Origin: Idiomarina tyrosinivorans
GTDB taxonomy: Bacteria; Pseudomonadota; Gammaproteobacteria; Enterobacterales; Alteromonadaceae
Assembly (NCBI RefSeq): GCF_003987475.1
Contig: NZ_PIQH01000011.1
Span: forward strand, 1 to 54,880
DNA length: 54,880 bases
Reading direction: 5' to 3'
This document shows, piece by piece, positions 1-54,880 of this stretch (the stretch's first letter is position 1; every line of letters begins with the position of its first letter). Below the pieces are notes generated by a model, which was not told the DNA's origin, searched no databases, and was given only the letters and a program-made list of their open reading frames with translations. Made by a program: the position numbers and the translations under genes.

Positions 1-30
1 TGAATCGCGTAGCGCGCGGCTGAGAGACAT

Positions 31-67
31 AAAAAAACTCCAGTGACAGTTACTATCACTGGAGTTT
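31..67 (-). terminator. Rho-independent terminator, minus strand
   Basis: A perfect 10-bp stem (37-46 with 56-65, arms ACTCCAGTGA and TCACTGGAGT) with a 9-base loop. Read on the minus strand it is followed by seven U residues (A31-A37 on the plus strand), the classic intrinsic terminator form. On the plus strand only a short T run follows, so it may work weakly there for an upstream gene outside the window. It lies on the far side of the repeat region from the minus-strand genes ending at 969, so it could end their transcript. Confidence 0.8.
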
Positions 68-333
68 GACAGCTCCACTTGATCGGTCAATGGATCGCTA
101 AATTATTTCTTAACTGATCAGCATTGCGCCTAAGCGCGGGCTTTTTTGTGCCTGCTTATGCTTTACTGCGGCTGTTAGCTTGGGCTCGCGGCATCGTCAG
201 GGTTGAGGGAAGGCTCGGGGTTGCTTGTTCTCTACCACGACGATTAGCTTGGGTACGTCGGCATCGTGAGGGGCTGGAGGGCGCTTGGTGTGTAGACGCT
301 CAGAGGGTCATTGCACGGCACCCCGCCGGTTCA

Positions 334-422
334 CGAAGCTGGGGAAAAAGCCGCTCAAGCTCATCCATGAGGCGCTTAGTCTCCGGCCGTCCATGGCCGG
401 AGATACTTTTTCCCCAGCTTCG
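334..422 (+). repeat. Three-stem structured element, copy 1
   Basis: The outer stem pairs 334-350 with 406-422 (17 bp, containing AAGCTGGGGAAAAAG). Inside it are two smaller hairpins. Arm 1 is CTCAT-CC-ATGAG at 360-371. Arm 2 is CTCCGGCC at 381-388 pairing with GGCCGGAG at 395-402 around a 6-base loop. The fold is therefore a three-way junction. A second, inverted copy at 694-772 keeps the fold with different but still paired bases. I do not recognise the family. Confidence 0.75.
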
Positions 423-693
423 CGCCCCAACGTTGTGCGTTAAATGTGGGAGAAGTCGCGCCTACACCCCAAGCTTAGGGCTACGGAGAAGCGATGCCGA
501 TGCAACACCGAGCGCGCCGTGCCAGAGAACAATCAACCCCAAGCAGGCTGTCTGAAGCTAACCGATAAAGGCTGATACTTCTTTACTGCGGCTTTCCGCG
601 ATGGCGGGCGGCATCGCTTCTCCGCACCTATTTGGCTCGGGGTGTGGGCGCGTTTTCCTCGATATTGATTAGCGTCTCGTTGGGGCGCGGGGG

Positions 694-772
694 CTCCGGT
701 AAAAAGCATCTCTGGCCAGGGAGGGCCAGAGACTGAGCGGCCATGGATGGCTCGAGCGTCTTTTTACCGGAG
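694..772 (-). repeat. Three-stem structured element, copy 2 (inverted)
   Basis: The outer stem pairs CTCCGGTAAAAAG at 694-706 with its exact complement at 760-772. Arm 2 is CTCTGGCC at 710-717 with GGCCAGAG at 724-731. Arm 1 is GCCAT-GG-ATGGC at 740-751. Read on the minus strand it aligns along its length with the element at 334-422, and the differences in all three stems are matched by complementary changes. The flanking CGTTGGGGCGCG (678-689) mirrors the flank of copy 1. Confidence 0.75.
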
Positions 773-968
773 ACACCGTGAACCAGCGGGACGCTGAGCA
801 CTCACCACCCTAGCGCCCACGCCCCGAGCCTTCCCCCCAAACCTGACGATGCCGCGGGCCGTAGCCATAGGCCGCAGTAAAGAATTGCCGACCAACCCAA
901 GCTCATCGCCGTGGTAGAGAACAACCAAGCCCGAGCCTGATGATGCCAAGAGCTCGAGCTTAGGCCGA

Positions 969-1388
969 TCACTTTATGGTGGTGATTTCGATGCCGAGTG
1001 TTTTGGCTTGTTCTTCTGTTTCTGCTGAGGTTAATACGGCCACTTGTTGGGGTCTTGGTAGGTCGGGGTCGTAAACCCAGAGGGTGGCTAATTCTTCGTC
1101 TACTTCGCGTTGCAAAATCAGGCGTTCGGGCTTTACTTCTCGTGGTGCTAGCAAAAAGCGTTGTAGTGTTAGGGTTTCGCCGTTCCAACTGGCGACTTTT
1201 TGTAATGGTCGGAACTTCAATACGATGGCGACAAATATCAGCATGGTGATCAATACGCCACCGGCAATCCATAGCAAGGGTACTTGGCCGCCAATATATA
1301 TGGCCATCCATAATGCGAGAAAAAAGCCGCCCCACAACTGTGGTCGACGGCTGTCTCGATAAAATACTAATTCAGCGTTAGAATTCAT
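969..1388 (-). CDS. Uncharacterised inner-membrane protein, two TM segments
   Basis: A 139-residue protein that I do not recognise. The start chosen is the ATG at 1388, which overlaps the stop of the acyl-CoA dehydrogenase by 11 bases and implies translational coupling. A longer frame beginning at 1436 would run further into that gene. Residues about 18-55 form two closely spaced hydrophobic segments (a WGGFFLALWMAIYI-type helix and a LLWIAGGVLITMLIF-type helix). The rest is a soluble, probably beta-rich domain with alternating hydrophobic residues. Two helices followed by a beta domain recall bacterial PH-like membrane proteins, but that is only a structural impression. It is the last gene before the repeat region. 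Confidence 0.6.
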   Translation of the reverse strand: MNSNAELVFYRDSRRPQLWGGFFLALWMAIYIGGQVPLLWIAGGVLITMLIFVAIVLKFRPLQKVASWNGETLTLQRFLLAPREVKPERLILQREVDEELATLWVYDPDLPRPQQVAVLTSAETEEQAKTLGIEITTIK

Positions 1389-3156
1389 CGTCCTCAAACT
1401 CAAACAGTCCGCGGCTTCCCGCCTGAATGGCGGCAACTAAGCCATGTATCCGAGGCATCAGTTTAACAAAATAGAATCGCGCTGTTTTGATTTTTGTTTG
1501 TAGCGGTGTGCTGCCTTTAGCTTCTGCGGCAATCGCCATCCGTAACCACAGGTAACCGTAGCAAACGTAGCCCATCAAATGCAGGTACTCTACGGCAACG
1601 CTATTAATCCAATTTTCATCGGTCGCGGCCTTTTGCAGCACGTCTTTGCTGACCCCTTCGAGTGAGTCAATGGCGGCTGCGAGCGTTGCCATTTCCGTCA
1701 CCCAAGTTTTGTGGTTACGGTTCTCTGCGACAAACGCTCTCAGGGTTTCCAGCAACGGTGTGAGTAATTGCCCTTGCGAGCCCACTACTTTGCGACCCAA
1801 TAGGTCTAGCGCTTGAATGCCGTTGGTTCCTTCGTAGATTTGCGCAATTCGGGTATCACGCACTAACTGTTCTTGTCCCCATTCGCGCACGTAGCCATGG
1901 CCGCCGAAAATCTGTTGTCCGTGAATCGTCGATTCCAACCCAGTATCGGTGAGGAATGCTTTCGCCACTGGCGTTAACAATGCCACCATGGCATCGGCGC
2001 GTCGTTGCACTTCGGCATCTTGCGCATATTTAGCCCGGTCGAGTTGTTGTCCTACCCATGTTGAAAACGCTCGTCCACCTTCGGTGAAGGCTTTCATGGT
2101 CAGCAGCATACGGCGAATGTCGCCGTGTACCAACAAGGTATCGGCTTCGGCATTGTGATCTTGCGTGGCTTTTGCGCCGCGTCCTTGGCGACGGTCTTTA
2201 GCGTACTCAAGCGCGTTTTGATATGACCGTTCTGCGGTCCCTAACCCTTGAATACCAACCCCAAGACGCTCGTAGTTCATCATGGTGAACATCGCTTTTA
2301 AACCTTTATGCGGTTCACCCACTAACCAACCTTTGGCACCATCAAAGTTCATCACGCAGGTCGCCGATGCATGGATCCCCATTTTGTGCTCGATAGAACC
2401 GCAACTCACCGCATTGCGCTCGGTCAAGTTACCTTGTTCATCAGAGAGAAATTTCGGCACTAGGAATAACGAAATACCTTTGGTGCCTGCTGGGGCATCT
2501 GGGAGTTTTGCGAGTACCAGATGAACGATATTTTCGACCAGGTCGTGCTCGCCACCGGTAATAAAGATTTTGGTACCGCTAATCTGGTAACTACCGTCGT
2601 CGGCAGGCACTGCCTTGGTTCGAATAATACCGAGGTCGGTTCCAGTATGTGGCTCGGTTAAACACATGGTTCCGGTCCATTCACCGGCGGCTAAACGTGG
2701 TAAATAATGGGCTTTGAGCTCATCGCTACCATGTAAGTCTAGCGTCATAATGGCGCCAGAAGTTAGCCCTGGATAAAGCGAGAAAGCAATGTCTGCAGAG
2801 CACAACATTTCTTCGTACTGCGCGGAGAGTGACTTTGGTAGCCCCATGCCACCAAAATCTGGGTTGGCTGTCACACCGACCCAACCGCCTTCTGCCAGCG
2901 CTTTAAAAGCACCATGGTAAGCTTTTGGCACGCTAACAGCGCCCTGCTCCCAGGTCACGCCTTCTTCATCTGCAGCACGCGAGTTAGGCGCAACCAAGTT
3001 TTCGGCAACTTTGGCCGCTTCATCCAGAATGGCAGTTGCGGTATCGGCATCCATCATTTCAGCTAGCGCTGGCATTTGCTGCCAGTCATCCGCAACTTGG
3101 AATACATCGTGAAGCAAAAAGTCCATGTCACTTCTTGGCGCTCGATAGTCCGCCAT
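1378..3156 (-). CDS. Acyl-CoA dehydrogenase, DmdC-like long form
   Basis: A flavoprotein of 592 residues that would carry out alpha,beta-dehydrogenation of an acyl-CoA. It is longer than the usual 380-400-residue acyl-CoA dehydrogenases because of an extra C-terminal domain, as in the 3-methylmercaptopropionyl-CoA dehydrogenase (DmdC) type. Visible motifs are the CLTEPHTGTDLG substrate/FAD segment in the middle domain, the GGHGYVREWG segment, and YEGTNGIQ carrying the expected catalytic glutamate. The start at 3156 is supported by AGAGAGG just upstream. Substrate cannot be told from sequence: straight-chain beta-oxidation and methylated-sulfur substrates are both possible. Confidence 0.88.
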   Translation of the reverse strand: MADYRAPRSDMDFLLHDVFQVADDWQQMPALAEMMDADTATAILDEAAKVAENLVAPNSRAADEEGVTWEQGAVSVPKAYHGAFKALAEGGWVGVTANPDFGGMGLPKSLSAQYEEMLCSADIAFSLYPGLTSGAIMTLDLHGSDELKAHYLPRLAAGEWTGTMCLTEPHTGTDLGIIRTKAVPADDGSYQISGTKIFITGGEHDLVENIVHLVLAKLPDAPAGTKGISLFLVPKFLSDEQGNLTERNAVSCGSIEHKMGIHASATCVMNFDGAKGWLVGEPHKGLKAMFTMMNYERLGVGIQGLGTAERSYQNALEYAKDRRQGRGAKATQDHNAEADTLLVHGDIRRMLLTMKAFTEGGRAFSTWVGQQLDRAKYAQDAEVQRRADAMVALLTPVAKAFLTDTGLESTIHGQQIFGGHGYVREWGQEQLVRDTRIAQIYEGTNGIQALDLLGRKVVGSQGQLLTPLLETLRAFVAENRNHKTWVTEMATLAAAIDSLEGVSKDVLQKAATDENWINSVAVEYLHLMGYVCYGYLWLRMAIAAEAKGSTPLQTKIKTARFYFVKLMPRIHGLVAAIQAGSRGLFEFEDDEF

Positions 3157-3233
3157 AACTGCCTCTCTTAAACAAAAGTTTCAAACAGGTGTTTTAATAT
3201 CAGTTTTGGCGGCTGAACACAAGCCTCTGAGTC

Positions 3234-3947
3234 CTAACCCTGCCAATCAGTTAAGGCTTCAACGGTGAAGGCTTGTTGCTGCAACGACAACACTACCTCG
3301 TTTGGCCGAATCGCTACAACGTCCATCCCTCGCCATTGGTCGCCCTCTTGCAGACGCGCACCACTGAGCCGGATCCAGCGTTTATTTGCTTGCGAAGAAT
3401 ACATATGGGCTTGGTAGGCAAAGCGCGGAACTTGGCGCTGGAAACTTTCGCTCAATTCAGAAAGCGCCGGGATCACTGATAGCTTTTCTGAACCGTTTTC
3501 AGCATTATCGTCAGTGTTGGCGGTTTGTTCAACCGCTGCTTGAAAGCGCTTAAGTAAATCGGGCGAGACACTGGTTAAATCCAGCGCCTGGCGCTTCGGC
3601 TTGGACTCTGAAGCAGATTGTTGCGGTTGCTCATCAGCGCTGGCTTTAGTCGCGGTTGGCGATGCCTTTGCCGACCACAATGGTAAGGTAATAGTGGTAG
3701 TTAGGTTGGTGGCTTTACCCCATTCGGCTGCGCCAACGTTGCTGTTTGCTAGCGTTGTGGTCGCCGCGCTGAAACTCAGTCTTAGCCAAATGGCTGCGGC
3801 CAGGCTAACAATCGCGACAACACTAAACAGAAACCAAAAACCGCGACTGCGCTGGCGCTGCCTGTCAGCGCCGGCATACTGTTGGGCCAACGAGCTGGAC
3901 ATTGTTTCCGACGACTGTTGCCGTAACGCTTTGAGTAAGGTCGACAT
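3234..3947 (-). CDS. gspB: General secretion pathway protein B (GspB/ExeB-like)
   Basis: A 237-residue bitopic inner-membrane protein. The N-terminus (MSTLLKALRQQ) is typical of GspB/ExeB, followed by one TM helix at about residues 36-58. A low-complexity Ala/Thr/Ser linker leads to a C-terminal T2SSB-type domain (about 155-237) with the pattern RFAYQAHMYSS ... WIRLSGARLQEGDQW. In Aeromonas, ExeA and ExeB form the complex that inserts the type II secretin through peptidoglycan. Its start shares one base with the stop of gspA (TAATG), so the two are translationally coupled. No other secretion genes are in the window. Confidence 0.85.
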   Translation of the reverse strand: MSTLLKALRQQSSETMSSSLAQQYAGADRQRQRSRGFWFLFSVVAIVSLAAAIWLRLSFSAATTTLANSNVGAAEWGKATNLTTTITLPLWSAKASPTATKASADEQPQQSASESKPKRQALDLTSVSPDLLKRFQAAVEQTANTDDNAENGSEKLSVIPALSELSESFQRQVPRFAYQAHMYSSQANKRWIRLSGARLQEGDQWRGMDVVAIRPNEVVLSLQQQAFTVEALTDWQG

Positions 3948-5368
3948 TATTGCTCTCCTGCGCTTGGCATCACCGATGCAGCCGTTTGCTCATGCTTAGC
4001 TAACCACGCCAGCAACAGCACCGGCACGCCATCTTTAGTGCTCACCCGCAATTGTTGAGCCAGCAGTTGTAACTGTTGTTCAGCGGCTGAATCAGCCATA
4101 TCGCTGTCTTGGTAGTAGCTCGCTACCCGTTGTTGAAGCCATTGATTTAGCCGTTCTGGCTGTTCTGGGTAGCCTGGTGGTGTTGGCCATAACAGCATGG
4201 CTTCACCCGTCCAATTCTGCGTATCGACATTGGCACTTGGCCTTACTAGCTGATAACCGCCGTTAACTTGTTGCAGCAACGCGGGGTAACCTAACATGCG
4301 TAACTGACGCATTGACATCCGATCTTGCAAACAGGCCAATTGGTATTGCTCAACCCATTGGCAGAATGGTTGTTGTCGGTTCGGACGCGGTAACTGCCAA
4401 GCTTGGGCGAGCTTCTGCATTGCCTGCGCAGGCCCCTGCGGCGCTGCACTTGTCGGTTGTTGTTGCCATGGGTTTGGCGCCAGCACTACTAGTGCTAGCA
4501 CCAACAGCAATGCTGCACAGGCTAGCGCTTTCAACGGCCAAGCACGGTTTCCGGAATCACTAAAGCCCTCAACTTCTGCCGCAGCCCGTTTAATGTGTTT
4601 TCCGGTTACCTGTTGCGCTTGCTCAGTGTAAGCGGCCAGTAGCGCGCGGTCGCAAACCACGTTGAGGCGTCGCGGTATCCCATCGGTTAACCGATGGGCT
4701 TTACGGCAAGCGGCAGCGGTAAAAATTTCCCTTTCAGCGCCAGCGACCTGCATCCGATAACGAATATAGCGTTCACTATCCTCCGGTTGCAGCGGTAACA
4801 AATGGTAACGTGCGGTAATGCGCTGCGCCAGTTGGCGCAATTCGCGGCGTCGCAAAAGATGCTGTAACTCAGGCTGACCAATTAAAATAACACGCAGCAA
4901 TTTTCGTTGGTCTGTTTCTAAATTGGTGAGTAGCCGCAGTTGTTCTAGAACATTCGGTTGCAGATGCTGGGCTTCATCAATGAGCACAACGCATTGCTGA
5001 TCGTTACTGTGCGCATTGAGCAAAAACTGGCTGAGTTTGTCCGTCAGGGTTTTACTGCTTGCCTGCCGTTTTTGGTAGCGGATGCCGAACTCATCACATA
5101 ACGTTGCCAACAATTCGCGTTCATCCAGCATGGGGTTCAAAATAAACGCGGTGCGCGTGCTTTCCGGCAAGCGCTCTAACAGCGCTCGCGAAACCGTGGT
5201 CTTACCGGTACCCACTTCTCCAGTCAGTAAGATGAAGCCGCCACTTCCCTCAAGCCCATGCAGTAAATGCGCTAGGGCTTCTTGGTGACGCTCACTGAGG
5301 TATAGATAATGTGGGTCTGGCGCTATCGAGAATGGCGTATCGCTCAGCCCAAAAAAATTCTGGTACAT
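3947..5368 (-). CDS. gspA: General secretion pathway ATPase A (GspA/ExeA-like)
   Basis: A 473-residue AAA+ protein. The N-terminal MYQNFFGLSDTPFSIAPDP is the family signature and fixes the ATG at 5368; the frame extends to a TTG at 5392 but without support. Walker A is GEVGTGKT near residue 46 and Walker B is VVLIDEAQ near 125. A single TM helix follows near residue 275, then a periplasmic region with a putative peptidoglycan-binding-like domain. In the type II system ExeA/GspA hydrolyses ATP and binds peptidoglycan to let the secretin assemble. MSHA-pilus MshM proteins share this architecture, but the paired GspB favours gspA. Confidence 0.85.
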   Translation of the reverse strand: MYQNFFGLSDTPFSIAPDPHYLYLSERHQEALAHLLHGLEGSGGFILLTGEVGTGKTTVSRALLERLPESTRTAFILNPMLDERELLATLCDEFGIRYQKRQASSKTLTDKLSQFLLNAHSNDQQCVVLIDEAQHLQPNVLEQLRLLTNLETDQRKLLRVILIGQPELQHLLRRRELRQLAQRITARYHLLPLQPEDSERYIRYRMQVAGAEREIFTAAACRKAHRLTDGIPRRLNVVCDRALLAAYTEQAQQVTGKHIKRAAAEVEGFSDSGNRAWPLKALACAALLLVLALVVLAPNPWQQQPTSAAPQGPAQAMQKLAQAWQLPRPNRQQPFCQWVEQYQLACLQDRMSMRQLRMLGYPALLQQVNGGYQLVRPSANVDTQNWTGEAMLLWPTPPGYPEQPERLNQWLQQRVASYYQDSDMADSAAEQQLQLLAQQLRVSTKDGVPVLLLAWLAKHEQTAASVMPSAGEQ

Positions 5369-5473
5369 GATGGTCGATGAAAAATAATACAATGCAGTTA
5401 GTGTAACGACTCACTTGCACTGCGGCTAGTGATTCGAGATGATCTAACTGCGATAGTTAACTGGGGTAGGATT

Positions 5474-6709
5474 TTGCAAACATACTTGGTCGGCGGTGCC
5501 GTACGTGACGAACTATTAGAGTATCCGTTCTCCGAAAAGGACTGGGTTGTCGTGGGCGCCACTGCAGAGCAACTACTAGCACAAGGATTTCAACAAGTCG
5601 GCAAAGATTTCCCGGTGTTTCTCCACCCCAAGACTCACGAAGAGTACGCTTTAGCGCGTACCGAACGTAAGCAGTCTTTAGGTTATACTGGCTTTGCCAT
5701 CGATGCCTCGCCGCAGGTAACGCTTGAGCAAGACCTTCTGCGCCGAGATTTAACCATTAATGCCATCGCCAAAAGTGCGGATGGTCAATTAATCGACCCT
5801 TATGGCGGCCAACAGGATATCAAAAATCGGGTGTTACGCCATGTTTCGGACGCCTTCGTGGAAGATCCCCTACGTGTGCTGCGAGTTGCTCGATTTGCAG
5901 CACGCTATGCGCACCTCGGCTTTGCGGTTGCCCCGGAAACGATGCAATTAATGACCCGCCTAAGTAACGCCGAGGGAGAGCTACAAAGTCTTTCGGCCGA
6001 GCGAGTGTGGCGGGAAACCGAAAAGGCGTTAATAACACAGCATCCTGAAGTGTTTATTGAAGTGCTGCGGCAGTGTGGAGCACTCAAGGTGTTATTCCCT
6101 GAAATTGCCGCGTTATGGGGCGTTCCTAACCCAGCGCAGCATCATCCTGAGATCGACAGCGGTGTGCATACGTTGATGGTGTTGCAGCAAGCGGTCAAGC
6201 TGAGTAATGCCGTTGACGTCCGCTTTGCCGCCTTAACCCATGATCTTGGCAAGGCAAAAACGCCGGCAACCGAATGGCCCAAACACTATGGTCATGAGCA
6301 AGCGGGAGTCGCGGAAATCCAGCGTTTGTGCAAACGTTGTAAAGTGCCGAAGGATGTCGCCATTGTGGCGCAACAAGCCAGCCTTTGGCACCTGCACATT
6401 CATCGCGCACTTGAGTTGAAGCCGCAAACACTGTTAAAAGTGTTCGACAGTATCGATTGTTGGCGTAAGCCAGAGCGCTTAGAAAAGCTATTGTTGGTTT
6501 GCGAGGCAGATGCGCGTGGTCGACTCGGCTTCGAACAACGCGCTTATCCGCAACGTGACTACGTGAACCAAGCATTTCAACTCGCTCAGCAGGTTCAAGC
6601 CCGACCGTTCGTAGAACAAGGTCTTAAAGGAGCAGACATCGGTGCCGCAGTGGCGAAACAGCGCTTGGCCGTTATCGCCGAGTTGCGCCAACAGCGCGAC
6701 ACCAGCTAG
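5474..6709 (+). CDS. cca: Multifunctional CCA-adding enzyme (tRNA nucleotidyltransferase)
   Basis: Adds and repairs the 3' CCA end of tRNA. The protein closely follows E. coli Cca from [13 protein letters not shown] onward: nucleotidyltransferase motif [16 protein letters not shown], the [16 protein letters not shown] segment and a C-terminal HD phosphohydrolase domain with THDLGK. The start is uncertain. Family alignment points to the TTG at 5474 (411 residues, about the E. coli length), preceded by GGGGTAGG; an upstream in-frame GTG at 5429 would add 15 residues. The stop lies in a CTAG shared with the stop of uppP on the other strand. Confidence 0.93.
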
Positions 6710-7503
6710 ACCATCAGCAGGATCAGCACTAACCCCAAAGCCAAGCGGTAAAGCACAAACGGTAGCATCCCCATACGTTCAATAACGCGCATGAACAGCG
6801 CAATCACTAAGTAAGCGCTCACTGCCGAAACCACGATTCCGGTGACCAAAAAGCCCCAATGAATCACTTCATCGGAACGGACTAATTTAGCCCCTTCATA
6901 AACGCCGGCCATTAAGATAACTGGTATCGACATTAAAAACGAAAAACGCGCCGCTTGTTCACGACCCAAGCCTAACCACAAACCCGCTGTCATGGTAATA
7001 CCCGAACGTGATGTTCCGGGAATTAAGGCGATTGCCTGTGCGACACCAATAATAAGCGCCTGCTTCACGGTAAGTTGCGCCAATGTCTGTTGTTGTTGCG
7101 CATAACGCCGATCAGCCCACCATAGCAGTATCCCAAATGCAATGGTGGTCGTTGCGATCACTGCCGTCGAGCGCAGTGAAGCCTCAATAACGTCGGCGAA
7201 CAACAACCCAGCAATTACTGCTGGCACCGTTGCCCAGATAATTAACCAAGCCATACGACTATCGCTACCATGCTGGCCGCTAAACGATTGCAACCAACCG
7301 CGCAGTAACTCCCATACGGTTTGCTTAAAGTACCAAACCACGGCAATCAGGGTGCCAACATGAACCGCTACGTCAAACGCCAAGCCCTGATCGGCCCAAC
7401 CCAGTAATTGTGAGGGCAGAATTAAGTGGGCCGAACTGGAAATTGGCAAAAACTCTGTTAATCCTTGAATTAGCGCCAGAAAAATAGCTTCAATATACGT
7501 CAT
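6706..7503 (-). CDS. uppP: Undecaprenyl-diphosphatase UppP/BacA
   Basis: An integral membrane phosphatase of 265 residues that recycles undecaprenyl diphosphate to the monophosphate carrier for peptidoglycan and polysaccharide synthesis; overproduction in E. coli gives bacitracin resistance. The N-terminal [18 protein letters not shown] box and the later PGTSRSG motif are the catalytic signatures. About seven or eight hydrophobic helices are visible. It overlaps folK by 14 bases upstream, so it is probably the last gene of a folB-folK-uppP unit. The cca/uppP convergence matches the E. coli neighbourhood. Confidence 0.95.
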
Positions 7504-8032
7504 TTACGATTACCTTAAGATCAGGATGAGCTAGCCAGTCTTCCTTGGTTAGCGGGGCGAGTTGTTGGTCTTGCATCGGACTCTGACGGCTTAACTGCCG
7601 CCAAAGTTCTGCGAACGACTGTTGCCGTTGTGGATGAATAGCCATCGGCGCAAGCTCTGCTAATGGCTGCAGTACAAAAGCGTTGTGTAATATTTCGTCA
7701 CGCGGTAACTGGGGCTTGCTCGCATTGACCTCTTCACCCACTAACAGCATATCAATATCGAGTGTTCGGGGACTGTACTTGGGGTCGCTATCGTGGCGCC
7801 CATGCTCTGCTTCGATGGCTTTGCAGTAGCGCAATAGTTCGGCTACGCCCAAATCACTCTGGAACTGCACCACCAAGTTATAAAACGGGCTACCGGCGAA
7901 ACCAACCGCGGCACTTTCGAACACCCGCGAGCGTCGCAATGGACCAAATTGTGCGATCAGCGAGAGCAAGCCAGCGCGCAAATGCTGTTGCCGCTCAACG
8001 TTACTGCCTAAACCTAAAAAAATCTCTCGCAT
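7490..8032 (-). CDS. folK: 2-amino-4-hydroxy-6-hydroxymethyldihydropteridine pyrophosphokinase
   Basis: Transfers pyrophosphate from ATP to hydroxymethyldihydropterin in folate synthesis. The family pattern is clear: FLGLGSN at the N-terminus, then FYNLVVQ, and [12 protein letters not shown] with the metal-binding aspartates, followed by [16 protein letters not shown] chose the ATG at 8032 (180 residues); a GTG lies one codon earlier at 8035. The gene begins only a few bases after the folB stop. folB and folK here catalyse consecutive pathway steps and sit side by side. Confidence 0.93.
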
Positions 8033-8036
8033 CACA

Positions 8037-8405
8037 TTATTTGCCTGTAGCGGCGAAATCTCGATAAATCTCTACCGCGATATTTTTCGCTTGTGCTACA
8101 GCTCCAGGCTTAGCCACTTTTACCTTCACCCACAGCACCGCAAATTGTTGATGAAGTTCCGTAGCAATGCCTTCAGCCACTTGTTCTATCAGCTCACGCG
8201 GTTGACCGCTAACCCATGCACTAACGTGCCGACTGACCGCGTCATAATCGAGCGCATCGGCGATGTCATCACTGTTGCCAGGAATACTGTTGTCCCAGCC
8301 CATATGCAGCGTCACATAAAGCCGTTGCTGTTGCGTCTTTTCCCAATCAAACACGCCGATAATGGTGTCAATTGCCAAGTCTTCAATGATCACGCAATCT
8401 GTCAT
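8037..8405 (-). CDS. folB: Dihydroneopterin aldolase
   Basis: Converts dihydroneopterin to 6-hydroxymethyldihydropterin and glycolaldehyde, supplying the substrate of FolK. A single T-fold domain with IIGVFDWE near the N-terminus, the DALDYDAVSRHV segment, the ELIEQVAEGIA helix and the closing VKVAKPGAVAQAKNIAVEI strand. The start at 8405 gives 122 residues, the length of E. coli FolB, and has GGAAAG seven bases upstream; an in-frame ATG at 8417 is less well placed. It is transcribed divergently from plsY. Confidence 0.92.
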   Translation of the reverse strand: MTDCVIIEDLAIDTIIGVFDWEKTQQQRLYVTLHMGWDNSIPGNSDDIADALDYDAVSRHVSAWVSGQPRELIEQVAEGIATELHQQFAVLWVKVKVAKPGAVAQAKNIAVEIYRDFAATGK

Positions 8406-8421
8406 TTTGCTTTCCATTCGC

Positions 8422-8483
8422 GCTCGCCCGTAGTAATTCCGCGTTAAACCTCTTATGCTTAATAGGCGGAAGTGATGGCGAGC
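8422..8483. promoter_or_regulatory. Nested inverted repeat between folB and plsY
   Basis: Two nested perfect pairs lie in this divergent intergenic region: GCTCGCC (8422-8428) with GGCGAGC (8477-8483), and TTCCGC (8437-8442) with GCGGAA (8466-8471). No U tract follows on either strand, so it is not an intrinsic terminator. It could be an operator pair or an RNA hairpin. I cannot assign a regulator. Confidence 0.4.
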
Positions 8484-8529
8484 ATACTACCCCAAATAAA
8501 ACACCTATGTTAAGAGCGAATTATCAGGC

Positions 8530-9174
8530 ATGCCAGCGTTAACCTTATTAATGATCCTAGTCGCCTATTTAGTCGGCTCAATATCCAGTGCGGTACTGAT
8601 TTGCCGAATCTGGGGTCTGCCTGATCCACGCCACTCGGGTTCACAAAATCCTGGTGCCACCAACGTTTACCGTATTGGTGGACGCTGGCCTGCGCTGTTG
8701 ACCCTTGTCTTCGATGTGCTAAAAGGTATGGTCCCTGTGTGGGGCTCATATTATCTCGGTATCAACGCCTTTTATCTCGGCTTGATCGCTGTCGCTGCCT
8801 GTTTGGGGCACATTTTTCCGCTCTACTTCAAGTTTCGCGGCGGCAAAGCAGTGGCCACCGCGCTCGGAGCTATGTTTCCTATCGCTTGGGAAATGGCTTT
8901 GTTACTTATCATCACCTGGTATGCAGTGTTCCGCATTAGCCGAGTGTCCTCGTTAGCCGCCTTAGTTACGGTAAGTTTGGCGCCGTTCTACGCACATTGG
9001 ATAAAGCCCCAATACACGCTACCAGTGATCATGATCTCACTGCTTATTTTATGGCGCCACCAAGCCAATATTCTGCGACTCGCGTCTGGTAAAGAGAGCA
9101 ACTTTAAGCGTTCCACTAAGGTCGCTAAGCCAACGCCGGAAGATCCGCCAAAGGCCAACGGGGATAAGTCTTAA
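8530..9174 (+). CDS. plsY: Acyl-phosphate:glycerol-3-phosphate acyltransferase
   Basis: An integral membrane enzyme that makes lysophosphatidic acid from acyl-phosphate, the first step of phospholipid synthesis. The family motifs are present in order: LVGSISSA in the first helix, the [16 protein letters not shown] phosphate loop near residue 37, and [15 protein letters not shown] near residue 97. About five TM helices are visible in 214 residues. The C-terminal tail after ESNFKR is Lys/Pro-rich and its last 50 bases overlap the 3' end of tsaD on the opposite strand. Confidence 0.95.
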
Positions 9175-10141
9175 TCGCCAAGTCCGTCGATTGCCCCGCT
9201 TGCAACCGCAGCGCTCCAGCTAACGCAATCATTGCACCGTTATCGGTACAGAACGCTGGACGAGGATAAAACACTTCACCACCACGTTTTTGCACGGCGC
9301 TTTGCAATTGCTCACGTAAACGCACGTTCGCACTAACTCCGCCAGCAATTACCAAACGTTTTCGACCACATTGCTTTAACGCTCGTTGGCACTTAATCAC
9401 CAGCGTATCAACCACCGCTTGCTCGAAAGCCAAGGCAACATCAGCAAGACTCTGTTGGTCAGTACCCGCTTTCGCCAATGTATTTGCGGTAAAGGTTTTT
9501 AATCCGCTAAAACTAAAATCTAAGCCAGGACGGTCAGTCATCGGGCGCGGAAATTGGTAGCCTACGTCTTTACCCTGTTGCGCCAACTTCGCTAATCGTG
9601 GCCCGCCGGGATAATCTAAGCCCATCAATTTCGCCGTTTTGTCGAACGCTTCACCGGCGGCATCATCCAGCGACTCACCAAGCAATTGGTATTGACCAAT
9701 GCCTTGCACATCGACCAACTGCGTATGTCCGCCAGAAACCAATAACGCGATAAACGGAAATTGCGGTTGCGGGGTTTCCAACATGGGTGCTAACAGGTGC
9801 CCTTCCATATGATGTACGGCAATTGCTGGCTTGTCCCAACCGTACGCCAAGCTGCGACCTAAGCACGCCCCTACCAGTAATGCTCCCACCAGACCAGGTC
9901 CGGCGGTATAGGCCACGCCATCGATGTCGTCACTGCTAAGTTGCGCTTGCTTGAACACTTCGTGAATGAGGGGAATCGACTTACGCACATGATCGCGTGA
10001 CGCCAACTCTGGAACCACGCCGCCATAATCCGCATGCAGTTTTACTTGCGAATATAACGTATGGCCGAGAAGCCCATTTTCGGTGTCATAAATGGCGACA
10101 CCGGTTTCATCACAGGAAGTTTCGATACCTAGAACACGCAT
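9125..10141 (-). CDS. tsaD: tRNA N6-threonylcarbamoyladenosine synthase subunit TsaD
   Basis: The catalytic subunit that transfers the threonylcarbamoyl group to A37 of ANN-decoding tRNAs. The start at 10141 gives [16 protein letters not shown], the exact family N-terminus; the frame upstream to 10252 is not supported. The metal-binding histidines appear in HHMEGHL near residue 111, [12 protein letters not shown] follows, and the ASKH-fold segments [13 protein letters not shown] and [10 protein letters not shown] are intact. 338 residues is normal. Its neighbour plsY is also its neighbour in E. coli, but the rpsU-dnaG-rpoD block that often lies on the other side is absent. Confidence 0.96.
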
Positions 10142-10273
10142 GTTTTTCACTATTCTCGTCTTGACCTTTGATTGACTGCTTGCGTAGTTTAACCGAAGCG
10201 AAGCAGAAAACCGATGCTTGATTGCATTTCCGCCTTCGTTACTGGCAACCAAAAAAACAACAAGGGAATCGCC

Positions 10274-11857
10274 ATGCGTAAACTCACGGCTCTATTTATA
10301 GTGCTGTTGCTGAGTGCCTGCCAAAGCGCACCACAGCAACAAACTAACAGCATTGCAGTGCAACAGTCGCAAGACCTGTCGACACTGCAATATCAAACCT
10401 TTAGTGAAATCCAAGCCGCTCTCAACAGTGGTCAAGTCAGCTCTGAGCAATTAGTGCATTACTACATCAGCCGCATCAAGGCGAACAATCGCGAAGGTAT
10501 GGCAATACATGCGGTGATTGCGTTAGCACCTGATGCCATCGAACAAGCTCAGGCGTTGGACGAAATGCGCCAGCAAGGGCAAATAAAAGGCCCGTTACAC
10601 GGCATTCCGGTATTACTCAAAGACAATATCGACACTGGCGATGGCATGGCGAATACTGGCGGTTCAGTGCTTTTGCGCAACAACCGTCCCGACGATGACG
10701 CCCAATTGGTGGCATCTCTGCGCGCAGCCGGCGCAATTATTCTCGGCAAAGCGAACTTGAGTGAATGGGCGAATTTCCGTTCTACCCGCTCAAGCTCAGG
10801 CTGGAGTGGTATGGGAGGCCAAGCGCTTAACCCCTACGACTTGAGCCGTTCAACCTGTGGTTCAAGCGCGGGTTCTGCTACGGCTGTTGCGGCGGACTTC
10901 GTAACCCTTGCGGTTGGCACTGAAACCGATGGTTCAGTCGTTTGTCCCGCCGCCACCAATGGTATTGTTGGCATCAAGCCGACCCTCGGTTTAGTCAGCC
11001 GTGATGGCATTATTCCTATTGCTCATAGCCAGGACACTGCAGGCTCGATGGCACGCACCGTAACCGGTGCAGTGAACCTGTTACAGGCAATGAAAACCCA
11101 AGCAAGCAACGACCCTCTGGCTTACCAAGACTCGCGTAACTTTACCCAGTATCTGCAAGCCGATGGTTTAAAGGGGTTGCGCATTGGTGTGGTTCGAAAC
11201 TTGATGGGCTATCACGAAAAACTTGATCAACAGTTCGAACAACAATTAGACGTATTGCGAGCTGAGGGTGCAGTGATTGTCGACAACGCCAACATTCCCA
11301 CGCTCGGACAATGGGATGATGCGGAATTCACCGTATTGGTGCATGAGATGAAGCATGATATGGCGGCATATCTAGCGACCACCGACGGTGATTTGAAAAG
11401 CTTGGCGGATCTCATCCGCGCTAACAAAGCCTACCACAAACAAGAACTGACGCTGTTTGGCCAAGAGCTGTTTGAAATGTCGCAAGCAACCACCGAAGAA
11501 CAGCATGAAGAATATTTAGCGGCACTGGCACGCAGTAAACGTCTAGCTGGCCCAGAGGGGATTGATGCGACATTAAAAAAATACAATGTCGATCTACTCA
11601 TAGCGCCAACCAACGGCCCCGCATGGAAAATCGACCATGTTAACGGCGACCATTATTTAGGTTCAGCCAGTTCACCTGCGGCAGTGGCCGGCTATCCGCA
11701 CATTACGGTGCCGATGGGCTTTGTGCAACTCGGCGAAGAACCAGCATTACCGGTAGGAATGAGCTTTTTCAGCGGTGCCAAATCCGAACCGTTGCTGATT
11801 AAAGCAGCCTATAGCTATGAACAAGCTAGTCAGCAGCGCCGTCCACCGAACTGGTAG
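10274..11857 (+). CDS. Amidase-signature family lipoprotein
   Basis: A 527-residue amidase-signature hydrolase predicted to be exported and lipidated. The ATG at 10274 (AAGGGA upstream) gives a short signal peptide ending in the lipobox LLLSAC at about residues 11-16. The Ser-cisSer-Lys triad segments are visible: LLKDNID carrying the lysine, [15 protein letters not shown] carrying the serine pair, and [23 protein letters not shown]. GatA is unlikely because of the lipoprotein signal and lack of gatB/gatC. Substrate is unknown; peptide or amino-acid amides are typical of exported relatives. The last 32 bases overlap the next gene in the opposite direction. Confidence 0.85.
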
Positions 11858-12914
11858 GTGCTTGCAGTTGCTGTAGTGGCACTGAGATAGTGTTAAGTGG
11901 CTGGCCGTTGATATCGCGTAAGCTAAACTCGACAACGGCTGGCTGCTGTTCCCAATCAATCGTGATTTGACCATAACGCGCATCTGGCTGTGCTTTTCCG
12001 ACCCGCTGCTGAAATGCATAAGGGTTGTCATTCTGTTGGTTGACGCTGCCAGACACAACTTGCATTAGCGGGTAAGGCAACCAGTCGCTGGCTTTATCAA
12101 TCTCCCCAAACCAGCGTCCTGCTGTGGCAAGCACAACCCCATTGGCTTGCGTTTCACGCAATAACTTTTGCAAGCGCATTTGCTCTTGGCTGTACATCGC
12201 CCAACTGTCATAACCATTTTGTGGCGCTAGTACTGGCGTCGCGGAAGCAATGACCCTCACTTCTGCGGGTTGCTGTAATTGCTCCGCTAACCACTGCCAC
12301 TGCGGTTCGCCAAGCAGGCTTCCAGTGGGGTTGGGGAGGAAGCGATCTTTGATATCGGTAAACCAATTGGCAACGCCCGTGATGCCACCTTTTTCCGGCA
12401 GCGGGTCGCGATTCCAGCGGCCATCTAGCACAATCACTTGTACCCGGTAGGGCGCGTTACCGAAAATCACACTTTTATAAATACCATGTTGTTGGTATTG
12501 CCGCGGCGAGTAAGCTGGCTCTCGCCAGAATGTCAAAAACTGGTTCCGCACCGCGTAGCGCTGCGGATTGTCATTACCACGATGGCCATCAATGGCATAA
12601 TCATGTTCGTTCCAAATCGACATCACTGCCGAATTACGACGCAGAACTCGGGGACCCCGATAACGATTAAACACTTCATAGCCATCGAGGATATCCTGCA
12701 TATCATCGGCATTCACTGAAATGCTATCACCAAGAAATAGAAAAACATCCGGATCGGCCAAGTTCAGGGCGTCCCATACCTCCTGCCGTTGGGACTCATC
12801 AATGCAGCAGCCAAACGCAACACTGAAGACATTTTGCGCGTGCGCAGATTGCCAACCACTGGCAAACCAGATGGCGCTGATCAACACCCCTCTTACGACC
12901 GCTGTTCGAAACAT
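11826..12914 (-). CDS. PhoD-like (alkaline phosphatase D family) protein with altered metal site
   Basis: A 362-residue exported protein with signal peptide 1-26 (cleavage after AHA). The fold of the alkaline phosphatase D family is recognisable: the FGCC start, FLGDSIS at 60-66, WNEHDY at 101-106, VLDGRW near 162, the WQWLAEQL segment at about 206, and DSWAMYSQEQMRL near 236. Where active members have a GD-x-H motif, this protein reads ATAGRWFGEI at 263-272, so the expected Asp and His metal ligands are Gly and Trp. It may be inactive, bind a different metal, or act as a binding protein. Its start shares one base with the pilT stop (TAATG), so it is translationally coupled to pilT. Confidence 0.8.
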   Translation of the reverse strand: MFRTAVVRGVLISAIWFASGWQSAHAQNVFSVAFGCCIDESQRQEVWDALNLADPDVFLFLGDSISVNADDMQDILDGYEVFNRYRGPRVLRRNSAVMSIWNEHDYAIDGHRGNDNPQRYAVRNQFLTFWREPAYSPRQYQQHGIYKSVIFGNAPYRVQVIVLDGRWNRDPLPEKGGITGVANWFTDIKDRFLPNPTGSLLGEPQWQWLAEQLQQPAEVRVIASATPVLAPQNGYDSWAMYSQEQMRLQKLLRETQANGVVLATAGRWFGEIDKASDWLPYPLMQVVSGSVNQQNDNPYAFQQRVGKAQPDARYGQITIDWEQQPAVVEFSLRDINGQPLNTISVPLQQLQAPTSSVDGAAD

Positions 12915-13948
12915 TAGAGTCCCTCTTTATCACCCGCGCAACGACGTGCTTCCTGTTGGCTTATATCGCCCTGTTGCACTAATTTCTTTAGGCTTTGCTC
13001 AAGTGTTTGCATACCCTGCGCGGAACTTGTCTGTAGTGTAGAGTAAAGCTGCGCAACACGCCCTTCGCGGATTAAATTACGCACGGCTGAGTTAGCAATC
13101 ATGATTTCGTGTGCTGCCACGCGCCCGCCGAAGACCTTTTTCACCAATTGCTGAGAGACAACCGCGCGTAACGACTCTGATAGCATTGCTCGTGCCATTG
13201 GCTTATCTTCGCCAGGGAAGACATCAATCATCCGGTCAATGGTTTTCGGTGCTGATGCGGTATGCAGCGTGGCCAATACCAAATGCCCAGTTTCCGCTGC
13301 CGTTAACGCCAGTCGTACCGTTTCTAAGTCGCGCATTTCGCCCACCAAAATGACATCAGGATCTTCTCGTAATGCTGCTCGTAAAGCGGTTGCAAAGCTG
13401 TCAGTATCGCGATGTAACTCGCGCTGATTCACCAAACTCCGTTGATTGTCGTGGACAAACTCAATCGGATCTTCAATGGTGAGAATATGCAGTGCTTTAT
13501 TTCGGTTAATGTGGTCTACCATAGCCGCTAACGTGGTTGACTTACCCGACCCGGTAGGTCCAGTGACTAATACTAAGCCTCGTGGCGCATCAATAATGTC
13601 GCGGAAGATTTCGGGGGCCTCTAACTGCTCGAGAGACATGACCTGAGACGGAATGGTACGAAACACCGCACCAACGCCTTTGCGTTGCCGGAAAACATTG
13701 ACTCGAAAACGTGCAAGCCCATCAATTTCAATCGAGAAATCAACATCATGGCTTTTTTCATACTGCACTTTGGTAGCGTCGGGCATTAAGCTAATCAAGC
13801 CGTCGCGTAGAATATCGTCATCACATTCTGGGTGGTCGAGTGGGCGCATTTCGCCATCCACGCGTAAAATCGGAACGCTACCGGCCGTTAAGTGCAAGTC
13901 GGATGCAGATTGTTTCACACTCTCGGCTAATAATTCGTTAATATTCAT
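12914..13948 (-). CDS. pilT: Type IV pilus retraction ATPase PilT
   Basis: A hexameric cytoplasmic ATPase that powers type IV pilus retraction and twitching motility. The 344-residue protein begins MNINELLAESVKQSASDLHL as PilT does. Walker A is GPTGSGKST near residue 130. The Asp box and Walker B region (LREDPDVILVGEMRD) and the His box (GHLVLATLHT) follow. The AVRNLIREG segment of the C-terminal domain matches PilT rather than PilU. Only 32 bases separate it from the divergent yggS, the same neighbour as in many gammaproteobacteria. Confidence 0.95.
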   Translation of the reverse strand: MNINELLAESVKQSASDLHLTAGSVPILRVDGEMRPLDHPECDDDILRDGLISLMPDATKVQYEKSHDVDFSIEIDGLARFRVNVFRQRKGVGAVFRTIPSQVMSLEQLEAPEIFRDIIDAPRGLVLVTGPTGSGKSTTLAAMVDHINRNKALHILTIEDPIEFVHDNQRSLVNQRELHRDTDSFATALRAALREDPDVILVGEMRDLETVRLALTAAETGHLVLATLHTASAPKTIDRMIDVFPGEDKPMARAMLSESLRAVVSQQLVKKVFGGRVAAHEIMIANSAVRNLIREGRVAQLYSTLQTSSAQGMQTLEQSLKKLVQQGDISQQEARRCAGDKEGL

Positions 13949-13980
13949 AATCCTGTTCGCCAGTCATGAGGAATCGTTGA

Positions 13981-14676
13981 ATGTCTTCTACCATAGCAGA
14001 GAAGCTCAACAATGTACGCCAGCAAATCACTGATTTTGCTGAGCAACGTGAGCAGTTCCAACATCCTGTGCAACTGATCGCGGTCAGCAAAACGCACCCT
14101 CCCCAAGCAATTACTGAGGCTTGGCAGGCTGGACAACGGCACTTTGGCGAGAATTACGCGCAAGAAGCCGTGGATAAAGCGCAGCAATTAACGCACTTGG
14201 ACGGCATTTGCTGGCATTTTATTGGTCCCCTGCAAAGCAACAAGACCCGTCCCATCGCAGAGTCGATGGACTGGGTCCATAGTGTTGATCGCGAAAAAAT
14301 TGCGCGACGCCTTAATCAGCAACGCCCCGAGGGTATGCCAGCGCTGAATGTTTTGGTTCAGGTGAATATTGATGGTGATCCCAACAAGTCCGGACTCGTC
14401 GCTGATCAGATCCAGCCACTTCTGGACTTTTGCCAACGGGCTGAAAACTTAACCTTGCGCGGGCTAATGACCATTCTCGAGGGCACCGACGATGAGCAAG
14501 CTCAGCACCACAGTTTCAAGCAAATGCGGGAACTGTTTGAGCGCTATCAGCCTCAGTACGAGAATTTTGACAGCTTATCGATGGGAATGAGCGGCGATAT
14601 GCGACAAGCGATCCTTGAGGGTGCTAACATGGTACGTATTGGAACAGCAATTTTTGGAAAACGGGAGTATTTATGA
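13981..14676 (+). CDS. yggS: PLP homeostasis protein YggS (PLPBP family)
   Basis: A 231-residue alanine-racemase-like TIM barrel that binds pyridoxal phosphate and buffers B6 and amino-acid pools, without known catalysis. The PLP lysine is in LIAVSKTHPP near residue 36, HFGENYAQEA follows, and WHFIGPLQSNK and LSMGMSGDMRQAI are family hallmarks. The ATG at 13981 has GAGGA upstream. It overlaps proC by four bases (ATGA), the usual yggS-proC operon arrangement. Confidence 0.95.
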   Translation: MSSTIAEKLNNVRQQITDFAEQREQFQHPVQLIAVSKTHPPQAITEAWQAGQRHFGENYAQEAVDKAQQLTHLDGICWHFIGPLQSNKTRPIAESMDWVHSVDREKIARRLNQQRPEGMPALNVLVQVNIDGDPNKSGLVADQIQPLLDFCQRAENLTLRGLMTILEGTDDEQAQHHSFKQMRELFERYQPQYENFDSLSMGMSGDMRQAILEGANMVRIGTAIFGKREYL

Positions 14677-15497
14677 ACGACATTCGTAACATCGCCTTTA
14701 TTGGTGCCGGTAACATGACCCAGAGCATCGTTGGCGGAATGTGCCAAAGTGGTTACCCCGCCAAGCAAATTTGGGTAAGTAATCCGAGCTCAGCGAAATT
14801 AGAAAAACTCGAATCCGCTCATGGGCTTAATACCAGCAACGACAACCACCATGTTGCCAAGCAAGCAGATGTTATCGTCCTCGCAGTCAAGCCACAATTG
14901 ATGGCAGATGTCTGTAGTGATCTTGCTGCTAATGTCGACCTTTCCGGCAAATTGATTATTACCATTGCCGCCGGTATTCGTATTCCCAAATATCACCAAT
15001 ACTTAAATGACGACCAACTTACGGTGATTCGGGTGATGCCTAACACCCCATCATTGGTCGGTGAAGGTGTATCGGGCATTGTCTCTGACGAGCGGGCTCA
15101 AGCCAGCGATAAAGATTACGTCACCGATGTATTCAACGGCGTCGGCGAAACGATTTGGGTCGCCGACGAGGATGAACTCGACATCTTAGGCGCAGTAGCG
15201 GGTAGCGGCCCAGCGTACTTCTTCGAGTTTATGGCATCGCTGAAGAAAGCGGCTGTCGAACTCGGCTTCGATTCGGAAAAAGCGCGCTTAATGGTGCAAC
15301 AGACCTGTTTAGGCGCAGCTAAAATGGCACAGCATAGCGACTTATCATTAGAAGAACTGCGTAAGCAAGTGACCAGTAAAGGTGGGTCGACGGCCAAAGG
15401 TGTTGAGGTCTACCAACAAGCTGATATCGATAATATTTCAAGCGACGCAGTTAAAGCGGCAGTTAAACGTAACCAAGAGATGGCTGAGTTGTTTTAA
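14673..15497 (+). CDS. proC: Pyrroline-5-carboxylate reductase
   Basis: Performs the last step of proline synthesis, reducing pyrroline-5-carboxylate with NAD(P)H. The 274-residue protein has a Rossmann start IAFIGAGNMTQSIVGGM, then VIRVMPNTPSLVGEG and the C-terminal AVAGSGPAYFFEF and VTSKGGSTAKGVEV active-site segments. It is coupled to yggS by an ATGA overlap. The preceding proline enzymes ProB and ProA are encoded about 8 kb further on, so the full glutamate-to-proline route is in this window. Confidence 0.96.
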   Translation: MNDIRNIAFIGAGNMTQSIVGGMCQSGYPAKQIWVSNPSSAKLEKLESAHGLNTSNDNHHVAKQADVIVLAVKPQLMADVCSDLAANVDLSGKLIITIAAGIRIPKYHQYLNDDQLTVIRVMPNTPSLVGEGVSGIVSDERAQASDKDYVTDVFNGVGETIWVADEDELDILGAVAGSGPAYFFEFMASLKKAAVELGFDSEKARLMVQQTCLGAAKMAQHSDLSLEELRKQVTSKGGSTAKGVEVYQQADIDNISSDAVKAAVKRNQEMAELF

Positions 15498-15530
15498 CTC
15501 GGCCTCGTCGCAGCTTCAGAGGATTTTGCA

Positions 15531-16058
15531 ATGAATAATGCCCTGACATTTTTGGTTGTCACCATCATCGACTTGTACTTATACGTGGTGTTGTTACGCC
15601 TGTGGATGCAAGCGACTCGAGCGGATTTTTACAATCCGGTTAGCCAGTTTGTGGTTAAAGCCACCCAACCCGTCGTTGGGTTGTTACGCAATCTACTCCC
15701 CACTGTCGGCAGAGTGGATTTAGCGACATTAATCTTCGCCTACGCTATTGGAGTGTTGAAAGTCTACGCAATCATTGGCTTAAATAACTATGGCTTCAGT
15801 GCGCCAGCACTTTTCATCAACGGCTTTTTGATGGTGGTTAGTGCGTTTTTATCGATGATTTTCTGGATCTTGGTTATTCGCGCATTACTCAGTTGGTTCT
15901 CACAGGGCTATAATCCTATTGAGGCGTTACTGCACCAATTGACCGAACCGTTATTGGCGCCAGTGCGGAAAATCTTACCGCCACTTGGTGGTTTAGACCT
16001 CTCAGTATTAGTGGTGCTATTGCTACTACAATTTTTACGCATTCTTATAGGTATTTAA
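15531..16058 (+). CDS. yggT: YggT family membrane protein
   Basis: A 175-residue integral membrane protein of the YGGT family, with two homologous halves, each carrying an R-A-x-x-S/W-F-like segment after a hydrophobic helix (RLWMQATRADFYNPV in the first half; RALLSWFSQGYNPIEALLHQLTEPLLAPVRKILPP split across the second). The second half has the more typical motif. The function is not firmly known; roles in division-site or osmotic stress have been suggested for relatives. It sits in the conserved yggS-proC-yggT order. Confidence 0.92.
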   Translation: MNNALTFLVVTIIDLYLYVVLLRLWMQATRADFYNPVSQFVVKATQPVVGLLRNLLPTVGRVDLATLIFAYAIGVLKVYAIIGLNNYGFSAPALFINGFLMVVSAFLSMIFWILVIRALLSWFSQGYNPIEALLHQLTEPLLAPVRKILPPLGGLDLSVLVVLLLLQFLRILIGI

Positions 16059-16061
16059 GCT

Positions 16062-16523
16062 ATGAAACATTTCAGCTCTTCGCTTAAGTCCAAATTGGCG
16101 TTGCTGGTTGCAGCGCTGACCCTTGTGGCCAGTGCTGCGGCACACAGCGAACAGTTTGAAAAGTTTGGTGAATGGCAGATTCATTACAATGCTATTCCAT
16201 CCACTTTCTTGGCTCCAGCTATCGCCAGCCAATACGGGATCACTCGCTCGGGTTATCAGGGGCTATTGAACATTGCGATTATTCACCAAAATACGGGCGC
16301 TGCGACAACGGCTAGCGTCACTGGACAGGTGCTTAATCCTCTCGGTCAGCCGCAAAAGCTTACCTTTAAGGAAATCAAAGAAAACGACGCCATTTACTAT
16401 CTAGCGCAGTTTTCACACAGCAATCAAGAAATGTTGCGTTTTACCATCGACATTGAGAAAGACGGCAAAACACACCAGCTGACTTTTAATCAAGCCTTCG
16501 ACGTGTTTGATGAGGAAGATTAA
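16062..16523 (+). CDS. DUF4426 family exported protein
   Basis: A 153-residue periplasmic protein with a signal peptide ending about residue 30 (ASAAAHS). The mature part reads as a single beta-sandwich: FGEWQIHYNAIPSTFL near the start, an ASQYGITRS segment, then IHQNT and GQVLNP. This fits the DUF4426 family found beside yggT in Vibrio and Alteromonas relatives. The function is unknown. The gene follows yggT by three bases, and its stop uses a TTAA shared with the stop of the convergent antiporter gene. Confidence 0.8.
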   Translation: MKHFSSSLKSKLALLVAALTLVASAAAHSEQFEKFGEWQIHYNAIPSTFLAPAIASQYGITRSGYQGLLNIAIIHQNTGAATTASVTGQVLNPLGQPQKLTFKEIKENDAIYYLAQFSHSNQEMLRFTIDIEKDGKTHQLTFNQAFDVFDEED

Positions 16524-18250
16524 TCGGTCAACTTGATACCCACCGCTAAAATCTCACCGTGAGTATCCATATCGCGCACGGTGAGCATGACATTGCCCAA
16601 GGCTAACTGGTCGCCAATGACCACTCGCCGGTGGAAGCGTTCAGTGAAGTAATCGGCAATACTCTTCGCTAACAACGCTTCATCAATGTCACCCAGCGGA
16701 TAGAACGTTTGAATATCTGCCAACGTCAGGTTGCCATGCAGTGAAAAGTCACCGAAGAACACGTTTTGTTGCAACGGTTCCGGACCTTCGCCGGTCGATG
16801 CCAAGATCCTTGATACTTCATCCAAGTCTTTCACATTGGCGGCCACCAGCAAAAAATCTCTCTCCTGAATAACGGGACGTTGCTCTGGTTGCAACCACTC
16901 TCCTTGGCGAAGTACGCCGACAAAGGTTGCCGGGGCCGTCAGCTTGAGCTGCTCCCAAGTGTGATCACAGGCTGCTGACTGCTTATCGATACGGTATTGC
17001 CAAACTTCCAGCGCATGATGGCTTGCAATCGCACTGAGCGGCATACGCTGCTGAGGTTCAGGCTTGGGCGGTACTTGCAGCTTTAACCATTTAGCCATCG
17101 GCGAAATGGTCCAACCCTGAACGATCAACGAGGTCATGACCACAACAAAGGCCACGTCAAAATACAGGTCACTGTTTTTCATCCCACTCAGCCACGGGAA
17201 TAGCGCCAAAATAATGGGAACCGCTCCACGTAAGCCTACCCAACTGATAAACCCTTGCTCTCTTAACGGAAAGTTGAATGGCAATAGGCTGATGAATACC
17301 GCTATGGGGCGCGCGATAAAGAGTAAAGTCAGGGCTACAACAAAGGCCATGAAACCGTACTGGAATAAGTGTGAGGGCGTCACCAACAGTCCCAAAATCA
17401 GGAACATCGAAATTTGACTCAACCAAGCCAAACCATCTTGTACCTGCAGTATATGCACAAGCTGAGGCAGCCGCGCGTTACCAATCACATAACCGGTAAG
17501 GTATACCGCTAAAAATCCGCTCGCTTGCATCTTACTGGTGAGGGCAAAGGTGACGACAGCAGCAGCCAACGCCAGTAACGGATAGAACGAGAAACTCAGC
17601 GGCAGTTTGCGGGCGGCTATGACAAACAAACGGCCACAGATCCAACCCATGGCTATGCCACCGAGCAATTGCCAAACCACTCCAGCGGCCATCCACCATG
17701 CGTTGGTCATCGCGTCAGTTGACAATGCCTGTGTCATAGCAACCGTTAAAATGACCGCCATCGGATCGTTGGTGCCTGATTCTATTTCTAGGGTCGAAGC
17801 AACCCGTTCTTTAATCCGTAACCCTCGTGATTGGAACAGGCTGAATACCGCCGCAGCATCCGTGGAACTTAGGATAGCGCCTAATAAAAGTCCTTCGTTC
17901 CAGCTCAGACCAAACAGCCATACCGTTGTAGCAGCGACCAAACTACAGGTGATAGCTACCCCCACGGTCGCAAGACTTATCGCTGGCCATAATGCCACCC
18001 GAAAGCGCTCTGGATGGGTGCGCATACCTCCATCAAACAGAATGACGAGCAATGCCAGCGAACCAATCAAAAACGCTAACTCGGGATTATCGAATTGAAT
18101 ACCGCCAAGCCCATCTTCGCCAGCAAGCATACCAATTAATAAAAACGTCAAAAGAATTGGCGCGCCCAGACGATTGGAAATGACCCCTGCTAGGATGCTG
18201 ATCAGGAGCAAACCTCCAGTGGCAAATAGCAAGGTATTGGCGAAATCCAC
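16520..18250 (-). CDS. nhaP2: K+/H+ antiporter of the NhaP2/CvrA type
   Basis: A 576-residue CPA1-family antiporter. About 12-13 TM helices occupy residues 1-385, with the DGGMRTHPERF and ESGTNDPMAV motifs (ion-binding Asn-Asp) and SWVGLRGAVPI. A C-terminal cytosolic part follows with TrkA-C-like and transporter-associated domains. The start is the GTG at 18250: AGGAGG sits just upstream and the product then begins like E. coli CvrA and has its length. The frame continues to 18400 without support. Vibrio NhaP2 exchanges K+ (and Na+) for protons and protects at low pH with high K+. Confidence 0.9.
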   Translation of the reverse strand: MDFANTLLFATGGLLLISILAGVISNRLGAPILLTFLLIGMLAGEDGLGGIQFDNPELAFLIGSLALLVILFDGGMRTHPERFRVALWPAISLATVGVAITCSLVAATTVWLFGLSWNEGLLLGAILSSTDAAAVFSLFQSRGLRIKERVASTLEIESGTNDPMAVILTVAMTQALSTDAMTNAWWMAAGVVWQLLGGIAMGWICGRLFVIAARKLPLSFSFYPLLALAAAVVTFALTSKMQASGFLAVYLTGYVIGNARLPQLVHILQVQDGLAWLSQISMFLILGLLVTPSHLFQYGFMAFVVALTLLFIARPIAVFISLLPFNFPLREQGFISWVGLRGAVPIILALFPWLSGMKNSDLYFDVAFVVVMTSLIVQGWTISPMAKWLKLQVPPKPEPQQRMPLSAIASHHALEVWQYRIDKQSAACDHTWEQLKLTAPATFVGVLRQGEWLQPEQRPVIQERDFLLVAANVKDLDEVSRILASTGEGPEPLQQNVFFGDFSLHGNLTLADIQTFYPLGDIDEALLAKSIADYFTERFHRRVVIGDQLALGNVMLTVRDMDTHGEILAVGIKLTD

Positions 18251-18346
18251 ACGTCCTCCTGACAGATTCTTTTTTGTTAACCTGTGCCCATCATAGCACG
18301 GAGATGTTAAAATCTTGGCAACGAATTTTTGGCTATAAGGTTCACC

Positions 18347-18955
18347 ATGGATATCGTTCTTGCAACGGGAAACGCAGGCAAGGTTGCCGAATTGCAACAA
18401 TTACTGCAGGCGTCGCCCAGCACCGCGCACTGGCGAATAAAACCGCAGTCGCAATGGAATTTCGAAGAGGCCGTGGAAGACGGTTTGAGCTTTGTTGAGA
18501 ATGCCATTATTAAAGCGCGCCACGCCTGCCAACACACTGGCTTAGCAGCGATTGCCGATGACTCGGGTATTGCTGTCGACGCTTTGCAGGGTGCGCCGGG
18601 AATCTATTCTGCACGCTATGCCGGTGAACCGCGTAGCGACCAACGTAATATCGATAAACTGTTAGCCACACTGGCGCAACAAGGTATCGAAAACGCCAGC
18701 GCAAGCTTTCACTGCGCTTTAGTGATGCTGCGCCATGCTGAGGACCCAACGCCGATTATTTGCCAAGGACGCTGGCAAGGAACGCTGTTATCAGCGCCAA
18801 GGGGGAGCGGCGGTTTCGGCTACGACCCAATATTCTGGGATGCAGAAACACAATGCTCAGCAGCCGAATTGAGCCGCGAGCAAAAGCAGCAACGCTCGCA
18901 TCGCGGTAAAGCACTGCAACAGTTACTCGCCCAATTAGCCGAGCAGCCCCTGTGA
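18347..18955 (+). CDS. rdgB: dITP/XTP pyrophosphatase RdgB
   Basis: Hydrolyses non-canonical purine triphosphates (dITP, dXTP) to keep them out of DNA. The 202-residue protein has the substrate loop ATGNAGKVAEL at its N-terminus, IADDSGIAVDALQGAPGIYSARYAG around the metal site, and SGGFGYDPIFW near the C-terminus. The ATG at 18347 has AAGG upstream; the frame upstream opens with TTG only. It overlaps hemW by four bases (GTGA), as in the E. coli yggV-yggW order. Confidence 0.95.
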   Translation: MDIVLATGNAGKVAELQQLLQASPSTAHWRIKPQSQWNFEEAVEDGLSFVENAIIKARHACQHTGLAAIADDSGIAVDALQGAPGIYSARYAGEPRSDQRNIDKLLATLAQQGIENASASFHCALVMLRHAEDPTPIICQGRWQGTLLSAPRGSGGFGYDPIFWDAETQCSAAELSREQKQQRSHRGKALQQLLAQLAEQPL

Positions 18956-20094
18956 AATCACTGCCGCCGTTAACACTTTATATCCATGTTCCTTGGTGTA
19001 TTGAGAAGTGCCCGTATTGTGATTTCAATTCACACAAAATTCAGGGCCACATTCCAGAACAGCAATATGTCAACCGCCTATTAGATGATATCCGCGCGGA
19101 TGCCGACTGGGCACAGCAACGCCCAGTACAGGCCATTTTCTTCGGCGGCGGCACGCCGAGTGTTTTGCAACCGGATAGCATTGCGAGAATTATTGCTGGC
19201 GTCGCCAAGGTTTTGCCGTTAGCAGCGGATTGTGAAATCACACTTGAAGCGAATCCTGGTACTTTCGAGGTCGAACGCTTCGCCGGCTTCGTCGAGGCCG
19301 GAGTCAATCGCCTGTCGATTGGTATCCAGAGTTTAAAAGATCAGCAACTGCGGGCATTAGGTCGCATCCATTCTAGCGCGCAAGCCCGGGTGGCTGCAGC
19401 ACACGCCAAAGCGCTCGGCTTACGCAGCTATAACTTGGACCTAATGCACGGTTTGCCCGAGCAATCCGTTGCTGATGCGATGGCCGATTTAGACCAAATT
19501 ATTGCTCTCGACCCGCCCCATATCTCTTGGTATCAACTGACCATTGAGCCGAATACCTCATTTGCTAGCCGCCCACCGCAACTCCCCGATGACGATGTTC
19601 TGTGGGATATCTACACCGAAGGGCACAAAAAGTTAGAAGCCGCAGGTTACCAGCAATATGAAGTCAGTGCTTATGCCAAAGCGGGCCATCAAAGTCGCCA
19701 TAATCGCAATTACTGGGAATTTGGCGATTACTTGGGGATTGGGTGTGGAGCTCATAGCAAAATTACTTTGGCAGCGGAAGATAACGCTCTTTTGCGCTGT
19801 GAAAAAGTGAAGCACCCAAAAGGCTATTTGGATTTAACTCGAACGCTACGATATCGCACCCAATACGTTGCAAAACAAGATGAGCTATTCGAGTTCTTTA
19901 TGAACCGCTTACGCTTACTTGAACCTGTACCTAAACAGCAGTTACTCGAACGCACGCACTGCACTACAGCAGAAGCTGATCAGGCATTGCGGAACAGTAT
20001 TGATAAAGGCTGGGTCATTTCCGACAAAAACCAGTGGCGGTTAACCAGAGACGGCCACCGGTTCTTAAATAGCGTGCTCGAGGATTTACTTTAA
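18952..20094 (+). CDS. hemW: HemW, radical SAM heme chaperone
   Basis: A 380-residue radical SAM protein related to HemN. The cluster motif [11 protein letters not shown] (CxxxCxxC plus C) is near residue 15, FFGGGTPS near 62, and the HemW-type C-terminal domain is complete. HemW binds heme and is thought to deliver it to respiratory proteins; it lacks the coproporphyrinogen dehydrogenase activity of HemN. The start is GTG within a GTGA overlap with rdgB. Its stop uses the TTAA shared with trmB on the other strand. Confidence 0.94.
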
Positions 20095-20816
20095 TCGCGT
20101 CGCGCCACTACGAACTGCAGATCCCAGACCCCGTGGCCTTTGTTTTTTCCACGCTGCTCAAACTTGGTTTTCGGGCGGTCTGCTGGACGCGGCACAAAAT
20201 CACCCGAGTGCGACAGGTTGGTTAACTTCGCTTCTGCGGATAACACTTCTAACATGTGCTCGGCGTAGTTCTCCCAATCCGTGGCCAGATGAATCATTCC
20301 CCCAGCGCGGAGTTTCTTTAACAGTAATTGAATAAACTGCGGCTGAATAAGGCGACGTTTATGATGACGCTTTTTATGCCACGGATCGGGGAAAAATATC
20401 TGTACGCGATCTAGGCTATGATCGGGAATTTGTTGCTTTAACACTTCCACAGCATCACTGTTGGACACCCGCAAATTTGTGACTTGTGCTTGTTCTGCGG
20501 CCATTAAACACGCGCCGACACCGGGCTCATGAACTTCTATACCGATAAAGTTACGCTGCGGGTCGGCAGCGGCCATTTCAACCAGAGAGCCGCCCATGCC
20601 AAAACCGATTTCTAGGGTCACCGGCCCCTCACGCCCAAACAACTTAAGCAAATCAACGGTTCGCTCGCTGAAGGCTAACCCCATTGTCGGCCAAAGCCGC
20701 TCTATTGCCGATGCCTGCCCCTTAGTGAGGCGGCCTTCGCGCTTGACGAAACTTCTGACGGTACGTACATACTTGCCAGCCGCAGCGGCTTCTTCGGCAT
20801 TACGAAATTGGCTCAT
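20091..20816 (-). CDS. trmB: tRNA (guanine-N7)-methyltransferase TrmB
   Basis: Methylates G46 of tRNA using S-adenosylmethionine. The 241-residue protein has the SAM-binding [11 protein letters not shown] near residue 75, [14 protein letters not shown], and [15 protein letters not shown], the family catalytic signature. The closing [19 protein letters not shown] block is also typical. In E. coli trmB lies beside mutY and yggX; here an OmpA-family gene lies between. Confidence 0.96.
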
Positions 20817-20837
20817 GGTTGTCCTCGACCGGTTAAA

Positions 20838-20866
20838 CGAAAAACGCCGCCCTGTGTGGGCGGCGC
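20838..20866 (-). terminator. Intrinsic terminator of the OmpA-family gene
   Basis: The stem CGCCGCCC (20845-20852) pairs with GGGCGGCG (20858-20865) around a 5-base loop. On the minus strand it is followed by a U-rich run (20839-20844). It lies just after the stop of the OmpA-like gene and before trmB, so the strongly expressed porin is insulated from trmB. Confidence 0.9.
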
Positions 20867-20904
20867 TACATTATCCGAATCTGGAGCCGGAACTCAAGCG
20901 TTGA

Positions 20905-21996
20905 TTATTTGTTCACTTCGCTTTTCAACACCGGATTCCGTTTGGTGACTTCTAGCTCAGCTTCGATCCGACGGTTAGCCTGACGAGCCGCTGCGGTTTT
21001 ACCCTGCACTTTTGGCTCGGTTTCACCGTAACCGACCGATTTCACCCGTTTCGGATCAATACCAAAACGCTGGATAAGCACATCAGCAACTGCTTTCGCG
21101 CGACGTTCTGATAACCACTGGTTATAGTCTGCTGCACCGGTGTAGTCGGTGTGACCTTCAATGGTAATGTCCAATTGCGGATGCTCTTTCATAAACTCAG
21201 CCATGCGCTTGATGTCATCCACTTTGTTGTCACGAATTTTTGACGAATTAATGTCGAACTCTACCAACAGCTCGCGACTGATGGTTTCGTTTTCGTATTC
21301 AATGCAACCTTTTTCGTCAACCGAATACGTCGCTGGCGTCATTGGGCATTCGTCATTCGGATCAATTACGCCATCATTATCCGAGTCGGCGGGTGCCACA
21401 GGGGCAGGCTTCGGTTCAGGCTCGGGTTGCGGTTGTGGCTTAGGCGCCGGCTTAGTTTGTTGCATGGGTTCGTCCCGACCGCCAAAGAACCACTGTAAAC
21501 CGATAGTCGCAAATGCTTCGGAATACTCACCTTCTTGAATACCACCTTCGAACCGTAACGCAACAGACTGCGAAACAAAATGGCGATACCCAACAAAGGC
21601 CCGGGCAAAACTGTCTTTATTATCGCCAATATCTAAACGGTTAACGCCCAAACCTAAGTACACGTTATCGGGTAAATTATAAATGATGTCTGCACCATAG
21701 TTACTTCCTTCGGCCTCCCCCATATTACCATCAAGGCTCGCATTAACGTATTCATAATAAATTCGCGTTTCCCAATAGTCGGTTAGCATAAAGCCGCCCT
21801 CAAGACCGACCGTTGAGCTACTAAAACCGTCTTCTACAGGCAGTAATGCATTGTTCTCTTTCGCGTACCGATCAGCGTCAGTCGCTATAACCCCGCCCCG
21901 TACACCAAAGTAACCATCTCCTTTATCCTGAGCCATAGCAGCTTGACTCATCCCCGCACCTAACAGTGCCAGCATTAAAACCGATAAACGCTTCAT
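20905..21996 (-). CDS. OmpA-family outer-membrane protein
   Basis: A 363-residue outer-membrane protein. The signal peptide runs 1-22 (AMA cleavage). An N-terminal eight-strand-type barrel covers about 28-175, ending in WFFGG. Then come a Pro/Glu/Lys-rich hinge (about 178-203), a thrombospondin type 3-like calcium segment DSDNDGVIDPNDECP, and a C-terminal OmpA/MotB peptidoglycan-binding domain with TIEGHTDYTGAADYNQWLSE and RRIEAEL. It would tether the outer membrane to peptidoglycan. AAGGAG lies at a good distance from the ATG. It has its own terminator and is likely highly expressed. Confidence 0.92.
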   Translation of the reverse strand: MKRLSVLMLALLGAGMSQAAMAQDKGDGYFGVRGGVIATDADRYAKENNALLPVEDGFSSSTVGLEGGFMLTDYWETRIYYEYVNASLDGNMGEAEGSNYGADIIYNLPDNVYLGLGVNRLDIGDNKDSFARAFVGYRHFVSQSVALRFEGGIQEGEYSEAFATIGLQWFFGGRDEPMQQTKPAPKPQPQPEPEPKPAPVAPADSDNDGVIDPNDECPMTPATYSVDEKGCIEYENETISRELLVEFDINSSKIRDNKVDDIKRMAEFMKEHPQLDITIEGHTDYTGAADYNQWLSERRAKAVADVLIQRFGIDPKRVKSVGYGETEPKVQGKTAAARQANRRIEAELEVTKRNPVLKSEVNK

Positions 21997-22149
21997 GTCT
22001 TTTCTCCTTGTTTCACGATACGTATGTAACGCTTTATACTTTTGTTAAGATACTCATGGATCAAAAACGTTGCGTACCTTTTCGTATTCTTTACAAGCAT
22101 TAATAGGGACGCTGCCACCATTCACTTTGTTGTTAGAGTCGTCGTTATT

Positions 22150-23229
22150 GTGAAAGATGGGATAAGTTCAAGCTGGCACTCGGCGCAGGTGCTGAAATGG
22201 TTTGACCGACACGGGCGCAATCATTTGCCTTGGCAACAGAACCCTACGCCTTATCGCGTGTGGGTCTCGGAAATTATGTTGCAACAAACGCAAGTCGCAA
22301 CCGTCATAGACTACTACCAGCGTTTTATGGCACGTTTCCCAACCGTGGCGGCGTTAGCGAAAGCACCATTAGACGAGGTGTTGCACCTTTGGACGGGGTT
22401 AGGCTATTACGCTCGAGCGCGCAATATGCACCATGCTGCGAAACAAGTCATGGAGCAATTTGCGGGGGAATTTCCTTGCCAAGTAGCCGAGCTAGAACAG
22501 CTCAAAGGCATCGGTCGCTCTACCGCCGGTGCAATCGCCTCATTGGGCTGTGGTCAGCATGCTGCCATTTTAGATGGTAATGTTAAGCGAGTACTGGCTC
22601 GGGCCTATGGCGTCGATGGTTGGCCGGGTAAATCAGCCGTTGCTAAGCAACTCTGGCAGCTCACCGAACAACTCACGCCGCAACAGCGCTGTGCTGATTA
22701 CAATCAAGCGATGATGGACTTAGGTGCACTTTTGTGTAAAGGCAAGCAGCCAGATTGTCAGCGCTGTCCGTTGCATTCGCGTTGCCATGCTTACCAGCAC
22801 GACCAAATCGCTGAGTTACCGGGTAAGAAACCGCGCAAAGCACTACCGGAGAAATCCTGTTGGTTAGCGATTGTGCTGACCAACGATCAGCAAACCCTAC
22901 TGCAACAACGTCCCCCCTCTGGCTTATGGGGAGGCCTCTGGGGATTTCCACAATTCCAACAACAAAGCGAACTCAACGACTACATCGCTGAATTAGCTGT
23001 AGCGCCAGCGGAAATCCAGCAATGGCAAACCTTTCGCCATACCTTTAGTCATTTCCATTTGGACATCACGCCAGTGGTGATAGCCCTAGCTAATGAGCTG
23101 GGCGAGGTAAACGAGCTGCAGCAACGCTGGGTCAACATTCAACAACCAGAAAACTTGGGATTTGCCGCGCCAACCGCTAAGATCCTAAAACAGTTAGCCA
23201 AACAGACGCATTCAAGGAGCCGGTCATGA
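22150..23229 (+). CDS. mutY: Adenine DNA glycosylase MutY
   Basis: Removes adenine mispaired with 8-oxoguanine. The domains are intact: the helix-hairpin-helix glycosylase with [13 protein letters not shown] (catalytic Glu), [12 protein letters not shown] and [11 protein letters not shown] (catalytic Asp); the 4Fe-4S cluster motif C-x6-C-x2-C-x5-C in [13 protein letters not shown]; and a C-terminal NUDIX-like domain that reads 8-oxoG ([16 protein letters not shown]). The start is uncertain. Family length favours the GTG at 22150 (359 residues); an ORF reaching 22042 would add 36 residues not seen in relatives. It overlaps yggX by ATGA. Confidence 0.93.
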
Positions 23230-23498
23230 GCCGTACCATTTATTGTGAATATTTAAAGAAAGAAGCCGAGGGCTTAGATTTTCAGATGTACCCCGGTGAG
23301 CTTGGGGAAAAGATCTATCAGCATATTTCTAAACAAGCTTGGGCGGAATGGCAAAAAAAACAGACCATGTTAATCAATGAAAAACGCCTCAATATGATGG
23401 ACCCGGAGGCTCGAAAATTCCTTGAAGAGCAGATGAAAGCCTTCCTTTTTGAGGGAGAAGACATAGAAATTGAGGGTTATACACCTCCGCAACAGTAA
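23226..23498 (+). CDS. yggX: Probable Fe(2+)-trafficking protein YggX
   Basis: A 90-residue protein that helps protect iron-sulfur enzymes against oxidative damage. The N-terminal [18 protein letters not shown] contains the single conserved cysteine, and [23 protein letters not shown] is the family core. Coupling to mutY, itself an iron-sulfur enzyme, is conserved from E. coli. A terminator follows within ten bases of the stop. Confidence 0.96.
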
Positions 23499-23505
23499 TC
23501 TTCTG

Positions 23506-23532
23506 AAAAGCCCACCTCGCGTGGGCTTTTTT
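23506..23532 (+). terminator. Intrinsic terminator after mutY-yggX
   Basis: AAAGCCCAC and GTGGGCTTT form a nine-pair stem around a short loop, followed by a T run on the plus strand. It ends the mutY-yggX operon. The next 149 bases to proB hold no gene; I see no confident promoter or attenuator there. Confidence 0.88.
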
Positions 23533-23681
23533 GATCAAAACCAGAACTTCCTGCGTAAAACGGAACAAGCTCTGTATATGAGTTTTACAAATATCGACAA
23601 TATTCTACGCTTATGGGGTCAACTGGAGCTTTCAGTCCCAATCTGTTAGACTACTAACGAATTCATAAAGAGGGAGTCCAT

Positions 23682-24797
23682 ATGAAAGCGCCATCCTGGC
23701 GACGCGCGGTACTAAAAGTAGGAAGTGCCCTAATAGCGCCAGATGAAACCGGATGTAGTACGAAATACCTACTAGCCATTGCTCGTTTCATCAACGAGTG
23801 TCGAGCTCGCGGCCAAGAAATCGTTCTTGTCTCCTCAGGCAGTGTTGCCGCAGGCCGCAAGCATATAGAATTCGAACATGAACAGCTTCCTGTAGTCGTC
23901 CGTAAGGCGATGGCGGCAGTTGGACAAAACGAAATGATGGCATACTGGTCGCGCTTTTTTGATTTTCCTTGCGCTCAGGTGCTAATGACCCACAGCGACC
24001 TGCGAGACAGAGCGCGCTATGTAAGCATCAAGAACACCTTACATACGTTGTTAGAGCACGAAGTATTGCCTGTAGTGAATGAAAACGATGCGCTAGCAAC
24101 CGACGAGATGAAAGTGGGTGATAACGACAACCTTGCAGCAATGGTTGCTACCTTGGTTGACGCTGATGCATTGTTTATCTGCTCAGACATCGACGGCCTG
24201 TACGATGCCGACCCACGCTTGAACCCAGAAGCGAAGAAAATTCCGGTGGTAGAAACCATTGATGAGAGCATTTTCTCGCTTGCTGGCGGAACCACCAGCA
24301 AAGTCGGTACAGGCGGTATGCGGACCAAAGTCGAAGCCGCAGAGAAAGCGACATCGCACGGTATTGATACCTACATCGTTAATGGCCGTAAAGGGGAAAC
24401 GTTCGAGTCGTTATTGCAGGGTGAAATTCCTGGCACCTTATTCCGACGCCAGTCTGACCCAATCAGCAACAAGAAACATTGGTTGCGGCACACCCTAGTC
24501 GCTCAAGGTGAAATTTTGGTGGACGAAGGCGCGTGCAATGCTCTGACGGAGAAAGGTGCTTCACTGTTGAGCTCTGGCATCGTCGATATCCAAGGCGATT
24601 TTGATCGTGGCGATGCGGTTTTAGTGCGCAGCGCAGACAACACCGAAGCCATCGCAAAAGGAATTTGTCAGTACAGCTCTCACGAGTTACTTCACATTAA
24701 AGGTCAACAGACCAGCGAGATTGCTGAACAATTTGGTTACAGCCCGATTACCGAAGTAATTCATCGTGATGACTTAATGATTTTGGAGGATGCATGA
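23682..24797 (+). CDS. proB: Glutamate 5-kinase
   Basis: Phosphorylates glutamate, the first and feedback-inhibited step of proline synthesis. The amino-acid kinase domain (about 1-260) shows VLKVGSALIAP, VLVSSGSVAAGRK, VNENDALATDEMKVGDND and SKVGTGGMRTKVEAA. A C-terminal PUA domain (about 280-355) follows with ILVDEGACNAL. GAGGGAG lies upstream of the ATG. It is coupled to proA by ATGA. 371 residues is normal for the PUA-containing form. Confidence 0.96.
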   Translation: MKAPSWRRAVLKVGSALIAPDETGCSTKYLLAIARFINECRARGQEIVLVSSGSVAAGRKHIEFEHEQLPVVVRKAMAAVGQNEMMAYWSRFFDFPCAQVLMTHSDLRDRARYVSIKNTLHTLLEHEVLPVVNENDALATDEMKVGDNDNLAAMVATLVDADALFICSDIDGLYDADPRLNPEAKKIPVVETIDESIFSLAGGTTSKVGTGGMRTKVEAAEKATSHGIDTYIVNGRKGETFESLLQGEIPGTLFRRQSDPISNKKHWLRHTLVAQGEILVDEGACNALTEKGASLLSSGIVDIQGDFDRGDAVLVRSADNTEAIAKGICQYSSHELLHIKGQQTSEIAEQFGYSPITEVIHRDDLMILEDA

Positions 24798-26047
24798 CAC
24801 AGATCAATGCAGAACAAATTGGTAAACAAGCCGCGAAAGCCGCTCGAGCGGTTGCAAACTTGTCAGAACAAGAAAAGAACGCCGTTTTACAGAAAATGGC
24901 AGATAGCCTGCGAAAGCACCAAGAAGAGATCATCGAGATCAACAAGAAAGACTTGGTAGCAGGCAAAGAAAAGGGTCTAAGCGATGCCATGATGGACCGC
25001 TTGGAACTGACTCCCGAGCGTGTCGAAGGTATGGCTACAGCCATTGAAGAGATTATTGAGCTGAGCGACCCTGTTGGCGATAGCTACGTTTTAGATGAAC
25101 GCCCGAATGGCATTAAAATTGAGAAGATGCGCATTCCACTTGGCGTTATTTGTATGATTTACGAAGCCCGTCCGAACGTTACCGCTGATGCCGGCGCACT
25201 ATGCTTTAAGTCAGGCAATGCCGTCATTTTACGCTGTGGTCGCGAAGCTATCGAAAGCAGTAAAGTCATTGCTAAGGCTTTACATGAAGCACTGCAAGCC
25301 TCGGAGCTGCCAAAAGACGTAATCACTGTGGTACCTACGCCAGATCGTGAGTTAATGATGGACTTGCTACAGCAAAAAGATTACATCGACTTGGTGATTC
25401 CGCGCGGTGGCGAAGGCCTGATTCACTTTGTCAGCGACAACAGTAAAATTCCTGTCATCCAGCATTATAAAGGGGTGTGTCACCTTTATGTTGATAAAGA
25501 TGCGGACTTAGACAAGGCGTTAGCGCTGCTGTTGAACGGTAAGACCCAACGTACGGGCGTCTGTAATGCGCTTGAAGGGCTATTGGTTCATCAAGACGTT
25601 GCCGATACTTTCTTGCCGATGGCAGCGAAAGCGCTGGCGGAAAAATCCGTTAAAATACACGCCTGCAAACGCTCTATGCCTTACTTTGAAGGCGCTGAGC
25701 TGATTGCAGACGATGCTTTTGGTGAAGAATACTTAGCCTTAGAAATCGCTGTTCGTACCGTTGACGATTACGAGGCTGCGGTTGAGCACATTCAACAGTT
25801 CGGTAGTGGCCACACCGAGGTTATCTGTACCGAAAACGACGCCACTGCCAAACGCTTTATCCGCGAAGTGGATTCAGCAGTGACTATGGCAAATGCCTCG
25901 TCGCGCTTCTCCGACGGTGGTCAGCTAGGTCTAGGTGCTGAAATTGGTATTTCTACCAGTAAGCTGCACGCCTATGGTCCAATGGGCTTGCAAGCACTGA
26001 CGACCGAGAAATTTGTGGTGACTGGCAACGGCCAAATTCGCGAATAA
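24794..26047 (+). CDS. proA: Gamma-glutamyl phosphate reductase
   Basis: Reduces glutamyl-5-phosphate to glutamate semialdehyde with NADPH. The aldehyde-dehydrogenase-like protein of 417 residues has MIYEARPNVTADAGALCFKSGNA, LVIPRGGEGLIHF and the catalytic cysteine in TGVCNALEGLLVH. The C-terminal HTEVICTEND and SSRFSDGGQLGLGAEIGIST segments are typical. The unit proB-proA ends in a bidirectional terminator. Confidence 0.97.
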   Translation: MTQINAEQIGKQAAKAARAVANLSEQEKNAVLQKMADSLRKHQEEIIEINKKDLVAGKEKGLSDAMMDRLELTPERVEGMATAIEEIIELSDPVGDSYVLDERPNGIKIEKMRIPLGVICMIYEARPNVTADAGALCFKSGNAVILRCGREAIESSKVIAKALHEALQASELPKDVITVVPTPDRELMMDLLQQKDYIDLVIPRGGEGLIHFVSDNSKIPVIQHYKGVCHLYVDKDADLDKALALLLNGKTQRTGVCNALEGLLVHQDVADTFLPMAAKALAEKSVKIHACKRSMPYFEGAELIADDAFGEEYLALEIAVRTVDDYEAAVEHIQQFGSGHTEVICTENDATAKRFIREVDSAVTMANASSRFSDGGQLGLGAEIGISTSKLHAYGPMGLQALTTEKFVVTGNGQIRE

Positions 26048-26062
26048 TAGTGCCCCTGCCCA

Positions 26063-26098
26063 ACAAAAAAGCCGCTACACCAGTAGCGGCTTTTATAT
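26063..26098. terminator. Bidirectional intrinsic terminator between proA and the TagF-like gene
   Basis: GCCGCTAC (26071-26078) pairs with GTAGCGGC (26083-26090) around ACCA. There are six A residues on the left and four T residues on the right, so both strands have a U tract. It ends proBA and the convergent minus-strand gene. This is one of few convergent pairs in the window that has a terminator. Confidence 0.9.
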
Positions 26099-26106
26099 AT
26101 TCATCG

Positions 26107-27159
26107 TTAACGGTCAATATTGTCCAACAAGTAATCGGCCACTCTTGCAGACACCTTGCCGTCAACCTCCCCTATCAGCTCAGCGGTCACCCGTTGTCTT
26201 TCTGCGGCGAGCTGCTGAGGATGCTTCAACTCTTCCTGTACCGCATCGAACAGCTTGCTAGGGCGGCTCACGTGGCGCGCGACTGAAGCATATTCAGTAA
26301 TACTTTGGTCCATCCGTTTATCAAAGCGAAAGCGTAAAGGTCCTCGATAACTCCAGCGTAATTGCAGAAAATCAATCCAAATAACCGGCTTGTTTAACGC
26401 TGCGAATTCAAATAAGGCCGAGGATGCCTCACTCAACAGAATATCAGCGGTCGCCATGTAGGGTAGCAGTGACGCTTGCTTGGCAAAGTGGACGTTGGGC
26501 GCTTGCTGCCAGTGAGCAAAACGTTGCCGTTGCTTGTCATACTTGCTGTGGCTCATGCTAAACGCGTGCGGCTTAATAATAATATTGTAGTCGCTAAACT
26601 GTTGCGGCCAATCCAGCGGCATCCGCTCAATTGAGCTGGGATAAAAGGTCGGTGCATAAAGTACCGTTTGCTTATTGGGATCTAGCCCCAGTTCAGTCAA
26701 TGACAACGCCTGCTGTTGACGACCGTCAGCCAAAGCAATGGGATCCAACTTGGCAAAGCCCACCTGCTGAAAATGGCTTTTTGGATAGCGCTGTTGCAGT
26801 TGTTGATGACGGAAAGCCCCTTCCGTAAAACGCACATCAAAATGACTCAGTGCTTCGTCGTAATAGCAGGCTTTGACACCCACTCCATGGTACAACAACG
26901 CGGTTTTTACGCTTGCCGGCAACTGTTTCAGCCAACTCACTTCGTTGCCGAATACCAACCAATCGGTTCCTTGTCGCACACGTTGCAACAGCTTCGTAAC
27001 GGTTAGCCTTTGCGTTGCGGCGGGTTCATCGGCGTTCTTGTCCGCGTCCAGTACCACCTCAACCGCAGCGCCCCGTTGCTGCAACGCGTTAACCACTGGC
27101 ATGAACTGTGGCAAGTAATAGGCATGTTCGGCATAAAAAATGATCGTCGGTTTGGGCAT
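26107..27159 (-). CDS. CDP-glycerol glycerophosphotransferase family protein (TagF-like)
   Basis: A 350-residue protein resembling the C-terminal transferase domain of TagF/TagB-type CDP-glycerol enzymes: LLYHGVGVKACYYDE carries the catalytic-type histidine, IIIKPH is the second family histidine motif, and LLSEASSALFEFAALNKPVIW is the donor-site SEASS block. It would transfer glycerol phosphate onto a sugar or lipid acceptor in the cytoplasm. I chose the ATG at 27159; another ATG at 27216 would add 19 residues with no family match. Neither has a strong Shine-Dalgarno. It is divergent from a cytidylyltransferase that could make its donor. Confidence 0.72.
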   Translation of the reverse strand: MPKPTIIFYAEHAYYLPQFMPVVNALQQRGAAVEVVLDADKNADEPAATQRLTVTKLLQRVRQGTDWLVFGNEVSWLKQLPASVKTALLYHGVGVKACYYDEALSHFDVRFTEGAFRHQQLQQRYPKSHFQQVGFAKLDPIALADGRQQQALSLTELGLDPNKQTVLYAPTFYPSSIERMPLDWPQQFSDYNIIIKPHAFSMSHSKYDKQRQRFAHWQQAPNVHFAKQASLLPYMATADILLSEASSALFEFAALNKPVIWIDFLQLRWSYRGPLRFRFDKRMDQSITEYASVARHVSRPSKLFDAVQEELKHPQQLAAERQRVTAELIGEVDGKVSARVADYLLDNIDR

Positions 27160-27245
27160 GATGGTGCTATTTGATGAGTAGATGAATAGGTGGTTTGAGT
27201 AGTGTATCATCGACATTTTTAGCTGAATAGTAGGAGCTAGGTCAG

Positions 27246-27644
27246 ATGCGCGTCATTACCTTTGGCACCTTCGATATGTTTCATATCGGTCACTTACAAA
27301 TTCTTGAACGGGCGCGCGCGCTAGGTTCACACCTAACGGTGGGGGTTTCTTCCGATAACCTCAACTGGCAAAAGAAGCAGCGCAAGCCGATTTGCCCAGA
27401 ACATGATCGGATGCGTATTCTGCAAGCGTTGCGCTGCGTTGATGAAGTGTTTTTAGAGCAGTCTTTAGAACTTAAAGGTGAATATATTCAGCAATATAAC
27501 GCCGATATTTTAGTCATGGGTGACGATTGGGAAGGCCGCTTTGACGAGTATAAAACGCTCTGTGACGTTCTATACTTACCGCGGACACCGTCAATTTCAA
27601 CCACTCAGCTTATCGAGGTTGTGCGGAGCCATGACCCACGTTAA
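27246..27644 (+). CDS. Glycerol-3-phosphate cytidylyltransferase family protein (TagD-like)
   Basis: A 132-residue nucleotidyltransferase with GTFDMFHIGHLQILERARALG at the N-terminus (HxGH motif) and the RTPSISTTQLIE block typical of TagD, which couples CTP and glycerol-3-phosphate to CDP-glycerol. Its length matches TagD. It is separate from the related domain of HldE, encoded further on. Being next to a TagF-like transferase supports CDP-glycerol as product, though an ethanolamine-phosphate or other polyol cytidylyltransferase cannot be excluded. Confidence 0.8.
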   Translation: MRVITFGTFDMFHIGHLQILERARALGSHLTVGVSSDNLNWQKKQRKPICPEHDRMRILQALRCVDEVFLEQSLELKGEYIQQYNADILVMGDDWEGRFDEYKTLCDVLYLPRTPSISTTQLIEVVRSHDPR

Positions 27645-27686
27645 TACTGGGGCGTTTGCCACAAAGAATTTTGCTTGGAGCATACA

Positions 27687-28256
27687 GTGAATACAGCACA
27701 ATCGTACAATGACGCACTACAGCGTCACCGCAAGGTTTTCCAAACCTTAGAACAGCACCAAGGCGACTGTGAGACGCTTTTAAGCTGGGTGCAACAAAGC
27801 CTTAGTGAGGGCGGTAAGATTGTCTTTTTCGGCAATGGTGGTAGTGCTGCCGACAGCCAACATTTAGCCGCAGAATTTATGGTGCGCTACAAACAAGAAC
27901 GGGGGCCACTAGCCGCTATTGCGCTAACCACCGATACTTCTATCCTGACTGCGCATTCTAACGACTACGACTTCAGCTCAGTATTCGCGCGCCAGGTGCA
28001 AGGCTTAGTTAAAGCTGAGGACGTGGTCATTGGATTAACCACGTCGGGTACCAGTCCTAACATTAATGATGCGCTGACGGCTGCAAATGCAATAGGCGCA
28101 AAGACCGTTGCGTTAACCGGTAAAGGTGGCGGCAAGGTCAAAGATATTGCGCAATTAGCGATTGTTATTGCTGATACCGAAACGGCTCGCATTCAGGAAG
28201 CCCATATGTTTATTGGCCATTGGTTGTGCGAAGCGCTCGACCAAAGCCCAGCCTAA
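27687..28256 (+). CDS. gmhA: Sedoheptulose-7-phosphate isomerase
   Basis: The first enzyme of ADP-heptose synthesis, giving D-glycero-D-manno-heptose 7-phosphate. A SIS-domain protein with IVFFGNGGSAADSQHLAAEF, LTTSGTSPNINDAL and the C-terminal IQEAHMFIGHWLCE zinc/active-site block. GGAG sits at proper spacing from the GTG at 27687, giving 189 residues; a TTG at 27675 is an alternative. hldE follows after 13 bases. Confidence 0.93.
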   Translation: MNTAQSYNDALQRHRKVFQTLEQHQGDCETLLSWVQQSLSEGGKIVFFGNGGSAADSQHLAAEFMVRYKQERGPLAAIALTTDTSILTAHSNDYDFSSVFARQVQGLVKAEDVVIGLTTSGTSPNINDALTAANAIGAKTVALTGKGGGKVKDIAQLAIVIADTETARIQEAHMFIGHWLCEALDQSPA

Positions 28257-28269
28257 GGAGCCTTTGCGC

Positions 28270-29712
28270 ATGGATGTTAATGCCCTAAATGCCGTTGCTG
28301 ACTCATCTGTTTTGGTGGTTGGCGATGTAATGTTGGACCGCTATTTCCGCGGCGATACACAGCGTATTAGCCCTGAAGCACCGGTTCCGGTAGTAAAGCT
28401 ATCGGCAACCGAAGACCGCGTTGGTGGCGCTGCAAACGTCGCGGTGAATATCGCCACCCTAGGCGCTAGTGTAGGGTTGCTAGGATTAGTCGGTAACGAT
28501 TCAGAGGCCCAACAATTACAACAAGCATTAACCCAACATGCGGTTAACTTTTCCTTTGTCAGTGTCAGTGACAAACCCACAATTACCAAGACACGGGTGA
28601 TTTCTCGTCACCAACAAGTGGTGCGTTTGGACCGAGAGGAAAGATTTTCTGCAACGGACGCTGAACAACTTCGCCAGCGTTTTGACGCGTTGTTAAACCA
28701 TTACGACATCATTGTTTTCAGTGATTACAACAAAGGCGCGTTGCAGCATGTGAGCGCCATGATTAGCGCTGCCAAACGCGCCGGTAAAATGGTGTTGGTG
28801 GACCCTAAACAGCCACAGTTAAGCCATTATCGCGGCGCCGATGTGATCACCCCAAACCTAAATGAGTTCGCGCTCTATGGCGGCGATAGCAGCAGTGAAG
28901 AAAGCATGCTGAATAGTGCTAGGGCTTTAATCGCAGAGAACAACATTGCGGCGATGCTACTAACCCGAAGTGAGCATGGAATGACGCTTATTTTGCCGCA
29001 ACAACAACACCATTTTGCCGCACAGGTATTGGAAGTGAGTGATGTAACGGGTGCTGGCGATACCGTGATTGCCACGTTAGCAGCGATGCTAGGCATTCAC
29101 TTGCCACTCGATAAAGCGACCGAGATGGCTAACCTCGCGGCCGGTATTGCGGTGTCTAAACAAGGTGCTGTTGCGGTGACCTCTCAGCAGTTGGCAGAAA
29201 AACTGAATCAGCAATTGGCGCAACAACAACCCGCGCAACACCCGAGCGATTCTGAAATTCGCAGGGCCATCGCCGCTGCACAGCAACGGGGTGAGAAAAT
29301 CGTGTTCACCAACGGTTGTTTCGATATTTTACATGCGGGTCATGTGTTTTATTTGAACCAAGCTCGCGCATTAGGTCAGCGCTTGGTCGTGGGTCTTAAT
29401 AGTGACGCTTCGGTTAAGCGCTTGAAAGGTCCGCAACGACCGGTCAATTCCTTAGCGGATCGCCGCGCTGTGCTGGAGGGCCTCGCCTGCGTGGATTGGG
29501 TATTGCCTTTCGGCGATAACGCCGCGGAAAACGATACCCCGTTGCAGCTTATCCAGAGCCTCAACCCCAATGTTTTGGTGAAAGGTGGTGACTACCAGAT
29601 TAGCGATATCGTCGGCGCCGAATGGGTACAAAATAACGGCGGAGAAGTTAAAGTACTGCCATTCCTCGATGGCCGCTCAACCACCTCTACCATCAACAAG
29701 CTAAAAGGTTAA
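28270..29712 (+). CDS. hldE: Bifunctional heptose kinase/adenylyltransferase HldE
   Basis: A 480-residue fusion that phosphorylates heptose 7-phosphate at C1 and later adenylylates heptose 1-phosphate. The N-terminal ribokinase-type domain (about 1-315) has VVGDVMLDRYFRG, EAPVPVV, NVAVNIATLGA and the DVTGAGDTVIA catalytic motif. The C-terminal nucleotidyltransferase domain (about 345-480) has FTNGCFDILHAGHV and VVGLNSDASVKRLKG. The ATG at 28270 has AAGGAG nine bases upstream. Confidence 0.96.
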   Translation: MDVNALNAVADSSVLVVGDVMLDRYFRGDTQRISPEAPVPVVKLSATEDRVGGAANVAVNIATLGASVGLLGLVGNDSEAQQLQQALTQHAVNFSFVSVSDKPTITKTRVISRHQQVVRLDREERFSATDAEQLRQRFDALLNHYDIIVFSDYNKGALQHVSAMISAAKRAGKMVLVDPKQPQLSHYRGADVITPNLNEFALYGGDSSSEESMLNSARALIAENNIAAMLLTRSEHGMTLILPQQQHHFAAQVLEVSDVTGAGDTVIATLAAMLGIHLPLDKATEMANLAAGIAVSKQGAVAVTSQQLAEKLNQQLAQQQPAQHPSDSEIRRAIAAAQQRGEKIVFTNGCFDILHAGHVFYLNQARALGQRLVVGLNSDASVKRLKGPQRPVNSLADRRAVLEGLACVDWVLPFGDNAAENDTPLQLIQSLNPNVLVKGGDYQISDIVGAEWVQNNGGEVKVLPFLDGRSTTSTINKLKG

Positions 29713-29715
29713 CGG

Positions 29716-30759
29716 GTGCTGCAACCAGACGTACAATCAATCTGTATCTTACGGCTTTCTGCAATCGGTGACGTTTGTAACGCGATAGCCGCAGTGCAAG
29801 CGATTCAACGCCGCTATCCAAACGCTAAAATCACTTGGATTATCGGTAAAATTGAACGCCAATTACTCCAAAATTTACCCGGCATTCGCTTCGTGGTCTT
29901 CGACAAAAGCCAAGGTTGGCGGGCGTATCGGCAGCTAAAGCGTGATCTCGCTGGGCAAACCTTTGACTACCTGTTGCATATGCAATTGGCGTTTCGCGCC
30001 AATTTAGCGGCTCTGTGTGTGAACGCCAGAGTAAAAGTGGGCTTCCCTAAGCATCATGCGAAGGAGCTCCATTCTTTGGTCGTTAATCAACACGTCGACT
30101 TTCCTGAGCACCCCCACGTTTTAGATGGCTTTGCCGCATTCGCTAAATTTCTTGATGCTGACATTCAGACGTTGCAGTGGCATCTGCCCATTCAAGCCGA
30201 TGATCAACAGTGGGCTAAAGCGCACTTGCCTGACAATGCAAAATTATTGGTGTTAAGTCCGTCTGCATCTAAGCAGGAACGCAATTGGACCACTGAAGGT
30301 TACATTGCCATTGGTCGCTGGGCCATACAACAAGGCTTCGACGTCGTCTTGTGCGGTGGTCCGGGAGCCCACGAAAAGGCCCTAGCGAGTACCATAGCGG
30401 AGCAGCTTCAGTCGTGTACTGACCTAACCGGTAAAACCACGCTCCAGCAAATGCTTGCGGTATTAAAACAGGCATCGGTAGTGATTGCCCCAGATACTGG
30501 CCCTGCGCACATGGCCAATGCATTAGGAACGCCAGTCGTGGGTCTTTACGCACATAGCAATCCACAACGTACCGGGCCCTACCGCTACCAACAATACGTC
30601 GTTAACTATTATCCTCTGGCGCTGCAACAAACCCTCGGGAAACGCCCTGATGAGGTTCGCTGGGGCACTCGTGCCAAAGGCGAAACATTGATGCATAACA
30701 TTACGGTAGACGACGTTAAAACCATGCTAACGCGGGTTATTGAGGAGCAACAGCTATGA
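29716..30759 (+). CDS. Glycosyltransferase family 9, probable heptosyltransferase
   Basis: A 347-residue GT-B enzyme of the heptosyltransferase family: ILRLSAIGDVCNAIAAVQAI at the N-terminus (acceptor side), LSPSASKQERNWTTEGY in the linker, and VIAPDTGPAHMANALGTPVVGLY as the nucleotide-sugar site. It most likely adds the first heptose to Kdo (WaaC role) since it is the only such enzyme in the cluster, but WaaF or an OpsX-type cannot be ruled out. The start is a GTG two bases after the hldE stop region. It overlaps gmhB by ATGA. Confidence 0.82.
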   Translation: MLQPDVQSICILRLSAIGDVCNAIAAVQAIQRRYPNAKITWIIGKIERQLLQNLPGIRFVVFDKSQGWRAYRQLKRDLAGQTFDYLLHMQLAFRANLAALCVNARVKVGFPKHHAKELHSLVVNQHVDFPEHPHVLDGFAAFAKFLDADIQTLQWHLPIQADDQQWAKAHLPDNAKLLVLSPSASKQERNWTTEGYIAIGRWAIQQGFDVVLCGGPGAHEKALASTIAEQLQSCTDLTGKTTLQQMLAVLKQASVVIAPDTGPAHMANALGTPVVGLYAHSNPQRTGPYRYQQYVVNYYPLALQQTLGKRPDEVRWGTRAKGETLMHNITVDDVKTMLTRVIEEQQL

Positions 30760-31295
30760 CCTCGAAGGCACTGTTCCTCGACCGCGATGGTGTGGTTAAC
30801 GAAGACCATGGTTACGTGTCGACGCCCGACCAATTTAGCTTTATCGATGGTATTTTTGCTGCCTGTCAACGTTTTCAACAACAGGGCTACCGGATTATTA
30901 TCATCACCAACCAATCAGGCATCGGCCGCGGCTACTATAGCGAAGCGGATTTTCAGCAACTCACTGAATGGATGAAGCGACGCTTCAAGGAAAATGGCGT
31001 AACCATTGACGGCGTCTACTTTTGCCCACACCACCCTGAAAAAGCGTTAGCCCCCTACCTGAAACATTGCGACTGCCGCAAACCCAAACCGGGAATGTTG
31101 TTGCAAGCGATTAACGATTTTCACTTGGATCCAGCTCAATGTGTGATGGTAGGCGATAAGCCCTCTGACATGGAAGCAGCAGAGCGAGCAGGCATTGGCA
31201 AACGCGTATTGGTGTTAAGCGGACAGACCGATAAAGAGGCAACGCCGGCAAATGCGCTGAAAGTCATCGACTCGATCGCTGACCTCCAGCCTTAA
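30756..31295 (+). CDS. gmhB: D-glycero-beta-D-manno-heptose-1,7-bisphosphate 7-phosphatase
   Basis: A HAD-family phosphatase of 179 residues that removes the C7 phosphate between the kinase and adenylyltransferase steps of HldE. FLDRDGVVNEDHGYV carries the nucleophile, IIITNQSGIGRG is motif II, and CPHHPEKAL followed by CDCRKPKPGML supplies the zinc-binding Cys/His set and lysine. With gmhA and hldE all steps to ADP-D,D-heptose are covered; the epimerase HldD is not in the window. Confidence 0.95.
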   Translation: MTSKALFLDRDGVVNEDHGYVSTPDQFSFIDGIFAACQRFQQQGYRIIIITNQSGIGRGYYSEADFQQLTEWMKRRFKENGVTIDGVYFCPHHPEKALAPYLKHCDCRKPKPGMLLQAINDFHLDPAQCVMVGDKPSDMEAAERAGIGKRVLVLSGQTDKEATPANALKVIDSIADLQP

Positions 31296-31305
31296 CATCG
31301 CAGAC

Positions 31306-32025
31306 TCAGCCGTGTTGCTGGTAGCCGGTCATGAATTCCGGCCAATCACGGCTTTGCTTCCAGTGGAAAGTTTCCTCGCGCTGCTTTTCTTTGCGCAACG
31401 ACCGCAACAAGCGCGCTAAGTTATCCTTAGTCCAGTCGCCAGGTTCGCAGATCTTGCACTTATCAAAATCGACGATCCATGCTTTGCCGTGATCATCGAG
31501 CATCAAGTTGTGACAATTTAGGTCGGAATGGAAGACCTGTGCTTGGTGCAGCTGCCGAACTGCGGCGCCAACCGTTTGCCATTCTTCTGCACTTAACTGG
31601 CGTTGTTTAAGCAAACGGTAAACATCCACCGCTCCCGGAATCACTTCAACAATAATATCGGCGCGATAACTAAACCAGCCAGCGCGAAGATAACGCGCGG
31701 CTACCGGTTTCGGCACCGGTAATCCTTTGTCACGCAGTTTAACCAACAAGTTAAACTCCTGAATAGCGCGACTTTGCGCGGCAGGCTCACGTAAAAACCG
31801 ATCATGATTAATTTTGCCAATAAAACCGCCACGGTAGTAATGACGCAATACCCAGCCACGGTCGCCTTGCTGAATAAAGTAGACCGTTGAGCGTCCCGTT
31901 GCGTTACCCGCAATAGCCTTTTGTTGCTGCCAATAAGCTGGACTAAATAGCGCAGAACTGACTTCATCCACCACCGTATCGTCGTAAACGATGGTTTCAC
32001 TCGCGCTAGTTTGTTGTTCAATCAT
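31306..32025 (-). CDS. kdkA: 3-deoxy-D-manno-octulosonic acid kinase
   Basis: A 239-residue kinase-like enzyme that phosphorylates the single Kdo on lipid A at O4. It has a protein-kinase-like catalytic loop HSDLNCHNLMLDD and IVDFDKCK as metal motif, and YYRGGFIGKINHDRFL near the N-terminus. GAAAGG lies upstream of the ATG. It lies ten bases after waaA, forming a waaA-kdkA unit as in Haemophilus and Vibrio. It converges on gmhB with a ten-base gap and no terminator. Confidence 0.93.
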   Translation of the reverse strand: MIEQQTSASETIVYDDTVVDEVSSALFSPAYWQQQKAIAGNATGRSTVYFIQQGDRGWVLRHYYRGGFIGKINHDRFLREPAAQSRAIQEFNLLVKLRDKGLPVPKPVAARYLRAGWFSYRADIIVEVIPGAVDVYRLLKQRQLSAEEWQTVGAAVRQLHQAQVFHSDLNCHNLMLDDHGKAWIVDFDKCKICEPGDWTKDNLARLLRSLRKEKQREETFHWKQSRDWPEFMTGYQQHG

Positions 32026-32035
32026 TCAATGCCTT

Positions 32036-33319
32036 TCACTGTTCCGTTGGCTTTTGGCTAGAGTATTTCATAGCCCCGTTTAAGACGCGCTCGGTGGCGC
32101 CAAGGTGTTGGTTCAATACGTGTCGCGCCTGCAAAACTTGCTGCTGATATTGCTCAGGCGCCTGTTGCCAGTGGCACAATATTTCGCCAAGTTCAGTACT
32201 ATCAGCTAGCAATTGAGCCCCACCCGCTGTTTGCAGATTTTGGTAAACTTCAGCAAAGTTGTACACCGAACGGCCCGAAATAACGGCACTGTCGCAAACC
32301 ACTGCTTCTAGCGGATTGTGTCCGCCCCGTTCAATTAAACTGCCGCCAACAAAAGCGACCTCGGCTAATTGCAGCCATAGCAACATCTCACCCATGCTAT
32401 CGCCCAAAAACACCTGGCTGTCTGTACCCATCTGCTCAGCTTGTGAGCGCTGCTGCCAGACTAAGCCGCTGCGTGCTAACAACTCTGCCACTACCGGGAA
32501 TTGTTCGGGATGGCGAGGTACCATTATCAGCAACGCCGTTGGCTGCTGTTTCAGCAACTGCTGATGTGCCGTGATCATGGCGTCAAACTCCCCGGGATGA
32601 ACACTGGCGGCAACCCAGACAAAACGCCCGGCTATCTGCTGTTGCCAAGCTTGAGCTTGCTGTTGCGCTTCGTTTGATAGCTCAATATCAAATTTTAGTT
32701 GGCCACACACCGTTAACCGCTCGGGTTTGACGCCCAAACCTTGCAAACGCTCTGCAGAGGCTTGATCTTGCGCCGCAACCCAGGCTAATTGCTGCCATAC
32801 AGAGCCCAATAAAAAGCGGGCTTTGCGGTAGCCTGCCGCTGACTTCTCAGACATTCGCGCATTGAGTAACAAGCAAGGAATCTGCTGCTCCGTCGCGCGC
32901 TGAATCAAACTCGGCCATACCTCGGTTTCCATCAACCAAATGGCACTCGGTTGCACGCGCTGCAGAAAACGTCCGACAGCGGTTGGCGTATCGAGCGGAA
33001 GATAACAATGATACACCCGCTCTGCTAAGCGTTGCTGGATTAACGCTGAACCGGTTGGCGTCATGCAGGTTACGATCACCGGCGGCGCATCAGCTTTGGT
33101 GAGCAGAGCTTCAATCAACCCTAAACTAGCAAGTACCTCGCCAACCGAGGCGCAATGCACCACGACAGCTCCGCGATAACGCTCCGGAATCACTTGCTTG
33201 GCCAGTCGTTCATGCCAGCGCAGACGGTAACGCGGATCTTTCCGACCTCGCCACCAAAACATCAGTTTTAGTAACGGCAGTAGCAATTGTAATAGCCCGC
33301 CCAAACGTGCTGTTGCCAT
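32036..33319 (-). CDS. waaA: 3-deoxy-D-manno-octulosonic acid transferase
   Basis: A GT-B transferase of 427 residues that attaches Kdo to lipid IVA at the inner membrane. The motifs are VVVHCASVGEVLASLGLIEAL (acceptor Glu), IWLMETEVWPSL, VWVAASVHPGEFD and GGSLIERGGHNPLEA. The N-terminal 25 residues are hydrophobic and basic, fitting membrane association. Because kdkA follows, it is expected to be a monofunctional transferase adding one Kdo, as in Haemophilus; that is inference from gene pairing. Confidence 0.95.
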   Translation of the reverse strand: MATARLGGLLQLLLPLLKLMFWWRGRKDPRYRLRWHERLAKQVIPERYRGAVVVHCASVGEVLASLGLIEALLTKADAPPVIVTCMTPTGSALIQQRLAERVYHCYLPLDTPTAVGRFLQRVQPSAIWLMETEVWPSLIQRATEQQIPCLLLNARMSEKSAAGYRKARFLLGSVWQQLAWVAAQDQASAERLQGLGVKPERLTVCGQLKFDIELSNEAQQQAQAWQQQIAGRFVWVAASVHPGEFDAMITAHQQLLKQQPTALLIMVPRHPEQFPVVAELLARSGLVWQQRSQAEQMGTDSQVFLGDSMGEMLLWLQLAEVAFVGGSLIERGGHNPLEAVVCDSAVISGRSVYNFAEVYQNLQTAGGAQLLADSTELGEILCHWQQAPEQYQQQVLQARHVLNQHLGATERVLNGAMKYSSQKPTEQ

Positions 33320-33453
33320 GGCGTTTACCCGTTCCCTTTGCCGTTGTAAAAAAATAGCCGACTATAATGCCATATCTTAGTCGTTAAACGCTATGCCATC
33401 GATCCACTCGGGGTAACGCAACGTAAACTAAAAAAACACAAATTCAGGTGATT

Positions 33454-34107
33454 ATGAAGCAATTTAGCTTAAATGATTTAGCCCGCATGGAAAAACCACA
33501 GCGGGTCCACTTTGTTAATGCATTATCTGGCTTCAAGAGTGCCAACATTATTGGTACCGCTGATCGCAAACAAAATACCAACGCAGCAATCGTTAGCTCG
33601 GTATTCCATTTGGGGTCTAATCCGCCATTGCTGGGAATGATTCTACGCCCGCATTCGGTTGCTCGGCATACCTTAGAAAACATCGATGAAACCGGTGTTT
33701 ACACAGTCAACCATGTTGGCGAGTCGTTTTATCAGCAGGCTCACCAAACCTCGGCGCGTTACGATAGAACGCAGTCAGAATTTGATGCCTGCGGACTGAC
33801 CGCGGGGTATGTAGATGGCTTTCACGCACCCTACGTGGTCGAGAGCCCCCTGCAAGTGGGAATGAAATTGGTCGAAATCACCCCTATTCAACACAACGGG
33901 ACGGAATTGGTAATTGGCGAAGTAGAGTGGGTTCGCGTCGCCGAGAGCTGTGTCAAAGACGATGGCTTCCTCGACCTTGCTGCAAACAATACCGTCGCGG
34001 TATCGGGGCTGGATAGCTATTACCGTACCGAACGCCTTGCTCGCTTGAGTTATGCCAAGCCCGACCAACCGCTGACCGAGCTCGACTTAGATGGCAAAAA
34101 GCGCTGA
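33454..34107 (+). CDS. Flavin reductase-like FMN-binding split-barrel protein
   Basis: A 217-residue split-barrel flavoprotein. It has SANIIGTADRKQNTNAAIVSSVFHLGSNPPLLGMI and RHTLENIDETGVYTVNHV, matching flavin reductase-like proteins (NAD(P)H:flavin oxidoreductase or flavoprotein of unknown partner). The ATG at 33454 is preferred over a GTG two codons earlier (33448). Its last 17 bases overlap the start of the photolyase gene, so the two are co-translated. The overlap suggests, but does not prove, a role in keeping the photolyase FAD reduced. Confidence 0.8.
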   Translation: MKQFSLNDLARMEKPQRVHFVNALSGFKSANIIGTADRKQNTNAAIVSSVFHLGSNPPLLGMILRPHSVARHTLENIDETGVYTVNHVGESFYQQAHQTSARYDRTQSEFDACGLTAGYVDGFHAPYVVESPLQVGMKLVEITPIQHNGTELVIGEVEWVRVAESCVKDDGFLDLAANNTVAVSGLDSYYRTERLARLSYAKPDQPLTELDLDGKKR

Positions 34108-35638
34108 GGTACATACCCTACGGCTGATATTGGGCGATCAACTTAACGCCCAACACAGCTGGTTTAAAAGCAAAGATGACGGGGTACTGTATGTGATGAT
34201 GGAGATCCGTCAAGAAACCGATTACGTGCTTCATCATCAGCAAAAATTGCTCGCATTTTTCACGGCGATGGAAAACTTTTCGCAGGCGCTGAGGCAAGCC
34301 GGCCACCGCGTCCACTACCAGTATTTAACCGATACCGACAACCAGCAAAGCATTGGCAAAAACTTGCAAGCGCTATTAGGGCAGTACCCAAACGCCCAAC
34401 TCCAGTGCCAACTTGCTGATGAGTACCGGGTTGATCACTACCTGAGGAGCTGGGCGGGTGAACAGAATATCAGTATCGAGTGGTTCGACAGCGAACACTT
34501 TTTAACCCCACGAGATGCACTCAAGCGTTATTTTCCTGACAGCGATAACTACCTAATGGAAAACTTTTATCGCCAAGTTCGACGCCAGTTCGATATTTTA
34601 ATGGAGGCCGATAAGCCGTTAGGTGGGCGGTGGAATTTTGATGCCGAAAACCGCAAAAAAATCGCCGCCAACGCCGACATCCCACAACCGCTGCTGTTTG
34701 CCAACAACGCCGAGGCCGCGGCGGAGCGTTTGCGCAAAGCAGAAGTAAAACACTTCGGAGCTGCAGACAGCAGTGCTCTGCTATGGCCGGTTAACCGCAA
34801 GCAGTCGCGAGAGCTGTTGCAATATTTTTGCCGTCACTGCTTAGCCAACTTCGGTCGTTATCAAGATACCATGACCGAACAAAGTTGGTCACTGTACCAC
34901 TCGCGCCTATCGTTTGCGCTTAACAGCAAAATGCTCAGTCCGCTCGAGGTGGTCAATACCGCCATTGAGCATTGGCATGACAACAGCGCTATCAACCTTG
35001 CCCAAATTGAAGGATTTGTGCGCCAAATCATTGGTTGGCGAGAGTTTATTCGGGCAATGTACTGGCACCATATGCCCGACTATCAGAAGCAAAATTTTTT
35101 CAATCACACACGTCCGCTACCACATTATTTTTGGGATGCAGACACAAAAATGCAGTGTCTGAAACGCGCCATATCGCAATCATTAGAATATGCCTACGCC
35201 CACCATATTCAGCGGCTAATGGTAACCGGCAATTTCGCTTTAATTGCTGGCATTGACCCCGATCCACTCGATGACTGGTACCTCGGCATCTACATTGACG
35301 CTCTACAGTGGGTTGAATTGCCTAACACTCGCGGCATGAGCCAATTTGCCGATGGCGGCTTACTGGCGACCAAGCCCTACGCCGCCAGCAGCAACTACAT
35401 TCAAAAAATGGGGCATTACTGTAACAATTGCTACTATCAACAACGGCAAAAAGTTGGCGCCAAAGCCTGCCCTTTTAATAGTCTGTACTGGCATTTTATC
35501 CATCGTCACCGACCAGCGTTGCAAAGCAATCATCGGATGAGCATGATGTACAGTGTCTGGGACAAGAAAACAGACGATGAACGACAGCAGCTACTCGACC
35601 AAGCAGAACGTTATTTACAGCAGTTAGATGATCTTTAA
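34091..35638 (+). CDS. Iron-sulfur bacterial cryptochrome/photolyase (FeS-BCP, PhrB-like)
   Basis: A 515-residue photolyase-related protein (DPRP family). The N-terminal LRLILGDQLN begins the Rossmann antenna domain. WGWRE-type helices appear as RQIIGWREFIRAMYW, and the FAD region includes LMVTGNFALIAGIDPDPLDDWYLGIYIDA. Cysteines at 356, 444, 447 and 460 have the spacing of the four 4Fe-4S ligands of Agrobacterium PhrB (88, 3 and 13 residues apart). Such proteins repair (6-4) photoproducts. It lies between a flavin reductase and a lipocalin, a light or oxidative-stress context. Confidence 0.9.
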   Translation: MAKSAEVHTLRLILGDQLNAQHSWFKSKDDGVLYVMMEIRQETDYVLHHQQKLLAFFTAMENFSQALRQAGHRVHYQYLTDTDNQQSIGKNLQALLGQYPNAQLQCQLADEYRVDHYLRSWAGEQNISIEWFDSEHFLTPRDALKRYFPDSDNYLMENFYRQVRRQFDILMEADKPLGGRWNFDAENRKKIAANADIPQPLLFANNAEAAAERLRKAEVKHFGAADSSALLWPVNRKQSRELLQYFCRHCLANFGRYQDTMTEQSWSLYHSRLSFALNSKMLSPLEVVNTAIEHWHDNSAINLAQIEGFVRQIIGWREFIRAMYWHHMPDYQKQNFFNHTRPLPHYFWDADTKMQCLKRAISQSLEYAYAHHIQRLMVTGNFALIAGIDPDPLDDWYLGIYIDALQWVELPNTRGMSQFADGGLLATKPYAASSNYIQKMGHYCNNCYYQQRQKVGAKACPFNSLYWHFIHRHRPALQSNHRMSMMYSVWDKKTDDERQQLLDQAERYLQQLDDL

Positions 35639-35651
35639 AGAGGGAAACACT

Positions 35652-36185
35652 ATGCGCATGAGTTTAATTGTCGCCTTCGCAGCAGCGCTCGGCTTAACGG
35701 GCTGCAATGCCGACCCAACACCGGTGGCAGCGCCAGTAAAAAGCTTCTCGTTGGCCAAGTACAGTGGCAAGTGGTACGAAATTCTGCGCTTACCGCATGA
35801 CTTTGAAGAGAACTTGCAGGGCGTGACCGCGGAATATCGCGTGAATGCAGATGGCACCATGGAGGTGACGAATCGCGGTTACAACACGGAAGATGGTGAA
35901 TGGCAAACGGCCATCGGCAAAGCAAAGCCGATTAAAGGTATGACCGCGGCATTTGATGTGACCTTCTTTTGGCCATTTTACGGCGGGTATTATGTCAGTT
36001 GGTTAGATAAAGACTATCAGTACGCCATCGTTACCAGTGACAGTCACGATTACTTCTGGCTACTTGCGAGGTCACCGAAGGTACCGCAAGATGTGATTGA
36101 TTTAGCGATTGCCAATGCTAATCAGTGGGGCTTCGATACCGACCAGATCCTGCGAGTGCAGCATCCGGCCGGTCCAAACAACTAA
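35652..36185 (+). CDS. blc: Outer-membrane lipocalin lipoprotein (Blc type)
   Basis: A 177-residue lipoprotein with lipobox LTGC near residues 15-18 and a lipocalin domain beginning with FSLAKYSGKWYEILRLPHDFEENLQGVTAEY, which carries the G-x-W motif. YQYAIVTSDSHDYFWLLARSP is the second family block. Blc binds lipids such as lysophospholipids and is stress-induced in E. coli. GAGGGA precedes the ATG at 35652. It follows the photolyase by 13 bases and stops four bases before deaD on the other strand. Confidence 0.92.
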   Translation: MRMSLIVAFAAALGLTGCNADPTPVAAPVKSFSLAKYSGKWYEILRLPHDFEENLQGVTAEYRVNADGTMEVTNRGYNTEDGEWQTAIGKAKPIKGMTAAFDVTFFWPFYGGYYVSWLDKDYQYAIVTSDSHDYFWLLARSPKVPQDVIDLAIANANQWGFDTDQILRVQHPAGPNN

Positions 36186-36189
36186 CCCA

Positions 36190-37971
36190 TTAACTGAAGC
36201 GGCGCGCGGCGCCACGTTTACTGCCATTACCGCTGGCAGAGCGTGAGCTGCGCTTGCGTTCAGGAGCTCCGCCGCCGCGATGTTCTTTACGCGGAGGGCG
36301 AGCAACTTTAGCATCGGTCACTTCAATGGCCATCGGCTGTTGACGCACCCGCGCTTTGGTTAGCACGTGCATAACGTCTTTTGGCATGCCTTTTGGCAAC
36401 TCCACTAAGCTATGGCTATCAAATAGCTGGATTTGGCCAATATAGCGGCTATCCAATGACGCCTCGTTAGCAATCGCGCCAACGATGTCTGACGGCCGAG
36501 CACCGTGCGTTTTACCCACTTGAATTTTATAGGTATCGAAATCGACATCAGCACCGCGGCGTGGACCCGCTCGACGACGCTCTTCGCGGCCTTTTTTGCT
36601 TTGCCCTTGGCGTTCGATTTTCGGCGCGCGAATGACCTTTTCTTCCGCCATAAACATCGGTTGGCGAGTGTTCTCTTGCTGTAACAGTGCCATAGCGATT
36701 TGTTCTGCGGATAGTTCGTGCTTCTCTAACCACGACTGCAACAAACCCTGTACATCACTGACATCAGTCGCCAACGTTTGTTGAATGCGTTGTAACAGCA
36801 GATCTTGGCGGTGCTCGTTGAGTTGCTGTGCCGCTGGCATCGTCATTGCTTCGATCACGCCATTAGTGGCACGCTCGTAATGCTTCAACAAGTGACGCTC
36901 ACGTGGGCGATAGAATAAAATTGCTTCACCCTCGCGCCCTGCACGGCCGGTACGGCCGATACGGTGAACATAAGATTCAGTATCACCCGGTAGGTCGTAA
37001 TTAATCACGTGAGTAATTTCTGGTACATCCAGTCCGCGCGCCACGACGTCGGTCGCCACCAAAATTTCGATGTGCCCAGAACGCAATTGGCTAACCGTTT
37101 GCTCACGTTGTGACTGGTTCAAGTCACCGCTTAATGGCGCCGCTTTAAAGCCTTTACGTTGCAGTTGCTCAGCAACGTCCATGGTATCTTGACGGGTCCG
37201 CACAAAAATCAACGCACGCTGGTACGTGGTAATCTCAAGCACTCGTGCCAAAGCGGTCATTTTGGTCATGCCTTGCACTTGCCATGCGCGCTGAGTGATA
37301 TTGCGCTTTGCCTTCTCCACGGGCTCAATCCGAATGTTGACAGGATCGGTTAAGTAGGTTTTTGCTAACTTACGAATGGCAGTTGGCATAGTGGCTGAGA
37401 ACAATGCGCGCTGCGCTTGCTCTGGTACTGAACGCAACAAGGTTTCAATATCTTCGATAAAGCCCATGTTTAGCATTTCATCGGCTTCATCAAGCACTGC
37501 CATGCGCAGAGCGTCGAGTTTCAATACACCTTTGTTCAACAAGTCGATTAACCGACCTGGTGTTCCAACAACGACGGTTGTACCTGAACGCAAGGCTTTA
37601 ATTTGTGGGCCAAAAGCTGAGCCGCCATAGACGGTAGTGACCGACACACCGCGCTGCTGCTTGGCAAAACTGTCAATAGCTTCTGCTACCTGAATGGCAA
37701 GCTCGCGGGTTGGCGTTACCACCAGTACTTGAGTGGCTTTAAGGTTAGCGTCGACTTGCGCTAATGCTGGCAAACCAAAAGCAGCGGTTTTACCCGTACC
37801 GGTTTGCGCTTCACCCAATACATTCGCGCCAGCGAGTAACGCTGGAATCGCTTGTTGTTGGATAGGAGTCGGTTGAGTAAATTGCAGTGCTTCCAGTTGA
37901 TTAAGCACAGCAGAAGGTAGAGCCATATCCGCGAAGGATTGCTCTGAACGAAATTCAGACATCATTTTCAC
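36190..37971 (-). CDS. deaD: DEAD-box RNA helicase, DeaD/CsdA type
   Basis: A 593-residue ATP-dependent RNA helicase. It has the Q motif FTQPTPIQQQAIP, Walker A EAQTGTGKT near 54-62, PTRELAIQ, VLDEADEML, FSATMP and HRIGRTGRAGREGEA. After the helicase core come a CsdA-type dimerisation/RNA-binding region and a DbpA-like RNA-binding domain (about 475-555: DTYKIQVGKTHGARPSDIVGAI). The C-terminal tail is Arg/Gly/Ser-rich. It fits ribosome assembly and mRNA turnover in the cold. The start is a GTG at 37971 with AGGA upstream; ATG codons follow at residues 3 and 4. Confidence 0.93.
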   Translation of the reverse strand: MKMMSEFRSEQSFADMALPSAVLNQLEALQFTQPTPIQQQAIPALLAGANVLGEAQTGTGKTAAFGLPALAQVDANLKATQVLVVTPTRELAIQVAEAIDSFAKQQRGVSVTTVYGGSAFGPQIKALRSGTTVVVGTPGRLIDLLNKGVLKLDALRMAVLDEADEMLNMGFIEDIETLLRSVPEQAQRALFSATMPTAIRKLAKTYLTDPVNIRIEPVEKAKRNITQRAWQVQGMTKMTALARVLEITTYQRALIFVRTRQDTMDVAEQLQRKGFKAAPLSGDLNQSQREQTVSQLRSGHIEILVATDVVARGLDVPEITHVINYDLPGDTESYVHRIGRTGRAGREGEAILFYRPRERHLLKHYERATNGVIEAMTMPAAQQLNEHRQDLLLQRIQQTLATDVSDVQGLLQSWLEKHELSAEQIAMALLQQENTRQPMFMAEEKVIRAPKIERQGQSKKGREERRRAGPRRGADVDFDTYKIQVGKTHGARPSDIVGAIANEASLDSRYIGQIQLFDSHSLVELPKGMPKDVMHVLTKARVRQQPMAIEVTDAKVARPPRKEHRGGGAPERKRSSRSASGNGSKRGAARRFS

Positions 37972-38150
37972 ATCATCCTGTTCGCCACATGTGGCGAGCT
38001 AAGCATAAAAACGAGGCAAGTGCGCCCAGCAACAGGAGAGTGACGTAGAGTACACAATCTCAGGGAAGGGATACTGACGGCCAACCATAACAGGCGCTGC
38101 ACCTCAATGATTCAGCGCCTAATTGGGCCAAACGGGCTCCGCGCTGAAGA
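37972..38150 (-). promoter_or_regulatory. Long structured 5' leader of deaD
   Basis: If transcription begins near 38150, the leader is about 180 bases. It contains a hairpin CGCGC-7-GCGCG at 38140-38156 and a seven-pair hairpin GGCGCTG (38093-38099) with CAGCGCC (38113-38119). E. coli csdA and other cold-shock mRNAs have comparably long structured leaders. No ORF with a good ribosome site is visible in it. The region from 37972 to 38313 holds no gene. Confidence 0.55.
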
Positions 38151-38157
38151 AGCGCGC

Positions 38158-38185
38158 ACTATACGGGTTTCTGTGAGAAAAGCAA
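38158..38185 (-). promoter_or_regulatory. Probable sigma-70 promoter for deaD
   Basis: On the minus strand TTGCTT (38185-38180) and TATAGT (38163-38158) are 16 bases apart, close to the sigma-70 consensus. The start would be near 38150. Confidence 0.55.
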
Positions 38186-38260
38186 TGCTTTGTGCAAAAA
38201 TTATCCAGTATTTTTTCTGTAACGCCCGTTGCAACGCTAATTTTCGAAAAATCTGAACCA

Positions 38261-38288
38261 TTTGCGCCATTTTTGCCTACATTATAGA
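38261..38288 (+). promoter_or_regulatory. Possible promoter for gabD
   Basis: TTTGCG (38261-38266) and TATAGA (38283-38288) are 16 bases apart upstream of gabD, leaving a leader of about 19 bases with GGAGGG before the ATG. The -35 match is weak. The two perfect palindromes CGTTGCAACG (38227-38236) and TTTTCGAAAA (38241-38250) lie between this and the deaD promoter. Confidence 0.4.
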
Positions 38289-38313
38289 GACACTTAGCGT
38301 TAACGGAGGGATT

Positions 38314-39765
38314 ATGTCATCACATTCAATGAAATCGCTCACGAAAAAGGATTTATTTATCGAAGGTCACTGGGTACCCACCGAGAAGCGGTTTGCGGTG
38401 ACAAATCCGGCCACCGGTGAAACCATCAGCGAAGTTGCTGATGCCGATGCCGAACTGACTGAGCGAGCCATAAATGTGGCTGAACAAGCGTTTAGCAGTT
38501 GGAGTAAAACCCCAACCCAAGAGCGGGTAAAACTGCTACGAAAGTGGTACCAAGCGATGATGGATAACCAACAAGCGTTGGCTGAAATCATGAGTGCCGA
38601 ACAAGGCAAGCCGGTTGCTGAAGCGGCAGGCGAAATTGCTTATGGCGCCAGCTTTGTTGACTGGTTTGCCGGAGAAGCAGAACGTATCAACGGGGATATC
38701 CTACCGCATACCGAAGCCGGCAAACGGGTGATGGTAATGAAACAGCCCATTGGGGTTTGTGCAGCCATTACCCCATGGAACTTCCCTAACGCAATGATCA
38801 CTCGGAAAGTGGCGCCGGCATTAGCGGCAGGCTGTACGATAGTGGTTAAGCCGCCACAGTTAACACCGCTTTCAGCCTTGGCCATTGCCCAACTTGCGAG
38901 TGAAGTGGGCATCCCTGATGGGGTGATTAATATTGTCCCGTCCACGGATGCTAAAACCGTCGGTAAGATTTTGGCAGAATCGCCGAAAGTTCGAAAACTT
39001 TCATTTACGGGCTCTACCGATGTCGGCAAAGTGTTGATGTCGCAATGCGCCAGCAACGTCAAAAAAATCTCGCTGGAACTGGGTGGTAATGCGCCGTTCT
39101 TGGTATTTGATGATGCTGACCTTGATGAAGCCGTTGAACAGCTGATCGCCTGCAAATTTCGAAACGCCGGGCAAACCTGCATTAGCGCCAACCGCGTGTT
39201 AGTGCAAGCCAGCGTCGCTGACAAGTTTATCGAAAAGCTTAAACCCGCTATCAGCAAGCTTAAGTTAGGCGTTGGAACAGATGATGTTGATCTGGGGCCG
39301 TTGGTGAATCAGGACGCGGTTGACAAGGTTAACCGGTTGGTCAAAAGCGCCGTAGACAATGGTGCTGAAGTAGTGCTCGGCGGTAAAGTCGACAGCGACT
39401 TAGGCGAGTTGTTTTATCAGCCGACATTACTCACTGGAGTCACTGGCGAAATGGAAATCAGCGAAGAAGAAATCTTCGGTCCAGTGGTGGCTGTTTCAAC
39501 CTTCGACGATGAACAACAGGGCATTGAACGAGCCAACGACACTCCCTTTGGCTTGGCCTCGTATTTCTGTTCGCGCAGCGTCGACCGGATATTCCGAGTC
39601 AGTGAAGCGCTAGAGTACGGCATGGTGGGTATAAATGCAGGCGGTATTTCGCATGCCTTCAACCCATTCGGTGGAGTCAAAGAGTCAGGTATTGGACGAG
39701 AAGGTTCAAAATACGGTATAGATGAGTACTTAGAAATCAAAACCGTAACTCTCGGCGGATTGTAA
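38314..39765 (+). CDS. gabD: Succinate-semialdehyde dehydrogenase, GabD type
   Basis: A 483-residue aldehyde dehydrogenase close in sequence to E. coli GabD: CAAITPWNFPNAMITRK, KLSFTGSTDVGKVLM, ISLELGGNAPFLVFDDADLD with the catalytic Glu, and FRNAGQTCISANRVLVQ with the catalytic Cys. The C-terminal FGGVKESGIGREGSKYGIDEYLEIK matches GabD. The cofactor-selecting segment reads KPPQLTP rather than KPASQTP, so NAD versus NADP preference is uncertain. No GABA transaminase is nearby. It overlaps the next gene by one base (TAATG). Confidence 0.85.
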   Translation: MSSHSMKSLTKKDLFIEGHWVPTEKRFAVTNPATGETISEVADADAELTERAINVAEQAFSSWSKTPTQERVKLLRKWYQAMMDNQQALAEIMSAEQGKPVAEAAGEIAYGASFVDWFAGEAERINGDILPHTEAGKRVMVMKQPIGVCAAITPWNFPNAMITRKVAPALAAGCTIVVKPPQLTPLSALAIAQLASEVGIPDGVINIVPSTDAKTVGKILAESPKVRKLSFTGSTDVGKVLMSQCASNVKKISLELGGNAPFLVFDDADLDEAVEQLIACKFRNAGQTCISANRVLVQASVADKFIEKLKPAISKLKLGVGTDDVDLGPLVNQDAVDKVNRLVKSAVDNGAEVVLGGKVDSDLGELFYQPTLLTGVTGEMEISEEEIFGPVVAVSTFDDEQQGIERANDTPFGLASYFCSRSVDRIFRVSEALEYGMVGINAGGISHAFNPFGGVKESGIGREGSKYGIDEYLEIKTVTLGGL

Positions 39766-41138
39766 TGGATGACTATTCTCAAGCTCTTAATCGCTTGAAT
39801 GAACGCTTTGCGACTGGCGCTACCCTGTCAGTCGCATGGCGTCGCCAGCAACTGCAACAACTGCAGAAATTTCTTCACGAAAACCGCTCAGCATTGAGCA
39901 ATGCGTTGCAAACTGACTTAGGTAAACATCCGAGCGAATCGGCACTGACCGAGCTAGATTTTTTGCAGCGCGATATTCGCCACACGCTGTCACAACTTCC
40001 GAAATGGATGCGCGCCCGACGCGTAAGCACACCGCTAATGGCAACGCCCGGCAGCAGCTATCTGGTGCCTGAGCCGTTAGGAACGGTCCTTATTCTAGGG
40101 GCTTGGAATTACCCAGTACAACTTCTTCTCGCCCCACTGGTGGCCGCCCTAGCTGCGGGTAATTGTGCGCTCATTAAGCCGTCTGAGCACGCACAAAAGA
40201 CGGCATCGATTATCGCCGAGCGCCTGCCGAATTATTTGCAATCAGACGTCGTCAAGGTGGTAACCGGTGAAGCAGATGTCGCAGCACAGTTAACGGCAAT
40301 GCCGTTTGATCATATTTTTTATACGGGCGGAGCCAATGCCGCGCGGAAAATTTTACACAATGCAGCCGATAACCTCGTGCCAGTGACGCTTGAACTTGGT
40401 GGCAAGAGCCCGGCTGTAGTGTACTCTGACGCCGACATCAAGGTGACCGCACGTCGTTTGGTGTGGGGCAAATTCCTCAATGCCGGACAAACCTGTATTG
40501 CCCCTGATTACGTACTGGTCGATGACAGCGTTAAAGCTGAACTAATGAGCGCTATGGTTAGCTGTATTCGCGAGTTTTATGGTGAGGAACCACAAAATAG
40601 CGATGACTATGGCCGCTTAATACATCAACGCCATTACCAACGTTTGCACGATTTCCTTTCTTCCGCCGACGTGGTTTTTGGCGGTGACTGCGATAAACAA
40701 GACCGTTATATCGGTCCAACCCTTATTGTTTCACCAGACCTTGAATCACCGCTGATGCAAGAAGAGATTTTCGGCCCGCTGCTCCCCATCATCGGTTTCT
40801 CGGAACTGCCCTGCTCGCCACAACAGTTCATCCGCCAACGACCGAAACCGCTGGCGTTGTACCTGTTTACTCACAGCAAGGCGAATCGCCGCGATTATGC
40901 TCGGGCAGTGAGTGCTGGTAGCTTGTGTATTAATGACACGCTCATATTCATGATGAATGACCAACTGCCATTTGGCGGTGTTGGCAATAGCGGTATGGGG
41001 CGTTATCACGGCTATTGGGGCTTCGAAACCTTTTCTCATATTAAGTCGGTCATGAAGCGCAGCTTTTGGTTTGATGTGGTATTGCGTTATCCGCCTTACA
41101 GTTCGCTAAAAGACAAGTTGCTACGCTGGTTTACTTAA
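39765..41138 (+). CDS. Aldehyde dehydrogenase, coniferyl/fatty-aldehyde (ALDH3-like) type
   Basis: A 457-residue aldehyde dehydrogenase of the ALDH3/coniferyl-aldehyde branch: EPLGTVLILGAWNYPVQLLLAPL, YTGGANAARKI, VTLELGGKSPAVVYSDADI and FLNAGQTCIAPDYVLV with the catalytic Cys. The closing PFGGVGNSGMGRYHGYWGFETFSH block is typical of this branch. A basic, aromatic-rich C-terminus may contact membranes. Substrate unknown; long-chain or aromatic aldehydes are likely. It is co-transcribed with gabD. Confidence 0.85.
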   Translation: MDDYSQALNRLNERFATGATLSVAWRRQQLQQLQKFLHENRSALSNALQTDLGKHPSESALTELDFLQRDIRHTLSQLPKWMRARRVSTPLMATPGSSYLVPEPLGTVLILGAWNYPVQLLLAPLVAALAAGNCALIKPSEHAQKTASIIAERLPNYLQSDVVKVVTGEADVAAQLTAMPFDHIFYTGGANAARKILHNAADNLVPVTLELGGKSPAVVYSDADIKVTARRLVWGKFLNAGQTCIAPDYVLVDDSVKAELMSAMVSCIREFYGEEPQNSDDYGRLIHQRHYQRLHDFLSSADVVFGGDCDKQDRYIGPTLIVSPDLESPLMQEEIFGPLLPIIGFSELPCSPQQFIRQRPKPLALYLFTHSKANRRDYARAVSAGSLCINDTLIFMMNDQLPFGGVGNSGMGRYHGYWGFETFSHIKSVMKRSFWFDVVLRYPPYSSLKDKLLRWFT

Positions 41139-41213
41139 AACGCTTGAAATTCGCATGCCGCGTTACCACCTTAACGGTATGAATCGCTAAACAAGCAAGG
41201 ATTTACCTTAACC

Positions 41214-42065
41214 ATGCAAGCAAACAATATTGTTGACGTTACTACGCAGAATTTTCAGCAAGTCCTCATTGAGCAGTCACGCGAACGCTTAGTGATCATC
41301 GATTTCTGGGCCGACTGGTGTGAACCCTGCAAGCAACTCATGCCTACACTAGAGGCGATCGCTAATAAGTACCCTGATGACGTGTTATTGGCGAAGCTCA
41401 ATTGCGATGAACAACAAGAGTTAGCTATGCAGTTTGGTGTTCGAAGCCTGCCAACCGTGGCATTTTTTAAAGACGGCCAGCCAGTTGACAGTTTTGCCGG
41501 GGTAAAAAGCCAAAGCGACATTGAAGCAATGCTAGAACCGCATTTACCCAGCCCCAGTGACGATTTAATCCAACAAGCGCAAGCGAAGCTAGCAGAGCAA
41601 GATAACGACGCCGCATATACCTTGGCCAAACAAGCTTATGATGTCGATAGCACTAACCTTGCTGCAAAAAAAGTGTTGATTGCCGCAGCCATCGCAATGG
41701 GTCGGCTGGAACAAGCTCAGCAATTACTGCAGAGCATTTCTTTGGCCGACCAAGACGCCGACTACCAGCAGCTTAAAGCGCGCGTAGAATTGGCCGAACA
41801 AGCCGCAGACTCACCAGAACTTCGCGCTCTGGTTGAACAAGCTGACCAACAGCCAGATGATATTGAATTACAGCTTCAGGTAGCGGCCAAGTTACACGAA
41901 GCGCAACGCGCAGAGGAGGCGTTAGAGCGCTTATTTGCGCTGCTGCAAAAAGACCGCAGTAACGATACCGTTAAAAAATCTTTGATAGATCTACTGCAAG
42001 CGTTACCTGATGGTGATCCACTGGCTGCAACCTACCGTAGACGCTTGTACAGCATGATGTATTAG
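41214..42065 (+). CDS. cnoX: Thioredoxin-fold chaperone CnoX (YbbN) with CxxC
   Basis: A 283-residue protein with an N-terminal thioredoxin domain (1-110) and C-terminal TPR-like helices (115-283). The active site reads WADWCEPCKQL, a complete CxxC. E. coli CnoX has lost the first cysteine, whereas Caulobacter CnoX keeps both. CnoX family proteins hold unfolded proteins during oxidative stress and hand them to GroEL or DnaK. FFKDGQPVDSFAG and cis-Pro in VRSLPTV are intact. It is followed by its own terminator. Confidence 0.9.
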   Translation: MQANNIVDVTTQNFQQVLIEQSRERLVIIDFWADWCEPCKQLMPTLEAIANKYPDDVLLAKLNCDEQQELAMQFGVRSLPTVAFFKDGQPVDSFAGVKSQSDIEAMLEPHLPSPSDDLIQQAQAKLAEQDNDAAYTLAKQAYDVDSTNLAAKKVLIAAAIAMGRLEQAQQLLQSISLADQDADYQQLKARVELAEQAADSPELRALVEQADQQPDDIELQLQVAAKLHEAQRAEEALERLFALLQKDRSNDTVKKSLIDLLQALPDGDPLAATYRRRLYSMMY

Positions 42066-42088
42066 TGCTGTTCGCTAGCAACATTTTT

Positions 42089-42117
42089 GGCCGGTTCCCT
42101 CAACCGGCCTTTTTTTT
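42089..42117 (+). terminator. Intrinsic terminator after cnoX
   Basis: GGCCGGTT (42089-42096) and AACCGGCC (42102-42109) form an eight-pair stem, followed by eight T residues. A strong plus-strand terminator. Confidence 0.93.
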
Positions 42118-42240
42118 ATCCACACTGGTAAACTTGCCGTAAAGCCCCCAGCTTGCTAGGATTGCCGAATTTTGCGGCAGTCGGTCGCTAAAAAAATAAC
42201 CATAACAACGACAACAATCAGCATCACAAGAAGGCAAGAT

Positions 42241-43659
42241 ATGAGTTCGCAACGTGACCAATTTAGTTCGAAACTCGGCTTTATCCTAGCCGCCGCCGGC
42301 TCCGCAGTGGGCATTGGTAACCTCGTAGGCTTTCCCGTCGCCGCAACCAAAAGCGGTGGTGGCGCATTTTTAATCGTCTACGCATTATTTGTTATCTTTA
42401 TCTGTTTACCCGTCATGCTGGCGGAAATGGGCATGGGACGGCGCGCGCAAAAGAGTCCCCTCGGCTCCTATATGGAGTTAGCTAAAGGTCGAAAAATTTG
42501 GCACCTTGCAGGATTATTGGCAGTCCTCACACCGTTTATGATTGCGATTTTCTACATGGTCATTACGGTCTGGATTTTCGGCTATCTGGTGCAATCGTTG
42601 GGCGGGAATTTAGACCAATTAGCCAGCCCCGGTTATTTTTCAGCGTTTGTTAATGATCCCTGGTTCTTGGGTTATTTCGTTGCGGTAACCGCAATCTGCA
42701 ACCTTATTCTGGTTGGTGGTGTGCGCCAAGGTATTGAGCGCGCAGCCAAGTTCCTGATGCCGGCACTTTTTGTGATGCTGCTATTGCTGGTAGTTTTTGT
42801 GCTTAACCTCGACCATGCTGAACTTGGGGTTGAGTTTTATCTGATTCCTGATTTTGAAAAAATTACCGGTAGCGTGATCAACAATGCTCTGTCGCAAGCC
42901 TTCTTCTCACTGTCTTTAGGCATGGGTATTCTAATGACCTACGGTTCTTACTTCCGCCGTAGTGATAACATTGTAACCTCAGGTAAGTGGGTTGCGGTGA
43001 CCGATACTGCCGTTGCTTTCATCGCCGGATTAATGACCTTGCCAGCAATCTTTGCTATTGACCCTAGTACTAATCCAGAAACCCTGAGTAACTCCTCAGT
43101 GAGTATGGTGTTCTCGTTTTTTCCAAAAATTTTTATGGCATTAGAAGCGTCGGTGGGTTACTTCTTCGCTAGTGCGTTGGCATCGGTATTCTTCTTGTTG
43201 GCTTTCGTTGCGGCGATTACTTCGTTAGTGTCAATTATCGAAGTGCCAACAGCCGCCTACATGGAACAAAAACGGGTAAGTCGCGGTAAATCATTAGTGT
43301 TAATGACCATTATGGTGACATTACTGACGCTGCTAACCGCAGCGTCATTTGGTCTTGTTCCTGCACTACAGCAAGTCGCACATTACGCCGGCGCAGACAA
43401 ATCGGTATTCGACTTGATCGTGGACGTGTTTTACGAAACCATCTTACCGCTTAACGGTTTGCTGCTGTGCCTGTTTGTTAATTGGCGTTGGCGCCGCGAG
43501 AATTTAGAGGAAGAATTAGCCGAAGGTAACCCAGGCTATCCGCAGACGTTCTTTGCCAAGTATGTGCGGTTCTCAATTTCGACCATTATTCCATTGGTAC
43601 TGTTAGTGGTGTTTATCAACACGGTGCTGACTAAATTCTTTGCGCATCCGTTGCTCTAA
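42241..43659 (+). CDS. Neurotransmitter:sodium symporter family transporter
   Basis: A 472-residue LeuT-fold transporter with about 11-12 TM helices. TM1 reads LAAAGSAVGIGNLVGFPVAAT with the Na+-site residues A22 and N27 at the LeuT positions, but G30 stands where LeuT has the extracellular-gate Arg30 (FLRFP). GGGAFLIVYALF and the VPTAAYMEQ segment follow. Substrate unknown; amino acids are usual. The ATG at 42241 (AAGAAGG upstream) is well supported. The leader from about 42190 is rich in A and C and encodes a Thr/Ile run in frame without a stop. Its last 29 bases overlap the convergent gene. Confidence 0.88.
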   Translation: MSSQRDQFSSKLGFILAAAGSAVGIGNLVGFPVAATKSGGGAFLIVYALFVIFICLPVMLAEMGMGRRAQKSPLGSYMELAKGRKIWHLAGLLAVLTPFMIAIFYMVITVWIFGYLVQSLGGNLDQLASPGYFSAFVNDPWFLGYFVAVTAICNLILVGGVRQGIERAAKFLMPALFVMLLLLVVFVLNLDHAELGVEFYLIPDFEKITGSVINNALSQAFFSLSLGMGILMTYGSYFRRSDNIVTSGKWVAVTDTAVAFIAGLMTLPAIFAIDPSTNPETLSNSSVSMVFSFFPKIFMALEASVGYFFASALASVFFLLAFVAAITSLVSIIEVPTAAYMEQKRVSRGKSLVLMTIMVTLLTLLTAASFGLVPALQQVAHYAGADKSVFDLIVDVFYETILPLNGLLLCLFVNWRWRRENLEEELAEGNPGYPQTFFAKYVRFSISTIIPLVLLVVFINTVLTKFFAHPLL

Positions 43660-44413
43660 TTTTCCAACGAAAATGATGCTCACCTAAGGGCTTGCCGAGT
43701 GCTGCAAAGCGGCGCTCGGTAACGCTCAACATGCCATCCCTACGGAATTTAATGACCGTAGAACAGCGTGTACCGTAGTCCTCCCCACGAATAAATATCG
43801 GCGATAAAAAATGCTCTAATTGCTGCCCCACCCCGGTATTCGGTAACTGCTCTAGCTCCGCTCGCACGTCGTTTGTGAGGACTGCCAGCAGTTCTTCAGT
43901 GGTTAATTGCGGCTGCGCCATCAGCTGTCGCAGTTGGGTTGTGCCGACAACGGCTTTTGGCCAGGGTGTATTGAGGTTCGCGTTAGACAACGCATGCACG
44001 CCTTTGGCCAAGGTTTGAGTGTGTTTTTCTGGGCTGTGAAACGTTGTCACGCGGTGGCCATCGCTGAATAATAAATTAAACGGATTATAGTCGTCAGCGC
44101 TGCTCTGCAGTTGTTGCTGTAACTGCTGTTCGGATTGCTGCAACGCGGTCGTGACCCAATGACCGCGACTCGGCGCATCCTCTCGAAACGCCTGTGGATC
44201 GCGAAAATTGGTCAGAATAGCCAGCCGCCCTGCGGGGGTAACGCCCAACCAAGTACCGCCACCCTGTTCATCTAACCCCGCTAAAATTGGTTGCTGCCCC
44301 CACTTACGCCAGCGCATAGCTGCACTCGGGCGCTGGTGAAATTCATCGCGGTTAGCTAAGACCACTAATGGATATTCTGGATGTTGCTGTAGTGCAATAA
44401 AAACCACGCACAT
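43631..44413 (-). CDS. TANGO2 / NRDE family protein
   Basis: A 260-residue protein of the NRDE (TANGO2) family. The start at 44413 gives MCVVFIAL with the conserved Cys2 expected for an N-terminal nucleophile-like fold; the frame upstream is not supported. VVLANRDEF is the NRDE signature near residue 19, GGGTWLGVTPAGRLAILTNFRD follows, and YGTRCSTVI is near the C-terminus. Eukaryotic TANGO2 has been linked to heme and lipid handling; the bacterial role is unsettled. Confidence 0.88.
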   Translation of the reverse strand: MCVVFIALQQHPEYPLVVLANRDEFHQRPSAAMRWRKWGQQPILAGLDEQGGGTWLGVTPAGRLAILTNFRDPQAFREDAPSRGHWVTTALQQSEQQLQQQLQSSADDYNPFNLLFSDGHRVTTFHSPEKHTQTLAKGVHALSNANLNTPWPKAVVGTTQLRQLMAQPQLTTEELLAVLTNDVRAELEQLPNTGVGQQLEHFLSPIFIRGEDYGTRCSTVIKFRRDGMLSVTERRFAALGKPLGEHHFRWKIRATDAQRI

Positions 44414-44475
44414 CGGACTTACCCCGCTCCTGTAAGCTGTTATCATGACCGTTATCATTATTGATTAGACTTAGT

Positions 44476-46047
44476 ATGACCGACCTGACATCACAACGAC
44501 AGCTCGTTTGGTTAGATAACGCCGATCTATGGTGCAGTCAGCTCTCCGCGGCACGTGAAGCTGCACTAACCGTATTGGTACTGAGCGATGATGCAACGGT
44601 TTGCCCACAATCCGCTACGGCAATGACCCGGTATCGTGATTTTTTGGGCCAGCAGCATGACCAAGTGTATTTATATTGCGCGCAAGGCTTACATGCGGAC
44701 GCGCTTGCTGCGGTCATTCCAACACTTGCATATGGCGGTCAAGTAGTACTTTATTGTCCACCGCACAACCCCTTCAGCCAACGCGCACGCTCGCTCCTGG
44801 CTCAGTATGGTCTGAACCACGCCTCACCAGCGCCGTTTGCCGCAAGCCAGCCATTACCTGCTGACTATGTTGCTCGAGTAGAAGCGCAACAACACGCGCT
44901 GGTGCAACAGGTAGTTAATAATCCTCGTCTACATCTTATCAGCGGCGCTAGAGGGCGCGGTAAAAGCACTGTGTTAGGTAAAGCAGTCGCACAGCTATTG
45001 CGACACACCGAGCGTGATATCGTTATCACTGCACCACGACAGCACCAACTGACCACCCTCAAGCGCTGGAGCGGTGAGTCACAACGGTTAAAATTTATTG
45101 CTTGGGATAGGTTACTCAATCGACAACAGGCCAACCAGCCGCTGGTGATTATTGATGAAGCCGCAGCGCTACCGATAGCAGCGTTAAAATCACTTTTGCA
45201 GCGCTATGAAGTGCGCGCTTTGGCGACCACTGAAGAGGGCTACGAAGGTCTTGGCCAAGGGTTTACATTGCATTTTCGCCGCTGGCTACAAGCGCAACCC
45301 TGGCAAACTGTCGAACATCAATTGACCCTACCCGTGCGCTGGCCAGAGGACGATAAACTCGATCAGTGGCTACAGCATGTGGTATTAAATCGGCCCACGC
45401 CAACAACACCGCAACAGCCATTGATTCGCGCGTGCCATGCCAGTGAATTAGATGAAGCCTTGCTGCATCAAGTATTTGGTCTGTTGCGCCAAGCGCATTA
45501 CCAAACCAGCCCCAATGACTTGCAGTTATTATTAGACGATCCAGCACAACAGCTATTACTCAGTTTTCAACAGCAACAATTGGTTGGTGTATTATGGTTT
45601 AGTACAGAAGGGCAACTTAGCGCAACGCTGGCCGAACAAATTATCGCTGGCAAACGGCGACCTAAAGGGCACCTTTTAGCTACCTCGCTAAGCTTCTTTT
45701 TACAGCGCCCAGAATTGGCTCAGAAGTCTTGGTATCGCATCGTGCGCATTGCCGTGGCTCAACCTTTTCGGCGTCATGGCTATGCGTCGGAATTACTTAA
45801 ACGACTGCATGCTGTTGCCCAACAGCATGCGATCGATGGAGTTGGAACCAGTTTCGGCTATACTGCTGAACTATTCAGGTTTTGGCATAACAACGGATTC
45901 TATCCTGTGCGTTTGGGGTCACGTCGTGATCGTGTCAGTGATCGATTTCCCCTATTAATGGTCTATGAACAGAGTATCGGGTCACAATCCGCGTTTCAGC
46001 CGTCGATTGAACAAGCAACCAAAGCCATTGCAGCGATCGACGCTTAG
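44476..46047 (+). CDS. tmcA: tRNA(Met) cytidine acetyltransferase TmcA, short form
   Basis: Makes N4-acetylcytidine at the wobble position of elongator tRNA-Met, using ATP or GTP and acetyl-CoA. Walker A is GARGRGKST near residues 157-165, VIIDEAAALPI is Walker B, and the YEGLGQGFTLHF motif follows. The GNAT part has VRIAVAQPFRRHGYASELL and TSFGYTAELFRFW. It is 523 residues, against 671 in E. coli; the missing part is the C-terminal tRNA-binding tail (the protein ends about 50 residues after the GNAT region). The 16 bases to the next gene leave no room for it. The start at 44476 lacks a strong Shine-Dalgarno. Confidence 0.88.
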   Translation: MTDLTSQRQLVWLDNADLWCSQLSAAREAALTVLVLSDDATVCPQSATAMTRYRDFLGQQHDQVYLYCAQGLHADALAAVIPTLAYGGQVVLYCPPHNPFSQRARSLLAQYGLNHASPAPFAASQPLPADYVARVEAQQHALVQQVVNNPRLHLISGARGRGKSTVLGKAVAQLLRHTERDIVITAPRQHQLTTLKRWSGESQRLKFIAWDRLLNRQQANQPLVIIDEAAALPIAALKSLLQRYEVRALATTEEGYEGLGQGFTLHFRRWLQAQPWQTVEHQLTLPVRWPEDDKLDQWLQHVVLNRPTPTTPQQPLIRACHASELDEALLHQVFGLLRQAHYQTSPNDLQLLLDDPAQQLLLSFQQQQLVGVLWFSTEGQLSATLAEQIIAGKRRPKGHLLATSLSFFLQRPELAQKSWYRIVRIAVAQPFRRHGYASELLKRLHAVAQQHAIDGVGTSFGYTAELFRFWHNNGFYPVRLGSRRDRVSDRFPLLMVYEQSIGSQSAFQPSIEQATKAIAAIDA

Positions 46048-46069
46048 TATCAAAAAATAAGGTATGGTC

Positions 46070-48199
46070 ATGAAAATTACCGTTCGTAGCTTAGCGCTAG
46101 CAACCTTAACTGCGGCGCTAGTCAGTTGTTCAACCACACCCCCTGAACCGCAGCAGACAGGGATGCAATACCCTGATTCTCCACGTGGTGATCAGACCGA
46201 TAATTATCACGGCACCATGGTTGCGGATCCTTACCGCTGGTTGGAGCAATTAGGTTCTACTTCGGTTAACACTTGGGTCGAACAGCAAAATGCGGTATCA
46301 GAGCCCTACTTAACGCAGCTTCCCAAATTTCAAGCGATTAAACAGCGCATGACCGATTTATGGAATTATGAAAAGGTCAGCACCCCAAGCAAATATGGGA
46401 ACCATTACTTTTTTTACCGTAACAATGGCCTACAGAACCAATCGGTATTGTATGTGCAAGACGATCTGGCGAGCCCACCGCGAGTATTGATCGACCCCAA
46501 TACCTTCCGAGACGATGGCACCGTGTCATTGGCACGCACCAAAATTTCGCCAGACGCCAATTACATTGCCTACGCCACCTCAGACGGTGGCAGCGACTGG
46601 ACCGAATTTTATGTCCGCGATATTGCCACGGGCAAAGATTTGCCTGACCATATTCGTGGCACCAAATTTACCAACGTAGCATGGCGCCCGAACGAGACCG
46701 GTTTTTATTACAGTCGCTATCCGCTAGACGAAAACGGTCAGTATGACGACCATCTACCAGTTGCTGTGTATTATCACGAGTTAGGAACCGCGCAGGCTGA
46801 CGATCCGTTGGTGTATGCCAATCACAATCAGCCAAGTTGGAATCCTTACCCGCAAATTACCGACGACGGCAAGTACCTACTGTTGAACGTTACCCATGGT
46901 TACGCTGCTAATGCCGTGCTATGGCGTCGACTGGACCGACCCAAAGCCGCATTTAAGCCACTGTTTACCGACTGGGATGGCACCTACAGTTACATTACCA
47001 GTGTTGGTAATAAGCTCTATTTCCGTACTACCGCAAACGCTCAAACCGGCAAACTGATTGCCGTCGACCCTGAAGCGGCTGACCAGTCGGTGGAAACCGT
47101 TATTGCTGCTCAACAGCAAACGTTGCAGAAAATTTCTCGTGTAGCTGACACCTTGTTTGCCAATTATCTGCAAGATGCGAAATCGCGCGTTGTGCTTTAC
47201 GATTTGGCCGGTAATGTCGAGAAAGAGTTACCGCTACCGGGCATTGGAACCGTGTCTGGCTTTAATGGAAGCCACAATGCAGATGAGACATTTTTCCGTT
47301 TTTCTGGGTTCACTGAGCCAGGAAAAGTGTACCGCATGCAATTGCCATCGCAGCGCACCACGCTGTGGTATGAAACTCAGGTTCCGGTGAAGTTAGACGA
47401 CTACCAAACCGAACAAGTGTTCTATACCAGTACGGATGGCACCAAAGTACCGATGTTTATTGTTCACAAACAGGGAATAAAGCGTACTGGCGAGCACCCC
47501 ACCCTATTGTATGGGTATGGCGGGTTTAATATCTCGCTTACCCCGAGTTACAGCGTCACCCGTATGGTGTGGTTAGAGATGGGCGGTGTGTTAGCCATTC
47601 CTAATTTACGCGGTGGTGGTGAATATGGCGAAGCTTGGCATCAAGCGGGTACCAAATTGCACAAGCAACAGGTGTTCGACGACTTTATTGCCGCTGCCCA
47701 ATGGTTAATTGATAACCGCTATACCAACAGCGATAAACTGGCGATTCAAGGCGCCAGTAACGGCGGTCTATTGGTGGGTGCGACACTGACCCAACGCCCA
47801 GATTTATTTGCCGCAGCACTACCCGCTGTAGGTGTGTTAGATATGCTCCGCTATGACACCGCCAGCGCTAATGCTAAGGGATGGAGTAGTGATTATGGGT
47901 TGAGCGAGAATGCCGACGAATTTGCTGCATTGTACGCTTATTCACCGGTTCACAATACCGAACCTGGAACCTGTTACCCAGCCACGCTGATCACCACAGC
48001 TGACCATGATAATCGCGTGGTCCCTTGGCATAGTTATAAATTCGCTGCGGCATTGCAGTACGCGCAAAGCTGCGATAACCCGATTTTGTTAAACGTTGAG
48101 ACACGCGCTGGGCATGGTGCCGGAACCCCGACCTGGATGCAGATCGAGAACTACGCCAAACAGTGGGCTTTTTTGGCGCAACAACTCGACATTAAATAG
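46070..48199 (+). CDS. Prolyl oligopeptidase family lipoprotein
   Basis: A 709-residue S9A serine peptidase. The signal peptide ends in a lipobox (LVSC, about residues 17-20), so it should be lipidated. An N-terminal beta-propeller (about 50-430) is followed by an alpha/beta-hydrolase domain. The nucleophile is in QGASNGGLLVG (many members read GGSNGG), the Asp in TADHDNRVVP and the His in RAGHGAG. LYGYGGFNISLTP and RGGGEYGEAWH are typical. The ATG at 46070 has AAGG at good spacing; the ATG at 46064 is too close to it. Confidence 0.92.
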   Translation: MKITVRSLALATLTAALVSCSTTPPEPQQTGMQYPDSPRGDQTDNYHGTMVADPYRWLEQLGSTSVNTWVEQQNAVSEPYLTQLPKFQAIKQRMTDLWNYEKVSTPSKYGNHYFFYRNNGLQNQSVLYVQDDLASPPRVLIDPNTFRDDGTVSLARTKISPDANYIAYATSDGGSDWTEFYVRDIATGKDLPDHIRGTKFTNVAWRPNETGFYYSRYPLDENGQYDDHLPVAVYYHELGTAQADDPLVYANHNQPSWNPYPQITDDGKYLLLNVTHGYAANAVLWRRLDRPKAAFKPLFTDWDGTYSYITSVGNKLYFRTTANAQTGKLIAVDPEAADQSVETVIAAQQQTLQKISRVADTLFANYLQDAKSRVVLYDLAGNVEKELPLPGIGTVSGFNGSHNADETFFRFSGFTEPGKVYRMQLPSQRTTLWYETQVPVKLDDYQTEQVFYTSTDGTKVPMFIVHKQGIKRTGEHPTLLYGYGGFNISLTPSYSVTRMVWLEMGGVLAIPNLRGGGEYGEAWHQAGTKLHKQQVFDDFIAAAQWLIDNRYTNSDKLAIQGASNGGLLVGATLTQRPDLFAAALPAVGVLDMLRYDTASANAKGWSSDYGLSENADEFAALYAYSPVHNTEPGTCYPATLITTADHDNRVVPWHSYKFAAALQYAQSCDNPILLNVETRAGHGAGTPTWMQIENYAKQWAFLAQQLDIK

Positions 48200-48267
48200 C
48201 CAAAATATGCTATCTTTCGCGGTCTAACGTTATCGTTCACTCGTAAGAGAAAAAGGAACACTAATCA

Positions 48268-49470
48268 ATGTCTAAAGTGTTAATCATTGGAGCCGGCGGC
48301 GTCGCCGGTGTGGTAGTAAAAAAGTGTGCAGCGCTACCTGAGTATTTCTCAGAAATCCATTTAGCCAGCCGCACAGTGTCTAAGTGCGAAGCGCTCCAAA
48401 AAGAAGTCGGCAAAGACCGCGTTAAAGGCGTATATGCTGTGGATGCCGACGATAGCCAACAAGTGGTCGAATTAATTCGCAAAGTTGAGCCGGCGCTAGT
48501 GATTAACGTGGCGTTGCCTTATCAAGACTTGCCAATTATGGATGCTTGCTTAGAAACCGGCGTGCATTACCTTGATACTGCCAACTACGAACCAAAAGAC
48601 GAAGCCAAGTTCGAATACTCTTGGCAGTGGGCGTACCAAGACAAGTTTAAAGAAAAAGGCATTATGGCGCTGCTAGGTGCTGGCTTTGACCCTGGTGTTA
48701 CCAACGTGTTCACCGCTTATGCGGCGAAGCACTATTTCGATGAAATCCATTACTTGGATATTGTTGACTGTAATGGTGGTGACCATGGTCAGGCCTTTGC
48801 CACGAACTTCAACCCGGAAATCAATATTCGCGAAATTACCCAAAAAGGGAAGTTCTGGGAAAATGGCGATTGGCACGAAACCGACCCAATCAGCGTTCGC
48901 AAAGATTTGGATTATCCAAACGTTGGGGTACGCGCTTCTTACCTGTTATTCCACGAAGAGCTGGAATCACTGGTTAAGCACTTCCCAAGTATTAAACGCG
49001 CACGTTTCTGGATGACCTTTGGTGACCAGTATTTGACCCACTTGCGGGTGCTCGAGAATGTTGGCATGACCTCAATTGAGCCGGTTGAATTCCAAGGCAA
49101 TAAGATTGTGCCATTGGAGTTCTTGAAAGCGGTTCTGCCTAACCCAGGCTCACTGGCTGAAGGCTATACCGGCAAAACCTGCATCGGTACCTACGTCACT
49201 GGCTTAAAAGATGGCGAAGAAAAAACCATCTTCATCTACAACAACTGCGACCACGCCGAAACGAACCGAGAAGTTGGCGCCCAAGCAGTATCTTACACCA
49301 CCGGTGTGCCGGCAATGATCGGGGCATCGCTAATGCTACAAGGCGAATGGATGAAGCCGGGCGTTTGGAACATGGAACAATTCGACCCAGACGAATTTAT
49401 GGCACGCTTGAACAAGTACGGTTTGCCATGGCAAGTGGTTGAGTGTGAACGTCCATTTGAACAGCAATAA
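48268..49470 (+). CDS. Carboxynorspermidine synthase (saccharopine dehydrogenase-like)
   Basis: A 400-residue NADPH-dependent enzyme of the saccharopine dehydrogenase family. It starts VLIIGAGGVAGVVVKKCA and has GVHYLDTANYEP, ALLGAGFDPGVTNVF and a C-terminal YTTGVPAMIGASLML. Next to nspC it is best read as carboxynorspermidine/carboxyspermidine dehydrogenase, which condenses L-aspartate semialdehyde with diaminopropane or putrescine. Lysine-pathway saccharopine dehydrogenase is less likely given this neighbour. Diaminobutyrate genes are not in the window, so spermidine rather than norspermidine may be the product. Confidence 0.9.
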   Translation: MSKVLIIGAGGVAGVVVKKCAALPEYFSEIHLASRTVSKCEALQKEVGKDRVKGVYAVDADDSQQVVELIRKVEPALVINVALPYQDLPIMDACLETGVHYLDTANYEPKDEAKFEYSWQWAYQDKFKEKGIMALLGAGFDPGVTNVFTAYAAKHYFDEIHYLDIVDCNGGDHGQAFATNFNPEINIREITQKGKFWENGDWHETDPISVRKDLDYPNVGVRASYLLFHEELESLVKHFPSIKRARFWMTFGDQYLTHLRVLENVGMTSIEPVEFQGNKIVPLEFLKAVLPNPGSLAEGYTGKTCIGTYVTGLKDGEEKTIFIYNNCDHAETNREVGAQAVSYTTGVPAMIGASLMLQGEWMKPGVWNMEQFDPDEFMARLNKYGLPWQVVECERPFEQQ

Positions 49471-49477
49471 TTGTGTT

Positions 49478-49497
49478 GGCGCCCTTTGCAGGGCGCC
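49478..49497 (+). other. Intercistronic hairpin before nspC
   Basis: GGCGCCC (49478-49484) pairs with GGGCGCC (49491-49497). No T run follows, so it is not a normal terminator. It lies 21 bases before the nspC start and may stabilise or tune the mRNA. Confidence 0.5.
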
Positions 49498-49518
49498 GCT
49501 TCCTGAAGAGATTTCCCT

Positions 49519-50655
49519 ATGACTTCTGTCTATACCGACTCGCGTATTCCATCACCTTGCTACTTGTTGGATGAAGCAGCGTTGAAAGCCAACGTTCAAT
49601 TAATGCAGCACGTGCAACAGCAAAGCGGTGCAAAAATTATTTTGGCGCTTAAAGGTTTTGCCATGTGGAGTGCCTTTCCGATTATTCGCGATTACCTCTA
49701 CGGCTGCACAGCAAGTTCTGTGTGGGAAGCCAAACTCGCCCATGAGGAAATGGGAAAAGAAGTGCATGCCTATGCGCCTGCATACAAGCAGGAGGACATT
49801 GACGAGCTCTGCAAACTGGTTAACCACCTATCATTTAACAGTATTTCGCAGTGGCAGCGTTATCAACAACAAGTTCGTGACGCTGGCATCTCTGTCGGAT
49901 TACGAGTGAACCCTGAGCATCAAGAAGCTGAAACGGAGCTTTACGATCCTAGCGCGCCAGGCTCGCGACTAGGCGTCCGCGCGGATCAACTTGAAGGTGT
50001 TGATTTATCCGGCGTCGAAGGTTTACACGTGCATAATCTATGCGAGTGTGACTCTTACGCCCTAGAACGCACCTTGAGCGCGGTCGAAGAGAAGTTTGGT
50101 AAGTATTTAACGCAAATGAAATGGCTAAATCTTGGTGGCGGCCATTTAATGACTCGCGAAGGCTACGATGTTGACCATCTTATTCAACAGCTTCAACGTT
50201 TGCAGCAAACTTACGACATTGAGGTGATACTGGAACCCGGCTCAGCGGTAGCCTGGCGTACCGGTCCACTGATTTGCGAAGTGGTGGATATTGTTGAAAA
50301 TGGTGGCCTAATTGCCATGCTAGATATCTCTGCGACAGCGCACATGCCCGATGTACTAGAGATGCCTTACCGGCCAACCATTACCGATGCGGCGCTTCCC
50401 AACGAAAAGGATTACGCCTACAAGCTCGGTGGCAATAGTTGTTTGGCTGGCGATGTCATCGGTGAATACAGTTTCGATCGTCCGCTAAGGGTCGGCGACC
50501 GCTTAGTCTTTGAGGACATGATGCACTACACCATGGTCAAGACGACCTTCTTCAATGGTGTTCAACACCCAACGATTGCTATCTTGCGAGAGTCCGGTGA
50601 GTTAGACATAGTGCGTCAATTCAATTACCACGATTTTCGTTCGCGGTTATCTTAA
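49519..50655 (+). CDS. nspC: Carboxynorspermidine decarboxylase
   Basis: A PLP-dependent alanine-racemase-fold decarboxylase of 378 residues. The PLP lysine is in ILALKGFAMW near residue 44. LHVHNLCECDSY, WLNLGGGHLMTREGYD and LEPGSAVAW follow, and YKLGGNSCLAGDVIGEY is the C-terminal active-site block. It decarboxylates carboxynorspermidine or carboxyspermidine. GAAGAG precedes the ATG. Its stop uses the TTAA shared with motX on the other strand. Confidence 0.95.
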   Translation: MTSVYTDSRIPSPCYLLDEAALKANVQLMQHVQQQSGAKIILALKGFAMWSAFPIIRDYLYGCTASSVWEAKLAHEEMGKEVHAYAPAYKQEDIDELCKLVNHLSFNSISQWQRYQQQVRDAGISVGLRVNPEHQEAETELYDPSAPGSRLGVRADQLEGVDLSGVEGLHVHNLCECDSYALERTLSAVEEKFGKYLTQMKWLNLGGGHLMTREGYDVDHLIQQLQRLQQTYDIEVILEPGSAVAWRTGPLICEVVDIVENGGLIAMLDISATAHMPDVLEMPYRPTITDAALPNEKDYAYKLGGNSCLAGDVIGEYSFDRPLRVGDRLVFEDMMHYTMVKTTFFNGVQHPTIAILRESGELDIVRQFNYHDFRSRLS

Positions 50656-51269
50656 TCTAACGGCCTCTTTGCCCGCTCAACGACCGATGCGGGCATTTTC
50701 TTCGCCAGTTGTCGAAGCTCATCGGCAATGCGCTGATGCGTCGCAGCATCGCCTGTTACCGCATTGTGTAGCCAATGATAGGCAGCCTCAAAGTCGTACG
50801 GGCTGCCATTTCCCTTATTGAGGATGCTGGCAAAGCGCAGTTGCGCGGGTAAATACCCCAATGAAGACGCTTCACGCAAATACAATACCGCGCGGTCGAC
50901 ATCCTTTTGTACTAGAGTGCCTTGATGGTAGTAGCGCCCTAGTTGCTCAAGTGCTTGCACTAAGCCTTGCTGCGCGGCTAATTCCATATAATGCAGGCCT
51001 AATTCAACCCTACGGTCATAACAAACGCCCCAGGCTAACATATCGCCGTATAAGAACTGGTAAGTCGGCCGTTTTTCAATTGCCGCTTGCGCTTCGATAT
51101 CTTGCACCAGCTGGCATCTATCAACATCTCGAACCTGTTGTAGATGGCTGTTTTGGTTAAACATCTCAACCAAATCTGCATCGCTGTATAGTTGCACGGC
51201 GCGCATTTCCTGAGCACAGGCATGACCGCTAACAAGCAACAATGTGAGCAATAGTATCCGACGCAACAT
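50652..51269 (-). CDS. motX: Sodium-type polar flagellar motor protein MotX
   Basis: A 205-residue periplasmic protein with a signal peptide (1-19, cleavage after ACA). Sel1-like repeats run from about 85 to 170 (LGLHYMELAAQQGLVQALEQLGRYYHQG and the next unit). The conserved DRCQLVQDIEA and GDMLAWGVCYDRR segments and the ending VERAKRPLD match Vibrio MotX. MotX with MotY forms the T-ring that anchors the Na+-driven PomAB stator. No motY is in the window. It is the gene after coaX with a three-base gap. Confidence 0.85.
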   Translation of the reverse strand: MLRRILLLTLLLVSGHACAQEMRAVQLYSDADLVEMFNQNSHLQQVRDVDRCQLVQDIEAQAAIEKRPTYQFLYGDMLAWGVCYDRRVELGLHYMELAAQQGLVQALEQLGRYYHQGTLVQKDVDRAVLYLREASSLGYLPAQLRFASILNKGNGSPYDFEAAYHWLHNAVTGDAATHQRIADELRQLAKKMPASVVERAKRPLD

Positions 51270-51272
51270 CTT

Positions 51273-52067
51273 TCACTCTTTCCAGTTAAATAGCCGACTA
51301 ATTTCTATATCGGTTAAATCCAGCAAATCTTGACTCTGTCCCCACAGTAATAAGCCTAAAGTCACTAAGTCTTTTTTGTAGTAATAATCTGCATCGTAGC
51401 TGAGTGGTTGGCACAACGACGTCGGGCCAGTTTCAACAATAGCAAACCGCCGCGTCCCAAAACACTGTTCACTGGTATTTATGGCCTGTCGGACTGCGCC
51501 CGTCAGAGCTGCGTAAATCCCCAAACTAACGCCAGCTTGGGTATTCACAGCGGGGGCTAATGTAGCATTCTCGGCATTATTCTCTAGCCCAGTCCGCACG
51601 CGCGACGTGGCAGTATTTAAGCTGTTTCTCATTAACCGCTCGCCTGGGGTTATCCATCCCCCTAAATGCTGCCCAGCGGCTGTCAGCCAATCAAAGGTTA
51701 GCGCGGTGCCATGGTCGATGGTCAGTGTCGGTTGCTGCAACGCACAATGACTTGCTAAGAGCGTGAGCCAACGATCAACGCCCAAATTCTCCGGCTGTGC
51801 ATAAGCATTTACCACGCCACTGCATTCGCTTGTGCTAGTGGCCCAGTGAATGGGTTCATTCACAATGGCCTCAATAAAGGCTTGCGTATCAGCGTTGGCG
51901 ACGCAACTCCCCAAAATAACTTGGACCTTAGCGACTATCGTCTGTAACCAGTTTTGCAGCGCAGAACTATCAGCTGAATAATGCCATTGCTGCCGTTCCA
52001 ACACTGAACCATCAGCGTACGTCACCAGCTTCAATGAGCTATTACCAGCATCAAGGCAAAGTATCAT
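51273..52067 (-). CDS. coaX: Type III pantothenate kinase
   Basis: Phosphorylates pantothenate at the start of coenzyme A synthesis. The ASKHA-type fold shows ILCLDAGNSSLKLV (phosphate 1), LGVDRWLTLLASH, LTIDHGTALTFDW and GGWITPGERLMRNSL. 264 residues is usual. The position between birA and motX parallels E. coli, where coaA (a different kinase type) follows birA. The ATG shares one base with the birA stop. Confidence 0.93.
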   Translation of the reverse strand: MILCLDAGNSSLKLVTYADGSVLERQQWHYSADSSALQNWLQTIVAKVQVILGSCVANADTQAFIEAIVNEPIHWATSTSECSGVVNAYAQPENLGVDRWLTLLASHCALQQPTLTIDHGTALTFDWLTAAGQHLGGWITPGERLMRNSLNTATSRVRTGLENNAENATLAPAVNTQAGVSLGIYAALTGAVRQAINTSEQCFGTRRFAIVETGPTSLCQPLSYDADYYYKKDLVTLGLLLWGQSQDLLDLTDIEISRLFNWKE

Positions 52068-53041
52068 CAGTTGAGCCCTCGCAGAGATAACTCACCAGCG
52101 AAATAACGAGTGTGCTTGCCTTGTTGCTCCAAAATAAGCGCACCATTCTCGTCAATGCCGCGAGCAATCCCTGTCACTTCTCGATTTCCCATGATCAATT
52201 TCACTGGCTGGTTTGCATAGCGGTCCCACTCTAGCCATTCGCCCAATAGCGGTGCCAAACCTTGTTCCTGATACTGTTGTAACGCCGCATATATCGCACT
52301 TAACAGGTCCGCGGCCAACTGGTTGCGACTGATCTCTCGCGGCAAAGCGTCAGCTAACTGGGCCCACGGTTGATCAATCGCTGTCACATCCGGATCAGTC
52401 ATGTTGATGTTGACTCCCATCCCAATGATCGCATGTGCACTACCGCTACTCTGCCCCTCAAGCTCCACCAAGATGCCAGCGACCTTGCGCCCGTCGATGT
52501 AGATATCGTTAGGCCATTTTAATTCCACATTAGCAATGCCATAACTGGCTAATTGTCGAGCTACTGCGATGCCCACCACAATACTTAGCCCCATAGCGCC
52601 CTGCACACCATCGGCTAACTGCCAATAGAGGCTGAGGTAAAGGTTACTCCCGTAGGGCGAATGCCAAATCTTTCCACGACGCCCGCGGCCGGCTGTTTGA
52701 GCTTCGGCAAAGAGGCTGTAACCGTTACTCAAGTGCTTTTGTTCAACCCGTTGTTTGATTTCATCGTTGGTCGACCCCACCACGGAGAGCACGTCAAACT
52801 CGGGTAACGTCTGTTGGGTGACCGTAGAAATAGCATCTTTGGTCAATAGCTCCAACTCTCGACTGAGAGCATAACCCTTGCCTGAAACACTAAACACGTC
52901 CAGTCCAAGCGCTTTGATCCGTTCCACCATTTGATGCACCGCGGCGCGACTGACGCCTAAGATCTCTCCTAGGGCTTCGCCGGAATGAAATTGACCATCA
53001 GCCAGCAGCTTTAACAACTGATTAATTCGCTGTTGCTTCAT
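52067..53041 (-). CDS. birA: Biotin-protein ligase and biotin operon repressor BirA
   Basis: A 324-residue bifunctional protein. A winged-helix DNA-binding domain covers 1-65 (SGEALGEILGVSRAAVHQMVERI). The ligase domain has AGRGRRGKIWHSPYGSNLYLS, which binds biotinyl-AMP, and VELKWPNDIYIDGRKVAGILVE. A C-terminal SH3-like domain follows. It therefore should both biotinylate BCCP and repress biotin genes, but no bio genes or operator are in the window. It is coupled to murB by ATGA. Confidence 0.96.
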   Translation of the reverse strand: MKQQRINQLLKLLADGQFHSGEALGEILGVSRAAVHQMVERIKALGLDVFSVSGKGYALSRELELLTKDAISTVTQQTLPEFDVLSVVGSTNDEIKQRVEQKHLSNGYSLFAEAQTAGRGRRGKIWHSPYGSNLYLSLYWQLADGVQGAMGLSIVVGIAVARQLASYGIANVELKWPNDIYIDGRKVAGILVELEGQSSGSAHAIIGMGVNINMTDPDVTAIDQPWAQLADALPREISRNQLAADLLSAIYAALQQYQEQGLAPLLGEWLEWDRYANQPVKLIMGNREVTGIARGIDENGALILEQQGKHTRYFAGELSLRGLN

Positions 53042-54033
53042 AGCTCTACCAATCCCTGCTCTCCTACTAGCCGTACCTCGGGTTCTAGGTTTACCTTGAA
53101 CGCGGATTCAACGCTTGCCATAACCTTTGTCGCCAGCGCCTTTAACGATGCGCTTGTCGCACCACCACTATTCATTAGCACCAATGCTTGGCGTGGATTC
53201 ACTTGTGCGCCGTTACATTCATAGCCTTTTAAACCTAACTGATCAATCATCCAACCGGCCGCCAATTTCACCTGTGTTGTGGTAACAGGGTAATACACAA
53301 TATCGGGATATTGTTGTTGCAGTTTATGTAGCTGCGCTGTGCTTACCACAGGATTTTTAAAAAACGAACCGGCATTCGGTTGCCTTTCGGGGTCGGGAAG
53401 CTTGGTTCGTCGCACTCGAATGACTTCATCCATAATTGTCGCAGCATCGCTATCTGCCGCCAGTCCCTTAAGGTCGGCGTAGCTTAACGTCGGGTGCCAA
53501 GCTTTAGTCAAATACAGTTCTACCTGAGCAATGACCCAACGTCCAACCTGTTGCTTAAAAACACTGTCGCGATAACCGAAGCAGCATGCGTCGCTATCAA
53601 AGGTTTGCCAACAATGCTGTTGGGTATCCCAAGCCAACACCTTGCCAATAAAGCGGCTGAGTTCTACCCCGTAAGCTCCGATGTTTTGAACAGGTGCAGC
53701 ACCAACGGTACCGGGAATCAGTGCAAGATTCTCTAATCCAGGCATGCCTTCTGTTACCGTGCGTAACACTAGCTCATGCCAATCTTCACCGGCAGCAACG
53801 GTGATTTTATATGCCTCGGACTGTTCCTCGATTTGTACGCCTCGGTTGCGCACTAAATAAACCGTGCCTTGATAATCAGAAACAAAAATAGAATTCGAAC
53901 CCCTGCCTAGGATCCAATAAGGTGAAGTTGTATCGATCTGCTCAAAATCTGCCAGTGCATTCAACTGTGCAACGCACCGCGCTTTTGCCGGTAACCGAAA
54001 AGTGTGTAACGAAGAAAGATCCACCAAAGCCAT
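53038..54033 (-). CDS. murB: UDP-N-acetylenolpyruvoylglucosamine reductase
   Basis: The FAD enzyme that makes UDP-MurNAc in peptidoglycan synthesis. The 331-residue type I form shows WILGRGSNSIFVSDYQG (FAD), TVGAAPVQNIGAYGVEL, CCFGYRDSVFK and the PNAGSFFKNP active-site block, ending in the NSGGATSASL region. As in E. coli it lies downstream of an rRNA operon. The 718 bases between it and the 5S gene are filled by REP-type repeats and a terminator. Confidence 0.97.
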   Translation of the reverse strand: MALVDLSSLHTFRLPAKARCVAQLNALADFEQIDTTSPYWILGRGSNSIFVSDYQGTVYLVRNRGVQIEEQSEAYKITVAAGEDWHELVLRTVTEGMPGLENLALIPGTVGAAPVQNIGAYGVELSRFIGKVLAWDTQQHCWQTFDSDACCFGYRDSVFKQQVGRWVIAQVELYLTKAWHPTLSYADLKGLAADSDAATIMDEVIRVRRTKLPDPERQPNAGSFFKNPVVSTAQLHKLQQQYPDIVYYPVTTTQVKLAAGWMIDQLGLKGYECNGAQVNPRQALVLMNSGGATSASLKALATKVMASVESAFKVNLEPEVRLVGEQGLVEL

Positions 54034-54082
54034 CTACACAAACCAGAAAATGTTAGCAGCAGTATACCAAAGAAAGCGCTAA

Positions 54083-54688
54083 GCCGTAGCCCGTTGCTAA
54101 GCCGTAGCCTGTTGCTATGCCGTAGCCTGTTGCTATTGCAACAGGAATTCCGTGATGTTCGGGATTGTCGATGTTCGGGGATCAGAGATCGGGAAAGGCG
54201 GTGGGTGATGTCGATGTCCTGCCGCGGTAGCGGCAGGCTACGGCACGGGGATCCCGCGATCCAGACGTAGCCTGTTGCTATTGCAACAGGAATTCCGTGA
54301 TGTTCGGAGATCAGAGATCGGGGAAGCGGGACGTGATGTCGATGTCCTGCCGCGGTAGCGGCAGGCTACCGCACGGGGCCGCGATCCAGCCGTAGCCTGT
54401 TGCTATCGCAACAGGAATTCCGCGATGTTCGGGATTGTCGATGTTCGGGGATCAGAGATCGGGGAGGCGGCGGGTGATGTCGATGTCCTGCCGCGGTAGC
54501 GGCAGGCTACCGCACTGGAATTCCGCGGTTCAGCCGTAGCCTGTTGCTATTGCAACAGGAATTCCGCGATGTTTGGGGGTTTGCGATGTTTGGGGGTTTG
54601 CGATGTCCGGGATTGTCGATGTTCGGAGATCAGAGATCGGGGAAGCGGCGGGTGATGTCGATGTCCTGCCGCGGTAGCGGCAGGCTAC
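54083..54688. repeat. Array of paired GTAG-type REP palindromes (BIME-like)
   Basis: Four tandem units of 125-155 bases begin at 54121, 54266, 54391 and 54535. Each contains two inverted REP elements. Type A is a GTAG head plus stem CCTGTTGC, loop TATT, stem GCAACAGG (54122-54145, 54267-54290, 54392-54415 with loop TATC, 54536-54559). Type B is the inverse orientation with stem CCTGCCGC and GCGGCAGG and a CTAC tail (54218-54241, 54346-54369, 54487-54510, 54665-54688). Two truncated heads lie at 54083 and 54101 with 18-base spacing. Sequence between elements is also conserved. No RAYT transposase is present. Confidence 0.85.
54566..54599 (+). repeat. 17-base tandem duplication in the fourth REP unit
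   Basis: GCGATGTTTGGGGGTTT occurs twice in a row (54566-54582 and 54583-54599), followed by a third, degenerate start (GCGATGTCC). It explains the extra length of the fourth unit. Confidence 0.8.
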
Positions 54689-54709
54689 GTAGGACACTGG
54701 CCATAAAAT

Positions 54710-54742
54710 AAAAAATCCCCCGCGCTTGCGCACGAGGGATTA
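54710..54742 (-). terminator. rRNA operon terminator
   Basis: On the minus strand AATCCCTCG-TG-CG is followed by CAAG and CGCGGGGGATT, then a run of U. It lies just downstream of the 5S rRNA and separates the rRNA operon from the repeat array and murB. Confidence 0.88.
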
Positions 54743-54751
54743 TTTATTTGA

Positions 54752-54870
54752 AGTCTGGCGGTGTCCTACTCTCACATGGGGAAACCCCACACTACCATCG
54801 GCGCTGGTGCGTTTCACTACTGAGTTCGGAATGGATTCAGGTGGTGCCACACCGCTATGGCCGCCAGACA
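54752..54870 (-). rRNA. rrf: 5S ribosomal RNA
   Basis: About 119 bases on the minus strand, matching the gammaproteobacterial 5S pattern: the ends TGTCTGGCGG and CCGCCAGAC pair to close the molecule, CCGAACTCAGTAGTGAAACG is the loop region, and GCGCCGATGGTAGTGTGGGG and GAGAGTAGG follow. The exact ends are accurate to a few bases. The 23S and 16S genes should lie beyond the right edge; the bases 54871-54880 would be spacer. Confidence 0.96.
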
Positions 54871-54880
54871 TAAACTGTTC

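Follow-up and report, generated by a model that had tools for sequence, protein, structure and literature searches.

TwoAYGGAY (Rfam RF01731, clan CL00106 together with rsmX), an RNA motif known since 2010 and still an orphan, is the closest counterpart of the repeats described here. Both consist of two hairpins with ANGGAN loops in a poorly conserved outer stem, and both occur in several copies per genome. TwoAYGGAY was classed as probably an RNA and as not cis-regulatory (PMC2864571), and CsrA binding was proposed for it from motif matches, with a remark on tandem GA in a stem (PMC4333381). The hexaloop of RsmE has the form ANGGAN, with N variable (PMC7652899). Hairpins with A(N)GGA loops are also present in CsrA sponge RNAs of the CsrB/RsmZ type, which are dedicated sRNA genes with promoters, whereas the modules found in Idiomarina carry two sites each, are dispersed, and yielded no promoter in a simple scan of two composites. 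CsrA sponge sRNAs have been described in Alteromonas (Aln1a-c, all in one 404-nt spacer; PMC5864184) and in Pseudoalteromonas (Pf1, with 21 GGA; PMC9927453).

A second comparison is with MITEs and REPINs, which like the Idiomarina repeats are short, non-coding, dispersed inverted composites; one Idiomarina composite also contains an IS110-family insertion. The Idiomarina elements differ from these in their three-way RNA fold and strand-specific selection, in showing no link with Y1 transposases, and in that no target duplications were seen by eye. QMITE1 of Coxiella provides a precedent for MITE-derived sRNAs, and the word CsrA is absent from the excerpted text of that paper (PMC5896051). A literature search, mostly of titles and listings, found no description of dispersed or mobile TwoAYGGAY-like elements.

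The window (the whole stretch of DNA analysed, 54,880 nucleotides of contig NZ_PIQH01000011.1 of Idiomarina tyrosinivorans) contains two three-way elements within a larger repeated block (Table 1). An earlier note on this DNA had reported two inverted copies of a three-stem element, and the named stems and their pairing are present in both copies. Read on the plus and minus strand, respectively, the right and left elements align end to end and through both hairpins, and in each the two hairpins, with AYGGAY/ANGGAN loops, lie inside one outer stem. The folds stand out against dinucleotide shuffles (z of −6.42 for the left element and −4.90 for the right), with none of 200 shuffles equally stable in either case. 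Taken together, the comparisons below are best read as describing a multi-copy, MITE-like relative of TwoAYGGAY that carries putative CsrA-binding twin hairpins.

Table 1. Positions of the elements and of the surrounding block in the window.
Feature	Positions	Strand	Remarks
Composite block, roughly palindromic, repeated	130–960 (edges approximate)		Based on 17 aligned copies from a search of the genome
Terminator tail GCGGGCTTTTTTGTGCCTG (19 nt)	136–154	+	Left edge of block; 10 of 11 genome occurrences beside an element copy
Left element with long outer stem	313–443	−	TwoAYGGAY match 29.6 bits (cut-off 43); stems with G.U 3, A.C 0
Left three-way element	335–421	−	Outer stem 335–350/406–421, 16 bp; model R1 match 339–417
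Left hairpin 2	360–371	−	Loop 363–368, ATGGAT on minus strand
Left hairpin 1	380–403	−	Loop 389–394, ATGGAC on minus strand
Composite centre between elements	422–689		No promoter-like site in simple scan
Right element with long outer stem	667–799	+	TwoAYGGAY match 25.7 bits (cut-off 43); stems with G.U 5, A.C 0
Right three-way element	694–772	+	Outer stem 694–706/760–772; model R1 match 695–771
Right hairpin 1	709–732	+	Loop 718–723, AGGGAG
Right hairpin 2	740–751	+	Loop 743–748, ATGGAT

The elements are widespread in the genus. The covariance-model search proposed in the earlier note recovered further copies with covariation in 14 of 19 Idiomarina genomes: model R1, built from four sequences and run with E up to 0.5 and at most 150 candidates scored per genome, gave at least 239 matches, with 8–32 per bearing genome and no match in the remaining five genomes among the matches listed. 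In other species the fold recurs with a very dissimilar outer stem, and a second model, R2, detected the fold in 123 of the 295 genomes searched from the family, spread over 23 of 52 genera (16 candidates scored per genome). One family genome (G277) contains a tandem array of eleven same-strand copies with a period of 141 bp (L207:366-1907), which starts 2 bp past a gene that we take to be thymidylate synthase from the resemblance of its ending; the GGA strand of the array is opposite to both flanking genes.

At its curated cut-offs, Rfam detects only a 5S rRNA in the window, and no known family for the elements. The earlier note had recognized no named family either, a view that is revised here, as TwoAYGGAY is recognizable in both window elements, though under its cut-off. 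Searched below that cut-off (E up to 1), RF01731 has matches in exactly those 14 genus genomes, out of 19, in which R1 has them; the best reaches 40.0 bits, and the gathering score of 43 bits is attained in none of the 19. Other Rfam names that appeared at loose thresholds (microRNA, sRNA), apart from TwoAYGGAY and rsmX, are taken as chance matches to the long stem. Beyond the overall fold, the elements share with TwoAYGGAY (compared by eye) an AAG linker and a GCGT before the closing strand, both near-invariant in our alignment A3, and a mostly 3′-end location (TwoAYGGAY proper: 19 convergent, 19 tandem and 1 divergent spacers, n=39). They differ in their shorter hairpin 2 and in their arrangement, since outward facing is not the rule in TwoAYGGAY, where close neighbours face outward in three of eight cases, inward in one and the same way in four (12 + 20 loci). 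R2 gave only two weak matches on 12 TwoAYGGAY loci. With 9 candidates scored per genome, TwoAYGGAY proper exceeds its cut-off in 65 of the 295 genomes searched from the order, frequently more than once per genome. Because they score below the RF01731 cut-off, we file the Idiomarina elements as a sister branch that would work alike, and not as members of RF01731. The tandem GA is found in a stem of 9 of 215 elements by one strict pattern.

The loops are near-invariant except at the free N and are of the published CsrA/RsmE hexaloop type, closed by C-G. Two exact C[ANGGAN]G loops are present in 195 of 215 elements, as against 3 of 10,750 base-shuffled cores, and 27 of 46 elements of TwoAYGGAY proper pass a strict two-loop rule. 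In the genus alignment (the best 150 of 170 matches, reduced to 136 distinct rows), loop 1 has A in 135 rows, a free N, then G in 135, G in 136 and A in 136, and loop 2 has A in 135, a free N, then G in 134, G in 135 and A in 136; the first N of the ANGGAN loops varies (T 222, G 103, A 45, C 38). Of 34 rows from other genera, 29 have two full C[ANGGAN]G loops and five have a shortened or altered loop. All 19 genus genomes contain a CsrA gene, and the CsrA of I. tyrosinivorans shares 53 of 59 aligned residues, including 47 of the first 48, with its closest homologue of solved structure. As a separate observation, two or more csrA genes are present in all five element-free genus genomes and in 5 of 14 element-bearing ones (Fisher p=0.03, kinship ignored).

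The outer helix varies freely in sequence and is kept paired. Across the 136 genus rows, 97.3% of cells are paired, and both partners have changed at all 12 pairs. The covariation score is 0.763, compared with 0.202 when shuffled and at most 0.149 when slid, and in three other genera (34 distinct rows) it is 0.814, compared with 0.186 shuffled and at most 0.154 slid. Counts of two-sided-change pairs (genus: 22 vs 20.1 shuffled, with 14 of 500 shuffles reaching 22) and of further pair types (68 vs 68.2, no excess) stand out less, as do those in the other genera (21 vs 18.2 and 58 vs 53.2, respectively). Alignments fitted to a model favour pairing in the modelled stem, and tests of the RNA strand therefore matter more.

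A DNA palindrome is expected to gather G.T and A.C mismatches equally, whereas G.U is tolerated in an RNA fold, on the strand that forms it. Read on the GGA strand, 174 distinct elements of the genus contain 553 G.U and 216 A.C in their outer stems and 31 and 5, respectively, in their hairpins; in the other genera the outer stems contain 91 and 55 and the hairpins 8 and 0. The excess extends beyond the modelled region (494 G.U vs 211 A.C in the genus; 80 vs 55 in the other genera), where G.U is higher in 83 of 117 clusters formed at 90% identity, lower in 18 and tied in 16, the clusters being not fully independent. It is also found among departures from the cluster consensus (71 G.U vs 36 A.C, p=0.0009, at 90%; 87 vs 44, p=0.0002, at 85%), and is smaller in the youngest clusters (26 vs 15, p=0.12, at 95%). 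When 40-nt flanks are included, folding is more stable for the GGA strand than for the complementary one in 150 of 174 elements of the genus and 34 of 37 from other genera. The same holds for both window elements and, in two sets picked by models that themselves favour G.U, for bare cores of the genus (114 of 159) and TwoAYGGAY matches (41 of 46). The excess of G.U over A.C on the GGA strand means that selection sees an RNA, namely that of the GGA strand. The earlier note had left RNA and single-stranded DNA side by side in proposing selection on the fold; the selection is strongly supported, and the strand asymmetry tells the two apart. Neither an absence of covarying copies elsewhere nor stems that decay independently, which the note had named as grounds for giving up its proposal, was found. 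None of the results speaks for a chromosome-structure site, another of the note's suggestions.

Compensatory changes go on within close clusters, which argues against the elements being fossil repeats, that is, drifting debris of an ancestral RNA function. The uneven copy number within one genus (0–32 matches per genome, among the matches listed) is what such debris might produce, but the spread of model matches over 23 genera of the family, the retention of the loops in 17 loci of three other genera, and their retention in a recent amplification in I. tyrosinivorans make this reading very improbable.

The position of the elements relative to genes was examined with gene calls from a simple longest-ORF script, not from annotation. 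The genus statistics on lone copies, cluster contexts and neighbour pairs exclude copies of the I. tyrosinivorans genome, and the spacer comparison adds the window itself. The 117 element clusters in genus loci lie in 61 convergent, 56 tandem and no divergent spacers. Element-holding spacers (n=114) are convergent in 59 cases, tandem in 55 and divergent in none, compared with 24, 119 and 37 for element-less spacers at the same loci. In tandem spacers the core lies at a median of 46 nt past the stop and 124 nt ahead of the next start. In I. tyrosinivorans, nine of ten complete copies with both neighbours known sit between convergent genes.

This placement would suit a structured RNA of gene 3′ ends (a bidirectional terminator, stabilizer or processing site, ERIC- or BIME-like) whose GGA loops serve another RNA-binding protein or none. 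A scan of window positions 1–1000 found eight terminator-like sites, compared with 0.9 in shuffles, two of which are the hairpin 1 structures of the elements as read from the non-GGA strand. We nevertheless consider this reading quite unlikely, as a near-invariant ANGGA with a free N in both loops is needless for termination, the composite in locus L088 has no terminator-like site, and an intrinsic terminator already precedes several copies in I. tyrosinivorans. Where an element stands alone in a tandem spacer, it is sense in 9 cases and antisense in 11, and the absence of a strand preference counts against a simple 3′-UTR role. In TwoAYGGAY proper, with tandem arrays counted singly, 5 are sense and 14 antisense in tandem spacers. 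With lone elements and TwoAYGGAY proper so often antisense, a transcript extending past the end of the upstream gene would in many cases not be the GGA strand. Outward transcription from a promoter at the composite centre was considered and dropped, as the scan found no promoter-like site there; two composites scanned had none. At one locus, a relative (G013) has a terminator alone where I. tyrosinivorans has the terminator plus an element.

Close neighbours in the genus (51 pairs, at most 350 bp apart) face outward in 48 cases and inward in none, and 22 same-genome composite pairs match across 278–349 bp at 71–91% identity. In I. tyrosinivorans the composite block is about 700 bp long, with outer parts that differ among copies. 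A whole-block query (110-980) found 12 complete copies including that of the window, and five partial or contig-end copies. The copies are 94–97% alike across a 501-nt core (nine others scored) and 88–94% alike across the whole block. A 116-nt query with the left element gave 19 matches, 15 at 99–100% identity and four at 78–80%, the latter falling on right-type elements. The 501-nt core has no match longer than 47 nt in 59 relatives, and both 47-nt matches are complete three-way elements with unrelated outer stems. The composite has thus clearly amplified recently in this genome and is absent from the 59 relatives. Plasmids, phages and viral contigs searched with one 431-bp composite and one exact pattern gave no match. 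Protein-coding content was dropped as an explanation, because ORFs within copies vary in strand, frame and length, and integron attC sites were dropped by eye, because base-of-stem boxes are inconsistent and the sites are dispersed.

The block has the MITE trait of a non-coding multi-copy unit with inverted ends. The earlier suggestion of a non-autonomous mobile element is supported for the composite as a whole, whose copies are alike as units and form outward pairs, though no mechanism was found. A mobile palindrome acting solely as DNA (MITE- or REPIN-like) would explain the hairpins as single-stranded recognition sites of a transposase and the compensatory changes as products of palindrome repair or template switching. 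The likeness of composites as whole units within genomes, their outward inverted arrangement, the lack of strand preference relative to genes, and an IS110-family transposase within one composite are all consistent with this. It is, however, unlikely, as G.T and A.C should then fare alike, contrary to the G.U excess on one strand, and no target-site duplication was seen by eye at 13 composites. A Y1 transposase (Y1_Tnp, RAYT) gene is present in 7 of 14 element-bearing and in 4 of 5 element-free genomes, and a RAYT/REPIN origin is rejected.

On balance, we think it probable that the elements are transcribed CsrA docking modules with twin hairpins, paired outward in a MITE-like composite at gene 3′ ends. 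The GGA strand of each element would encode an RNA module, with two C[ANGGAN]G hairpins enclosed by a long outer stem whose sequence is free. One CsrA dimer would clamp both loops, as proposed for TwoAYGGAY RNAs and as in the paired hairpins of RsmZ/CsrB. If so, each transcribed copy would be a CsrA docking site, which may act as a decoy or as a cis-acting 3′-end element. Two outward modules form a composite that has multiplied as a unit, in MITE-like fashion, and sits at gene 3′ ends, in I. tyrosinivorans often beside terminators.

The layout of outward pairs, 3′ ends and whole-unit copies suggests that a mobile element can carry putative binding sites for a global regulator. A bolder extension, which we put forward as a doubtful possibility, is that a selfish or domesticated mobile element bears the outward pair of putative CsrA-binding modules, that its copy number sets or disturbs the level of free CsrA, that csrA paralogs co-evolve with it, and that TwoAYGGAY RNAs of other families include further mobile elements of this kind. 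Spread to gene 3′ ends would then multiply CsrA docking sites. With at least 239 matches in one genus and strand-resolved selection on RNA, the elements provide a large relative of the orphan TwoAYGGAY, so that harmless marine bacteria can serve to test the orphan motif as well as the notion of a mobile regulator trap.

Some composites enclose ORFs between their outward-facing elements (L118:1516-2553, L111:1656-2686 and 7222-9778, L122:6209-7934). These include a Phd/YefM-like antitoxin (below the Pfam cut-off) beside a toxin-like ORF without Pfam match, an antitoxin-like ORF without Pfam match, a HipA gene and the IS110-family transposase. The region at about 1640-2240 of L118 has no counterpart in the related loci L104 and L105. 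In the window, the composite's variable outer arms, at 158-263 and 834-938, are built of nested repeats with units of some 50 bp, TTCTTTACTGCGGC... and GTTCTCTACCACGGCGA.... Contigs C2, C16, C20 and C21 of the same assembly start within composite copies. The stretch at 110-150 recurs at about bases 110-150 of contigs C1, C4, C5 and C18, so that these contigs may break at the same repeat. At the other end of the window, which is also an end of the contig, the 5S rRNA gene has beside it, at 54400-54700, repeated short hairpins starting GTAGCCTG... that look REP-like on inspection.
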